This document shows positions 1-64,000 of a stretch of DNA of 64,000 nucleotides, piece by piece. The DNA comes from Fragilariopsis cylindrus CCMP1102 (Eukaryota > Bacillariophyta > Bacillariophyceae > Bacillariales > Bacillariaceae): NCBI GenBank assembly GCA_900095095.1, contig FMBT01000422.1, positions 1 to 64,000 of the forward strand, written 5' to 3'. Under the pieces are notes generated by a model that was given only the letters and a program-made list of their open reading frames with translations, did no database searches and had not been told where the DNA came from. The first letter of the stretch is position 1. Each line of letters opens with the position of its first letter. A program made the translations under genes and the position numbers.

Positions 1-664
1 AGTATTCTGCAAGGTTACATAAAAATTCTTTTTTCAGTGTCGACACGGACATGTCCAACGACAAAATCCAATCCATTTCAACATATTTTGGGGTCCCCTT
101 ATGAGTATAATATGATATCATCTTGTCTATTTCGATGGAAGGATCAAAATTAAATTCGTGTCCATCAGTCACTTTCATGTGAGGATAATGTCGTAACTTC
201 TTGTTTGTATTGTTGTCCAATAAATGGTGACACAATTGCTGCAATGATGCGAGTACCGATCCACCACCCTTTGTTGGTCTAATTTCAATAGTACGAATAA
301 TGTTCCATTCAATACCTGGTCTTCTACAGTCTTCATTTACCACTTTTGAAACAAATGTCAAATTCAAAAGTTCGTCCTGTGTTTGTCCTAAATAATCCAA
401 AATGGAAACACGGATAGGGAATGGTAAACCCAAAAGTGTTAATGCTGATAGCCCCTCGTTGTTGATTTTTCTACCACCATCATCGTTCACGACGTTTTTC
501 ACTGACGATGATGAAATCGCCTTTAGTTTCCTATTGTTGTCAGTAACTGTCGAACGACAAGATGGAAAGGAGGAACGTTTGTTGTCGCTCGCCCGTCCTT
601 GGTGTATTTTGTTCCTCTTCTTCGGCTGAAACAACAACGACGACGGCGACGGTGGCGGCGACAT
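1..664 (-). CDS. F-box-like protein, partial (runs off left edge)
   Basis: This open frame starts at the ATG at 664-662 and stays open to the window edge, giving about 221 residues with no stop. The first 65 or so residues are basic, Ser/Pro-rich and look disordered. A segment near residues 75-115 (LGLPFPIRVSILDYLG, then LLNLTFVSKVVNEDC) has the leucine/proline spacing and the 'fvsk' helix of F-box-like motifs. The rest resembles the conserved C-terminal parts that follow such motifs in diatom proteins, but I cannot name it. F-box proteins usually act as substrate adaptors of SCF ubiquitin ligases; that role is inference here. It is divergently oriented to the gene at 1097. The C-terminus is missing only because the window ends. 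Confidence 0.55.
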   Translation of the reverse strand, partial: MSPPPSPSSLLFQPKKRNKIHQGRASDNKRSSFPSCRSTVTDNNRKLKAISSSSVKNVVNDDGGRKINNEGLSALTLLGLPFPIRVSILDYLGQTQDELLNLTFVSKVVNEDCRRPGIEWNIIRTIEIRPTKGGGSVLASLQQLCHHLLDNNTNKKLRHYPHMKVTDGHEFNFDPSIEIDKMISYYTHKGTPKYVEMDWILSLDMSVSTLKKEFLCNLAEY

Positions 665-1096
665 TAGCTATATCTAATATGAGTAAAGTATAGTAATTTG
701 CTAAAGCGAGGATACTGACGTTAATAGAAGCCTATCGTATGGTATTAGTATGCATGTGAATTATACAAGTAGAATTCATCCAGGACCAATACTTTGTGTC
801 AAGCAAGAGGTGAAGCTAATTATTTTGATACTGTAACGACTATTTTGAGGTGAGAAACAAGTTTGAGTTTGTTCGAAACTCAAAAACTTAAATACATACA
901 TGATCTAGCTGAGAATCTAGTCGAGTGAGTCAAAACACATAAAAACAAAACACGATGGGCACGACAGACCACTTTCGACAAATATGTGATTTTCAGAATT
1001 TAAATTTAACAGAAAGATGACAATCCTCTGCTTCTTGTTCATTGTGTCTACTTGTGTACGAAAATAGGTTTGCTGATCTCAGAGGAAATAATAATT
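665..1096. other. divergent intergenic region
   Basis: This AT-rich stretch separates two divergently transcribed genes and probably holds both promoters. It contains a short perfect hairpin near 861-877 (GAGTT and AACTC around a 7-base loop), which lacks the features of a tRNA arm. I see no gene here. Confidence 0.4.
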
Positions 1097-2605
1097 ATGA
1101 TGGCTGCTAAGAAACGACGCGTGATAAAAGACGGCGACGATGAAGGCAGCGATGAGAACGAATTCGATGCTGACGGCGGCGACGACGCCCAGCAGCAGGC
1201 TCAGGCTGAGAATGACAAACGTAATTTTGCAACAAGTATGGTAGATCGGTTGAAACGACGAGCGGCAAAAACTAAGGTAGTTGCGCAGGAAAAATCTTCT
1301 GTCAAACGGATGAAGGTGGAGACCACTACGGCGGAAGCCACTCCGACAAGTGCAGCTACAGTCAAAAAGGAACAATCGATACCTAAGAAACCAAAAAGAA
1401 TACCACAAACTCAAACGTTAACAATACCAAAAAAGTCTAACGATGATGCCAAAATTAAGAGCAACAATACGCCGAACGATAAAATAGAAAAGGAAGCAAC
1501 AACAACACCTTCCCTCCTATCGACAATGAAAAAACCTCCGACGAGTAGTAACAAAAGTAAGAATAATAAATCCTTCCCACCACCTACTTCTCGAGGACAC
1601 TCCACGAGTCCTCCTCGTTCTAATGTCGTCAACTTAACACGATCACCAGGTCCACCATCTATTGATGATGATAAGAATGGCATCGATGTTGTAAAAAAAG
1701 AGGTGGTGGAAGAAAAGGATAAGTTAGGTTCGGGATTGCGACAAATGGTTTGGGATGGTCTTCGTGATACATGTAAGACTATGTTTCCAATTCCACCCAT
1801 TCGTGATGGTATCGATTTGCAAGCGAGTTTCTTACGGCATAAAGATTTGAATATTAGCACCAATATAGACACCATCAGTAGCAGTAATAGTAACAACCAA
1901 CAGTACGACTTTTTCGATATCGACGAGACAAACGGAAACATCGTAATGCAAACCAAGATACCTATCTTTCCTGAAGAGTTTCCACCGGGGGTTAAAGAAT
2001 GGCCATTGTCGTGGTGGGGAATCGTCGATCCGTCCAAAGGGGAGCGAAGGATTGAGGTGAAATCAGAACAAAATAATAAAATTGACAGTAAGAAAGAACA
2101 GCATACCAAGTCAAAACGAGAGATTACCCCTGTTGCTAAAAAATCGGCGGATCAGCCCAAAGGGGATCGAAACAGACGTGATAATACTAACACTAATACT
2201 AAGACTAATGATAACAAAAGTGACAGTAGTGGACGCAAACGATCGTCAAGGGATCGCCACGAAGATGAACCTTTTTACTACGACAACTATCATCATCGGG
2301 GAAATGGTGGTGGTGGTGGTGGTGGTGGCAGCGGCGGGAATCCTCCTCCCTTTCACGGAAATAACTTTCGCAACCATCCTCACGATCGTGGTGGCGGCGG
2401 TGGTGGTCCTCCTTTTCCTAATCGAATGGTAGATGGACCTCATAATAATAATAATAATAATCCTCGTTACGGACCACCGACGGGAGACTTTCGAGGAGGG
2501 GGAGGTGGAGGTAGAGCGCATCCTACACACGGTGACGGCGGTCCTCCTCGGAATTACCCTCCACAGGGAGGACGAAGACCCGATGAACGACGAGGACGTC
2601 GATAG
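1097..2605 (+). CDS. disordered RGG-rich nuclear protein, function unknown
   Basis: A single-exon frame of 502 residues. The two adjacent ATGs at 1097 and 1100 are the likely start. The N-terminus has a basic nuclear-localisation-like run (AAKKRRVIKD) followed by acidic D/E stretches. Residues about 60-210 are Lys/Thr/Ser-rich and look disordered. One more ordered block near residues 210-330 contains LRQMVWDGLRDTC and FPPGVKEWPLSWWGIVDP, the part most likely to fold. The C-terminal 110 residues are rich in Gly, Arg, Pro and Asn with RGG-like runs, typical of RNA-binding low-complexity tails. A nuclear RNA-associated role is inference. I do not recognise the family. Reading frames in other phases across the repeats are shadows. 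Confidence 0.75.
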   Translation: MMAAKKRRVIKDGDDEGSDENEFDADGGDDAQQQAQAENDKRNFATSMVDRLKRRAAKTKVVAQEKSSVKRMKVETTTAEATPTSAATVKKEQSIPKKPKRIPQTQTLTIPKKSNDDAKIKSNNTPNDKIEKEATTTPSLLSTMKKPPTSSNKSKNNKSFPPPTSRGHSTSPPRSNVVNLTRSPGPPSIDDDKNGIDVVKKEVVEEKDKLGSGLRQMVWDGLRDTCKTMFPIPPIRDGIDLQASFLRHKDLNISTNIDTISSSNSNNQQYDFFDIDETNGNIVMQTKIPIFPEEFPPGVKEWPLSWWGIVDPSKGERRIEVKSEQNNKIDSKKEQHTKSKREITPVAKKSADQPKGDRNRRDNTNTNTKTNDNKSDSSGRKRSSRDRHEDEPFYYDNYHHRGNGGGGGGGGSGGNPPPFHGNNFRNHPHDRGGGGGGPPFPNRMVDGPHNNNNNNPRYGPPTGDFRGGGGGGRAHPTHGDGGPPRNYPPQGGRRPDERRGRR

Positions 2606-2815
2606 GAACGAGATGCAAGAAATTAAATCGGCTTGTACGTGGATTTTAGGACTTGAGAAGAACTACCTAGGATTCACTCATAAAATGAGAGTTAAAAGGA
2701 ATAGGTGACAAGTACTATATAGTTCTATGTTTTATATTATGTTTTACTTTTTAGGTAACTAACTAAGTCAAGAACTTATGTCCTGATGGCAATTACCAAA
2801 TAGCCATTCCATCAC

Positions 2816-3622
2816 CTATTCATCGTCTTTCTTCGGAAAGTACTTTTGATAAATCGTGAACAGTGTCGGTAGTGAATCCTCCTCCTTTTGTGGACTATTG
2901 ATATCCGCACCGTTTTTATCATCTTCTTCTACTTCCTTTTTTAGGTACTTGTCGTAGATGTATTGTAGTTCTTCATCATCGTCCATGTGTTTCGTAGCTT
3001 GAACTTCTGGATGGGTTTTACTATCACGTGTATCCCCTCCGAAAAAACTTTCGACTGATGTACTGAATGATGTTGTCCATCTCTTTGTTGCCATCACGGC
3101 ACCCTCGATTGTATCATACCCACTCGCATAAAATCCTAATGCACCTATAAATCCGAATGTACCGACCGTACCTAATGTTGCAATTCGTAGTGCTCTAGAC
3201 GCTGTCTGAGCAGCAACAGCTTTGATTGCTTCCTTATCAGCAGCGGTTTTTATTCTAGCGGCTTTTCTGCTCATAGTGTCGTTAGTATTATTGTTATCGA
3301 CACCACCATCACCTAGACCACCCCCAACAAAATCTTCCAAACGATCTGCAGGCATGCGCAGACCAAAATACGTTCCCGCAATTAATGGCACCGATGTAAG
3401 AAACAGTATATTTCCAGGGTTCTGTAACCAACCCGACGTACTATCATTTTCAACGGTACTCCAACAATAACTCAACCACCAAAGTGAACTTTCTTCAAGT
3501 TTCCATGCTTTCTTGTTGTTGTTACTACTACTACTACTACTACTACTACCACTGAGGCTATCGATTCTGACATTGTTGGTGGCATTGTCCTCGTTCTTCG
3601 ATGGATTGGTGGAAGACGACAT
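2816..3622 (-). CDS. two-helix membrane protein, TMEM242-like
   Basis: A frame of 268 residues. A Ser/Asn-rich N-terminus (about 40 residues) is followed by a hydrophobic segment (NILFLTSVPLIAGTYFGL, about residues 75-95), a linker, and then ALRIATLGTVGTFGFIGALG (about 145-165), a second membrane span. The order of first span, charged loop, then 'ALR..G..' second span ending near a D-T-I-E motif resembles TMEM242, an inner-mitochondrial-membrane protein linked to ATP-synthase assembly. The resemblance is by eye and weak. The C-terminus is acidic and Lys-rich. The animal homologue is about half this length, the excess being low-complexity sequence at both ends. Confidence 0.55.
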   Translation of the reverse strand: MSSSTNPSKNEDNATNNVRIDSLSGSSSSSSSSNNNKKAWKLEESSLWWLSYCWSTVENDSTSGWLQNPGNILFLTSVPLIAGTYFGLRMPADRLEDFVGGGLGDGGVDNNNTNDTMSRKAARIKTAADKEAIKAVAAQTASRALRIATLGTVGTFGFIGALGFYASGYDTIEGAVMATKRWTTSFSTSVESFFGGDTRDSKTHPEVQATKHMDDDEELQYIYDKYLKKEVEEDDKNGADINSPQKEEDSLPTLFTIYQKYFPKKDDE

Positions 3623-4352
3623 GGAATAAGAATTGATCTTTCTTTGTTTTGTGATATTTCAAAATTGTACCGTGTTATAGATACAATATCATTATTACGA
3701 CTTGTAGAGCAATTGATTTGTATCGGACTGGATCGAATCGAGAAATGGTAGTGATACAAGCACCGCACCCTTGGACTATAAGTCTCTGATTCTCTACGAT
3801 CTATGAGAGCCCCGACGTCGACTATCTAACTAGCTAAAGACAATATCGGCTGTCAACCACTTGTCTCGTAAAATGCAACTCTTGATGCGTTTATTTGAAA
3901 TTTGTCAATTTGTTGTACAATTTCAAAATTGTAGCAGATTACTTCGCAACTCGATTTCTTCTTTTTGTTTTTTGTTGCCTTTCTATTAATACACTGCATA
4001 CATTTAGTAGCTAGCTTAGACTCATAACCTATTATTTTCCTAGTACATATTCACGATTGCACTATTTTTCCAAAATTTGCTTTAAAAATTTGTAAATTCA
4101 AATTTTAAAGTATTAAAAAAGAATATAATTTTCCAAATATAAATCAACAACATTTCACTATTTTTTATATTTAGTGAGAAAAATACTTATAAAAATCAGA
4201 AGAATACGTTTTGATTTGTGGCCTGTCGTCTGAAGGATTTCTCCATAAAAAATACTGACCGAATTATTTAAAAACCATTTTGAAAATATTGCACCAATAT
4301 CCTTGCGGAAGCGAATTGTGGATTGCGCTCGGTGGGAGAAGCTCCGAAACAA
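3623..4352. other. intergenic, AT-rich
   Basis: A very AT-rich stretch with long A/T runs around 4050-4200. No open frame here shows protein-like composition and I see no RNA gene. The end of it leads into the MATH-domain fragment. Confidence 0.4.
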
Positions 4353-4634
4353 ATGATGAGGGCTGTTAAAACCGTTAAATTTTTCATCTACGATTTCAAA
4401 GATAGAAAAGAGAAGCGGAGCGAACCCATTACGTCGTCCATTCTAAAAGCACACGGATACGAGTGGTATATACGGGTTTATCCAAGAGGTGATAAATTGT
4501 CTTCGTTCGACCGAGAGTTTATTTCTTGTTACCTAGTCTGCGAAACGAGAGAAATGTCCAATGTATCCGCTCGTTTTGCCTTGCAATGCAACGAACACCA
4601 GAAATATTGTGACATGGTAGAAATAATTCGGTGA
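4353..4634 (+). pseudogene. MATH/TRAF-domain fragment
   Basis: A 93-residue frame carries the middle of a MATH domain: ITSSILKAHGYEWYIRVYPR followed by a strand with FISCYLVCE and then ARFALQCN. In the family this corresponds to the W-x-h-x-hYPrG strand, the 'vSlyL' strand and the following beta strand. The frame stops shortly after, with no BTB or other partner domain, so only part of one domain is present. MATH proteins are often multigene families in diatoms. It could be one exon of a gene whose other exons I cannot find, but the degenerate repeats downstream favour a gene remnant. Confidence 0.5.
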
Positions 4635-5378
4635 TATAGTATGTAGTGAGCTTCATAGCTATTGGTTCCCATCGTACTATAACTAGCAGACCCCCCCCCC
4701 CCCCCTCCCACACACACAGGTGCACTTGATGGTATCCCTTTGAGGTGTGTCGACTTTGTTCCGATTTGATGTTGGATCGGTGATCATCCCGTGTGGATGA
4801 TCGGTTTGCACCTCGGCGGAGTTCGGTCGTGTGACTCGTATCGGAGGTGCGGTTGGCGAGCTTGTTGGTGCTCATGTTTGTACAATCATTGGATGGTTAG
4901 TACGATTTGATTCGGTTATCGATTGCTCTCCATGATTTCTCCAATCATTGATCGATTCATCCGAAGATCTATTCTATCGATTTCATCGTCCGATCGATCC
5001 CACATTCCTTAACAATCTCATCCGACCGATGATTCCATCCGACGAGGATTTCGTTCGATTAATCTGATCGATCCGGTACTTCGAACACGATCCGAATGAT
5101 TCGATCCAAACAATCCAATTTCTGATCCTTCCAATCAATCCATCTATCGATCTCATCTGACAAAACTACGAAACGATCAAATCTACTAACATGTGAGTGA
5201 GACCGATGGTTATTCGTCCGATGGATTGGATTGGATTGGATCGGATTGTTCCTTCGCATCCGTGAAAGAAATGAAGCATCTCTAATCGCATAGCTGCGAA
5301 ATCCCTAACTCTCTCTCTCTTTTTCTCAATGTGTTTACTTGCTGGCAGTATTCGTTTCAATGATTCCATTCCATCAAA
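4635..5378. other. intergenic with poly-C run and degenerate repeats
   Basis: This stretch holds a run of 15 C at 4691-4705 followed by a CA run, and a long degenerate repeat field at about 4880-5245 described separately. No convincing coding frame is present. Confidence 0.45.
4880..5245. repeat. degenerate GATC/CCGAT-rich repeat field
   Basis: About 365 bases are built from loosely repeated 8-12 base words around TCCGATCGAT, TCATCCGA and GATTGGAT. The words recur every 10-20 bases with substitutions and no strict period. It matches no gene or known element that I can recognise. Confidence 0.5.
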
Positions 5379-6224
5379 TTATTGCTTCGACCACACTCTT
5401 GGGCTGTCCACAAACCGAATGGCGGATTCCTTCTCGTCCCAGTACCCCTTGGCGTCCCGGGGACCCCCGATGGGGAAGAAATCGATCACGATGCACCCCT
5501 TGCTGCCCTTTTCGTTGCAAAAAAGGAGGTTGCCCTTCAATTCAAAGGCATCGTCTTTGCTGCTGCTGATCGAGGTGCTCTCGCCCTGAATCAAAACGGG
5601 ACGATCCAGGTCCTCGAAAAATGCGTTCGGGTTGTTTTTGGGATTCTTTTTCTTGGTCTTGGGACTGGCGGCAGTAGGAGGAAGGATGCTCTGGACCGTG
5701 CGGCTAGTGGGGGCCTCGACGATGGTGTATTTGTAGCGCGAAATGGCGTTGGCAGCATCGTTGCTGTCTTCGAAGTAGGTCCCGCCCAGAAAGACATCCA
5801 GGGGGTTGGCAGCTTCCACCTTGAGGGCCGACACGTCGATCCCGGCGGAGGTGATCGTTGGCGCCAGCAGCAGCGCCGCGGCGGCGCCGACAAAGCCCGA
5901 GAGAAAGTGCTTTCGAGGCATCAGCGAAAGGTCATTGCTGTTGCTAATAGTATTGTGGTTGACGCTGTTACTATTGTCGTTGTCATTGTCATTGATGCTG
6001 CTCGATGGGTGAGGACGCGTCAGTGCTGTTTTTGTACCGGGCCTTGCTGCGAGGGACGAAACGAAACTTCCGTTGCCGGACGGTTGGAGGATGATCGTGG
6101 CGATGGCAATCGTCCTGCAGAGCGTCCCAACCGTCACCTTCCACAGTGGAAATTTGGATGTTTTCTGATTCCGATTCCTGATCGTTTTTGTTTTCGGCGG
6201 CCTTGCCATATTCGTGGATATCAT
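5379..6224 (-). CDS. plastid-targeted, probably thylakoid-lumen protein, unknown function
   Basis: A frame of 281 residues. The first 50 residues contain a basic N-terminus and a hydrophobic stretch (VGTLCRTIAIATIIL), a possible signal segment. After an Asn/Asp/Ser linker there is MPRKHFLSGFVGAAAALLLA followed by PTITSAG, which looks like a lumen-transfer domain with a cleavage site. The mature part contains NPLDVFLGGTYFEDS, then a Lys/Pro/Asn-rich insert, then GCIVIDFFPIGGPRDAKGYW. I do not recognise the mature domain. One 60-base line (5761-5820) counts 58% GC, higher than neighbouring genes. The other-strand frame 5382-6272 is a shadow favoured by the high GC. Confidence 0.7.
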   Translation of the reverse strand: MISTNMARPPKTKTIRNRNQKTSKFPLWKVTVGTLCRTIAIATIILQPSGNGSFVSSLAARPGTKTALTRPHPSSSINDNDNDNSNSVNHNTISNSNDLSLMPRKHFLSGFVGAAAALLLAPTITSAGIDVSALKVEAANPLDVFLGGTYFEDSNDAANAISRYKYTIVEAPTSRTVQSILPPTAASPKTKKKNPKNNPNAFFEDLDRPVLIQGESTSISSSKDDAFELKGNLLFCNEKGSKGCIVIDFFPIGGPRDAKGYWDEKESAIRFVDSPRVWSKQ

Positions 6225-7460
6225 TACTACTGCTACTTACTACGCTACCTTGGGCTGCTACGCCAAAAATAATTGACAGATTTCTGTGGCGGGTTGCTTT
6301 TTACACTGTTTGGAGGCTGATCATGAATCTCTGTCTACAGTATTCACGCCGATGTCTCGACTGAGAGAATCAATCAGAAACATTGAAGAAAGAAACAAAC
6401 TACGAAAAAATGAAAAAATCTTGTGGATGATGGGCATGTTTTGATGAAAAAAGAGCTACAGTTTGCCATTCAACGTTTACTGGATTTGACTCACTCGACT
6501 CGATCCAATGGATGTCTCGGCTCGAGATTGCTTGCAAAAAAAAATTCTGTTGGGATCTCGCGTTTTGATTACCACAATAAAGTACCATACAGACTGTAGT
6601 TGTGAAATCTTGCTGACACTCGGTACGTACTGTACTTTTAAAAACGAAACGATAACAAACGCCTACTGTATCTTAACTTAGTTTGGTTTGAGGGTATTAC
6701 TACGTTGAAAAATATGATTTGCAGAAAGTTGTAAGTTATTTATTCAATACTTTTTCTGAGGAAAATAGACCTTTTTCAGAGGAAAATAGACCTTTTTCAG
6801 AAGTTTTAAAAGATGCTACCAAATATTATGCATTAAATAATAGGGTGAACATCAGAAAGAGAATTAATTAAATTAAATCATCTAATTTAATATTAATTAC
6901 GTGTTTAATTTCGAAAAATCTACAAACTAGTAACTGTATGGTAAACCCAAGAGTGAAAGCACATATGATGCATCTATTTTGCTTCACTAGATTGAGGTTT
7001 TTTGAGAGCTTTGATTTGCTCAGTTTTTATTAGTTGTAATTGCGCTGCCTCTGCCTAGTTGCTTGCTGGTGGTTTTGTAGGATGAGACTGACAATCAAAT
7101 CAGTCCCTATTAAAAAATGGGAAGTTAGGGTTGCAACCAATTGTGTTCAATATGTACAAGTAATCATACATATTATGTGTACTAGCAGTGGGGATTGGAT
7201 TGGGTCAATATTAGTCTATTTGGTATGACTCTGGTGTGCATGATCCCCACCCAACACAAACAACATACACAGATATATTTACTAAAAACTAATTAATTAT
7301 TCGATCATTTTGTTTTAGAGATGATCTGTTATTATATATTGTGTTAAAGTGCTGTAGTATTATTAATTTCCCAAATTGAGGACTCCTTTTTCTTGTCATT
7401 AAAACGTCATTTATCTGCCTACTCTACCCTACCCTACCGAGGAGAAGCAATATAATATTC
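6225..7460. other. intergenic
   Basis: About 1.2 kb without a credible gene. It contains a 21-base perfect tandem duplication at 6758-6799 and an AT-rich core around 6800-6930. Small open frames here have no coding character. Confidence 0.4.
6758..6799. repeat. 21-base tandem duplication
   Basis: The unit beginning GAGGAAAATAGACC and ending TTTTTCA occurs twice in immediate succession (6758-6778 and 6779-6799) without mismatch, with a partial extra copy of the T-rich part just upstream. Confidence 0.85.
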
Positions 7461-9275
7461 TTAATTCACCGCGCCGTCTTCCAGTAGTCGCGACTTGAAA
7501 CGCTTCAGCCGTGATCCTCCAGTACGTCCACCATTAACAACTGCGTTGTCCTCGTTATTCTTAATGATATTGTTATTGCTGGCATTGATCAACGAGTTGG
7601 ATGAGGAAGACGACAATGATGATACCTCACTGTCGGATACAACCGGTCGCTTTTTAGAGTTAGCAGTAGTGCCCGAAGAATTCATGGCCGCAGCCGCCGC
7701 TTTGGCGACCAATACCTCTCGATACATGCTTTGTATATCGACCTTCCTGTCATTTAGGGGAGGAATAATTGAGGTGGTAGTGGTATTGGTATTGGTATTA
7801 GCATCAGTAACGGGTCCCATATCTTTGCTGTTGGACCTGTTCCTGTTGACATCATGAGGATAAGGACCATACTGGGTCTGGTAAGGATGACCATATTGAT
7901 CCCGTTGATAGTACGGGTGTTGTTCATGGGTATATGGTGGATACCTGTGTTGTTGTGGATGTTGTGGATGATGTGCATGTGGATGCTGTGACTGTATCAT
8001 CGGTCCGATCATCGGTGAGGTTGCAGAGGATGGTGTCGTCGTCGAAGTTCTTGTTGTTGCTGCTGCCACTGATGTCGATGCGAGCGCAGAGGCTCTAGCA
8101 GCTTTCAATTCATGAAGTATAGCTTCTTGCTGTTGCGATGGAGTGAGCTGATGAAAGATCGGATGTTGCATCAACTTAGTAGCTGCCGCAGTGAAAGCCT
8201 TGGCCGTCAATGCATCATTATCGATATTATTCGATGATGAAGAAGTGGATGATCCGTTCGCAGCAGGCATCCTACTCAATTCCATCATTGCCTCAAACGC
8301 GGTTGGCGTTGAAGCAGGGATGATAGTTTGTTCTTGTCGATGAGGTGTTTCAACTAAACCGCTTGTGTGGATGTTTTTGACGGTACTACTTCCGGTGGTA
8401 GTAGTGACGTTCTCTCGCAAATCAGGTGCGCCTTCTCGTAGTGCTTGGGATGTTTTCTCTCTTGCCTTTGTGTTCCCGACATCGACCCAAGCAGGACCTT
8501 CTTCTGTTGCTGGGATAAGAGCAGACTTCTTAATTCGTCTAAGGAATCGTCCACCGGCTCCCCGGACACTCACTACGATACATTGAGCGATTTTAGGTTT
8601 ATCGCGACGCTTTGCCAGTAGATATAGTTTTTGATATGCCTTGACGAGTGATCGGTATTGAACATTCCCAGGATGGTGGTTTGTTTCTCCCCCTCTCCCA
8701 CATAACACATCATTCGGTTGGACAACGATTCTGCTGTTGTCTCCACCACAGATGGGCTTAGTATCAATCGGAGCTAACTTCACAAGCTTTGTATCAATCG
8801 GATCTAACTTCCCAAACATATTTTCACGTTCGGTTTCTCTCAACCATGCTTCGGGATCGGATAGGATCCAGGAAAAATTAGCCAGATCCATCGCAAATGC
8901 CGCTGCTACTGCTGATTCAGAGCCAACAGAAGTGTTAGGAGAAGGAAGAGGATCGGCAGATGTTTTCTTCTCTTGTTGTGTTGGCATACTAGTCGTAGGT
9001 GGTGAAGGACGACTAGTTTTGGATGTATGAGAAGAAGTAGATGATGTATCGTCTTCTTCAATCGTGTTGTTGTCCATCGTTACTTCGCGTGCCGTCGCTT
9101 TCAAAGTAGGAAGAGGTGGAGGTACTGCTGTTGATGTGGTGTTGATGGAGGAAGTGCCAGTATTGTTGATCGTTCTTTTATCGACGTCTTTCTTCTTCGT
9201 TCCACCTAGCGCTTGAAGAGCCACTAAAGCAATACTTTCAAGACTAGCTGTTGTGCTGTCGTTAGTGTTTTCCAT
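7461..9275 (-). CDS. DUF6824-domain protein
   Basis: A frame of 604 residues. The single folded region, about residues 180-275, opens with PNDVLCGRGGETNHHPGN and continues with RSLVKAYQKLYLLAKRRDKPK and GGRFLRRIKKSA, the DUF6824 signature. That domain is strongly expanded in diatoms; its basic helices and the neighbouring low-complexity regions suggest a nuclear role, but the function is not established. Regions before and after are rich in Ser, Thr, Asn, His, Gln and Pro and contain Ala runs. A Lys/Arg cluster (SRLKRFKSRLL) near the C-terminus could be a nuclear localisation signal. A QEAILHELKAARASA helix lies near residue 390. Intronless as read. Confidence 0.85.
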   Translation of the reverse strand: MENTNDSTTASLESIALVALQALGGTKKKDVDKRTINNTGTSSINTTSTAVPPPLPTLKATAREVTMDNNTIEEDDTSSTSSHTSKTSRPSPPTTSMPTQQEKKTSADPLPSPNTSVGSESAVAAAFAMDLANFSWILSDPEAWLRETERENMFGKLDPIDTKLVKLAPIDTKPICGGDNSRIVVQPNDVLCGRGGETNHHPGNVQYRSLVKAYQKLYLLAKRRDKPKIAQCIVVSVRGAGGRFLRRIKKSALIPATEEGPAWVDVGNTKAREKTSQALREGAPDLRENVTTTTGSSTVKNIHTSGLVETPHRQEQTIIPASTPTAFEAMMELSRMPAANGSSTSSSSNNIDNDALTAKAFTAAATKLMQHPIFHQLTPSQQQEAILHELKAARASALASTSVAAATTRTSTTTPSSATSPMIGPMIQSQHPHAHHPQHPQQHRYPPYTHEQHPYYQRDQYGHPYQTQYGPYPHDVNRNRSNSKDMGPVTDANTNTNTTTTSIIPPLNDRKVDIQSMYREVLVAKAAAAAMNSSGTTANSKKRPVVSDSEVSSLSSSSSNSLINASNNNIIKNNEDNAVVNGGRTGGSRLKRFKSRLLEDGAVN

Positions 9276-9955
9276 GGCTGTCGTATCAATATAGTAGAGT
9301 TGCTTGGATAGAATGGATTAGGTAATGTACAGTAATGATAAAATTTATTTTTGTAATCTACGATGTGTAATCTGATTCGCACTGAAAATGAAGTAAGTGC
9401 CTGCATACCACCTTGTTCTAAACACGAATCGAAACGGTGTAACCCGTTGCTAATAAAATTAAACTCCTGGCCAATTCCTGACTTTTTTTTAACCTTCAGT
9501 TTTCTAATCGTGCAGAGAATACGTAAGAACGTAACGTACGACGACACGCACTTAAGCCTATCTAGTGCGAATAATACGATTGAAAAAGAAAAAAAGAAAA
9601 AAAATCTTCTGTAGAATTTTCATTCATGGCAGAGATTGCTTCCGATCAGTTAATTTTGAAAAATTCTAATCAATCATGTCGTTAAAAACAAAATGTGGGG
9701 TTGTCTCATATTTAGTCATACTTATTGTACGTACTACATAGGACTGATATATTTAGATCAGGGATTGGGTTAGCTTGTGACTCGAAAAGCTTGATTCGTA
9801 GATTTTTTATTTTATTCAAACAAATCAGTAGAAGCAAAGTCAACAAAGTTTGCAAGTTGAAAATATACTAACAAGTAATTAAGTTAAGCAAGGAGATCAA
9901 TCATAGTATCATCATATAGCAAAGCAGTTAATACTGAATATAATTGTACATCATC
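9276..9955. other. divergent intergenic region
   Basis: This stretch separates the DUF6824 gene (minus) from the esterase gene (plus) and should hold both promoters. It has A/T-rich runs and a poly-T/poly-A patch near 9480-9605. I see no gene in it. Confidence 0.4.
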
Positions 9956-10912
9956 ATGCCTCAATTAGCCGCTTCCGGTCGTCCCAAGCTTCTATTGTTG
10001 GGAGATTCTCTAACACAAATCGCCTTCGAAGGGGGAGGTTGGGCGAGCAGTTTAGCGAATCGATATCAAAGACGTGCCGATGTTCTAAATAGAGGAATGT
10101 CTGGGTATAATAGTCGTTGGTACATCCGATACGCTGAAGATAATGATGTTTGGAATGAACCAGGAAATATTGTTCTGATAACAATATTTTTTGGTGCAAA
10201 CGACGCAGCGTTACCAGATCGAGATCCAGCAAAGCATGTACCGATTCCTGAATATCAAGAAAATTTAGAAATATTAATTGACAACGCAACCAAATCATAC
10301 CCAAACGCAAAGATATTGCTTATCTCACCCCCACCCGTTCATCGAGAACAACGCTTAGCTTTCCAAAAAGTAAGTAGACGGTTTTAAAATTACACGCAAT
10401 ATTAGGTAGGAAACAAAAAACGAGCTTCACAATCTAATACTTTTATTTCTTCCTTCTTCTCATTTGGTCTCCATTGTATTGTATTGTATTGTATTGTATT
10501 AAATATATAGAAACGATATGGTAACAAAGCAACGGGGATTGCCGAACGAACCTCCGAACACGCATCACTATACGCTGCGGTTTGTCGAGAGGTTGCTGAA
10601 AAGAAAAATGTACTCTGCTTGGATGTGTTTACCGCAATGCTGAATGATGTGGATGAGGGAAAGCACACTGATACTGACGATTTCGGTCGTTTTTTTCATG
10701 ATGGATTACATTTTTCAGAAATTGGACATACATTTGTGTATGATGAAATAACGAAAGCTATTCAAACAAATTTTCCTAATTTGGAGGTACGTCCCTGTCC
10801 AATCACTGGACAATGTAACAATAGCTCATCGGAGTGTGATGGTATCAAAAATAGTGGACCATATCATGACGAAATCAACTCGAATGATTGGAAGAAGGCC
10901 TTCGAATCATAA
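9956..10912 (+). CDS. IAH1: GDSL esterase, isoamyl acetate-hydrolysing esterase type (IAH1-like)
   Basis: Two exons: 9956-10369 and 10511-10912, intron GTAAGT...TATAG, phase 0, giving 271 residues. The ATG at 9956 is the first in frame. SGNH blocks are visible: LLLGDSLTQ (catalytic Ser), GMSGYNSRW (Gly block), ITIFFGANDA (Asn block) and HDGLHFSEIGH (catalytic Asp and His). The order and length fit the IAH1 branch, cytosolic or peroxisomal esterases that cleave short acyl esters; the exact substrate is unknown. No signal peptide is evident. A pentanucleotide run (TATTG repeats, about 10477-10500) lies inside the intron. Confidence 0.9.
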
Positions 10913-11422
10913 GAGATGGAACAAAATGCAAGTGCATCATAATATCGTGTACAATCGACGATTGTATGGATTGAATCGAATCGAACTGTTTAAATAATAG
11001 TATCGACACAAACGAAAATGTGCATTATTAGAATACTATATAGTAATACTTTGTAGGTTATTATTTTGGAGAAAATCGAGTAGCTTATTTATTTTCTTCG
11101 TGATTCATATTGAAAACGGTTCTTGTTGTTGTGTGTGCCATAAACGCAGCAATGTTAGGTCCTATCAGAAAATTCGGTTATCAAAATTTAATTGGTTCTC
11201 AGTCGACTTGGTGTGTAGTTCACTGAGAGAGAGAGAGGGAAATATTTCGTCCCAGCAATTTCTAACAACGCCGATTTTAAGCTAGTTCATTTTGTTGATG
11301 TTGTTGACCGATATTGTGATCGTTCGTTTTCGCTTTTGACCTGGAATTGTGTACCATTGACGCTGGTAAAGGAGCTTACTACTATCTTTCAGCGCAAGAT
11401 CTGCCAGTCTAGTAGTCTGTGT
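10913..11422. other. convergent intergenic region
   Basis: About 500 bases between two genes that converge. It is AT-rich and has a short GA run near 11225. I see no gene. Confidence 0.4.
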
Positions 11423-12477
11423 CTAGTCTAGTACTCGAGCGAGGTATATCTTTTGAATCGACTTTTTAACTTTCAATTCTTCAAATTCAAGCCGTTCATA
11501 AAACATTAATGCGTCACGATTATCACGTTCAACAGACAAAAATAAAAACGGAGGAAATGATGATGTGTCTGTACCACTAACAACCCATTTTGCGGCGATC
11601 TTTGTGGCAAGTCGGACCAATGTGGATCCTATCTTACGACGTCGTGTCGTAGGATTCACCGCAACATTTGCAATATATCTGCGTAGATAGACAATAAGAG
11701 ACTGACTATTGTTAGTTGTGAAAATTACAAAATGTCAAGGAGTAATACGAAGACGAGAAAATCTCAGATGATGGGTACGTACGGGAGCTCTGGTCGTGCA
11801 TCTTTATTGCCACCTATTGAAATTGGAATCGGAGAAGGTAAGCATCCCATTTCTAGGAATCCAACAACGCTGGTATTTGTATCATTATCATCGGCAATAA
11901 TGGATGATGATGGAATCGTCGCAACTAAAAAAGAATGTGGGAGTGAATCCTCTTTTTTTACCTCTATCATTCGTTGTCTGAGCTGTGTTTCGATAAATTG
12001 ACGTTGTTGTTCCGGTGGCGATGATTCCTGGTTATCGTCCTCGCCTATACTATCCCACATAAATGCTTTGTTATTATTATCATCGCTGTCGCTGTCGTTG
12101 CTGCTTTCACTTTCGCTGTTGTTGCTTCTACTGCTGTCCCCCTCTTCATTTTCGTCGTCAAACGAAGACATCAAAAGTCCGACAATATCAGGTATATCTG
12201 CAGCATTAGCGCTTCTGTAGGTGATTTTTGGTGTTAAAACCCTGGCTTCATTCTTGTCAGAAGGAGAACCTGATGCTATAGAATCCCTATTGTCAATTGG
12301 TAACGCCGACGAATACAATGACGTTATTCTCGTTGTCGTTATCTTCGGTATTTCCAAGGAGAATCCTTCACAACACGAAAAAATTACGACGAAGAAGATC
12401 AGATGTAGCATCGAGGAAAATAGTATGATACGCATTGTAGTTCCCAACTCTTTAATTCCAATTCGCGATATGAACAT
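11423..12477 (-). CDS. GNAT-family N-acetyltransferase, probably plastid
   Basis: Two exons on the minus strand: 12477-11783 and 11678-11423, donor GTACGT and acceptor CGCAG, giving 316 residues. Joining them restores LPYIANVAVNPTTRRRKIGS, the GNAT motif A with its acetyl-CoA pyrophosphate loop (RRRKIG). Motif B follows as ERDNRDALMFYERLEFEE. The N-terminus has a hydrophobic segment (MLHLIFFVVIFSCCEGF) whose end, CEG before F, fits a signal peptide plus plastid-import motif. An Asp/Ser/Asn-rich insert interrupts the domain near residues 110-145. The layout resembles plastid GNATs of plants and algae that acetylate proteins; the substrate is inference. Confidence 0.8.
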
Positions 12478-12860
12478 TAAGTAAAAAAGTTAAATATTCC
12501 ACTCTTCATTTCATATTCAATATTGTAGATACACCTTGTGTTGTTTTGTTGTTATCGAAGTTTTGAACTTTGAAAAAGAGAAAAGGGAAAAGAAGGGAGC
12601 GATGAGTTGTTTCTATTGGCACGATCTTTTGATTCCGGGGAAATGAGAATTTAGTGTTATCAAGGGCTATAAATCGGGGGATATTGAATATCAGAATAAC
12701 CCCCTTTTAATGATGTGTCATCAGCTCAGACTCACTAAGATCACGTGCTCGATTTTTTTACGTGCCGTATCTTCCACAATTGACACAAGACAACAAACGC
12801 ATGCATGATTGTCAACAGCCACATTTTATTGAGTGAGTATTGAACACGGTGTTGTATCTC
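12478..12860. other. divergent intergenic region
   Basis: Shared upstream region of the GNAT gene (minus) and the cupin-DUF952 gene (plus). It probably holds both promoters. No specific element can be assigned with confidence. Confidence 0.35.
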
Positions 12861-13925
12861 ATGAAAACATCAAATCATCTACTACTAGGTCTAGCAACGA
12901 AGGCTTATAACGGAATCAATAGAAGATCTCATAGAAATATTTACTGTTCTTGCTCAAACATACGACAACGACGTTTTCAGAATAATAATCATATCGGAAA
13001 AGGATACAGCACGAACACTATGATTCCTAAAATTGTTGGAAAGTCGACACGAGTCGTTGAAACGGAAGGTTTTAGTATTGATGAATTTGCTGGTAATGTT
13101 GGTTCCAATGACGATACCATGAGTCTAGCGGTTGTTAAGGTGTCGAAGCCATACAGCGAACCTTGGTTGACTTTACATTACGACGAGTGGATCGCTGTTA
13201 TTCGTGGTCAGATGGACTGTATGGTTCTCGACGAAAAGACACAGAAAGAAGTCAAAGCTTTGTCTGCTGTTGCTGGTGATACAATTTATATTGAAAAAGG
13301 ACAACGATTTAAACCGGTTTTCCCCGTTGCCGATACGGAGTACATTCCCGTTTGTATTCCAGCTTTTAAACCCGAAAGATGTATAAGAGAAGATGAAGGT
13401 CTCGATGATAAAGAGGAAGAGGAAAGAGTAAAGAACCAACTACAGGAATTACACGAGAAGACTAACAATACTGCTGCTGAAACTACTACCACTACTGCCA
13501 ACACCACAGGTGACGATTGTTTTCTGTATCACATCTGTGAAAAATCATTATGGGAAGCTGCAATCGATTCCGATGTTGCGTACTTTCCTCCAACGTTTAC
13601 GGAAGACGGATTTGTGCACGCATGTAGCGTTCCGAACCAATTAATTGCAATCGCTAATCATTATTACACATCGTCCAAAGGTGATTGGGTCTGTCTGAAA
13701 CTACCGACCGCGGAAACTTTGAAAAATAAATGTGGAATTGTAACGGTATTCGAAGAACCAAAATCCGTTGGATCAACTGATCCTGTCAAAGCAACAGAAG
13801 GAGAAACAGCTCTCTTTCCTCATATACATGGTGGTATCGTTCCTGGAATTGTTATTGGAACGTATTCAATTGAACGGGATCCTACGAAGGGAACATTTTT
13901 AGGCATTACTGGAATGGCAAAATAA
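12861..13925 (+). CDS. cupin-DUF952 fusion protein, probably mitochondrial
   Basis: A single-exon frame of 354 residues from the ATG at 12861. The first 53 residues are rich in Arg, Ser and Asn with almost no acidic residues, as in mitochondrial presequences; an internal ATG at 13021 marks where the conserved part begins. Residues about 55-170 form a cupin-like barrel (EPWLTLHYDEWIAVIRGQMD, then AGDTIYIEKGQRF). After an acidic linker comes DUF952: LYHICEKSLWEAA, then FTEDGFVHACSVPNQL, and FPHIHGGI. DUF952 occurs alone in bacteria. Cupin-DUF952 fusions are seen in eukaryotic algae, with unknown biochemistry. The barrel shows only partial metal-binding motifs. Confidence 0.8.
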   Translation: MKTSNHLLLGLATKAYNGINRRSHRNIYCSCSNIRQRRFQNNNHIGKGYSTNTMIPKIVGKSTRVVETEGFSIDEFAGNVGSNDDTMSLAVVKVSKPYSEPWLTLHYDEWIAVIRGQMDCMVLDEKTQKEVKALSAVAGDTIYIEKGQRFKPVFPVADTEYIPVCIPAFKPERCIREDEGLDDKEEEERVKNQLQELHEKTNNTAAETTTTTANTTGDDCFLYHICEKSLWEAAIDSDVAYFPPTFTEDGFVHACSVPNQLIAIANHYYTSSKGDWVCLKLPTAETLKNKCGIVTVFEEPKSVGSTDPVKATEGETALFPHIHGGIVPGIVIGTYSIERDPTKGTFLGITGMAK

Positions 13926-16213
13926 TAAATAAATAATATAAAATGACAATAAATAACTATAAAAATTAATCACAGACTATTAGCTAGATAAGAAGCAATA
14001 CCGGTAGAGACGGATTAGTTGATTTTCACTTCTCTTCTCAAAGGTTAAGAATAGAGTGAATGATTAGTTCGAGTTCTTGATTCGCGTATCTTATTTCCTC
14101 TATTCAAATTCTCTTATTTCTCTGTTTAAAACCCTGTTGTATATTATTTTATCAGACTGTATGCAAGGTTGTCCTTTAAGCCACTGTTGCCGTTGTCGTT
14201 TTGTTTTTGTGGTTATCATTATAATTAACAAGAGAAGAATGAGCACATTGTAGTAAAACGTAAAAGCCAATTCAGCATTCAACAAGAACAAGAAGGAGAA
14301 ACATTAAAAGATATTAAATAGCTTCTATCAACAACGCATTTCCATTTTCTGTAGAAAATATGATCTGTATGATGATGGTTATAATAATGGTACAGTAATA
14401 TCAATAACTATGATGATATGATTAAAGTGTAATAAGTGTAATGATAGTAGGAATTTTTATAACAATACTTTGATTTTTAACCATCAAAATGAAGCAATTA
14501 ACTTCTATGTTATATGATCATCATTGCTGCAAAATCCAAAATATGGGACCTAGTTCGATTTCTACTTGTTCTCTTTCCTTTTCCTTTCTTTTCTTTTCTT
14601 TTCTTTTCCTTTCATCTAATTTCAGTCTTTTATTTTCTCATACGATATAAATACCCTTTTTACTTTTTGGTATCCACTGGTAATAGAGGTGGCAACTTTG
14701 ATCTAGAATCCACCATTTCCTTTTTTTTGATGAATATAGTAGTAGGCGTGTGGATCAGATCATATACCATACACAGTCGACGTGTAGAAAAAAGGGGAAC
14801 ATATGAGAGGATAAAATGTAATACATTATTTATAAGTCAGCGGACCATACAACAACGTTATGTTTAAGATTTAAAATATTACTTGATACTCTTGTAAATC
14901 TTGAATCAATCTTACCTGTGGCGTCTTTTCTCGTGATTTGCAATAGGTCTGTGAAACACACACAAAAAAAATACACAAACAAATAGACAAACAAAGGGGT
15001 TAGAACGTTTGTTATTTCGGTTTTCAGTACATCGAAAATAATGTCATATCAAAGATAAGTGTAAGAGCCGACAAACGACTGGAGTGTGGAACGATACACA
15101 CGGATCCAACTCGATTAAAATCACGAACAAAACCCATGGGGGATAGGATGGAAAACAAAGTATCTCGTCTCAATCCTCTCTCTCTCCCGGTCGCTTTTTT
15201 TTTGTTCTTGACTGGGTTGTCATCCAAAATTTAGACATGCAATAATATTCGCGACTTCGTGAATTATTTGTTCAACGTGAATTGTTTAAGGAAAGAATTA
15301 ACAAATCGACCGCTTTTTTTGTTCAATTCATTTCTGTCTTTTTTTTTCACCATCGTTGTTGTCGTTGGTATTTATTTTCTCCGTACACCAACCAACGTTA
15401 CAATTTAATTATTCGTTGTGTTGTGTTCACAGTGTGTATACGTACATCTGCCGATCGAACCGTCTTGCATTTTTGAAGCTGAGCCTTCAATTGATTGGGT
15501 ACCGGTAATAAAGTAGTGTCTGCCATGATCTAATATATAATCTGATATAATCTAATTTAATGCTCTTGAGCTTGGCAATAATGGTTGCAATAATGATATT
15601 ATTATTACGGTGACTTTGTTGGTGTAGCTACTGTACCGTAGTAACTTGTTGAATGTGAGTTGTAAACAAAATTGAATGTCGTCGCAATTTTTCTTCTTCA
15701 ACGATGGTCTATTATAATAGCATACTAAGCATATGCTTCATAGATATAGTATGAGCTTTGGCAGGTCCACTTATGCTTCGCTTTTATAAATAGGCATTCC
15801 TTATTGGCTGTTACTAGCACGATTAGATCAACATTTATTATTTATATTTATACGCCAAAGTACTTTTATTGATTATGACCGCGTACATTGTATGAGACAG
15901 TATGTGTATGTACTTGAAGTAACGATTCTTAAAACAATAATGAACGAAGTAACGTTACCGTATGCATGATCATGAAATACAAAATTAATAGTGCCAATAT
16001 CCAATACCCTTTTTGACCCCGAAGAGCGGAGATAATCCAGTTTTCTCTGAAAAAAAAGACATCGGCGTTTACTTTTCATAATTAAAAAATCTCAACATAC
16101 CAGTACACGAACTAACCCTAAACGAGCTCTAGTACTCTACGTAGCATCCAAGATCCAAGTATTCGAAACTAATATTATTATTATTATTATTATAAAACTA
16201 TTATTATCGTACC
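13926..16213. other. long intergenic region
   Basis: About 2.3 kb with no gene I can support. It contains a TTTC-rich run at about 14565-14620, a CA/A run near 14958, and an ATT run just before the next gene (about 16165-16205). Open frames inside it have no protein-like composition on either strand. Confidence 0.4.
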
Positions 16214-16777
16214 ATGGCCGATTCAACAAACGACGAAGTTGTCATCGACAAACATTCTAGTTATGAAGCAACGTTAATAGGAGCAGCAATTACTGCTATA
16301 ATTCTGGGTGTACTAGGATTAGTCATTGTCTACTATATACGAACATTCCGATCTAAAAAAGAAGAAGCAATAAACAAGAAATGTATTTATCCCTATTTAC
16401 AAAATTTTGAAGTGGATGATATTGATATAAGAAGAGCACCGACAGGTGGTTGGCATGGAACATATATGAATAAATTAGCATACGGTATTAATGAATTCGA
16501 GTCAAAAAGTGAAACTAGCGATGGTCGTGATAATTCATCCTCAAAAGATACACTCCTATCTAATACATACGACGATAATAATGAAGTAAAAGAAGATGCT
16601 GTTGATATAGAAATTGGTAGACAAGATTTCGAAAAGGCGAGAAAGGATTCACGTTTCATGGGTGGTGTAGCAGCAAAGGCTGCACCATATTATGGTCTAT
16701 CAGTAGTAGATGATTCCAATGATGAAACTGTGTATGATGATGTACGTCCATGGCAGAAGACAGAAGATACTATTTAA
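16214..16777 (+). CDS. single-span membrane protein, unknown function
   Basis: A frame of 187 residues starting at an ATG in good context (ACCATGG). Residues about 20-43 form one membrane span (ATLIGAAITAIILGVLGLVI then VYYIR), followed by a basic stop-transfer (RSKKEE). The downstream part has the well-ordered block DIDIRRAPTGGWHGTYMNKL, then a Ser/Asp/Asn-rich linker and the block DSRFMGGVAAKAAPYYGLSV near the C-terminus. The absence of a signal peptide suggests the short N-terminus is lumenal or outside. I believe it is a stramenopile-restricted family; no function is known to me. Confidence 0.75.
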   Translation: MADSTNDEVVIDKHSSYEATLIGAAITAIILGVLGLVIVYYIRTFRSKKEEAINKKCIYPYLQNFEVDDIDIRRAPTGGWHGTYMNKLAYGINEFESKSETSDGRDNSSSKDTLLSNTYDDNNEVKEDAVDIEIGRQDFEKARKDSRFMGGVAAKAAPYYGLSVVDDSNDETVYDDVRPWQKTEDTI

Positions 16778-17856
16778 ATTATTATTTAATCTAATTTTGA
16801 AGTTTTACAGTTACTAATAGAATAAAACAGTACAGAAAAGAACAAAAATTGTTAAAAATTAGTGTGAACATATAATATATAATCTTTTTAACTTTTATGA
16901 TATATATGTGAGAAATAATCTGCATGTGTGCAAACGCCTCTCCTTTTTAATTTACAATATATTCTACTAGTAAGTAATTGCTATTCGGAAGACTCAAACT
17001 AGAAAGATACTACAATTGTATAACGACGACACCAATCAAAGACAACAACCACTACACTAAAATTAAACCAGCACATGAACGTAGCAATTATCCACAATAT
17101 ATATATATATATACTACAACTATATCGCTTGCCTTTTAAGAAAATTAATGACGTGCATGGCAACATGAATGAACAATTAATTATAATCTTGCAGTTGTAA
17201 AAAAATAGTATATATATAGATAAATTTACGTTTACGGTAGTAGCAAGTGTCCGGGTCGTTCGTTCCCCGTCATGGAATTCTTTCGTTTTATATATTGACA
17301 TACCAATTGCATTATATGATACTATGGACTCATCGGGAAGCATATCAGCGGGTTTACTGAATCCCTTCTATTTTATATACCTATACAGAATCACATGGAT
17401 TAGTTACCAAACCGACTTTTGGCGCACGTACCGCATTAAATGCTAATACGCCCATCTTGCTTATTATAGCGTGATCATAACGAGGAGAACTGATATTTTA
17501 CTACTCTGCTACTTTATAGTTTTTTCCCCATCATCAACATTGAGCTAATTTTGAAGAGATTGTCTAGAATCAAATGATCCCTAGTAGTGAAAGAAATGAG
17601 CCTATTCGGAGATCTTTTTTCTTCCAATCCAAAGAAAATGCAACCATTTTCTATTGTCTTTGTGGCGGTAGGCATGGTGTTTTCAGTGATACGAAGTTTT
17701 CGGATAACAGCTGGGATTACTATTTGGTGGCGATGAAAATTGTTACTAAAAGATACAATATGTATATGTAATCCTAAAACCTCCATGGTGTTTTTTTGTT
17801 AGTTAATGTTGAATAGTGGATACAGTAAGAATGATCTGTTGCAACACCTTTTCATT
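16778..17856. other. convergent intergenic region
   Basis: About 1.1 kb between converging genes, AT-rich, with a TA dinucleotide run near 17096-17113. Open frames here lack coding character. Confidence 0.4.
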
Positions 17857-19155
17857 TTAATTCGGATAAGAACGTCCAAGGGAACGACAAAAATCCAAAA
17901 GGATTTTTAGACTTGCCGGCTTGGTAATATCCTCTCCATCCCCAAGTGCACCACAAACTTCATAACCATCAATTTTTAACTTTCGATCGTTGACATGACT
18001 CACGAATACGTTCATTTCGATGCATTTAAAAGATCCGGTATATTTGGTTTGGGTTTTCACTCGAACTGAATTCAACGTGAAATTGTAAAACATCGTTGGT
18101 TCAATTGTGTTTTTGTTTTTGGACCATTTGACAGCCTTCGCTCGATGTATGGTGCTTTTACGTTCTCGATCCGACAACTTATAATCGCCATAAACGACCC
18201 AACGGGACGATAGTTCTTGATTTGACCATGGTGAAATGAAGGCATGTTTTGCTAAACAAACACCCATTCCGGTGACTTTTTCAATGACCACTTGCTTATC
18301 CGAATCAACATGGTAATGCGCCTTGTAACCTGCATTCAAATCATCGTCCGTCATGTGGCACACCACCTCCGTTTTTTCCAAAGTGGACTCAAAGCCTAAT
18401 TTTGATAGCACGTCCAGTACCTTGCTATGGGCTTCTCCATTGAGATAATTAGAAAAGCCGGCTTTGAGATCCTTTCTAACATCAAGCAAATTAAGTTTCT
18501 CGACCGAAAGTGGACCAGAGGGAAATGGAAAATGAGAAGGCATAAACAATTGATTTCCGATATGGAAAGACATTTCGACTGCTTCAAATCTTCCCGTATC
18601 GAGATTTCCTAAGATTATACCAGCAAAATTTTCCAGGAACGCATCTTCTTCACTCCAAACTGCAAAATTATTTCCCTTACTTTCAGTCGTCGGATCCACA
18701 ATGCAAGCAGCAACATCACCTCCAATTGTCTTAACCAAGGCATATACCTGGTTGCTGTCTCGTAAAATCGGACCTAAAGGATGCTGATAAGCATTCTTCA
18801 TCTCGATAAATTCGGCGGCATCATCTTTTGTTTGAAAGAATTGTTCATCCAGTAAATTTAATGTAGATTCCGGGTGTGGATAAGCACCTCCATTGTTTTC
18901 ACATTTTTGAATTTGTTTCATAATCATTTCTTTGGCATCACGTTTTTGTTTTGCATTTCCATTAACCCGAAGACATGAGCTCTGGCGACCATTGTCTTCC
19001 GTAGACCAAGTACTATTTTTGTTTTCAATAAGCTTCACCGTTGCTCCAGTACGGTTCTTCAAATGTTTCAAATTACGGCCTTTCGCACCAATAAAATGAC
19101 GAGGCGATGATCCATCCGGAATTGGAATATCCTCTGAATAAAAAGAATTCGACAT
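17857..19155 (-). CDS. KH-domain protein
   Basis: A single-exon frame of 432 residues. The N-terminal 75 residues form a KH domain: IPIPDGSSPRHFIGAKGRNL with the GAKG form of the GxxG loop, then NRTGATVKLIENK and the closing helix AKQKRDAKEMIMKQIQK. KH domains bind single-stranded RNA or DNA. The remaining 350 residues are well-ordered in composition, with no low-complexity runs, unlike most neighbours; segments such as FAGIILGNLDTGRFEAVEMS and SRWVVYGDYKLSDRERKS look like a beta-rich domain. I do not recognise that second domain. No targeting peptide, so cytosolic or nuclear. Confidence 0.8.
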   Translation of the reverse strand: MSNSFYSEDIPIPDGSSPRHFIGAKGRNLKHLKNRTGATVKLIENKNSTWSTEDNGRQSSCLRVNGNAKQKRDAKEMIMKQIQKCENNGGAYPHPESTLNLLDEQFFQTKDDAAEFIEMKNAYQHPLGPILRDSNQVYALVKTIGGDVAACIVDPTTESKGNNFAVWSEEDAFLENFAGIILGNLDTGRFEAVEMSFHIGNQLFMPSHFPFPSGPLSVEKLNLLDVRKDLKAGFSNYLNGEAHSKVLDVLSKLGFESTLEKTEVVCHMTDDDLNAGYKAHYHVDSDKQVVIEKVTGMGVCLAKHAFISPWSNQELSSRWVVYGDYKLSDRERKSTIHRAKAVKWSKNKNTIEPTMFYNFTLNSVRVKTQTKYTGSFKCIEMNVFVSHVNDRKLKIDGYEVCGALGDGEDITKPASLKILLDFCRSLGRSYPN

Positions 19156-19881
19156 TAAACTAGCTAACTTTTAAATTTATTCACTATTAATTTGAGAATT
19201 GGTTCGTTTTTTGTCGGTCCTGTTTAGCCGATTTGATTTGTCCGTACGTTTCCTTTTTTAATTATATGGTTGACCTATTGATATCGATCTTTTGGCAAGT
19301 GAACTGATGTTGTTGCCGATGATGTTTCTATTGTTTATCCACAAGAAAATTATCCTACAGAGATCTTTGTTTCGTCTGATAAGTTTGTTCTAGTACTAAA
19401 CAGATCGATATCAATGGAGGTTAGATTAGTTACATTCCCATTGTATACAAGTGAAAACCTGTCTCCATGAGGACCAGGAATTAAAAAAATCATCAAGTCC
19501 GACTTGTTAGACTAAAATTCACATGTACAAACAATTCGCGCGATGAAGAGGATAGGACTGACTGACTCACTGACAACCAACGTTTTTACAGCACCATTAG
19601 CATTTATTGCCCCTCATCTTTTCCCCAAGAAAACGTAACACACGTACTGTAACACAACGGTATCGAATCAGCAATTCAAGGTATGTTGCACACGAACAAG
19701 ACACACAAATCCGTCGTCGACAACACATCATGTCAACACAGGTCCAATGGGTTAGCATTATGGACACATTTAGTTCCAGCTCATGCAACTGCTCGGCATA
19801 CAATTAAGATATCGAGAGAGAGTGATGCGAGAGTCGAATAGTTTAATTCAAATCATACTTAAAAGATACACACACAATACA
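19156..19881. other. divergent intergenic region
   Basis: About 725 bases between the KH gene (minus) and the first small exon of the EF-hand nitroreductase gene (plus). The short frames on both strands around 19597-19807 are mutual shadows without coding character. Confidence 0.35.
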
Positions 19882-21346
19882 ATGATGTCGAATAGTAAAA
19901 GTAAGTTCCTCGGTAGTTGCTGTTCTATTTCATGTGTCTAGCAATATTATATAGAATGTTTGTTTGTGGACCGATGAAGATTAAAAATGCTCTAGAATTA
20001 CTCCGCGACAATGCAGGATAAATCATACCAAAAACGAGGCCATTATCATGTGAACATTATTATTATTACCTATATTGCATATTGTAGTAAAGGAGAGAAA
20101 CCTGGCTATGAAGAATTACTGCACTGGGCACAGATCCTTCGGGAAATGCTGCACAACGCATAGCGGCCTAGAAACCCGCGTATTCTGAGTCTTATTGTAT
20201 CTCGATTGTAACAGCGACGAAGACGACTACGACAATCCCCTTTCAAGCTGCGTGATCCATCTATCAGACCGACTTGATTCGTACTTCCTTTTCTTCACTG
20301 CATGTCCTGCTTTTGCTCACTCACTCATTCACCTCGCTCTTATATTTCTTGCCCTGACTTTTTCCTATACTCTTACAGTGAACTTATTGTTACTGCCTTT
20401 GATTGTGTTGCTTGCATCTAAAGCACCGGCTGTGTCCGGCTTTGTTGTTCGCACGCCACAGCAAACTTCAGTCATAAATCATCACAAGCGCGAATATCGA
20501 CATCGAACAACCACCAACGTCAGTCAAAAACGCAAGCACTACTTAGAAAGCACACCAAACAGTAGCCTGGAAGTAGAAGAACGGGCGACGGAAATCTTTA
20601 ATAAATTTGATGTTGATAAGTCGGGTGGGATCTGTGTTGATGAATTGGTTGAGGTATTAAACAGCTTAGAGGTAGAAGCCACAACAGAAGAAACAAATGC
20701 TTTGTTTTCATATTTGGATGTAAACGGTGATGGATCTATTTCATTAGAAGAATTTTTACCCTGGTACAGTGGTAGTCTTATAGATGTTGTCAGTGAAAGA
20801 GACGATTTTCAAAATATGTTAATGTCTCGAAGGACCGTGAATAAGTTTGATTCATCATCACCTGTTTCCGATGATGTTTTACGAAGGGCGATCAAGTGTG
20901 CAATTGAAGCACCGAACCGTAGTCGATCTGAACCATGGGGGTTCATCAAGGTCGGTCCTGCAACGGTTGAAAAATTACAAGAATTGAATGCACAAGGTAC
21001 CAAAGGCGGAGGGAAAACATGGAACGAAATTCCAGGTTGGTGTGTTGTTACAACCAAAGTAACACCAACTGATGATGTTGCTGAAGCACGAGATCTTCGT
21101 TCGACATTTTGTGCCATGCAAAATTTCATGCTGAGTATGTGGAGTGAGGGTGTTGGATCCAAATGGACAGAGGGACCAACACAAAATACACAACAGTTTG
21201 CCGATATTTGTGGAATCGATACATCTACGGATAAAGTTGCTGGTGTCATTTGGTATGGATTCCCCGCTATTGATGGTGGATTGAATGATGAAATCAAAAC
21301 ACAACGAAAGAAGGGTGTTGATGATGTGCTAACAGATTTGCCATGA
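19882..21346 (+). CDS. EF-hand / nitroreductase fusion, plastid-targeted
   Basis: The conserved frame has no ATG at its 5' end. A strong acceptor (pyrimidine-rich, TCTTACAG) at 20378 and a perfect donor GTAAGT at 19901 join exon 1 (19882-19900) to exon 2 (20379-21346). The joined start reads MMSNSKMNLLLLPLIVLLAS, with the third Met codon split by the intron, followed by KAPAVSGF, a signal peptide ending in a plastid-import motif. The protein has 328 residues. Two EF-hands follow (FDVDKSGGICVDEL and LDVNGDGSISLEEF, both with good calcium ligands), then a nitroreductase fold: SRRTVNKF, APNRSRSEPWGFIKV, and a C-terminal VAGVIWYGFP. Calcium control of an FMN oxidoreductase is inference. Confidence 0.8.
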
Positions 21347-21971
21347 GAAAATTACAGTATTTGAATCTTAATAAAAGTAAAATGTATGTGATAGTAAAAT
21401 AAAATAAAGCGAAGCAAAGTTTAGAAAAAAACATTATTTTTTTCCCTTCAGTGTTCGTCTATCTATATCTTAGTCGTTTGCGTGTTTGTTAACCATAATA
21501 TTGCCATTACGAAGGTACTATACGAGACTTTTCATTATCGGTATGAAATGATAGCGAGGATCTATCTATACAGTGAAATAGCATAACATACAATCATTAA
21601 TCTAAAAATAAAACAATTTTTGCTGGACTTCTACCTAGCTACTATAGACAATTATGACTACGGTAGTAATTATGATGAACTCTACCGTAATCGGTCAAAA
21701 GAATAGTACAGTATGTTTAATGTCGTCATTTACTTTTCTCATCTAAAACCCCAAATATAATCCCCCCAAATTGCTTTTTCCACGATTGGATTTATCAAAA
21801 TCAAGAAAGATGATATTTTTTTCCTCTTGTACATTTTGTACGGTCATCATTGAATGCACGAGAACCCCCGACAAACAATCAAACATCAATAAAAGCCATT
21901 ACAAGAAAGTTGTATTAAATTAGTTCAAGTAGAATAATCAATTTGAATATCAAAAACTAAGAACCGAAACC
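21347..21971. other. intergenic
   Basis: About 625 AT-rich bases between two genes on the same strand: the 3' region of the EF-hand gene and the promoter of the Hip gene. Nothing else seen. Confidence 0.35.
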
Positions 21972-23385
21972 ATGCCGATTCCAACCGACATCGAAGAGAT
22001 ATTAGCCTCTCAAGGATCTGAAGGCCGTAAGTGATAAGTGGTCATCTAAAAGTAGGCGATAGATATCTTCGATTTCATTCATAATTTTTGCGTATTATTG
22101 AAAAACTTTATTTTAATATCGTACACGTGTTGCTTATTTTATTTTATTTTACTGTACTTTTACTTTACTTTACTTGTCACCGTGATTCTATACAAAAATA
22201 TATAAATAAATAAATATAAATAGAACGAGTCAAGGAATACATTGCGTCCTTGCATGCCGAGATTGAAAAACTCGGGGGCGGTGGTGGCGACGACGAAAAG
22301 ACGGACGTCGACGACGAACCAGCAGAGGATGTCGTAGAAGCTGATGATGGATTTACTGTACCACAATATGAATCTGGTGAAGATTATGATAAACAATCAG
22401 AATTAAAAATGACAGCAGCAGATTCAAAAAATGCTGGTAATCTTGAGGAGGCATTAGAATCGTACAATGGTGCTGTACAAGCCGCACCACCATCCGCATT
22501 ATTATTATCAAATCGTGCCATCGTATTAGAAAAACTTGGTCATTACCAGGCAGCCGAACTGGATTGTAAACTTGCCCTTGAACAGAATCCAGATTCTGCA
22601 AAAGCATTAAAGACACGAGGAAAACTTCGATTCGAACACCTTAATGATTGGGAAGGTGCTCTTGGGTAAGATATATATATATATATATATTATTTATATT
22701 TTCCATTGTCTTTGTTTTATGTATCATACTAACCATGTTTTTTCTGATTGGAACAAAACCACTAAAATAACACTAATTCAGGGATTTGGGTAGTGCACAA
22801 TCCATAGATTTTGATCCAGAAATTGCTGATATTTTGAAAGAATTGACAAAGAAACGAATTGAAAAGGAAAAGGAGGAAGCACAAGAACGTATCGAAAAGG
22901 AAAGTAAACTACGAAAGAAGGCGGAAGATATCAAAAAAGCGCGAGAAGAGGCTAGACTGGAAGCGGAAGAAGAGGCTAGAGCAAGTATGAGTGGAGGTAT
23001 GCCAGGTGGTATGCCAGGTGGTATGGGAGGAATGCCAGGTGGCATGGGTGGCGGTATGCCTGGTGGTATGGGAGGAATGCCTGGTATGGCAGAAGCTATG
23101 AAAGATCCAGAAATCCTGGAAGCTATGAAAAATCCAAAGGTGATGGCAGCATTCCAAGAACTCAGTTCAGGTCCTGGTGGTCCTATGGGTCTAATGAGCA
23201 ATCCTGGAAAGCTTCAAGAGATGATGGGTGATCCAGATGTTGGACCGTTCATGAATCTTCTTATGAAGAAAATGATGGGTGGAGGTGGTATACCAGGTAT
23301 GGGAGGTGGAGGCGGTATGCCTGGTGGCGACGCCGACGATGGTGATGACATGCCTGATTTAGATGATATGCCGGACCTAGAATAG
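21972..23385 (+). CDS. ST13: Hsc70-interacting protein (Hip/ST13) orthologue
   Basis: Three exons: 21972-22026, 22224-22665 and 22782-23385, donors GTAAGT and GTAAGA, giving 366 residues, close to the 369 of human Hip. Exon 1 encodes MPIPTDIEEILASQGSEG. An acidic linker leads to the TPR block (residues about 80-165: KNAGNLEEALESYNGAVQ, LLLSNRAIVLEKLGHYQAAE, then a third repeat). A charged helix follows, then a Gly-Gly-Met-Pro region with repeated GGMPGGM, and a C-terminal DP/Sti1-like domain (AMKDPEILEAMKNPKVMAAF). Hip stabilises ADP-bound Hsp70 in the cytosol. The tail ends in an acidic run. Intron 2 starts with a TA microsatellite. Confidence 0.93.
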
Positions 23386-24790
23386 AACTTCATGATTGAG
23401 ACTTTTCTAATTTATCCAGAGATTTGTATTGTTTAAGTTATTCATCCGGAAAAATAATATCAAAATGTACCTAGATGATTGCTACGAGAAGAACACAGAC
23501 ATGAATGCATGTCGAAATAATAGTCAGAGAAATATTAGTTTCATTTTTCTTTCAATTCGTAGTTTTATTTGTTGTACAATGCAAATTATGTTACATAACA
23601 CACTATATTTCTGTGATGTATTGCTACTTTATAGTACAATATTCTCCTCCGTGGATTTTAAGGAAACATAATGATATGTTTCAGAATACCCAACAATGTA
23701 TTGATCATAAATTAAATGCCTTAGTCTTGGTACTTTGGGAAATAATGTCAAGTTACGAAACTTTCTCAGCCAGCATATCTAAAATGCACTAGTATGCATA
23801 TATTGCACTCCTAGCTCTAAAACATCATCATCAAGTGCCTGCCTTTATTTGGGAAACCAAATCTTCAGTCCCAAACAATCCTGGAACGACTGAGATTGCT
23901 TCACTACTATTCAATTGAAAACCTAGCTACCTGGTACCTATCAGCAGTATCTAATCAAAGTAACTCTCGTATCTTATTTTGAAACTGTCTTAAATTTTAT
24001 TAGTATGTGACATATTGATTCGATTCGCGGCTGCCTTCCTCAAATTTTTGGTGAAGTGAGTGAAGTGATGAAGCCACGAGCCACGACTTCCTGAATGAAT
24101 CGAATCTTCTAATCGTGGATGATCGTTTTCATTTTAGCGCGCACAACGGAAAAAATGAAAAATCGCGCGTTTACTGTCACACACACACAATCGAACACAT
24201 GCCCGCAAGTTTAGGAAAAGAGCTCTGTAAGCGTGCAACTAAAAGGGCTTTAATGAGGAACTCTGAAGACCACGTGCTTGATAAGTAGATTCCTATAAGT
24301 ACTCACACTTCACATGCTCTCTTTTCTATCACAACGACAAAAAAATACACAAAACTTACTGTCTATCGGGTACAAGCCGAATTTTAATACTTCAACATAT
24401 TATTATTATGATCATTGTTCTTCAAGTTTTATGTACGACCGACATCTACGTTCTTTAACTTTTAACATTAATCGAAGTCACGTTAAGATTCATATAATAT
24501 CTAAGAATATCTATAATATGTACGACCGACATCAATACTTACTACAGTTCACGTTCTTTAACTCTTAACATTAATCGAAGTCTTAAGATATCTTAAATAA
24601 TTCGTCTCATTGACACGATAAAGAGAGCATATTACATCACGTTTACTATTAGCAGTTTAACAGTGCAAAGGAAAAAGAGAAGAGAAGATATCCATGCGAG
24701 AACATACTTCAGGACACACACACTGGTATACATACCATACATCTCGCAATCGCAATCGATATCACAGTCACAATCACATAATTTTGGAAG
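23386..24790. other. intergenic with imperfect direct repeat
   Basis: About 1.4 kb without a supported gene. It contains the direct repeat at 24430-24582 and a short CA run near 24180. Open frames at 23429-23792 and 24314-24568 look non-coding; the second is made of the repeat. Confidence 0.4.
24430..24582. repeat. imperfect direct repeat, two copies
   Basis: Copy 1 (24430-24480) and copy 2 (24517-24582) share TATGTACGACCGACATC at the left and GTTCTTTAAC, then TTAACATTAATCGAAGTC, at the right. Copy 2 has about 16 extra bases in the middle. They lie about 87 bases apart, start to start, upstream of the transporter gene. Confidence 0.8.
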
Positions 24791-27202
24791 ATGAAGGTGC
24801 CGTATGCTGTCGCAACGAACACGAGGGTCCTTGTCAACGACGATGACGACAACAACAAGAGCAAAATGATGGTAAAGAACCATCATCATCCTTCCTCTTC
24901 ATATGTTGCTTCTTCGTTAGCAGAAGATGAAGAGGTGACAGATACACCCCACTGTTGCGATGACGTATGCGTATCATGTTCGACTTCCGTTTTACAGCAA
25001 TCGTCATCATGCTCGTTACTTAATACGGAATGTCCTCAATCTATACTATCAGTATCTACGTCTACATCCGAATTTGGATTTAGAAAATCACCATCGTCAC
25101 TTCTAATAAAGGATACAGATAAAATTATCTCATCGTCGTCATCGTCTCTGAAAACAGCAAAGATACCATCATCGTTTACGATTCTTCGTTTAAAATACCT
25201 CCTCGTAGTCTTGGTTATCATGCTAGCTGATGGATTGCAAGGTACGTACTAGTATACAGTTATAACGATCGTTTTTCCAATTTTACATCAAAATCGTCCC
25301 ACCGATTATTACCCACTAAAATACGTTTCTCTTTGTTTTGTCCCCCCTTCTCTTATGCTATGATACATACAGGAACACACTTGTACGTCTTGTACGAATC
25401 ATATGGATTCAATGTAGCAAGTTTGTATGCCTTGGGATTTGTCACGGGAGCCGTAACGACACCTATTACTGGTCCACTTATTGATAAATTCGGAAGGAAG
25501 CGTTCCGCTATGCTGTATTGTATCCTTGAAATGGGAATTAATTTACTCGAACAGTATCCGTTTTTATCTGGACTTTTGGTTAGTCGTATGGTTGGAGGAA
25601 TTACTACTAATCTATTATCATCAGTATTTGAAACATGGCTCGATACTGAATTTCGAAATCGGCGTATAAGTAGTAACAGTGCTGCTGCTTCTAGCGCTAC
25701 CACGAACACTACTACTTGTACTACTACTACTACTACCACTATTGATGATGATGATACCACTACTACTACTACTGCGTCTGGATCAGTCACAAGCGAATGG
25801 AGCAAAGGTACTATTTATACCGATGGTAATGATGATGATGCAGAAGAACAAGAACAAGAAGAAGATGATGAAGATACCATCGCTAAAGACGAATATGAGC
25901 TGATCATGAGAGATTCTGTCATCGTTAGTAACCTAGCATCTATCGCATCAGGATATCTTGCCCACTTATTGGCTGAAAAATACGGTCCGGTCGGTCCATT
26001 CCAGGGAGCTGTTACTTGTACGGGAGTTGCATTGGTTGCTGTTTGTTTGTTGTGGACAGAAAATTACGGTGTATCACCAGTATCGTCAGCGTCATCATAT
26101 TATGAAAAGAATGAGGAGGCAGAAGAAGAAGAAGACGACAATGTCAATCGTGAAAACGGCTCCTACGAGCAAAAGGAACCTCTTCCGTCGTCAAAGAGCA
26201 TAAGGGAATACATTGTGGATGCCATGGCAACTTTCCGGTCCGATTCGAAAATTCTAACCATAGGGATCATTCAAGGACTTAGCGCGGGTTCGCTTCAAAT
26301 CTTTATCTTCTTATGGTCTCCTACGCTTCAAAAGTTTGCGTCGTCTGGTGTTGATGGTAGGCAGATCGCACCTTTCCCAATATTTAGTTGGGCGATGGAT
26401 GGATCGGGAGAACCTGCATATGGATTGATATTTGGTGCTTTCATGGCTGCTGGTGTCACTGGAGGTCTATGTGCGCCTTATTTCCGCCAAACGGTGTCCC
26501 TCCTCTTTTCATCACCAAAAAATAAGAACAGACCATCTACATTGCAAACGATCCACGTCGAAGCGGAAGGCATTACCGTTAGGCCAATGATATTGGAGTT
26601 CTTGGTGGGTATAAATTATATTATTGCCGCTATCCTTCTACTTATTCCTTGCATACTCCCAGCGACATCCCCCGAATCCTTTTCGATCGCTCTGGCCTCA
26701 TTCTTGACATACGAATTCCTTGTAGGCGTTACGATGCCAAATGAAGGTGTGATCCGATCAATCTATCTGCCCTCGGATGGCAGAGCTACCATGATGATGG
26801 TGCCTCGAATGGTAGTAAATTTGGCAGTATCACTAGGGGTTCTGTTGACAAAATGCATGGCGTAAGTGTTTTACCCTAGTGAAATATTTTGTTTTAGAAG
26901 ATGATTGTGTTCGAAATGTCGTAGTAGACTATACTGTAATGTCGTCATGATCAACATGCTCACCACCATCATCATCAATTTACCTCTCCCTCTCCCCTTT
27001 TTTCTATCTTAGAACGCAATCAGCGTTTGTAGCAATTGCTCTTCTCATGGGTTGTGCGGGTTGTCTCCAACTATCTTTCATTTCTCGTCGGGAATGGGCA
27101 ATGATCCATCAACATTCAATTCACCATGCTCGCTCACTCTCGATAACAGCATCCAAGCTGGTTTGGCCACTCGAGGAATCTAACAAACTCAAGGACGAAT
27201 AA
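24791..27202 (+). CDS. MFSD5: MFSD5-like molybdate-anion transporter (major facilitator)
   Basis: Three exons: 24791-25241, 25373-26861 and 27013-27202 (donors GTACGT and GTAAGT), 709 residues. The N-terminal 130 residues are Ser/Asp/His-rich and probably cytosolic. The first span leads into ADGLQGTHLYVLYESYGFNV, the hallmark start of MFSD5, then GPLIDKFGRKRSAMLY (MFS motif A) and SRMVGGITTNLLSSVFETWL. A long Thr/Asp/Glu loop and a second acidic loop are inserted between spans. The C-half has IGIIQGLSAGSLQIFIFLWS, YGLIFGAFMAAGVTGG and VPRMVVNLAVSLGVLL. MFSD5/MOT2 proteins are linked to high-affinity molybdate uptake. Much of the extra length over animal MFSD5 is low-complexity sequence. Confidence 0.9.
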
Positions 27203-27835
27203 CTTGAGGAAGAGAGTAAATCAAGGGGAGAGATGAGTATAGTATATACATGCATCTACAATTTTGCTCACTATCTATGGTTTGATATCCAGTATTCTTT
27301 ATCTACGTTTCATGACATGGGGAAAGTTATGTATCCGAGGACTAAATGATATACTCTACATTCTGGCTGATTATATCAAGTTAGTTCAAGAAATAATTTA
27401 ATATACAGAATATACAATTTTCAGTCAAATACATTGTTATAAAAAAGAAACCGATTACTTGCATTACTTATCGATTAGAGCAAACTCAGTATTTTATTTT
27501 AGTAGGTGGTCTTAGAAATCCGGCAGCTTTAACCTGTCTGGTTAGAGAATATCATTTTATCTCCTTATTGCGAGTACATATATTGTTGCTTGAGTGATAC
27601 TAGTTATGCAGAGAGGCCGTACACTTATTACCCATGCCCCGAAACTTCTTCTTAAGCAGATCATGAAACTTTCTTTTATGTGTAACATAATGGACGGAAT
27701 GTCTCTACAATGCACTGCTAGGACTAGAACAAAAAAATGACCACAGTACATTTCTAAATGTAGTATTCTACAACAAGTCGCACTAGATTACGAGTAGGTA
27801 GTATAGATCACAACCATACTATAGTTTAACGAACT
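27203..27835. other. convergent intergenic region
   Basis: About 630 AT-rich bases between the 3' ends of the transporter gene and the glycosyltransferase gene. No gene seen. Confidence 0.4.
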
Positions 27836-29828
27836 TTATATCATCTCATCTGGCATACGCATATCGTCATGAAAGACGTACGTATAATTATAGTTTCCGG
27901 TTCCATCTTTGCAGTGTTGATCTTTGTAAAACTTTGAAGCGGCATTGAGGGCATCAATCATACTACAAACCATAAAGGCATACTCCTTGGCTTGTTTAGG
28001 TTTCCACTCTTTGATTTCGCCGGTGTCAGGTTTAATTGCTGATGTATATTTCATTGCAGCATCATCCGGTGGAGGCATAAGTAGTGGTGCCTTACAAGAA
28101 ATGAAATCTTTTCGCAGTCTATACTTACCAATGAACCATTTTCCAATATAGTACCTTTGACAATAATGTATCACATGGGGATACTCACTTTTTGGGAAAT
28201 TTTTGCAAATATTCTCTTTGGGGACCTTGTCTATCAATGGCCATCCTTTAGAATTGGTCAAAAGAAAATCAAGCAACGGTGAGAAGATTTTTCCTATAGA
28301 AATAAGTTCTCGCAGGAGCTCGCAATACGTAACGCAGATGAATAAAAATAAAGATAATAACGTCAACGGTGAACGGGTAATAGTCGCGACGTACCTTCCC
28401 CACCAGCCCAAGGATCAGACACTGCAAAAGAATGGGCTACGGTATGCCGTAAGCCTAAATGTGCTGCTGCAAGGTTGTAACCAAACATTCTATCGTTTCC
28501 AAAAATAATATGCAAAGAAGATGGTGAGAATCGAACTTTATTTTTAAAATAGAAAGATCACCCTCTAATAACACCCTCAAGTAAAGGTCTAAAGAGATAC
28601 TTACTCTGCTAGTAGATGTGGATATTCATCATGAACTCTCGGTACGATATCTGACCAGGTCGTAACAAGCGACCACATGTCCTTTGCTGTAGCTGCATAC
28701 GCACATAAAGAATATACAAGATCATTTAAAAATTAGAAATATGTTCAGTAAATAGTGAACGAGAATTCAAAAATCGAAGTTTGCGCCAAAAGCAGAACGA
28801 AGTATAATTCTTACCGACATATGGCTAGCAATAAGTACCATCGTTTATAGTAATAAGTTCGATCGTTTGAAAAAGAAAAAAAAATACGACATTAAATTGA
28901 GAAACAACGTCCTTTCGATAAAGGTAGGTATGGATACGCAAGTAATCCATCCTCCTACAATATATATTCCACACGTTTCAACCTGCTATTGTCCTTTTCT
29001 GCTCATGTTACATGTTATATGTTACTTACAGGACCCATAGCCATGTAATAGTCATACGCTTCAGAACGAGACATATTCGAAACTGGAGTGGGAAGTCCAA
29101 CCTTTTTAAACACATATTCAGGATCTACCTTAGTCAACCATTGCAACCCGTATCCGAATTGTTGTGAAAAAGGAGAACCATGTTCAACTTTTAGTTTGAA
29201 TTTTGGTTCCTTTACTTTCCAATGTTCAGAAGAATTTGTAAAGTCATTCGTAAAGGGTCGTAACATGATTTGATCTGGATCCATTAAAATAATAATTGAA
29301 TCGTCATGAAGTTTATGATTGTCTGGATATCCTAATACATTTTCCATCCAATGTCGTGTGCCGAATGGTTTATTGAAATATTTAAATGGCTTTTTGTCCT
29401 TTTTTGGTACTCTTGAAAAGTCAGGTGTCAAATGTAGATGATTTTTGTTATCGGGTCTCATAGATTCGATTTCATCCGAGAAAACCGCTTTTAGTTTCTT
29501 TTCATCATCAGCACTACAACCTGAAGATATTCTTGTCACATGTCCCTCCTGACCTGACTGAAAGACATGGTAAAAAAATACATATGATTGCCAATCTTGA
29601 AAAATGGAACATCCTGTAGAAAATACTGTGTGGTAGGGACTGGAATGGGTCCGAAAAAAATTCTCATCGTTGTCGCTGTTCATATTCCGATCCATTAAGT
29701 TGATGGTAGTATCACCTGTTTTTGTAGAAGATAATTTCTCCACCACCAAAGCCGACGAAGATTTTTTTTCTAGCTGAGCTGCAATACTATGACTTTGTTT
29801 TTGTCGTTCGGGAGACATGTGATGTTCT

Positions 29829-29864
<36 letters not shown>

Positions 29865-30076
29865 GCATCGTCCAATGATATTAATGGCACGACGACGAAT
29901 AACGATATCGAAACGAATATCACAGCCGCAAGAAAAATAATGGATAGGGCTTTGTCTGTTTTCAACCAAGGAATCACTGCAGAAGATGACGTCCTTTTTC
30001 GTTGTTTCTTTTGACCACCACCACCACTACTGGTGACGACACTACCGTTAGCAGTCGCAACAAGGTTGAGAGCCAT
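27836..30076 (-). CDS. HPAT/SERGT-like glycosyltransferase (type II membrane protein)
   Basis: Five exons on the minus strand: 30076-29030, 28824-28815, 28692-28605, 28489-28395 and 28245-27836, total 549 residues. The second exon is only 10 bases; with it the protein reads AMGPPYVATAKDMWSLV, matching the conserved GPP(Y/F) motif of hydroxyproline arabinosyl- and peptidyl-serine galactosyltransferases. A basic N-terminus and one span (ALSIIFLAAVIFVSISLFVV) fit a Golgi type II anchor. Core motifs: HTVFSTGCSIFQDWQSYVFF, HVTRISSGCS, DDSIIILMDPDQIMLRP (the DxD-like site) and LLAEMFGYNLAAAHLGLRHT. The family adds sugars to Hyp or Ser in secreted glycoproteins; which sugar is used here is unknown. 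A Thr run lies after the span. Confidence 0.85.
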
Positions 30077-30479
30077 GACAACAAATAATGTACACAAATA
30101 ATTATTCAGATGACGAAATATATGGATAAAAATGAAACCGCGGCGTATAATCTCTTTCTTTCTCTATCTCAACTGACTCCAAGGCTTCTTAATTTAAGTC
30201 GGGTGATGAGATAATACACTGTGCATGAGACGACGATCGATATTACTAGCTAGTACTGTACTTCATTAGAAATGTTTTTGTAGCTATGATACTTCTGCAT
30301 AACTTAGTAGGCAGTCAAAAGTCAAAAGTCACAATTCGCTCACTTCGCGTTTCACAAACAAATTAATTCATAAATTCGACTCACTCGATCAATTCAGACA
30401 TTTAAAAAAATGCATTCGAAATCCAGCAACAACTATGACATAAATCATATCCTTGACCATGGCGAAAGCAAACTGAACA
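30077..30479. other. divergent intergenic region
   Basis: About 400 bases that should hold the promoters of the glycosyltransferase gene (minus) and the N-acetyltransferase gene (plus). A short tandem duplication of GTCAAAA lies near 30314-30330. Confidence 0.35.
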
Positions 30480-31772
30480 ATGAAAAAACCTCTTTTGGCG
30501 AGCACATTTCTGCTGCTAATAATAGCTATAATTGATACATTCTATTCCAACTTTGTTACCATCACTAGCGCATGGATCATATCGCGGAACAAACCACCGC
30601 AAACGATATTAAGGAGGCAAAGATGCCAACGTCAACGTCAACGTCAATGCCGACACCGTTGTGTGCTGAATACGCATCTTCTACCAAATATCTCTGTTGA
30701 TACGATTGATGGTGAGGATACACGGGAGAACAAAGTACTATCATCATCATCATCACCATCATCACAGACACAAAAACAATATCTGGAAAGGATAGGTTTT
30801 TCTCAAAAAGAGATAGCCGCATTATTGGACGACGATCATTTCTCTCCCAATTTCCAAACGTTACAACGTCTCCTATCGGCACATTTGCTGACTGTTCCAT
30901 TTGAAAATCTGGACCAGCACTATCATCCCGCTCATGGCGTCAATACACCTGAAATTCTTCGTAAAACTGAGGACAACGGTCTTCCTACCCTACATGTAAT
31001 GCGATCAGTGGAAAAGATTGCATACCAACATCGAGGTGGGTTTTGTTTCGAATTGAACTTTTCCTTTTGTTGGTTACTACGAAGTTTAGGATACGAAGCA
31101 CGCTTAGCATTGGTAGATGTTGGATGCAAACAGGAAACACCGGCTCATGTGGTCATCTTAGTTGATGAAATATCCTTACCATCGTCATCTACTACTACTT
31201 CTTCCAGTAATGATGACGATGAGGATGGTGATAATAGTGACGACGATTGTACTACGGCTACCTTGGTTGACGTTGGCTTTGGTTGTCCAGGTGTGTGCGA
31301 CGTTTTACTTCCTTTACAATACAAACACGCAATCACGGATCCGCACGGAGATATCTTTAGATTTGACGTCGATAATATAGGTAGTATCAATCAAGAGAAG
31401 AACAGCAAAACAATAATAGGTAATGATGCTATTGCTACTGACATTGCTAATCCTTTTTCCCGGTATAACACTATACTTTATCGTACACGCATCGATACGG
31501 GTATGGAAGAACCTATGTACAGATTTCATTCCAATGACAAATTGGATTATGACAATGAAGAATTTGCCGCGGGTCTACACAGAGTTCTTAATATTAGTCC
31601 AACATTCACAGGGAAATGATTATGTGTTGTCAGTACCGACAAGGGACATATTACACTTGGTAAGGATTATATTAAATGGGTCGAGCAATGGAAAACGGCG
31701 AAGCAAATCGATCTACCAACCGAGACGGATTGGCGAACCGCACTTCTAAATTACTTTAAAATAGAGTTATAA
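30480..31772 (+). CDS. arylamine N-acetyltransferase with an in-frame TGA near the C-terminus
   Basis: The frame runs 379 residues to a TGA at 31617-31619. Beyond it the same frame continues for 50 more residues to TAA at 31770-31772 with protein-like sequence (LCVVSTDKGHITLGKDY, then WRTALLNYFKIEL) that fits the usual NAT C-terminal strand and helix. The catalytic triad is intact: RGGFCFELN (Cys), PAHVVILVDE (His) and LVDVGFG (Asp). The N-terminus has a signal-peptide-like segment ending TSAWII, a possible plastid-import motif, then an Arg/Gln-rich run. NATs transfer acetyl groups from acetyl-CoA to aromatic amines. A Ser/Asp insert interrupts the domain between His and Asp. CGA (Arg) to TGA is the simplest origin of the stop. 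Confidence 0.85.
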
Positions 31773-32208
31773 TAATTCAAAGAAGAATGTTAAAAGAAAT
31801 GATAACATTTATCTTTCTTTCGTCTCATTTGTATGATTCTTCCAGTTAAACTCGAAAAGATACAGACTCGGGAGCCTACACTAGTCTAAATACTGATTAG
31901 ATATAGACGATGAAATTGATTCTAAGTTTGAGCTGGTTTTTAAAATCTTTCTGTCCGTGACTGGGGATATCCAGTCCCGCGGTATACACTACCTTCATTC
32001 ACTTCGATGCATGATGTGAGGAATCCTCATTCATCATTGTCAACTTTTGTTACAACACATGCAACGCTTCACAATCTTGTATTGTTGTATTTATCTCACG
32101 GTGGAAGAGATCATCAGTGAAGATCAATAGAGCGGTTTCATTTTTGTTAAAGCAACATACTTCAATTGTTAATAACGCCTATCGCATCAACCTGACAGTC
32201 CAGAAATC
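31773..32208. other. intergenic
   Basis: About 435 bases between genes on the same strand. A short inverted repeat (ACTGG and CCAGT around a 6-base centre) lies near 31959-31974. No gene seen. Confidence 0.35.
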
Positions 32209-35206
32209 ATGAGCGACGAAAACGCAAAGGCGAAGGCAAACGTCGACGATGATAATGGTATTTTCGAATCGATAGCTGCAGTTCGATCCTTCTTAATGTT
32301 GGATACTCCTACTCGCTCCCTATTCGCTGGCGGCGAAAAACTGCAACGACATCCGTTCTTTTCTCCTCCGGACTCGACAACACCAACATCAGCATTAAAA
32401 CCAGCCGCCGCGAAAATAGACGACATCGTCGGTGGACGATCTCCTGTTGGTCTACCGCCATCATCACGAAATTCTTCTCCGTCTGCGTTGTTGTTGAGGA
32501 CTCCACGAACAGCTCAAAGACTACCACCGACACCAGAAGTGACGACAGCATTGCGGAAGACTGTCCGTACGTTAGAAACATCTCATGTCGATCTGAAAAA
32601 TCAGTTGGATGAAGAGATCCAAAGACGAAAGACTTTAGAAGTGACGTACAAACAATTGAATGAATTCCGAACCAAGCAAACATGCCAACTCGAGGTAATA
32701 ACATCGTCACGAGATAACTATCGTAATGAAACAATCGGATTAAAAATGTTGCTTGAAAAGGAACGAAAACAAAATTTGGAAACAGTATCCGCGTTAAGAT
32801 CAGCCGCAGAGGCGATTGTTCCAGTAGTCGAGTCACAACGATCAAAGGAGAATGACAAATTGAAATATGAAATCGAAACACTCCAAATAAAAATTCATAA
32901 AAAAGACGAAAGATACGCATCATCAGAATCTCTTGTTAAGTCCCTAACGAAAGAAGTTGAAACACTCAACGCTGACCTTAAAAGTTGTCAACAAAATTAC
33001 GAATCGACGCTCCAAACAACTATCGAAAATCATTCGAAAGAAATGGAAGCCCTACAGGTGCGAATCGTATCTGAATGGACAGGAAAAACAAACATAATAA
33101 AAGAAAAAGAACAAATGGTTCTTGAACAGGTACGAAAGAACGAACTTTAATTAATTATCAATAATAGCAAAACCACGAAACACGTTCGCTCATGACTAAC
33201 ACCTGTTTTCATTTTTCTTTCGTGATCCACTCTATTTTATCTACTTCTGTTTGGTTTACGATATGTCGCTACTGTCATCGTTATTGTTGCTATTGATAAT
33301 TGACGTACAACGATCTAAAAATGCATACACCTCGTGCAGCTGAAAGAGGCCAAAAATGATATAAACAAGCTAAATGTACAACATTCGACCGAGAAAGAAC
33401 AGATTGTATCCGAAAAGGCCGAATTAGAGGATTCCTTGAAGGAAGCAATAGATGCGCAAGGGGAATTGGAACAAGAGGTAAGGATTCAAAATTGAAATCA
33501 AACTGAAAACCTGGTGTCGTCGGATTTTTTGTTGTTGTGCGCTATTGTTGCAAAGAGAACGGTTTTGTCTTGTCTTGTTTTGTCGCGCCGAATAAAGTGG
33601 CAAACGGAGATAATTCGATTGTTTGTCTACTCGCTTCTTTGCTCCTCTCAAATCTCCTTTTGATCCTCACAATCTTTATTTCGTTCCATTCGATTTCCGA
33701 AATACAATTTCTCATTTGTGTATAGCTCGAGGATATTACCGGCCAGCTAACTCAATTGCACGAACGGGTCAAGGAGGCTCACGTGGCTCGTAAGGAATCC
33801 GAAGAAGAGGTACGTACTAATAAGCTGATAGCAGAGATGCAATAGTAGATATATTTACGAGTAGCAATATAATCTAATGAAGTCTTCGTCCGGATAATGT
33901 TGTGGGCCATTACGTACTATGTTTTTTGCATTGTTGTGTGCTGATCTGGTCTGTGATCATTATTGCTATCTTTGTTGAATGCATCCGTATATAGTTACAA
34001 GTGCTGATCACTGAGTTGGGTTCTGTCAAGGAACAGCTCGCTGTCAATCGAAAATTGCAATCGGAAAAGGACGAGCTAGAACGACGATTGCGTGATGCCC
34101 AGAACCACGCCAAGCAATCTGATGCTTCCGAGACTCAGCTCGATGTTCATAAGGAAGAACTAGAACAACGATTGCGTGTCGCAGAGGACAAATGTGCGAC
34201 CTTCGAAAAGGAACTTCAAGAAACTAATATGGAATTAGGGGGGTTAAAACAAAACCTCGATGAAGCGGAGCAGATTGAACTGCAAAATGAAGAGTTAGTA
34301 AGCCGTTTGCGCGATATGTCAGAGGAGATGGCAGATACCGGAAAGTTACAAGAAAATTTGAAGGCAGTTCAATCCGCCATGATACAAAAAAATGAAATGG
34401 TAAGATTTAGTACTAAATTTTGATCGTGAATCCGCCTTTCATTCGCTTTATATTCTGTTCTAATACACGCATGTCGTATGAATATGGCTCTCATATACTT
34501 GTTATGTTTGTACACAATTAATATCCAGTTACACAACGTACAGTTGGAACTTGAAGAGGCCAATTCACAGCTTTCTAAGCAAAAGGAAAATGTTGCTTCA
34601 GCCACAGTAGTAAATATGTCGACAGAGTTACAAGCGAAGAAACGCATCGTCATCAATCTTCGTTCTGAGCTAGACTTGGTTCGCAGGTATTTATCGAAAG
34701 CAGAAGAAATGCTGAAGAGGAAGAATACAGAATTGTCAAACAACAAAACTGGTGGTATCGTAGAAAATCTTCGAAAGGAACTTAAGGTGGCTAAAGCACA
34801 AAGTGCACTTTTAGAGGAACGACTCGATAGTTCTAAATTGTCCAACGAGAATAGTTTGGTAGAAGTCGCCACTAATCGTGAACAAGTGCGGAATTTAAAA
34901 GAGGACCTGGAGGAGGTTATGGAAGAGAAAATAAACGGTGATCACCAAGAAATAATCGATGTGGATGACGGAAAGCGTGACATGGATGATGAAGACAAGG
35001 ATAGTCCAAGAAAGCGTCAAAAAATAAAAACAGACGATTATGACGAGGATAGTGATGTAGTAGTAGACGATGGCGATGACGATGACGATGATGATGACGC
35101 TGACGCTGATAATGATAATGATAATGATAATGATAATGATGATGATGATGACGAAAGTGACGACGACGATAATTCGGATGATGACGATGATGATATTATA
35201 TTGTAA
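32209..35206 (+). CDS. long coiled-coil protein with acidic tail
   Basis: Five exons: 32209-33129, 33340-33477, 33726-33809, 33995-34399 and 34529-35206, all introns phase 0, giving 741 residues. The first 110 residues are Pro/Ser/Ala-rich. From about residue 115 to 660 the sequence is a nearly unbroken heptad-type coiled coil rich in E, K, L, Q and R (for example LRKTVRTLETSHVDLKNQLD and EEANSQLSKQKENVASATVV). A basic patch (SPRKRQKIKTDD) may be a nuclear localisation signal. The last 50 residues are almost all Asp with Asn. Each exon after the first begins with a Leu codon. A nuclear structural or chromatin role is inference; I recognise no named family. Confidence 0.75.
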
Positions 35207-35409
35207 CTACGAAAGATGAATGGGGAAAGCAAAAAAATGAATGACTTCAAGACTAGCTACTAAGCATCAGAAGTAATATAAGGTTACACTTTAAAACTTT
35301 TGACGTATTAAAAGAACGTATTGATGTGTTACACCAAGGACAAAAGAAGGATGAAGATCTACTATTACATGATTGAAATAATTCAATACTACTGTATTAA
35401 ATCTATTTA

Positions 35410-37095
35410 TTATTGAAAACTAACGTCTCCCAATTCTAACACTGTTGGCAATATCTGTAATTTTTCGATTGTTGTTTCGCCTTGTACATTATCATCATCA
35501 TCATCATCATCATCATCATTTTTACTAATACTAACGTCTTCAAAGAGTGCGGATGATGCTTTCTTAAATTGTGCCATGGCCTTTACCAACGGCTTTCGTT
35601 GTTGATTAAGGTCATCATCATCATTGTTACCGTTATTTTTGTTTCCATTCTTTGGTTGGAGGAACAACTTCCCCCATCCGTCATTATTGTTGTTATTACC
35701 GTCACGTAAATTTCTATACCACAAACTTTCTAGGACCTGTTCTTGTGCATCTTCCCAAACAGGACTTCTACATATATCCCACATTGGATCAAATGATTCC
35801 TCATCTGGTAAGATAAATCGTATCCAATTACGTCGTCGAGAACGACGTGGACGACGATTCCCTCTTCCACTACCACCCACATCATCTAAGGCACGTGGCA
35901 GTTGCTGATACAACGCTTGTTCAATATCCTTACATGTTACAAATTGAGTGGACGGATTCTTCCAACAACAAGAAGAAGACGACGAGGATGGTGACGCATT
36001 ACTTGTATCGACACCGTCATTGTCATCGTCATTCTCATCGTTGAAAAATACTTCCTCCACAGACCGTCGAACGGTCGATACCAGTAGAGGAATTCCTTTA
36101 TTTAATAGATATTGATGACTTTGCATTAATATAGATTCTGCTTCTGCTTCGCCTTGCTGTTGTGATGTCAACCAATGAAATTGTACTGTCAAACTCATTA
36201 ATAGTAATGCATACGCGTAGGATGATACCATCATCCTCGTTGTTGTTTCTACTAAAATTTCACACCATAATTCTTCTTCCTGTTGTTGTAATTGTTTTAT
36301 TTCACGTTCATATTTACTGGTATCATTATCGTTATCGTTGTCGTTATTACCATTACCATTATCATTATTATTACCATTACCATTGCCATCCTTCTTCTCT
36401 TCTTCTTCTTCTTCTTCTTCTTTGTCTTCTTTTTGTTGTTGTGTTTTTAGTTTTAGTTTTTGTTGTATTTGACAACGACATAAACGTAATGATTTAAGTT
36501 CCTTAGTTTGGATTGATGAATCAGTTAATTTTTCAATTATAGGTTTCAATGTTGGAAAACATTTACGAAATGCAATTTTTGTTTGATATTGACAACGAAC
36601 CAATTGTTGTCGACGTGTAAGTCTTACTTGGTTTTTGCTACTAGTACCTGATCGTGTACTACGTTGTTGCTCAGGATTATTATTACTACCAGCCAATAAC
36701 CAATCAGCGGCACCGATCGCGGCAGTCGACAACCATGAATAATTTTTCTTATTATTATTGTCAGTGCTGTTCTTCCTATTGCTATTCTTGTGAGAAGAAT
36801 ATTGTTGTTGCTGATTTTGCGATCGTTGTTCCGTGCTAAAAAATGAAGGAAGGTCTTCTTCTAATGGACGTTGCATTCCTTCTTCTTCTTCTTCTTCTTC
36901 TTCTTCTCCTTCTTCTTCATGATCACTTCTATTATTATTACCATTATCGTCCTTCAGATACCATTGTGCTAAACGATATGTACCATAAGCAACGGCTGCA
37001 GTAGTCGCTGTTGTAGTGATGATGGAAGTTTTACTACGTGATGGAGAATGAGTTGTTCGTCTTCTTCTTCTTTCTTGTTGAGGAGGAGACGACAT
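35410..37095 (-). CDS. PEX3: peroxisome biogenesis factor 3 (PEX3)
   Basis: A single-exon frame of 561 residues. The N-terminus has a basic cluster (QERRRRRTTHSPSRSK) and then one span (IITTTATTAAVAYGTYRLAQ), the PEX3 peroxisomal anchor layout. The core matches PEX3: RRQQLVRCQYQTKIAFRKCF followed by PTLKPIIEKLTDSSIQTKEL, then LWCEILVETTTRMMVSSYAY and ALLLMSLTVQFHWL, and LNKGIPLLVSTVRRSVEEVF. The C-terminal part has WIRFILPDEESFDPMWDICR. PEX3 recruits PEX19 to insert peroxisomal membrane proteins. Human PEX3 is 373 residues; the extra length is Gln, Asn, Asp, Glu and Ser runs encoded by trinucleotide repeats. Confidence 0.8.
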   Translation of the reverse strand: MSSPPQQERRRRRTTHSPSRSKTSIITTTATTAAVAYGTYRLAQWYLKDDNGNNNRSDHEEEGEEEEEEEEEGMQRPLEEDLPSFFSTEQRSQNQQQQYSSHKNSNRKNSTDNNNKKNYSWLSTAAIGAADWLLAGSNNNPEQQRSTRSGTSSKNQVRLTRRQQLVRCQYQTKIAFRKCFPTLKPIIEKLTDSSIQTKELKSLRLCRCQIQQKLKLKTQQQKEDKEEEEEEEEKKDGNGNGNNNDNGNGNNDNDNDNDTSKYEREIKQLQQQEEELWCEILVETTTRMMVSSYAYALLLMSLTVQFHWLTSQQQGEAEAESILMQSHQYLLNKGIPLLVSTVRRSVEEVFFNDENDDDNDGVDTSNASPSSSSSSCCWKNPSTQFVTCKDIEQALYQQLPRALDDVGGSGRGNRRPRRSRRRNWIRFILPDEESFDPMWDICRSPVWEDAQEQVLESLWYRNLRDGNNNNNDGWGKLFLQPKNGNKNNGNNDDDDLNQQRKPLVKAMAQFKKASSALFEDVSISKNDDDDDDDDDNVQGETTIEKLQILPTVLELGDVSFQ

Positions 37096-37703
37096 AATCT
37101 ATGATTCGTTTTACAGTATTGAATACTACTCTCGTTATACTATTGTTTTGTCGTCTTTGTGTTTGTCCCGGGTATGGATATTTAATTAGGTCAGAGTAAG
37201 AAATATGAGGAACAAGTTACGATTTGACCAGGTTGTGTTGTCTGTGATGTTGTGATGTTGTTCATGGCGGTGTTGATGTGTTTTGTGATACTAAGCGTTT
37301 CATCCTCCTATTCTTTTTCCGCGAAGCTCGCTAACTACACTCCTGAGCAATACACTTATTTTAGAGCTAAGGTAGTACTTAGTCAAGCGGGAGTGGAACG
37401 ACGGCTGTTGTACAGGGCTTCAAGGCTGTTGAACTTTCAAAAAAAACCCATCATAAATTTTTAAATAAAGAATTGAAATTGACTCGTTCGTACTTTCGTC
37501 AACGAATCGCACTCACGACACATCTTGATACCATAAGATATTGAATATACTAGTCGGTCGTATCAACAACGTCAATCATTGCAATTGTAGTCGAGGTATT
37601 ATACATTAACAACGAGAGACACAGGACAAAGGAAGAGAGAAAACCGATTCGAGGAATCAATTATCAATCAATCACGATAACAAAAACAACGCCTTCGACG
37701 CGT
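37096..37703. other. divergent intergenic region
   Basis: About 600 bases with the promoters of PEX3 (minus) and the EGY-type protease (plus). A 70-codon frame at 37252-37464 begins with a hydrophobic leader, but nothing else supports it as a gene. Confidence 0.35.
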
Positions 37704-40700
37704 ATGAGAATGAATAATAATAATAATTCGATTCTTTTATTTGCTTTGCTACTGCTGGTGTCGTCGTCGACGAAGAAAGTAGTGGTGGAGGCATTTGTTA
37801 TACCCGGAGGAACAAAAATAATACAGCATGGAATATCGGATATCATAGGTGGTATTGATTTGAGACGAACAGCAACAGCAACAACAACAACAACAACAAA
37901 AATACCGAACACTGCTTTCTCATCATCATCATATTCGTTTCAATTACGTTCGTTGCAACAAAAACAAGAGCAAGAACAAGAACAAGAACAAGAACAAGAA
38001 ACGCCATCTAAGAACAATAATAATGTTCCTAGTAATGAATATGAACGATTACTATTAGAAGCAACAAAAATGAGATTAGAGGCAGAAAAGATGGACATTG
38101 ATTTGACATTAAAAAAGATAACAATATTAGAAGATAAATTATCAGATGATATATGGTTAAAAAAACAAAATGGTCAAACCGTGAAAGATTTGTATGAACA
38201 ATTACGTCGATTACAAATGAAAATTGATGGAGACGATACTGATAATAATGGTAGCAGTCCATCGACAACAAGTATCAATGATGACAAAAATAAGGAAAAG
38301 AAATATTCTAGCAGCAGCAGCAGCAGTAGCAAGAAAAACAGTAATAAGAATATACCACCAATTGCTGGTTTTGATAAGGATGATTTAGAATTGTATGTAC
38401 CCATTGCGGAAGATATATATAGGATGGCACCAGATTCGTCATTAGAAGAGCGGATGATATTATTTCGTGACGCGCCTGAATTACAAGCACATTTTAAAGA
38501 AAAGATACAGAAATTATTACTAGGACCATTGGAGGAGATGCAAGAATTAGAAACATTAAAACAAAATTATTTTGATTCGTCATCCTCGAGAGAACGTGAA
38601 TCATTATTAAAACAAATTAAACGATTAGAAAAGAAACAGGAGGACAATAATATTTCAATCGGTAGTGGTGATGATGCAGCATCAATAGCAGCTAATAATG
38701 ATAACAATTTAGGATTTGGATTCAGTGATAATATATATATACCTCCTGAAGATTTACCAGTACTAGTAGAAGATGAATTAGAAGAACGGTACGAAACAAT
38801 TAAAGCACTTCCTGACATCCTTGTTGCGGTTTACCTTCAACGGAATGGACTGTATAATTTACCAGTTGCACTTAACACAATCAATGTCGATATTGGTCGT
38901 GATGGTATCGGGTTCAATATGAGTATAGCTAATAATAACTCATCTAAAAGTATAGGTACAACTACAAGTGAGAATGACAACGGCAAGGACGAAGATGAAG
39001 TCAGTAAAAAATTGAATGAAGTCGTCGCAGTCGAAGAAGATCAGTCTGCCACGACTACCACTGTTGTGTCCCAGACCGACACCTCGTCGTCCGATTTAAC
39101 GACTGCTGCTGCTGCTGCTACTGCTGTGCCCGATAGCGGCACCGACGTCTCGTCGTCGTTCGATTTATTTGAAAATCTGAAACTAGCGATTCAATTGGAC
39201 TATTACGACTTACAAATTCAGCTCCTCGATCAAGCACGGGATATCCAACCGATGACCGATGAGTTACGTAAGGATTTTTCTTTAGCATTCCGATCATTAC
39301 CGGTAGATGTACGAAAACGATTCGTTGTTACCAATCTAAGGATTGATAAATTCACAGATTCCATTCTAACTTCGAATGAAGATAACGACATAGAAGAGGT
39401 CCTAGAGGAAATTTTAAAACCACCAGATGATCTGATTTCACCCTTCATGCAAATCGGTTCACTTTTTGATCAGAAGGGTAAAAAAAATATTATGGTTGTC
39501 GGCAACGGAGATGAAGGCGTGAGTCAAATCCAACCGGAACGACCGGAATACAATGATGTTGAATTTGTTGACCGATCTAGATATTTAGAAGAATTCTTTC
39601 CATCGGTTGCGTTATTGGAGGACCAACGTCCGACCCAAGAGGATGTGGATCTATTCGTAAGAGAATGTCTGAGTGGTCCTAACAAGCCATTCATGGTTAC
39701 GAGTAAACCAGAACGAGTGATTGGAGGATATTACGTTTGGGGGACAAACGTTTTGAACAACAACAGCAATAATAAGGACACGACGACCTCCGCGACTGAC
39801 ATGCTTGTACAGGAAGTATACAAGCGATTACAGAACCAACCTTCTATAAAAGATAAGATCGAATTTTACTACATATTGGATCCATCACCACCCACTGACG
39901 AAGAAATGGAATTAGAAGTTGGATCAAAGCCTGTTTTTTTGATAACAGCTAAGGATCCAGATACTATGTACAATCTATCGTTGCCATGGACGAAGTCAAT
40001 TGTAACTATATCCGGATTAGTCTCTACTTTTCTATTTTCGGTCGGGGCTTGTGTTTTAAATCCAAAAATTAACGATGGCATTGAGAAGGCATTAGATAAC
40101 GCCGCCTCATCGGGATTTATCGATATTCAATGGTTTTACGACTTGTGTTTACCTCTATACTTCTCTCTGCTGAGTATTTTATTCGCTCACGAGCTAGGGC
40201 ATCGGATAGCAGCATCTATTCATAAGGTAAAACTACTTTCGTTATGTGCAGGATCAGAAAAATGAGAGAAAATCATACTTTGAAATTTGAGCAAAAAACT
40301 CACCTATAACTATATATTTGTTTTTTCTTCTTCTAACGTACACATAGTTCGAGATAGGACTACCAAACGTAGTTCCATCTCTCACTACAGGTATCGGAGG
40401 TGTCATCACACCGATCAAATCCCCGCCCCCTAACAATAAAGCATTATTTGACTTCGCGATCGCCGGACCACTTTCGGGTCTGACTGTTTCGCTGAGTTTA
40501 CTTTTTGTCGGTTTGCAGTTGACCCAACAAATGAGTTTAGATTCGAACCTACCAGTACTACCCGTTGATTTAGCTCGAGCGAGCAGCCTCGGTGGTGGTA
40601 CGATTCAATACTTTATGGGCAAGTATGCACTAATGCCTGATCAAGTTCCGGGCGCATTTGTTGAGTTACACCCATTTGCGATTAGTGGTTTGATTGGTTG

Positions 40701-41156
40701 TATAATCAATGCCCTCGCCATGCTTCCTCTTGGTCGTAAGTAAAGTCAGAATCTCACTACTAGCTTATGATGTCTCGTGTTGTTACTGCTGCTATCTGAA
40801 ATATTCCGTTTCTATTTGTTGGCTAACATGCTTATCTCTCATCCTAAAATTTGCTTTGTCGTTATTTCTACATGCATTAAGATACGGATGGCGGTCGAAT
40901 TGCTTTGGCTATGTTTGGTAGACGTGGTGCTTTTGTTGCCAAATTATTTACAACTTTGATTTTGGCCGGGTCCGGTTTGTTTGGCTTGGATTCTGTGAAC
41001 ATTTTGATACTATATCTTGTCTTCACTTTGGTATGGCAACGTGAGCTCGATTCTCCAGTACGAAACGAAGTAGACGAGTTAGACGTTTCTCGGGGACTAT
41101 TGGGAATTGCTAGCACTATCTTGGTAGGGCTAATATTGATTCCCATAACGTCATAA
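37704..41156 (+). CDS. EGY: EGY-type site-2 zinc metalloprotease, plastid
   Basis: Three exons: 37704-40226, 40348-40735 and 40882-41156, giving 1061 residues. The signal segment ILLFALLLLVSSSTKKVVVE ends at AF, a plastid-import type motif. About 600 residues of Asn, Ser, Asp, Glu and Thr-rich sequence follow. The EGY domain begins near EERMILFRDAPELQAHFKEK and is clear from about residue 640. Membrane spans flank SILFAHELGHRIAASIHKFE, the zinc site HELGH, then LPNVVPSLTTGIGGVITPIK and ALFDFAIAGPLSGL. The third metal ligand lies in INALAMLPLG joined across intron 2 to TDGGRIALAMFGRR. EGY proteins are chloroplast membrane proteases needed for thylakoid development. Plant homologues are about half this length. 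Confidence 0.9.
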
Positions 41157-41993
41157 AATTCCAGAAAAGTAATAAAAATCTAGCTAGGCGAACGAATAGG
41201 AAATCTACTTTTAATATACCACAAAAGATAGAACAAAACTGGCACGCTATAATAGTTAGGACAAATCTATCAAACATAGCTCCTTCTATTATTTTTTGTT
41301 TTTGTCTATACTAGATGCGATTTTCACTACTTTTTCAATTTGTGTACAATGTTTGGAAATATTAATTGGTTGCAGGATGCATTCTAAGCAGAGCTTAATT
41401 TCATTGTTGGTGACATTGGTTGCAGGATGCATTCCAAGCAAAGCTAAATAATATCATTGTTGGCAACATTCCATGCACCACAACAATTCCAATATTTCCC
41501 TTGAGTTTAAGTTGAGACATAAGCAAGTATGTTTTGCAGAGTGCCCTGCCACTTCATTTGCCAATTGTCGAGCAACACACAAACTTTATCTACTCATTGA
41601 TCCATAGACAGTTAAAAGTCTGTATTGTCCAGTTGTCCTATTGAATTTACTGATAATCCTTGGTCATTTTGCTTCTTAGCAATGATACTGTACATTGATG
41701 TTTTGATCTTACCTAACCATGAATTTGTATACATCCTTTCCTGGCAATGATCCCTGGCACTGGTGTAGCAGACTAGCAGACTAGTAGAGTTAATATTATT
41801 ATTCATGCTTTGTTTGTGTGTGTTTGTCAGAAGAATTTTCCTAGATATAATTTCCTTTTGACCAATTGCTATTGCATTGGGATTGTTAATCATCGAAGTA
41901 GTAGTAGTAGTAGTAGTATTTCATCCCATACATTGCAATTGCAATCGCAATCGTATTCATACATTGTCATCGTCATTGTTATAGTCATCATTG
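41157..41993. other. convergent intergenic region with a tandem repeat
   Basis: About 840 bases between converging genes. It contains the 50-base tandem repeat at 41366-41470 and an AGT run near 41896-41920. No gene seen. Confidence 0.4.
41366..41470. repeat. 50-base imperfect tandem repeat, two units
   Basis: Units start at 41366 and 41416 with TTGGTTGCAGGATGCATTC, then AAGCA and AGCT, and end near a shared TCATTGTTGG word followed by CAACATT or TGACATT. The second unit has a few extra bases. Confidence 0.8.
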
Positions 41994-44042
41994 TCATTCG
42001 TCATTGTCGTAATATGTTTGTATCATACTAGCAAGTAATCGAATCCTACTTAATACAGCTTGCTTGTAATGCCTACCATCAGTACTTAGTCCACACGGTA
42101 ATAAATCATGATCATTGTATATACCAAGTATCAATTTTGTTGTACTACTACTACTACTACTACTTGTGTTGTTACTGCTATACTTTTGCTGTTTTTTCTT
42201 TTCTTTTTCCATCAAATCATTGTATGTCTTGGTCACAATATTTTTCAGTCGTTCATTCATATATAATGACCCATAGGATGTGAATGTTCCGTATTGACAT
42301 ATATGATTGATTTGATCTTCTGTGTAGTAATAATCAGTATCAGTATCAGTATCATCGTCAGCATTAGTCTTGTTACTGTTACTGCTATTACTATTGCCAT
42401 TATTGTTATTGTTCCGTTGATGAACACGAACCTTGGTTCTAATTTTCCATGATTGTTCGTTCTCATAGCGGAATCGTATTTCTTCTTGACGGATATAATT
42501 CTTGCAATAGTCAATTGTTGCATTATCATTGGTGTGATATTTCTCTGCCAGTACCTTCCACGAATCATAATATTTTTCTTCACAGACACGATTCGTTGTC
42601 TTGAACAATAGTAATAATTTGTTATTATTGTTCTTGTTTTTGTTTTTGCTATCTTTTTTTGTACTACTACTACTACTACTACTACGTCCAAGTTTACGTT
42701 TTTGTCGTCCTTCCACTGCTGAATAAATAAATTGTTGTATATTATTTTCATAATCCAACCATGCATCCCACCCAAGCACATTATTTTTTGGGGTATTATT
42801 TGGACCAATCAAATGTAACTCATGCAATCCAATATTAAAAAGAATTATATCAGCGTCATCCATCAATGTTGCATCGTAGTAGGATAATTGGGTGGATGTG
42901 GACGAGGACGAGAACGAGGACGAAGATGAGTTGTTGTTGTTGGTGTGCTGCTTTTGTTGTTGCTGCGTCTTGTTGTTGTTGTTGTTTTGGAAATTCAAAT
43001 TGTTGTCATAATGAACTTCACAATTGTTGGAATACATACATTCATACATTTCTCTACCGCTCCGTTTGATGAAATGCAAATTAATATCATTGTCATTATT
43101 ATTGTCATTATCAACACTACTACTATGTATAGGCGATTGTCTTTTGTTTCGTTTGTATTCTACCAGTCTTATACCAGTCACATTTGTTGATTTCTTCCAA
43201 TTTGTTTCTTTCTTTCCAACAGTCATACCCAATTCTAATTGTCGCTGTAATTCTAATACATTATTTACGTGTATAATGTTATTATCAGTGATTATGGTGT
43301 TGTTGTTGTTGTTTGATTCTTTCCATCCTTCTGCTTCAACTTCAACCTCTCCTTTGTGACTATGATTATTCTTATCATGATACAAATCAAACAATGTTGT
43401 TATGGCATAAAATAAATGCAATGTTGTCGAATCACCAAAGAAAACAATTTTCTTTCCTCCAGTATGAAAGGGTCGTAATAAAAATTCATAGGAACTGTTT
43501 ATAATGTCATCATCATTATCATTATCAGTTCCTGTTGTTGCTGTTGCTGCCGTGCTTCCATTAACGGTATTGTTATTGTTATTGTTATCGTCCAATAAAA
43601 AATGGTTTCCCCGAAGTAATACCGCATCTCGAAATGTTGCTTCTGCTTTTTGAAACGTCGTTCCTCCTGCTTCTTTCGAATTATTGGATATGATTGCGGC
43701 AATGACCTCCAATGAATTCAAATTGACTTTTTGGTACGGTAAAAAGAAATCAATGTTGTGTTGATACAATGTAGATATAACTTTTCTATCTCTATCGTCG
43801 TTGTTGTTGTTGTTGTTGTTGTTGCATCCAATTAATTTGACAGTAGCAGTAGTTGGGGTAGTAGTAGTTGGAGTAGTAGTAGTATTTGTTTGTTTGACAA
43901 TTTGTTTCTCAAGAATAAAAGGTGAGAATAGATGTGGGATGGTATTTGTGATTACATTAAAGTAGTAGAATAGTGTTATTGGAATGACGAGGAAAGACAA
44001 TAATAGGCACATACGTGTACTCTTTTGCAGCTGCCGCTTCAT
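41994..44042 (-). CDS. PC-esterase/SGNH-like type II membrane protein
   Basis: A single-exon frame of 682 residues. The N-terminus has a basic start and one span (MCLLLSFLVIPITLFYYFNV), a Golgi-type signal anchor. Residues about 190-210 read GKKIVFFGDSTTLHLFYAIT, the GDS block of the PC-esterase/TBL and related SGNH families. A middle block has DADIILFNIGLHELHLIG, and the C-terminus has LLPCGLSTDGRHYKQAVLSR, the DxxH-like block that would supply Asp and His. Such proteins acetylate or deacetylate cell-surface polysaccharides and sialic acids; the substrate is unknown here. Very long Asn, Ser, Lys and Asp runs from AAC/AGT repeats separate the blocks, so domain spacing is unusually large. Confidence 0.7.
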   Translation of the reverse strand: MKRQLQKSTRMCLLLSFLVIPITLFYYFNVITNTIPHLFSPFILEKQIVKQTNTTTTPTTTTPTTATVKLIGCNNNNNNNNDDRDRKVISTLYQHNIDFFLPYQKVNLNSLEVIAAIISNNSKEAGGTTFQKAEATFRDAVLLRGNHFLLDDNNNNNNTVNGSTAATATTGTDNDNDDDIINSSYEFLLRPFHTGGKKIVFFGDSTTLHLFYAITTLFDLYHDKNNHSHKGEVEVEAEGWKESNNNNNTIITDNNIIHVNNVLELQRQLELGMTVGKKETNWKKSTNVTGIRLVEYKRNKRQSPIHSSSVDNDNNNDNDINLHFIKRSGREMYECMYSNNCEVHYDNNLNFQNNNNNKTQQQQKQHTNNNNSSSSSFSSSSTSTQLSYYDATLMDDADIILFNIGLHELHLIGPNNTPKNNVLGWDAWLDYENNIQQFIYSAVEGRQKRKLGRSSSSSSSTKKDSKNKNKNNNNKLLLLFKTTNRVCEEKYYDSWKVLAEKYHTNDNATIDYCKNYIRQEEIRFRYENEQSWKIRTKVRVHQRNNNNNGNSNSSNSNKTNADDDTDTDTDYYYTEDQINHICQYGTFTSYGSLYMNERLKNIVTKTYNDLMEKEKKKQQKYSSNNTSSSSSSSTTKLILGIYNDHDLLPCGLSTDGRHYKQAVLSRIRLLASMIQTYYDNDE

Positions 44043-44674
44043 TATTCTTCTTCTTCTTCTTTTGCGTTACGTTATTGTCGTTGTTGATAAACACTTAACA
44101 AATCTTCTGGATGGGATGCGGATTGATAATAGATGTCATAGTTATTGTCGTCACGTGTTTCTGATTGATAAGCAAAACAATTACTTGCTTGCATCCTTCC
44201 TTGGTGCTGCTGCTGCTGCTGCTGCTATTGTTGTTGTTACTGTTGTTGCTAGTAGTAGTCCTCTGTATCAATCAAGCAGATCAAACAATTGTTGTCCAAT
44301 AAGATATTGATGGGGATACTACGATAATAAGGCCATAAATGATGGCGGTGGCCCGAGGGTCGAGTCGTGGTGATTGATTCCCGTCGTCATTCATTCCCAT
44401 CTGTGATTAATATTCGCTGAATGAAAACGGTCATAGCATCACTACGGAATTCAATACGGTAGGACCTAACACACAGCATGCTGGCAATTTTAAATCGTGC
44501 TTTGAATTGTTCGTTTTAGATTTTCGATTGTATCGTTTGCTTTTACAACTACTGTTACCATAAATACACAAACTCTCTGTACAAACTTCAAACCTTGTCT
44601 GGGCAAGGCAAATCACACCTAAAAGAGAGCAGAGAGTAAAACAGGATTAAGAAACTAAGCACCGGGAGAATCAG
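44043..44674. other. divergent intergenic region
   Basis: About 630 bases between the esterase gene (minus) and the large oxidase-methyltransferase gene (plus). It has TTC and GCT trinucleotide runs at 44043-44062 and 44205-44226. I found no trace of the neighbouring propeller gene here. Confidence 0.4.
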
Positions 44675-47600
44675 ATGAATCCGCCGCCAGAAAATTCATC
44701 ACATAATGCTACTAGCGATGCATTCACCTATCTCAACGATGTGTCTAGAATGTCATGCTTTCCCGATGGAACTCCAGTATCACGTATTTTTCATCCGAGA
44801 TGCGAAGCAGACGTCGTTAACATTTTACAATCTGCACATCATGCGCGAAAGCAAGTGGGCATCCGCGGTACTAAACATAGCATGGGGGGGCATTCCATTT
44901 GTCATCTTGGATGGGAAATTGATACCAAATATCTTAGACATATAAAATACGATAAATATGATAGTCTTTACAACAGGTGTGTGGTCAGATGTGGTCCAGG
45001 ATGCCAATGGGCTGACCTCATAAAATCACTGAATTATTTTGGAAAATCGCCTCGAACAATGCAAAGCTATTGTACGTTCAGTGTTGGGGGGACATTGGCA
45101 GTAAATGCTCATGGAATAACTACAGATTACTGCTTTGCCGAGAGTGTTTTGGAATTCCGTTTGACGAGGGTTAATTCTAATGGTAAAGCGGAGGTAGTGA
45201 CTTGCTGTCGTCCTGAACCCGGTGAAACAACACGAAATGATGAATCTTCTCTTGGAAACGAGTTGTTTGGTTTGGTGCTGGGTGGCTACGGTATGTTCGG
45301 TGTCATTACGGAAGTTGTTCTTAAGGTAGAGGATAATATGCACTTGGAATTGGATAGTATGCAACTTAATATTCATTCAATGGATAGTGGTAACGATGAT
45401 GAAAAGGGTAATCGATGTGATTTTGTTCGAATATATGATAACTGTCGACAAAGTGCGCACAATGGCAAAAGCAACCTAGAAAATTCAAATACATCTCTAG
45501 GAACAGTGGAAATCAAAATGACTCGACTCAATACCATTAACCTAAGCAAAGTTTCCCTTTACGTCCTTAGGCGCAGCAGTCATACAGCAGCAATGTCAGA
45601 CCTACCAGCTGCTCCTAAAGAAATGTCACCGACCTCACAACTATTGTACAAGTGGATTTTGCCCCTTTATAAGAAACAGAGATACGAAATCGAGGAGAAA
45701 AGAGGGGAAGCGTTGGATTGGAATCAAGATGATTCCTTGACACGGAACCAACTTTTGTTTGAAAGTGCAGTTCCTTTGACAAAATTGTACAAGCCGCTTG
45801 TTAAAAAAGATGATACATTTGTGTTACAAGAGTTCTTTTGTCCTCATGATAAGTTCTCTCAATGGATAAAAAAAGCGCAGCCCATTTATAACGATATTGA
45901 GAGCCAGCAAACAGATCAATGTCAAAACATTATATTATTGAACACAACAATTCGATACGTGGAAGAGGATACACTAACGTTTCTTAGATACAGTCGATCA
46001 TCTGGAGGTGTATATGCATTTGTGCTCTATTACCGCATTAAAAGAGAAAATTCTGTTGAGAGACAACTAGGGGAGTTTCATAACCGCTTCGCTGAAGTGA
46101 CTCTAGATTTGGGTGGCACGTTTTATTTGCCCTATCGAAAGTGTTACAGTCAAGAAATGCTGAAGACTGCCTATCCTATGATAGAAGATTTTGCAAAAAA
46201 GAAGGAAGTGTTGGATCCAAATTGTATGTTTTCTAATTTATGGTTTGATCATTATATCCTGCCGTTGTGTTCTATGGATTACCAAAAAACTAATGCAAGA
46301 TATAATGATCTCAGTATTGGTTCTTGCCCACAGCATACTATTAATATTACCATTGATAATGCAAGCCAGTCTCTACTTCTCCCGAAGGAAGAGTTTTGGA
46401 AATGGTTACCCCGAAACAATAACAGCAATATACTGAGGAGAAATAACAGCTATCGAAGCCTACTCCGTTCAAAGAAGTTACGTGATGAATTTCGCGATCA
46501 GTTTCTAGTCAACATCTTTAATATTGCCGATGCCAATGATGTGATGCGTGTCATGACTATGGCAGCATGGGATCCAGCCAACTCTCGTGATATACACATA
46601 TATCAGCAGATCTTTGATCACTTTCACGGTAAATGTGGCATTGCGGCATCGAATAAAATAATGCTAATGCAATATTGGCGTGGAATACAACAGATTCGGC
46701 GTCAAAAGGACGAACTGACAAGACAAACAGTGAATGTTCTGAGTAATCTTGGCATGCTTAGATGCATACATAATTATGTTTGTGTGGGTGATCATGGTAA
46801 AATAGTGACGGAATTGGTTAACAAATTGCATATGACAGGAAAAATCTGGGTTGTACACAATAGCCCAGATATTAATGAATTACACGATGTAATAAGTGAC
46901 AATTCAACGGAGAAGACTATGCCATCTATTGCCACAGTTTTAGAACGTGGGTCTCTTGAGTCTGTCGCCCACGAAGAGATTGCATATGATTATATTTCGC
47001 AGCAAGCAAACGAAAAGTTGAGTCGAATTCCATCAGAAACTATCGATTTAGTTACTATGAATCAAGGTCTGCATCATATTCCCTTGGACAAGTTGTTTGA
47101 TTTTCTTTCAGAGATCAATAGGATTCTTCGTCATGAAGGGGTATTCATCATTAGGGAGCATGATCTTAAAATTTCGGAAGAAGAAACAAGAGATGGTTGC
47201 GGTAAATGTTTGTACCCAATGCTAGATCTGGCTCATAGTATTTTTAATGCAGTTACTGGTGTGGTGATAAAAGAAGAGGAAGAAGAAATACGTGCATTTC
47301 GCCCTATCTTGGAATGGAGAGCAATATTGGAGAAGATTGGTTTTGTTGACACATTGGTCTATGAAGTAGAGAAAGGGGATCCAACCTGGGATGAGATGTT
47401 AACTTTCTACAAACCCTGTCCTCGGAAATCCATGGTGGTAGAACCAGTTAAATTTGAAGTATCAGCGCGAATTATCAAAAATGTTGATCCCCCTATAATG
47501 ACTCTTCTCCACACATTCCTCAGTCAAATTCCAAAATTCGTTGTGTCAAATATGCATGATGCACTTATCTGCATCAAGCGATATCTACCTCAAGTACACG

Positions 47601-49972
47601 AAATGTTGCTATGTTTTCTTCATCATGAAATCCCCCTAGCGATTGAGGAAATGATGGTGGGAGCTCAAGGTAGTGCAGTCTTGAAACAAATAACTGATTT
47701 TTTTAAATCTCACATTACTGCGTCTTCCAAGCAGTGGATTGACTTGGTGGATGGGCTGCTATCTCTGATATCTCAATCTGAAGTCCGTGCAGTGTATAAC
47801 TTCAGGAATATAGTAAATATGTCTGAGCTCTTCTTAATCCTACCATACCTTGAAAAGAAGGTACTATCAAATAGAAAGGCATGTGCTTTCTGGGAGGTGC
47901 AACTTGTCACTTTTATAAAAGGTAATTTTCCTGCCTTGTTTCCCCCAGCAGAGGAGGTAGAAAGTGGTCAAGGCGATGTAGGCACGAGTACTTGTATTCA
48001 AAATAATGGGTGCTCAGGAAATGGTTACACCAGCAACAATGAAGTCATATCAAACAAAGTGAAAGGAACAGAAGTAGAAGCTGTCTTCCAAGATCTTGCT
48101 AAAAAGATCCCTGGGATTTTGGATTCAGAAAAAATGTTGACACAAAGTGGTTTTACTCTTCCACAGCAAGTTATGCTGGTCAAACGGTTTGGTGGAAAAG
48201 ATTTACCAACAACCTGTGAAGCTATAGCTGGTTACCTTAATTTAAAGATATGGATAGAAATCAAAGAACATTTACAAGCAGTAGGAGATACAGGCAAACT
48301 ACCAACTAAAGCTTTATTGTTATCTCCCACTTCGAAACAACAAGATACTTTAATATTTCATCCATGGCATTTTGTTTTTAAAACATTTCTCAAAGCGCCA
48401 AATATAGAAATCAATCAACAGGGAATCTTCGCTCTTCGCATGATGGGTATGGATGAGATAAGTGCTCTTTACAAGGCAGCAAAAAAGGAGGAAGAAAATA
48501 ATACTGCAGTATTTTTGGATGACGTACAACAACTAAATACTTCGTTGGTATCACGTTTGCAAGGTTTGGACCATACATTTAGCCAAATTGGTCAAGATCA
48601 GCTTCATGATATTGAGGAAAAGACTATTGTATTTGATAGTGGAATTAAAAGAAAAGATTTATTTAATGTTGCAGAGGTAATCGAAGCAAAATTTGGGTAC
48701 ATAAGTGCTACTAGTAGACTCGTTGATATTACACAAGATTTGCAATCATTACACTCTCAAATCCACATAAAATTAGCAAGTCGAAAGCATAACGATGGAA
48801 CCCGAACAAATGAAGCTAGGGTTGGCTGGTTAGCTATTCATGAAGATCAGCTTATCAAAATGCGAGATAATCATAGTGATGGTAAGAGAGCAATTGATTT
48901 ATTGAGGAAAAATGTGGTTGGAATATCGACACTTGGCCTTGCAGGTACCAACCGACTCAAAATTAAATATCGCCGCTTGACTGGTGTTCACGAGTCTCAT
49001 GACAATATGGATAAAGTTAAGTCAACTTCAATTGAATCATGCGAGGTGTTGGCCTCTAGCCAATTGATCAATGAATATCTTCACCCAGATGATGGGGAGT
49101 ATACATGGTTCAAGCTAAACGAATGGATGCAAGTGGAAATTCTAGATCAACTTGTTAGTAGTCTAGAGCATACCCCTTGGTATCGCTTTCCTTTCATACA
49201 ATTCATCCAGATTTATTTTGACGTATTCAAAAAGCAAGCTAAAATTATCCAGGGAAAATATGGTGTCTTGACTGCCTATGGTAGTATGGCTTTCTTAACC
49301 GATTTCATTCCTGGGGTTGTGATGTCTGTACTATTTGGACAGCTTCGACTATTGGCAATTCCTCTTCTGGCAGCCACTTCAAATCAAGGATACGGAGGCA
49401 CAAACCAAAGCAGATTTTTAGAGCAATGTGTACTTCGTCTCCAGGTCCAAAATGTAAGCACTACAGATTGGGTCGCTTTATTCAGAAAAGAAGTAGACCC
49501 GCGAATTTTGAGTGTCAGCATGCTGCCTCATAACTTTTTTGTCCTCAGCACTCCTCCATTTAAAGTCATGGGGGAGATACTCCAGAAAGTTGCAATCAGG
49601 TTCCCCTCAGCTAGACTACTTCAAATTAGCAATCAGAATGAAATACAGGTACGTATTATACTGTCACCAGAAGAATCTATAGACCTAGAGTCCTTACAAG
49701 GTCAGACACTTAAGCATAGTTTCCTACAAGCAGTTCTCCGTGTACAAGGTGTAAAGTATATGATGCAGTACCAATATCCAAATACAAAACAATGCGCAAC
49801 TGTGTACAGTTTTGATGAAAGAACGGGGGATCATATAACTAAGGAAAGGATGCTCCAGAATGAGATGCATTACTGTTTTGAAGTTCAATGCGTATCCCTT
49901 CTTGACTTGATTCGCACGTGTGAAGGTATTGCTTGCTGTCGAGTAGAGCAGATTTATGATTTCTGGAACTAA
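44675..49972 (+). CDS. trimodular protein: FAD-linked oxidase + SAM methyltransferase + long helical region
   Basis: An unbroken, intronless frame of 1765 residues. Residues about 36-220 form a PCMH-type FAD domain: RIFHPRCEADVVNIL, IRGTKHSMGGHS (His68 at the usual covalent-FAD position), SVGGTLAVNAHG and LVLGGYGMFGVITEVVLKV. An aldonolactone-oxidase-like substrate region follows to about 525 (GGTFYLPYRKCYSQEM, VLDPNCMFSNLWF), without the usual HWxK. Residues about 690-920 resemble a class I methyltransferase: NYVCVGDHGKIV, ETIDLVTMNQGLHHIPLDKL, ILRHEGVFIIREHD. The last 830 residues are mainly helical with no domain I recognise. There is no signal peptide. Unlike nearly all neighbours it has no amino-acid runs. 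Enzymes of ascorbate-type lactone oxidation carry the first fold; the reaction here is unknown. Confidence 0.85.
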   Translation: MNPPPENSSHNATSDAFTYLNDVSRMSCFPDGTPVSRIFHPRCEADVVNILQSAHHARKQVGIRGTKHSMGGHSICHLGWEIDTKYLRHIKYDKYDSLYNRCVVRCGPGCQWADLIKSLNYFGKSPRTMQSYCTFSVGGTLAVNAHGITTDYCFAESVLEFRLTRVNSNGKAEVVTCCRPEPGETTRNDESSLGNELFGLVLGGYGMFGVITEVVLKVEDNMHLELDSMQLNIHSMDSGNDDEKGNRCDFVRIYDNCRQSAHNGKSNLENSNTSLGTVEIKMTRLNTINLSKVSLYVLRRSSHTAAMSDLPAAPKEMSPTSQLLYKWILPLYKKQRYEIEEKRGEALDWNQDDSLTRNQLLFESAVPLTKLYKPLVKKDDTFVLQEFFCPHDKFSQWIKKAQPIYNDIESQQTDQCQNIILLNTTIRYVEEDTLTFLRYSRSSGGVYAFVLYYRIKRENSVERQLGEFHNRFAEVTLDLGGTFYLPYRKCYSQEMLKTAYPMIEDFAKKKEVLDPNCMFSNLWFDHYILPLCSMDYQKTNARYNDLSIGSCPQHTINITIDNASQSLLLPKEEFWKWLPRNNNSNILRRNNSYRSLLRSKKLRDEFRDQFLVNIFNIADANDVMRVMTMAAWDPANSRDIHIYQQIFDHFHGKCGIAASNKIMLMQYWRGIQQIRRQKDELTRQTVNVLSNLGMLRCIHNYVCVGDHGKIVTELVNKLHMTGKIWVVHNSPDINELHDVISDNSTEKTMPSIATVLERGSLESVAHEEIAYDYISQQANEKLSRIPSETIDLVTMNQGLHHIPLDKLFDFLSEINRILRHEGVFIIREHDLKISEEETRDGCGKCLYPMLDLAHSIFNAVTGVVIKEEEEEIRAFRPILEWRAILEKIGFVDTLVYEVEKGDPTWDEMLTFYKPCPRKSMVVEPVKFEVSARIIKNVDPPIMTLLHTFLSQIPKFVVSNMHDALICIKRYLPQVHEMLLCFLHHEIPLAIEEMMVGAQGSAVLKQITDFFKSHITASSKQWIDLVDGLLSLISQSEVRAVYNFRNIVNMSELFLILPYLEKKVLSNRKACAFWEVQLVTFIKGNFPALFPPAEEVESGQGDVGTSTCIQNNGCSGNGYTSNNEVISNKVKGTEVEAVFQDLAKKIPGILDSEKMLTQSGFTLPQQVMLVKRFGGKDLPTTCEAIAGYLNLKIWIEIKEHLQAVGDTGKLPTKALLLSPTSKQQDTLIFHPWHFVFKTFLKAPNIEINQQGIFALRMMGMDEISALYKAAKKEEENNTAVFLDDVQQLNTSLVSRLQGLDHTFSQIGQDQLHDIEEKTIVFDSGIKRKDLFNVAEVIEAKFGYISATSRLVDITQDLQSLHSQIHIKLASRKHNDGTRTNEARVGWLAIHEDQLIKMRDNHSDGKRAIDLLRKNVVGISTLGLAGTNRLKIKYRRLTGVHESHDNMDKVKSTSIESCEVLASSQLINEYLHPDDGEYTWFKLNEWMQVEILDQLVSSLEHTPWYRFPFIQFIQIYFDVFKKQAKIIQGKYGVLTAYGSMAFLTDFIPGVVMSVLFGQLRLLAIPLLAATSNQGYGGTNQSRFLEQCVLRLQVQNVSTTDWVALFRKEVDPRILSVSMLPHNFFVLSTPPFKVMGEILQKVAIRFPSARLLQISNQNEIQVRIILSPEESIDLESLQGQTLKHSFLQAVLRVQGVKYMMQYQYPNTKQCATVYSFDERTGDHITKERMLQNEMHYCFEVQCVSLLDLIRTCEGIACCRVEQIYDFWN

Positions 49973-51118
49973 GTATGAATATGAGAAATGTGGATAGACT
50001 GATCACAAAATAAGATATATTCATTGCTTGATTTAGTATCAATGAATGCACAATCGGATGTCATAATAATTGCAGATATTAACGGCATGATCACGGCACT
50101 TCAAGTATCGTAACCACTTGTTACTTTACCACATACCGAACGAATGAACGTACGTATAATAGAAGGAAGGGTGCGTACGATGTAAAATAATATGAAAGAG
50201 TATAGTTTCTTTAATTTTTTTTTGATATGTGCTGGTCGATTGATTTAGCTGCTACCTTTTAGCTATAGTAGAGTCTTTATTTTATTCGTACGCAGTATTT
50301 AAAGAAACAAAAGAACAACGAATCAAAGAATGAATGAATCAAATTAAAAATAATAATGATCAATGAACCCATAGAATCTCATTCTCATTCCCACGGAACT
50401 CTTTCGAAAAAACGTGGAATGCTTAATATGTGTGTCATTATGGGTAATAATTTTGACACGAATACAACGCGGAGTTTTGTGAGTGAAAGATGATCCCTCG
50501 GCGCGAGGGAAAAAAAATCTTCTTACAATCGTACTTTCAACTCGTAGATTAAGAGCAACCTCATTCAGTATGGCACCGACGACCCGTGCATGTGTGTGAT
50601 ATTTGTCTTTCTCCCACATGTACTTCGTATGAACGGAAAGCTTGCGTGTCCACGTTTATGATTAAGTGAAGATTTTCATCCTCAAACCGATCGGAAATTA
50701 ATATTTACGTCTGTCCCTCGTTCTTATCAGAATTATAATAGGAGCGATTAGTGTGATAAAATTTCCATTTTGAAATTTCTGTTTGAAGACTAAATCATAT
50801 CCTTGTCAATATCCAAAAGGAACGTACAAAATCTACTCTGAAACACTGTGAGGGCGAAGGACGAACGTATCTATTAATTTTTTAGGTCGACCGTGATAAA
50901 TTTGGTGTGATCCGCGTAAATCTTAAAAAAATCGCACCAATGATTCATTGTTACATCCTCTATTGTATTTCATCCCTCTACTTCCTCAATATCCTTGCTA
51001 TCGAGCAGTTACAATTATTCCCGATTGAAGAAGCAACGGATCTCATATTATTCATATACTATTGTAATACAAAAGTGTTACTAAATAGATTATATCAAAA
51101 ACTACTCAACATTTCAAC
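49973..51118. other. intergenic with a gene relic
   Basis: About 1.15 kb. The first 140 bases hold the propeller-gene relic (50024-50113). The rest is AT-rich with small open frames (50344-50619, 50907-51122) that show no coding character, and it includes the promoter of the propeller gene. Confidence 0.45.
50024..50113 (+). pseudogene. decayed 3' end of a propeller-type gene
   Basis: This short frame encodes LLDLVSMNAQ, then SDVIIIADINGMITALQVS and a stop. The intact gene at 51119-53053 has SDVVLVADTRGVITALQVA at 52699-52755. Twelve of 19 positions are identical and most others are V/I/L/M changes. The relic stops right after this strand and lacks the Pro/Thr stalk and membrane anchor. It has no open frame upstream because the oxidase-methyltransferase gene ends only about 50 bases before it. 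It is best read as a leftover of a tandem copy of the neighbour. Confidence 0.65.
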
Positions 51119-53053
51119 ATGAAGCTTTGTAATAATCTTGTACGAACGCTATTTTTCCTTGCAGCGAATGCAAAATTCGCTGTAGCGCAAGGACCTGATG
51201 ATGGACCTGATGATAACGATCCTGCTAATACTGACGATGACGCACCTCCCAGTATTGACTATCAAGATTTGTTACCAGAACCAACAACACTTTGGACTAC
51301 ACAATTATTCCCTGATGTTGAACTTGGATCTGTCGCAGTCGAAGCCGGGAACGGAATTTTCATGGCACCTGATGGAAAACATGCAATCGTAACGACTGTT
51401 GGTGCGACTGTTTATGCCTTCAACGCCTACAATGGTGGTGATCCTACGTGGGTCTATCAAGCTCCATCTATTGATAGTAGTATCGCTCGTTCTCATAGTT
51501 CTGTTACCTTTGCTCCATCTGGTGATTACATGGTTTATGCTGTCGTTGATAACGAAAATAGTTTAGACCCCAGCTCGTAAGTAGTAGTTCAATACAAGAA
51601 GATTGTAATATATTATACGGTACCAGCACACTTGGTTGGAAAAACAATAGTTTGAATCTGCGCCTTTTTCTTTTTTGGTCGATCGATTATTGCTCACACA
51701 GCTGTTTTATCCAATTTTTCTCGTCTTCTTCTCCGCTATCAATCAATTCGCATAAATGTTTTATTTTTTATTTATTATAGTCGTGTCATTGCACTTGATA
51801 TGGATGGTAACGAACTTTGGGTGTCTGATGATTTGGATGGAGTTGCCTCAGGATCACCACAAATTTCAAGTGATGGCGCATATGTTTTCATTACGCACAA
51901 CGCCGACGACAAATCCAATGGATACTTCACAACCATTGATGCGAATGTTACTGCAGGATCTACCTTTTATTCAGGATCAAGCGGCGAAAACGGTGATGAA
52001 CCAACCAACGCATATGGACCTGTTGGAATCTTCCACAATCCAACTGAAGGTAACTACGATCCTATCGAATCTGGTGACCCCGTTAGTGAAGGTGATTTCA
52101 ACACGAATGATATGCTTATGTTTGCACAAACACCTAAACCAAGCGACGCCGTAATCTCAAATGGATTCCTATACGGATTCCAATTCCCTCGTGACTTCGT
52201 CGGAAACGCATCTGAGGTGGATTATTTCCAAATGGGGACTTTTGAACGTGATTTCCAGACTTTGACAAAACCTGTAATGACCAACAATGGTTTGTCTGCA
52301 TATTGGGGTGTTTCTAGAAGTGGATTCCGTGGATGGGCACCAAAACGATTTAGTCGTGCAAGATCTAACACTGTCGGATTTACTCGTAATGAAGACTCTC
52401 CAGGACAACCAGTTTGGGCATGCCCAGCCCTCAGTAACGATGGTCCGGAACCTACCATCTTCGGTGGAAGTGCCGCAAAGGAGTTCGTCCGAATGAGTTA
52501 TGATTTTACTGAACAACTTATTGTTCCTACCTCGGGTTACGTCAAAACTACTGCAATTGTAGACGGTGATGAACGTGCTGTATACTACGTTGAGAGTGAT
52601 ACCGGAACTCTTCATCAAGCTGGCTTTGATGATCTTACCGACTTGTGGAGTTTCGCTGTCAATTTCTCAGTCGATGGAGAAATGGCAATCACACCCCGCT
52701 CCGATGTTGTTCTTGTTGCTGACACACGAGGTGTTATCACCGCATTACAGGTTGCAGAAATCCCAACGACAGAAGCTCCTTCCATGATGCCTTCTGATGG
52801 ACCTTCAATGGATCCTACCGGACCTCCTGCTGTAACTACTTCAGCCCCTACTGCTCTTGCTACGACCGGTGCTCCCGTTGCTGAACCAACAACGGAAGCT
52901 CCTGTGGCTTCTCCTGTTTCCGAACCAGTAGCTTCTCCTGTTATGGCTCCCGTAGCAGGCACCGAGGAACCTCCTACTCCTAGTGGCGCCGCTCAATCTA
53001 CCACTTTTATTGTCGCGATCTTGGCTGGAAGCATTATGGTGTTGTTGTTGTAA
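51119..53053 (+). CDS. secreted, anchored beta-propeller-type surface protein
   Basis: Two exons: 51119-51576 and 51781-53053 (donor GTAAGT, acceptor TTATAG), 576 residues. A signal peptide (NNLVRTLFFLAANAKFAVAQ) is followed by an acidic linker. The main part, about residues 60-440, has repeated strand-turn blocks of the PQQ/quinoprotein or WD-like type (GIFMAPDGKHAIVTTVGATV then YAFN; GSPQISSDGAYVFITHNADD; RSDVVLVADTRGVITALQVA). A Pro/Thr/Ser/Ala stalk with repeated EAP, PVASPV and APVA words follows, and the C-terminus is a hydrophobic tail (TTFIVAILAGSIMVLLL), which suggests a GPI or membrane anchor. Ligand and role are unknown. A decayed partial copy lies 1 kb upstream. Confidence 0.8.
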
Positions 53054-53414
53054 GGAGTGATGTAAAAGTAATATATAATAATACAAGAGGGAGGGAAGGA
53101 ATAACCTTGCGATAATGGTTGCAACAACGACGATGACGATGATGATGTCGATGACTGTATTTTTTATGTGTATTTGCTTTGCAATATATCATCGTTGCCG
53201 TTGTTGTTGGTTACTACTGTACTATATTATTAGAATAAATACTTCACCTCACTTGGCAATTTTTATGAGGATTGGAGAAATATATATTAGTACACATGCC
53301 ATACATATATAACTAAATAAAGTAAATAATATATAAAAACAATATTTGTAAAGAAATATGAAAAGAGTGAAGTCATTTTAAAATTAGTATTTTACGATGG
53401 TACTACGAAACTCG
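53054..53414. other. convergent intergenic region
   Basis: About 360 AT-rich bases between converging genes, with an ACG/ATG run near 53125-53150. No gene seen. Confidence 0.35.
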
Positions 53415-55024
53415 TTAGCTTTTTACAACTGTCCTCTGTTTCTCAACATCTTCTAGAAAGGAAATCGTCTTCTCGTGAATTTCTTCAGCTGTGTTTATAG
53501 GATTGCGTTGTTCATTGGTCAATTTTGTTGCTCTACCAAGCCAAAGTGGTGTCAACATACATACGTCTGCAAATTCTTGATGATGTGCATCCTTAATAAT
53601 CTGCACGGTTGATGATCCACCATCAGGACCAAAATTTCCCTGTCGACTTAGTTCTTGCAATACGCCTACTCCGCCCCATCCCAACTTTCCCCATTCTTCA
53701 CTAAAGAGTACCAACATTTCAATATCATGTAATGATACATTGAAACTATCGGTAACGTTTGTATAGAGATACGTATCGGTATTTTGTAAGTTACTAACTT
53801 TATCAAGATCAAACAACGAACCACGTGAAGCATCAGGGATCCAATCTGCTGCAGGTTCATGCGAAATAATCGACGTTGGACGTCGTTGACGAGCTGCATG
53901 AAATACAGTTGCTCCACCATGAGAATGTCCCATGTAATGGAACATTTTAGGATTCAACTTATTCACGAAACTTATATTTAATGCCTCAAGTTCAGGTATA
54001 TTTTCTATATTCAAATCAAGAAATGCTTCTACCATATGTAAAAATTCGGCGGCTCTATATTCTGTCTGTGCGCGTCTAGATCGTTTGTATCGTTCCTTCC
54101 TACCTGCAACATAATCCTCCATGATCGATTCATCACGACGTAGTATATTGCCACCTTTACGAAGGACTACGGGGGCTGTCCCATCTGTATGATCAATAAC
54201 AACCACTACATAACCATTTGCTGCTAATGATCTTGTCTGATACGTGTAAAGTTCTGAATTTCCACCAAGTCCATGAGAATAAAATATAATAGGGAGTCGT
54301 GACTTAACTGTTCTGTCGTCGTCAACAAATAATTTAGCATTTAGTTTCGTATTTTTTACTTTGGCAAGTCTCCAGTAATGTATCATCCAGGAATATTTTT
54401 GTAGCGGTGGCGGTGCGTCATACTTTCTTCACAAAATTCTATACTTGTGGCTGGTTTCAGGTAGGGCATGGTTCCAGTAGACTGGTCCAAGGTCGGATAG
54501 AGAATCCGTACTGTTACATGATCATCATCATGTTCTTTATTGGGGCAAGTGTATCCATGAGAATCATCTTCATCAATAACGATCTGAGAGGAATAATATT
54601 TTTTCATATTTATTGGTAGGAATGTATCAATAATTCCAACATTATATTTTCCCATACTAGGAGGTAACTCAACTGGTGGGAACAAGACCGACAACATACC
54701 ACCCAAAGCGACCGAAAGAAGACTCAAAATTCCAATCAAACGTTTCAACCACAACTTCTTTTTTGGATGATTGTTGTTATTGTTGGAAATTATGAATGAA
54801 CGTAAAAGTTGTAGTATTACTAATGGAATCATAGGAAATATCATAGTCCAACGATTTGTTAAATTCCCAGAAAATCCAACCGTTATAGATGATGTTATGG
54901 TTAAGATTTGGACATTTTTGAAGTCCTGCTTGGCTAGTGCCGAATATCCAAAACCGAGAACGCCGAGAGCATCAACTATAACTTGCAACACAATAACATG
55001 AAGGCCTCCACCAATAGCAATCAT
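53415..55024 (-). pseudogene. PAF-acetylhydrolase-like lipase with membrane domain, one frame break
   Basis: Two frames on the minus strand abut with a 4-base ATGA overlap at 54386-54383. The upstream one (55024-54383, 213 residues) has about four membrane spans (for example WTMIFPMIPLVILQLL and LIGILSLLSVALGGMLSVLF) and then VTVRILYPTLDQSTGTMPYL, the start of the PAF-AH lipase. The downstream one (54386-53415, 323 residues) carries the rest: PIIFYSHGLGGNSELY, FHYMGHSHGGATVF (nucleophile GHSHG), and the late His region DAHHQEFADV. No GT-AG intron fits the junction, and one extra A in the five-A run at the break would join the frames as KKYSWMIHYW. Either a real recent frameshift or a homopolymer sequencing error. 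PAF-AH enzymes remove short acyl chains from phospholipids. Confidence 0.75.
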
Positions 55025-55063
55025 TTCTCTCTATATATGGTATATAATCATATGCTATTCTAT

Positions 55064-55402
55064 CACTCTCTCTCTCTCACACTCTCACTCTCTCTCTCTC
55101 CTCTTCTCTCTCTCTCTTCTCTCTCCTCTCTTCTCTCTTCTCTTGTATGGTGTATTAATACTCTTATAAATTCTCATACTCTCATCGTCTATTGTCAATT
55201 CGTCTATTGTCAATTCGTCAATTGACAAATAATAAGTTGGAAGAAATTCAGTCACAAAATATAGAGTCGAGTCACGCGTTCACCTTTTCAAACGTGTGAT
55301 ATGATTCAGTCAGGCTTGTTTAGAAAATTGAAAATCTACAAATCTACAAATTTTTAATTGAGAGTTGCATGAGAGATTGTGAAAGACGATCGAAGATCGA
55401 AC
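55064..55402. repeat. long direct repeat, copy A
   Basis: A CT-rich tract (to about 55142) followed by about 260 bases starting CTTGTATGGTGTATTAATAC and ending near GAAGATCGAACGGCACG. Copy B (58757-59055) repeats it in the same order and orientation with scattered substitutions and small indels. Copy A lies between the start of the PAF-AH-like gene (minus) and the start of the S9 peptidase gene (plus), so it may serve as promoter DNA for either. Confidence 0.9.
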
Positions 55403-55599
55403 GGCACGCAAATTACTCGTGTGACTAATTTCCGGCATGATGCCTTGCTTCGTCGTATACAAAACGGATATAGTTTAACATCTACTAACATCTTCATGTT
55501 CATGTTAAATGTAATAACAATACCGTAACAAGCCATTGTATTATTTATGAGCAAACACTACATACAGTAGATATTGATTGAGCCACCGGGACCGTCACC

Positions 55600-58212
55600 A
55601 TGAACCGACTCCTTTGTATCATCCTTTTCGTTTGTCAGAGCCATACAATTAGCGCAATGAGCATCTACGATCGCAGCACCTTGCCATCTCGTCCAGTACC
55701 ATCGTTATCGTCACAACAGAATAAGATTGGAGCAGCAGCAGCAATCCACAACGATGAAAACACCAGCAAAAAGATCCTAGACGCAGCCCGGCTAATCGGC
55801 ATGACCCGCGTCGGATCAGCCGTAGTATCCCCCAATGGCCAAACAGCAGTCTTCCACACCTCCGACTACGATTTCACCAACAAGAAATCAAACCAGCAAC
55901 TCTGGCTAGCCGACCTGCAACTCGCATCGACGCTGGACGACACTGCCATTCGTCGGCACGATCATCTCCGAAAGCTCACGGAGGGGAAGCAGTATGATTG
56001 GGCATCGGTGTCATCACCCCAATATTCACCGTGTGGGGGATACCTTGCGTTTCTCTCCAATAGGAAGGACAAGGATAAGAGTAGTGTTTGGGTATTGCCA
56101 CTCGATGGACCGGGAGAGGCGAGGCTGCTTGCGGAATTCCCGATTTCTGTGGGTGATCTGCATTGGACTGCGCATGGGGGGATTGCCGTGTCGGCTTCAG
56201 TGTACGTTGACCAGCAGTCTGTGGATGATGGTGGGAATGGCAAGGATGCCATGACTGCAACGGCGGATAGGGATAAGGCTCTAGCGGACGATGCTGTACT
56301 GGGTGGTCTGGATGCTGTGCTGTATCACAAGCTACCTATACGGGAGTGGGATCGTTGGCTTGATGCGAAAATGGCACATCCATTCTATGTCCCTGTCACT
56401 GATGCTGCTGTGACATTGTATAATGCCACGAACGCAAAGGATTTGTTGGCAGGGATTCCAACAGCAGTACCATCGGGTGCATTTGGAGGTAGCGAGGATT
56501 GGTCAATTTCTAGCCAAGGCCATATGGCATTCTCGGCAAGACCACCTCTGGCATCGGACGAAGCGTGGACAACAAATCGAAATATTTATCTGAAAACAAA
56601 TCATCTCAGACAGGATGGGAAGGATCAGAACAATGCTGAGGATGATCCATTGGGAACATGTTTGACTTTGGATAACCCAGGATTCGACACGAACCCGACC
56701 TTTTCCCCTGATGGAAAATACCTTACGTGGTTGACAATGGCTGGACCAGCCTACGAGGCGGATGCCATTGGCATACAGCTGTACGAACTCGAAACGGGAG
56801 TGACGTCCACGCTCCTGAAAGCTGAGGAGGATTGGGAGTATTCTCCACATTCATTGACATGGTCCAAGGATGGTCAGCGATTGTATTTCACCACGGACAT
56901 GAGGTCGAGGGGAGCGTTGTGCTCGATGGATGTGGCAACTGGTGCAAAGGGAGGTATCACAATCCACAGTTCGGAATCATCGTTGTCGTTGCATGGAGAG
57001 ATTGAAACGAATGATGATGGAGAGCGATCGTTTCTCACTACCGTACAATCTTTAACAATGCCCTCCGAGTTGTTCTTGACAACGACAACCACAAAGGACA
57101 CCAAAGATAAGGGTGCAACCCAACGACAGCTAACACATTTCAATACGGATACAATATCCGAAACTTCCTTAGGCAGGCCAGGAGAGATCATATACAAGGG
57201 TGCCAAGGACGAAGACGTACAGGCTTGGCTCGTACGCCCTGCTGGATTGAGCATCGAGGAAGAGGAAAGAATCAATAGCGGGGGCAAACCAACAAAGAAA
57301 TACCCAGTGGCCGTACTCTACCATGGAGGGCCCCAGGGATCCACAGGTGATGACTTTCATTATCGTTGGAATCTACAGTACTATGCCTCCATGGGATTTG
57401 CAGTATTGGCGCCCAACTTTCACGGCTCCACGGGGTTCGGACACCAGTTCTGCCGTGATATTTCCGGGAATTGGGAGGTTGGTGGTATTGATACGATTGC
57501 CGGTGTTCGTGCAGCCTTGAAGAAGTATCCTTGGTTGGATCCGGAGAGGGTTGTTGGCTTAGGTGCATCTTATGGTGGATATACGAGCAACTGGTTGAAT
57601 GGGAATGCGCCCAAGGGCATGTTCAAGGCACTAGTTTGCCACTGTGGTACCTTTGATTTAAAATCATCGTATTATGCAACGGAAGGTAAGCTATACTTCT
57701 TGAATCCCTGCCAAAAATTGACATACTTTATATTCATAACTGTATTACTTACCGAAACATCATTTTTACAGAGCTCTTTTTCATGGAAACCGAGTTTGGT
57801 GGACCCGCTTACACAGATCGTTCCCTACAGAAAGATAGCCCCTATCAAGCGTACAATCCATCGACCAAGGTGCACGAATGGGAAACACCCACTCTCGTGA
57901 TACATGGTGCCAAGGACTTCCGCCTTGTGGAGTCAGAGGGCATTTCCACATTCACGTAAGCTATACTCCTGAACTCCTGTCCAAAATTGATTCTCCTTTA
58001 TATTCATAACTGTATTACTTACCTTTTTGAAATGTCATTTATACAGAGCTTTACAACGGCGCAATATTCCATCCAAGCTTTTATATCTCCCAACAGAAAA
58101 TCACCACTGTCTCAATTACCAAAACTCCATGGTGTGGCATGAAACTGTCATGAGCTGGATTAAGGAATGGACAGCATCCTCGATCGAAGGCGAAGATGAA
58201 ACTTGCGAATGA
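55600..58212 (+). CDS. S9 family serine peptidase (dipeptidyl/acylaminoacyl-peptidase type)
   Basis: Three exons: 55600-57685, 57772-57955 and 58047-58212, giving 811 residues. A signal peptide (NRLLCIILFVCQSHTISA) is followed by a beta-propeller domain (about residues 60-540; GSAVVSPNGQTAVFHTSDYD, TFSPDGKYLTW, SLTWSKDGQRLYF). The catalytic alpha/beta-hydrolase domain has VLYHGGPQGS (oxyanion loop), VVGLGASYGGYTSNW (Ser), VIHGAKDFRLV (Asp) and TENHHCL (His). All three catalytic residues are present. The enzyme should cut di- or tripeptides or acylated residues from peptide N-termini, in the secretory route or outside. The gene is GC-rich (60-base lines at 55801 and 56101 count 58% and 60%). 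Its two introns are near-copies of each other. Confidence 0.9.
57686..57771 (+). repeat. intron 1 of S9 peptidase gene, homologous to intron 2
   Basis: An 86-base intron beginning GTAAGCTATACT and ending TTTTTACAG. Internal words CAAAATTGA and TTTATATTCATAACTGTATT recur at matching places in intron 2. The exon base context after the acceptor is AGCTCTTT here and AGCTTTAC at intron 2. Confidence 0.85.
57956..58046 (+). repeat. intron 2 of S9 peptidase gene, homologous to intron 1
   Basis: A 91-base intron beginning GTAAGCTATACT and ending TTTATACAG. It matches intron 1 over most of its length, with small indels near CTCCTGTCC and before the acceptor. Confidence 0.85.
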
Positions 58213-59149
58213 AAGACGGCTTTCACCCTTTCTGATAGCAGCAGTAGTCAATATTTGGGATCAAAATCAAAAGCGTTACCAAAATGCAGATGCTACAAAC
58301 CATGCTAGTATGTGGCTATCACTCCAATATTTAGGATCCAATATGCTTTCTAGCAGGGGCATGGCACTTGTAGTTTCTGTCCAGTTATGAACAGCGAACA
58401 GCTGTGGATTGTGGGTAGATTGCAAGATATGTCAATTAAATCACCGTTGAATAGCACAATTTCCACAAACAACTGTACTTAAAATTCGACTAAACTAATC
58501 GATACCGGCTAGTAGCGTAGCTGCCTTGACTATCGTCCCACCCCCGAATGCAGGCAATTGAGTATTGGGTATTACGTAGGTTGAAGCAAAAAAAACTAGA
58601 TTGACTTTTAGATGACTGTTATGTTCTACTCGGCTTCAAGTGATAGACCGGAGAGCAAACCATTTGCTGGTGCCCAGAGAGCAAGTTTCAGCCTATTTTT
58701 TTGCAGTAGTGGTACAATCATCGTCATAACATGCCTCTCGGGCAGCATCAGCCCCTTCCTCTCTCTCTCTCTCCTCTTCTCTCTCTCTTCTCTTGTTTGG
58801 TGTATTAATACTCCTATAAATTCTCATATTCTCATCGTCAATTGTCAATTCGTCAATGATTGACAATTATAAGTTGAAAGAAATTCCAGTCACAAAATAC
58901 TTTAGAATCGAGTCACGCGTTCACCTTTTCAAACGTGCGTGTGATCGAGTCAGCCTTGTTTAGAAAATTGAAAATCCTACAAATCTACAAATTTTTAATT
59001 GAGAGTTGATGCATGAGAGAGATTGGTGAAAGACGATCGCGAAGATCGAAGAGCACAAGAGCAGTTGTGTCTATTATCGACAGAGATACAAATTGAAAAT
59101 ATTGCGAAGTACTATTATTATTATTATTATTATTATTATTACTGTGCAG
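58213..59149. other. intergenic, right half is repeat copy B
   Basis: About 540 bases of unremarkable sequence follow the peptidase gene, then copy B of the direct repeat, then an ATT trinucleotide run (about 59112-59140) just before the next ATG. Confidence 0.45.
58757..59055. repeat. long direct repeat, copy B
   Basis: Same order and orientation as copy A at 55064-55402: CT-rich tract, TGTATTAATACTCCTATAAA, GAGTCACGCGTTCACC, and TTTAATTGAGAGTTG. Its right end is about 95 bases from the ATG at 59150, so it probably serves as that gene's promoter or leader. Confidence 0.9.
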
Positions 59150-59821
59150 ATGATTACATACAGGTGGAAAAGGCGGAAGTTGCCATTGTTGGATATTATG
59201 ATAGCTGTTACAACGCTTGTTGTTTCTATTTCGCGTTCCAACTTTTTTGTTAGAGCATTCCATCTTGACACGAACACGAACATAATGCCATCGTCGACTA
59301 CAAATAATATTCGACAAAAACAGAAACAACGGCAACTACACATGAATAATAGTAACAGTAACAATGAGGACGACATACTTTCTTGTCGTATAATAGGATT
59401 TTATCCATCTCCTACTCCACCACCGAAGGGATTTTGGGGTTGGTTGTTGAAAGATATACATCAAGCTATACTTATTGAATCATCGATGTATAAGAATCAA
59501 AAGCTACTAATGGATTTTATGACGAAAGATGGAGAATTACATCCTGTGTGGTACAATGAAAATGTCAAATTGGGTGTCATGTTAGGAAGTAACATTCAGG
59601 GAGAAGTTCGAACAAGAGTATTGGGAGGAGGGAAAGCAGGACGACGAAGGGCGAGACGACGTCAACAACAAGAACAAGGAGGAGGGGAAGAACTAATAGA
59701 AGCGTCCAACAATTTGCAACAGAACATAGATTCTGATTCTAACGATCGAATACTGCAACACCAAGATAGTACAAATACTACGGAAGAAATATCAGCAGCA
59801 GCAGCAGCAGCAGCAGCAAAA

Positions 59822-59853
<32 letters not shown>

Positions 59854-60250
59854 AACAGAATTAACATCCGATGATGGAACTGAAATTGCTCTTCTTAGCT
59901 CCAAAATGGGCGAGATATTACAAATTGCACAATCCTATGATACTAATATGAACCTATATCGAAACAATTGTCGTATATTTTGTGCTAATATGGAACGTGA
60001 AGTTGAACGTGTCAACCAACAAGCTACACGTACTAGTCACCATACTGTTACAAGTACTGCTATATTATCTCAAAAGAACAACAAGAACAACAACAACAAC
60101 AACGAGTTATTGGGAAAAACAACCACCCCTACATCTATGATCCTGGCTGATTGTCGTTGGATCTTAAGGAGTTTTTTTGCAACATTACTGCCAGCTCTAT
60201 ATCCTTTGGCCGCAATTGCAATGTTATACGAAGGAGTTATACGCATATGA
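59150..60250 (+). CDS. plastid-targeted protein with permuted NlpC/P60-like motifs
   Basis: A frame of 366 residues from the ATG at 59150; the extension upstream of it is an ATT microsatellite with no ATG. The N-terminus has a basic start, a hydrophobic stretch (LLDIMIAVTTLVVSIS) and FFVRAFHL, a signal peptide plus plastid-import motif. The first ordered block has GFWGWLLKDIHQAILIESSM and LGSNIQGEVRTRVLGG; after Arg/Gln and Ala/Thr runs a second has NMNLYRNNCRIFCANMEREV. A His in HQAIL before a Cys in NNC is the order of circularly permuted papain folds (LRAT/PPPDE type), which act as thiol hydrolases or acyltransferases. The C-terminal segment (FFATLLPALYPLAAIAML) is a likely membrane anchor. 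The family assignment is inference. Confidence 0.65.
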
Positions 60251-60742
60251 TAAGTTTTCTAATGATTATGCGTTGTACGTGCGGGTAAAAGGAAAAATTT
60301 GATAAATTATTCTATAGACAGATTGATATTGACGTAGAATCGGAACTACATAGTATTGATTACGGTATCTATACATAATCTTCCCTGATGACTTCAGCCT
60401 TTTTTTTCGATCGCTTTAGAGTATACCGTAGTCGTTTTCAAATCAAGTGGCAGTTTTTCCCCAACTCCGCATCATCTCTTGAGTATGATAATTTCATGAG
60501 CGACTGCTTTTCGAAAGTGTTTTATAACAGAGAAAAACGTACCTAGTGAAGGTATGGCCACCATACATGCATCGTGTAGGATCGTTGTATTTAATGAAGT
60601 GTTTGGATTCTAATACTCGCTGCACTAATCTTGATTCTTCAAAATACATATTATTGCACGCTTTTGGTTTTTGTTTATGATTGTATTTCTTCTTACGTTC
60701 GTTCTTTCTGAATACCAATCAACATTTGACTTTGTAGTTTTT
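60251..60742. other. convergent intergenic region
   Basis: About 490 bases between converging genes. No gene is supported; the minus-strand frame at 60494-60718 has no coding character. Confidence 0.35.
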
Positions 60743-62384
60743 TTACGCGTCTAAATCTTGAACCATCAAAACGGCCTGAGGACACAAATCGCATTCCTTT
60801 AGTGTTTTTTGATCATCTTCATTTTCCTTACCATCTCCACCGTATGTATGTTTAGGAAAAGTCGTCGACAACGCAACGCGTTTCACGCAGTCATCACCCT
60901 TTTCGGACACAAAATGTAAGATCAAATACGCTTTAAGGGACTCGATCGTTTCATCCCCCTCAAATCGTCGATCTAATTGTTTTCCATTTGGTAGTCGGAA
61001 TCTGAGTCGGGTTGAACCAGGCGTTCCCTTTGGTGGTTCGTCACGAACTAAAGACCGTGCACGATCTAGACGACTCGCTTCTTCTGCAATTTTCCGTTTT
61101 TCTTCCTCCATCTTTAGTTCTTCTTCCCGTTCTGCTTCGAGACGTTCTTCGGTACGCTGTCGTTCACGTTCTTGATCTTGTCGCAATGTTTCTTGATATT
61201 CTTCATCTTGTTGACGTCGCAATTCAACTTCCTGTTCTCGTTCATATCGTCTACTTGCATCTTCTAATACCGTTCGTTCGTGTTTTTGAAACGTAGCCGT
61301 TACCAAAGTCGTGAGTTGCATAGCCGTTAATTTCATCAAGGCTGGTCCTTCCGCCTTGAAGATCAACTTGACGGGTCCTGGGGTTACGGACGCCCCACCT
61401 GCGTTATTATTATTATTATTACTGCTACTGTTGTTACTGCTGCTGCTGCTACTATTACTACTACCACTTGTACTGCTGCTGGTCTTGACGGGTTGCAATA
61501 TAGCTAAGACCGGAAAGCTCGAGGCTGACAAAGAATATGACAGGGAAGCACCCTGGGCGGTAGAAATTGACGAACCCAACGACAGAACACGTTCTTTATT
61601 TTCAGTCAAGAATCTCACCATAGAGGGAGAACATAATAACCGTCTGCAAACATCATCTGCGGAACGATGGTGGGGAGAATGTAGATACACCATTATCAAG
61701 GCGTCAGTAGAAGCTGCCTCCCGTTGTAACGAGGCATAGGACTTCGTCGAGAAGAGATCAGTAATAGCGTTACTGTCACTATTGTTGTTGTTGTTTAGAT
61801 TATTTTTCAGATAAGAATTGAATAGTTTCGAGGCACGTTCTGGAGATAACTCATCAGGGGATAAGGGCAATAAATAATCACTGACTCGTCTTAGCGGCCA
61901 AAACAGCGTCCTGAAGAAGAATCCTGCCCAATTCCACATCGGGCGATAGAATAACCGTTGGAATGACGACAAGCGACCACCACCACCACCACCACCACCA
62001 TTGCTGTTCGTTGCATTATTACTGTTGCTATTACTAGTGCCGGTCTAACAGTGTATTTTATTTATACACACACACACATACACATACATACATCCACACA
62101 CATCACAAAATGGAATTTGATAAATTAATATTTTGGATCGCGATCGAAAAAATGCAAAAAAGAAATGAGAAAATGATGATTTAACATTCTACAACATTCA
62201 GCAAAGTATAGATCAAATCAGAGCGTAGTAGCGGAGCCGTCGTCGACCAATCGTATGTAAATCACTGTGACATCAGGACAAATAGTGCCATTGATTTGAA
62301 CGAACGATATCTAAGCTTCATTTTCTTCAAATAAGCCTATAGTGTACACACCTGATGAGAGTTGTTGATAATTGAAGGTGCCAT
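60743..62384 (-). CDS. FAF2: UBX-domain protein, FAF2/UBXD8-like
   Basis: The main exon (62044-60743) has no in-frame ATG at its start. A 33-base exon at 62384-62352 (MAPSIINNSHQ, donor GTGTGT) joins it in phase 0, giving 444 residues, close to the 445 of human FAF2; this first exon is tentative. After Asn/Ser and a Gly run comes a hairpin-like membrane segment (NWAGFFFRTLFWPLRRVSDY), a UAS thioredoxin-like region (DALIMVYLHSPHHRSADDVC and RRLLCSPSMVRFL), a long Glu/Arg coiled coil, and a C-terminal UBX domain (STRLRFRLPNGKQLDRRFEG, with FPKHTY in place of the FPR loop). FAF2 recruits p97/Cdc48 to the ER in ERAD and to lipid droplets. No UBA domain is visible. Confidence 0.8.
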
Positions 62385-63086
62385 CTTTAATCAATACATA
62401 TAACAAGAAGCTTTGAATTTGAAGGGTTCTCTGTTGGTGGGAAGGGACTCTCTTGATTTGTGTTCAAGTGTTCAGCTTTGTGCTTTGTTTCCTGGTTTGT
62501 GACTTTTTTAATTGATTATTGCCATCGCCAGTTATCGGTGATTGGATGGAGTCATACGTGACTAAATATTTTGGATCTTGTTGTTTTTGAAAAGGGCCCT
62601 GGACCAGATTTTTTTAATACATATACTATAGTTATGTACTGTAACAAAATATGCAGCTAAGATGGAAAGATGCAGGCCCACAACAAAGTTAAACCAAACA
62701 AGCCAAAAGATGTCTTGAACACTCCTGTCCATCATCAGGTACCTAGTATTGCTGTGTGTATTTAATGATACTACGAAGAACAAAAAAAAAGGAATGCACA
62801 TAAAACAAAAACAATGAAAAATCCCAACAACATAACATCAACAAAGGCTAAATGCATGGGAACATATAGACTTTCAGCAACTAAGAAAAGTCCTCTCCTA
62901 CTAGAAAAAGCACGTGGTATTTTATTCAATTATTGTGTTGATTAATAAGTAGCTTCCAACCGAATCAATTATTACGACGAAATATTCTTTTCCGTGAGTT
63001 CTTTTCATGGCTTCTACTTCGTTTTGACTTTGAAAAAAGTACATAGTTACTTATTCAAATCAATTCAATCCAAATGAAAAATTATT
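62385..63086. other. intergenic
   Basis: About 700 bases between two minus-strand genes. The frame 62562-62801 has a hydrophobic composition but nothing else to support it. No other signal seen. Confidence 0.35.
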
Positions 63087-63962
63087 TTAAGGATTCTTAC
63101 CGGGTGGTAATGGTTCCAGTCCAAGATATCCTAATATCATTTTTAATGATCGTTCTGAAGAAATAACATCTTGTCTTGTTTTTTCAAGATAATCATCGAT
63201 AACATCCTTCCCACCATTAGGATTGGCTTCTCCCCATGAACTAGTGTATGCCATCATTGATACATTGTCTGCATTTTCTTTATAGTTTTCAACAGCTTCT
63301 AAGTAATTTACAGAATCATCATCGTCTTTGATTAATGGTGCCGCACGCATCATTAATTTATCAATCTTATATAATGGATCTTCTGTTGATTTATATCCCA
63401 TATATATCTGTACATTTAATGGTGTCTTACTGCATTTATCTCCACCATCGGTACGAACAACCTGCTTTGTTGCTTGTTCAGAATTATTTTTACAAACCGT
63501 TGTAACATCATCCCAATTATTTAACATATATTTAATACGTGCATGTCCTTTCTGAAGTCGTCCTAATTCCACCGACGATGGAAGCGCTACAGCATTAGCT
63601 ACATATGGTTGTGATGATAGTAGTATAGTCATCGCTGCAGCTGCGGTAGCGGGAGCGACGTTCCGAAAAAGGTCGCGTCGACTGCTGAAAGACGAAGATG
63701 TACTCGCAGTAACATCGTTATTATCTAACTGAGATTCATCCCGTGAAGTAGTAGCATAATGAACTAGTTGATGACGATGACGTTGATGCTGTTGCTGACC
63801 TTTCTGTTTGTGATTGCGAGAAGTGGCGGAAAATGAAGAAGTAGGAGTCCAAGAAAGGACGGGTTGATAAAAGGATACAAGAAAAAGTGCTACAAGTGTC
63901 AACAATCCAAATCCAAATCGAACTCGAAGTCGCGGTTGTGTTGTTGTGGCTACCATATTCAT
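63087..63962 (-). CDS. thylakoid-lumen protein, extrinsic photosystem-II-protein-like
   Basis: A frame of 291 residues. It has a tripartite targeting region: a signal peptide (GFGLLTLVALFLVSFYQPVL) ending SW-TP, a plastid-import motif; a Gln/His/Arg-rich transit part; then SSRRDLFRNVAPATAAAAMT with a twin-arginine, a hydrophobic core and a cleavage-like ANA site, as in Tat-imported lumen proteins. The mature part, about 170 residues, is helical: LGRLQKGHARIKYMLNNWDD, a Cys pair (VCKN and KCSKT), YMGYKSTEDPLYKIDKLMMR, and SSWGEANPNGGKD. This resembles four-helix extrinsic subunits of photosystem II (PsbQ/Psb31 kind), by eye only. A lumen location is well supported, the PSII link is not. Confidence 0.75.
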   Translation of the reverse strand: MNMVATTTQPRLRVRFGFGLLTLVALFLVSFYQPVLSWTPTSSFSATSRNHKQKGQQQHQRHRHQLVHYATTSRDESQLDNNDVTASTSSSFSSRRDLFRNVAPATAAAAMTILLSSQPYVANAVALPSSVELGRLQKGHARIKYMLNNWDDVTTVCKNNSEQATKQVVRTDGGDKCSKTPLNVQIYMGYKSTEDPLYKIDKLMMRAAPLIKDDDDSVNYLEAVENYKENADNVSMMAYTSSWGEANPNGGKDVIDDYLEKTRQDVISSERSLKMILGYLGLEPLPPGKNP

Positions 63963-64000
63963 CGTGCGTGGTGGATAGATTGTTTTCTTTATTGATGGGG

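Follow-up and report, generated by a model that had tools for sequence, protein, structure and literature searches.

Within the window, by which we mean the whole stretch of 64,000 nucleotides of Fragilariopsis cylindrus DNA analysed in this study, a gene for an S9 (DPP5-like) peptidase carries two introns whose likeness to each other is far above chance. The copy comprises an entire intron: its boundary coincides with the 5' splice site, and at the 3' side it either coincides with the splice site or lies 4 nt beyond it. The sequences support the view that one intron was copied from the other, or that both were copied from a third which has since been lost. A single old duplication of an intron inside this gene, with RNA-mediated intron transposition as its most likely route, is in our judgement probably the correct explanation.

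The peptidase gene and its two introns

The gene lies at 55600-58212 on the forward strand, and its model comprises two introns in a coding sequence (ATG...TGA) of 2436 nt. Exon 1 (55600..57685, 2086 nt) is an open frame that ends in GAA G and matches Pfam Peptidase_S9 at 3.1e-23. Exon 2 (57772..57955, 184 nt) starts with AGCT and is covered when the spliced protein is aligned to PDB entries; taken alone, this piece reached 22.3 bits (1e-4) against the S9 profile, for which the cut-off is 22.6. Exon 3 (58047..58212), taken from the coding sequence model, starts with AGCT as well and ends in TGA; all three exons are on the forward strand. On removal of both introns an open frame of 811 amino acids is obtained, with S9 peptidase matches spanning both junctions. 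Residues 60-798 of this product match NCBIfam NF053518 (dipeptidyl-peptidase Dpp5) with 365 bits, a score under the model cut-off of 900. The gene is flanked on both sides by a direct repeat of ~300 bp (window 55110-55407 and 58759-59056), the copies of which are 85% identical.

Intron 1 (57686-57771, forward strand, 86 nt, phase 1) and intron 2 (57956-58046, forward strand, 91 nt, phase 2) both read GTAAGC...TACAG. The preliminary description had called these 86- and 91-base introns near-identical, and the shared features it named were confirmed: the first 12 bases, an exact TTTATATTCATAACTGTATT and an AGCT next to both 3' splice sites. In the introns TTTATATTCATAACTGTATT is followed by ACTTACC, and the branch-like TACTTACC shares one T with TTTATATTCATAACTGTATT. 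Between the two introns there are mismatches at 17 of the 86 aligned positions and one 5-nt indel. A block of intron 1 free of mismatches to intron 2 (57726..57757, forward strand) consists of a 28-base core, which includes TACTTACC, and then GAAA; directly before this GAAA an insertion of TTTTT is found in intron 2 only.

Local alignment of the pair scored 52, against a mean of 9.6 (sd 1.8) and a maximum of 18.5 for 2000 dinucleotide-shuffled pairs, and a 20-mer allowed up to 3 mismatches occurred twice in the window, where 0.03 occurrences were expected. The likeness starts exactly at the GT of the 5' splice site and ends 4 nt (AGCT) beyond the 3' splice site; it spans both exon-intron boundaries, unlike a repeat internal to an intron. 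The 40-nt exon flanks gave likeness scores of 4.0 on the left and 5.0 on the right, which were equalled by 999 and 883 of 1000 shuffles respectively. The exons flanking the two introns are unrelated and the intron phases differ (1 vs 2), and a tandem duplication of exon plus intron is thereby ruled out.

Both introns appear to be of the U2 spliceosomal type, having GT-AG ends, a branch-like site and a reading frame that is restored in the predicted spliced product. The branch-like word is TACTTAC in three intron copies and TACTAAC, the classical branch-site word, in one allele of intron 2, where TACTAACC is found. This word lies 20 nt from the acceptor in intron 1 and 25 nt in intron 2, and the branch site is likely to fall within the conserved core. 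The 5' end and the branch region contain the two halves of an imperfect inverted repeat of 12 nt, with 10 of 12 positions paired in intron 1 (matched by 0.35% of shuffles) and 9 of 12 in intron 2. This repeat stops short of the 3' end by 18 nt in intron 1 and by 23 nt in intron 2; neither intron has an inverted repeat at that end, and the stem is absent from the predicted fold of one intron 2 allele. None of the folds was clearly better than those of shuffled sequences (intron 1, z -1.43, with 19 of 200 shuffles folding as well; intron 2, z 0.17; the other intron 2 allele, z 1.20). An RNA gene borne by an intron was also considered and rejected, the only Rfam match up to E 10 being one of 17.4 bits at 57900-57968, outside the core, for a family with a gathering score of 55.

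Insertion sites, origin and relative age

The state of the gene before insertion can be read from 80 bacterial relatives (the best 80 of 140 relatives found), which are 44-53% identical over about 234 amino acids and in all of which (80/80) the coding sequence is continuous through both intron positions. At junction 1 splicing restores TEEL, and of the 81 rows (diatom included) 78 have EEL and 3 have DEL. At junction 2 it restores F-T-A-L, with FTAL in 51 of 81 rows and close variants in the others. The junction residues are free of gaps in all 81 rows; 80 of the 81 do have a gap no more than 10 columns away from site 1, which in the 10 rows inspected is a single column 7 residues downstream. 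Among the three PDB alignments examined, 8wt1 agrees at both sites, and two additional residues are present at junction 1 in 5yzm and in 5yzo, which is nearly its twin; this counts against the explanation favoured here. Since the spliced protein reads like its 80 intron-free bacterial relatives, the insertion was seamless, with no residue gained or lost. No target-site duplication fits, and no duplicated exon base is needed at either site; a duplication of AGCT, at which the sequence by itself might hint since this word is found at intron positions 4-7 too, is disfavoured because it would need exon bases before insertion that are missing in the bacterial relatives.

The gene was likely transferred from bacteria. 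In the trees the diatom protein is grouped in a set of 16 rows, the other 15 being bacterial (Myxococcota, Pseudomonadota, Acidobacteriota), with a support of 100/100 in the first tree, whose root is worthless owing to faulty outgroup rows (taken from the wrong strand, or truncated where an exon ends), and of 98 SH-aLRT in the second (quick mode, 81 rows, no outgroup). The diatom protein sits on a long branch (1.6-1.7), and the sampled rows besides the diatom are all bacterial, with no other eukaryote among them. Other S9 matches within its own genome are just 31-36% identical to the peptidase. The placement of the protein inside a bacterial set points to a gain of both introns after the transfer.

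The alignment of a second contig, C356, to the window is collinear to just past the gene and consists of five long segments, 93-98% identical and separated by stretches that do not align; we read this contig as the other haplotype. Both introns occur there at the corresponding places, and an assembly artefact is ruled out, as the pair is present on two contigs, each with private differences. The alleles differ at 1 of 86 positions in intron 1 and 3 of 91 in intron 2 (Jukes-Cantor 0.012 and 0.034), whereas every cross pair of intron 1 with intron 2 differs at 16-17 of 86 (Jukes-Cantor 0.21-0.23). On this comparison the copying is, in terms of divergence, about ten-fold older than the split of the alleles.

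Some further differences were observed on C356. Its allele of the gene is without one G at window position 57336, and exon 1 is thereby thrown out of frame; this G falls in a GGG run, and both an assembly error and a null allele are possible. The downstream copy of the ~300 bp repeat is shortened to ~56 bp on this contig, and beyond it no further alignment to contig C76 was found. Downstream of the gene, at about C356:144100-145550, there is a tandem array with a period of ~200 bp, which likewise has no alignment to C76.

Search for further copies

With either intron as the query, BLAST of the genome (67.9 Mb, 818 contigs) at E<=10 returned only the two introns and their alleles, that is, two places, or four counting alleles, all in one gene. 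The search scored the best candidates only and skipped very common words, so that its result is strong but not absolute. The preliminary description had proposed that many further introns with the same core would speak for an intron family, and BLAST returned none. A lack of other copies, which that description had named as one half of a refuting result, thus holds within the reach of these searches. Neither the size of at least 4 similar introns by which a family is defined in the available part of PMC9860276 nor a spread over unrelated genes is seen for this pair. Of the more general suggestion of an introner-type intron gain, the gain by copying is supported, with 17/86 differences and a seamless site, and the introner is not, no third copy having been found by BLAST and no target-site duplication being present.

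Searches for short words allowing up to 3 mismatches gave a mixed picture. The 5' word had 72+66 matches (138) against 154+123 (277) for its reversed control, and the core word had 27+27 matches (54) against 12+18 (30). Of these 54 core-word matches, 4 are exact and correspond to the known copies, 1 has 2 mismatches and 49 have 3. As controls, three putative introns were taken from the 13 candidates of an ab initio intron finder, a crude predictor; they matched themselves and, in 2 of the 3 cases, a place on C356, and nothing else.

Repeats were also surveyed in a sample of 197 kb (C76:1-124000, 40 kb of C88, 10 kb each of C184 and C293, and 13 kb of C356). Among the 28 repeat pairs of 45-400 bases found there, 4 have GT and AG within 6 nt of their ends, namely the intron pair itself, the repeat on either side of the gene, a tandem repeat with abutting copies and a pair of 116 bp whose copies are 7.5 kb apart; no second intron pair was recognised in this sample. 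The 116-bp repeat (C76:116311-116426 and 123845-123960, 98% identical) may mark the two termini of a recent mobile element. Viral contigs gave no match to an exact 23-base stretch from the core and none to the protein. Elsewhere in the 67.9 Mb genome, the ice-binding domain PF11999 had 53 matches, all above the cut-off (one of them only when taken together with adjacent matches), with several falling in one gene in some cases and alleles perhaps counted twice; 14 control genomes had 0.

Routes of copying and relation to known systems

According to the explanation we favour, a spliceosomal intron would first have arisen close to the 3' end of a bacterial-type S9 (DPP5-like) peptidase gene and would then have been copied once to a second site in the same gene, the two sites being 184 coding nt apart. 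We infer that the copying passed through RNA. The excised intron may have reverse-spliced into the mRNA of its own gene before an AGCT, after which reverse transcription would have yielded a cDNA that recombined with the gene's 3' portion; in a close variant of this route, a reverse transcriptase would have switched templates onto the intron at AGCT. The RNA route is favoured because boundaries that coincide exactly with splice sites follow from it without added assumptions. Both junctions lie within the last 14.4% of the coding sequence (0.02 under random placement, a weak result), and since cDNA primed from the 3' end would favour late sites, this placement counts, weakly, for the RNA route. 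Unrelated flanking exons and a seamless insertion at a position that is intron-free in the 80 bacterial relatives are features of intron transposition within one gene, and both are found here. Against this route, the accessible text of PMC3443670 states that a Prp22 mutant was needed for every demonstration of reverse splicing, and that the intron in these cases re-entered no position but its original one. The differences between the introns are patchy, with 32 successive matching columns among 77 inner columns that hold 17 mismatches, an arrangement reached in 0.00046 of permutations. A single copying followed by even decay predicts no such block, so that later partial conversion or constraint probably acted too.

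The main rival to the RNA route is DNA repair with AGCT microhomology, where a double-strand break or a replication fork at an exonic AGCT would have been repaired from the other intron, with the 4-nt microhomology at the 3' end, end joining at the 5' end and selection keeping only the seamless product. The common AGCT carries the likeness beyond the 3' splice site by exactly 4 nt, and a sharing of 4 nt between random positions of the coding sequence was seen in only 0.5% of draws. The sharing past the splice site is equally compatible with microhomology in copying at the DNA level. An insertion-site preference for AGCT had been proposed at the outset; the shared word is real, and two sites fit a preference or microhomology alike. 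The 5' side, however, is without microhomology and yet the copy starts exactly at GT, which would call for a lucky joint or strong selection, and we regard this rival as unlikely. We give a little less credence, and so consider quite unlikely, that two older and independent introns were later homogenised, either through conversion or because one of them reverse-spliced into the position of the other. The patchiness and the mismatch-free block of 32 columns do suggest local homogenisation or constraint, and reverse splicing may favour positions that are already intronic, as noted in the accessible text of PMC3443670. Ordinary conversion, however, would find no homology outside the introns, the exon flanks being unrelated, and yet the likeness reaches both splice sites.

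That the pair are the last recognisable members of a low-copy or decayed introner, a mobile intron family, appears very unlikely. Two full-length sense copies, the imperfect inverted repeat and the surplus of core words over the control (50 besides the known copies) are in its favour. Against these stand the failure of BLAST to find a third copy with either intron, the 5' words, which are fewer than in the reversed control, and the absence of another recognised intron pair in the 197 kb sample. Moreover, there is no target-site duplication, the bacterial relatives having EEL or DEL at one site and FTAL in most rows at the other, without additional residues, and the inverted repeat is not 3'-terminal, lacks its predicted stem in one intron 2 allele and belongs to introns that do not fold clearly better than shuffles. 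Least credible of all, to the point of being barely worth entertaining, is a likeness maintained by function through the same regulatory or RNA element in both introns. The identical 28-base core with its branch-like TACTTACC would suit such an element, but no Rfam match came near its gathering score, the folds were not clearly better than those of shuffles, and constraint could account for the retention of a core and not for likeness from end to end.

How introns are gained remains a matter of debate, and in few cases can a new intron be traced to its source. A source and its copy in the same gene, together with intron-free bacterial relatives that give the reading before insertion, make a clean test case. 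More broadly, it is possible, and we put it forward tentatively, that diatoms copy introns inside single genes via RNA, and that here an intronless bacterial gene obtained a first intron which seeded the second in the same transcript. If RNA copying inside single genes is true, it would constitute a slow background route of intron gain that would have been missed by the introner survey of PMC9860276. As far as its available text goes, that survey needs at least 4 introns for a family and removes pairs from genes encoding similar proteins; with such a filter and such a minimum it would presumably drop pairs within one gene. The available main text makes no mention of diatom, Bacillariophy, Fragilariopsis or Phaeodactylum. 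Among literature titles and the openings of abstracts, a scope in which subscription papers were mostly not included, no report of introners or of same-gene intron copies in a diatom was found.

Introners as described in the accessible part of PMC9860276 (Micromonas, Aureococcus, fungi) are like the diatom pair in that the introns resemble each other end to end, and those of fungi are described there as lacking target-site duplications and terminal inverted repeats; the diatom case differs from these families in consisting of two copies in one gene. The alpha-amylase of Basidiomycetes, to judge from the portion of PMC3584928 consulted, gained introns after horizontal transfer of the gene from bacteria, and shares with the diatom case that introns were gained in a gene of bacterial type. 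Table 1 of PMC3443670 (2012), in the part available, gives 14 unambiguous intron transpositions, from Mycosphaerella and Oikopleura. The closest known case is that of Oikopleura dioica, for which the accessible text of PMC3879977 describes 4 near-identical intron pairs among about 75,000 introns, with both members in the same gene, and reports their attribution to reverse splicing. There, too, two similar introns occur in one gene without a large family, whereas the diatom pair is older (~20% different), is present on both haplotype contigs and resides in a gene of bacterial type.
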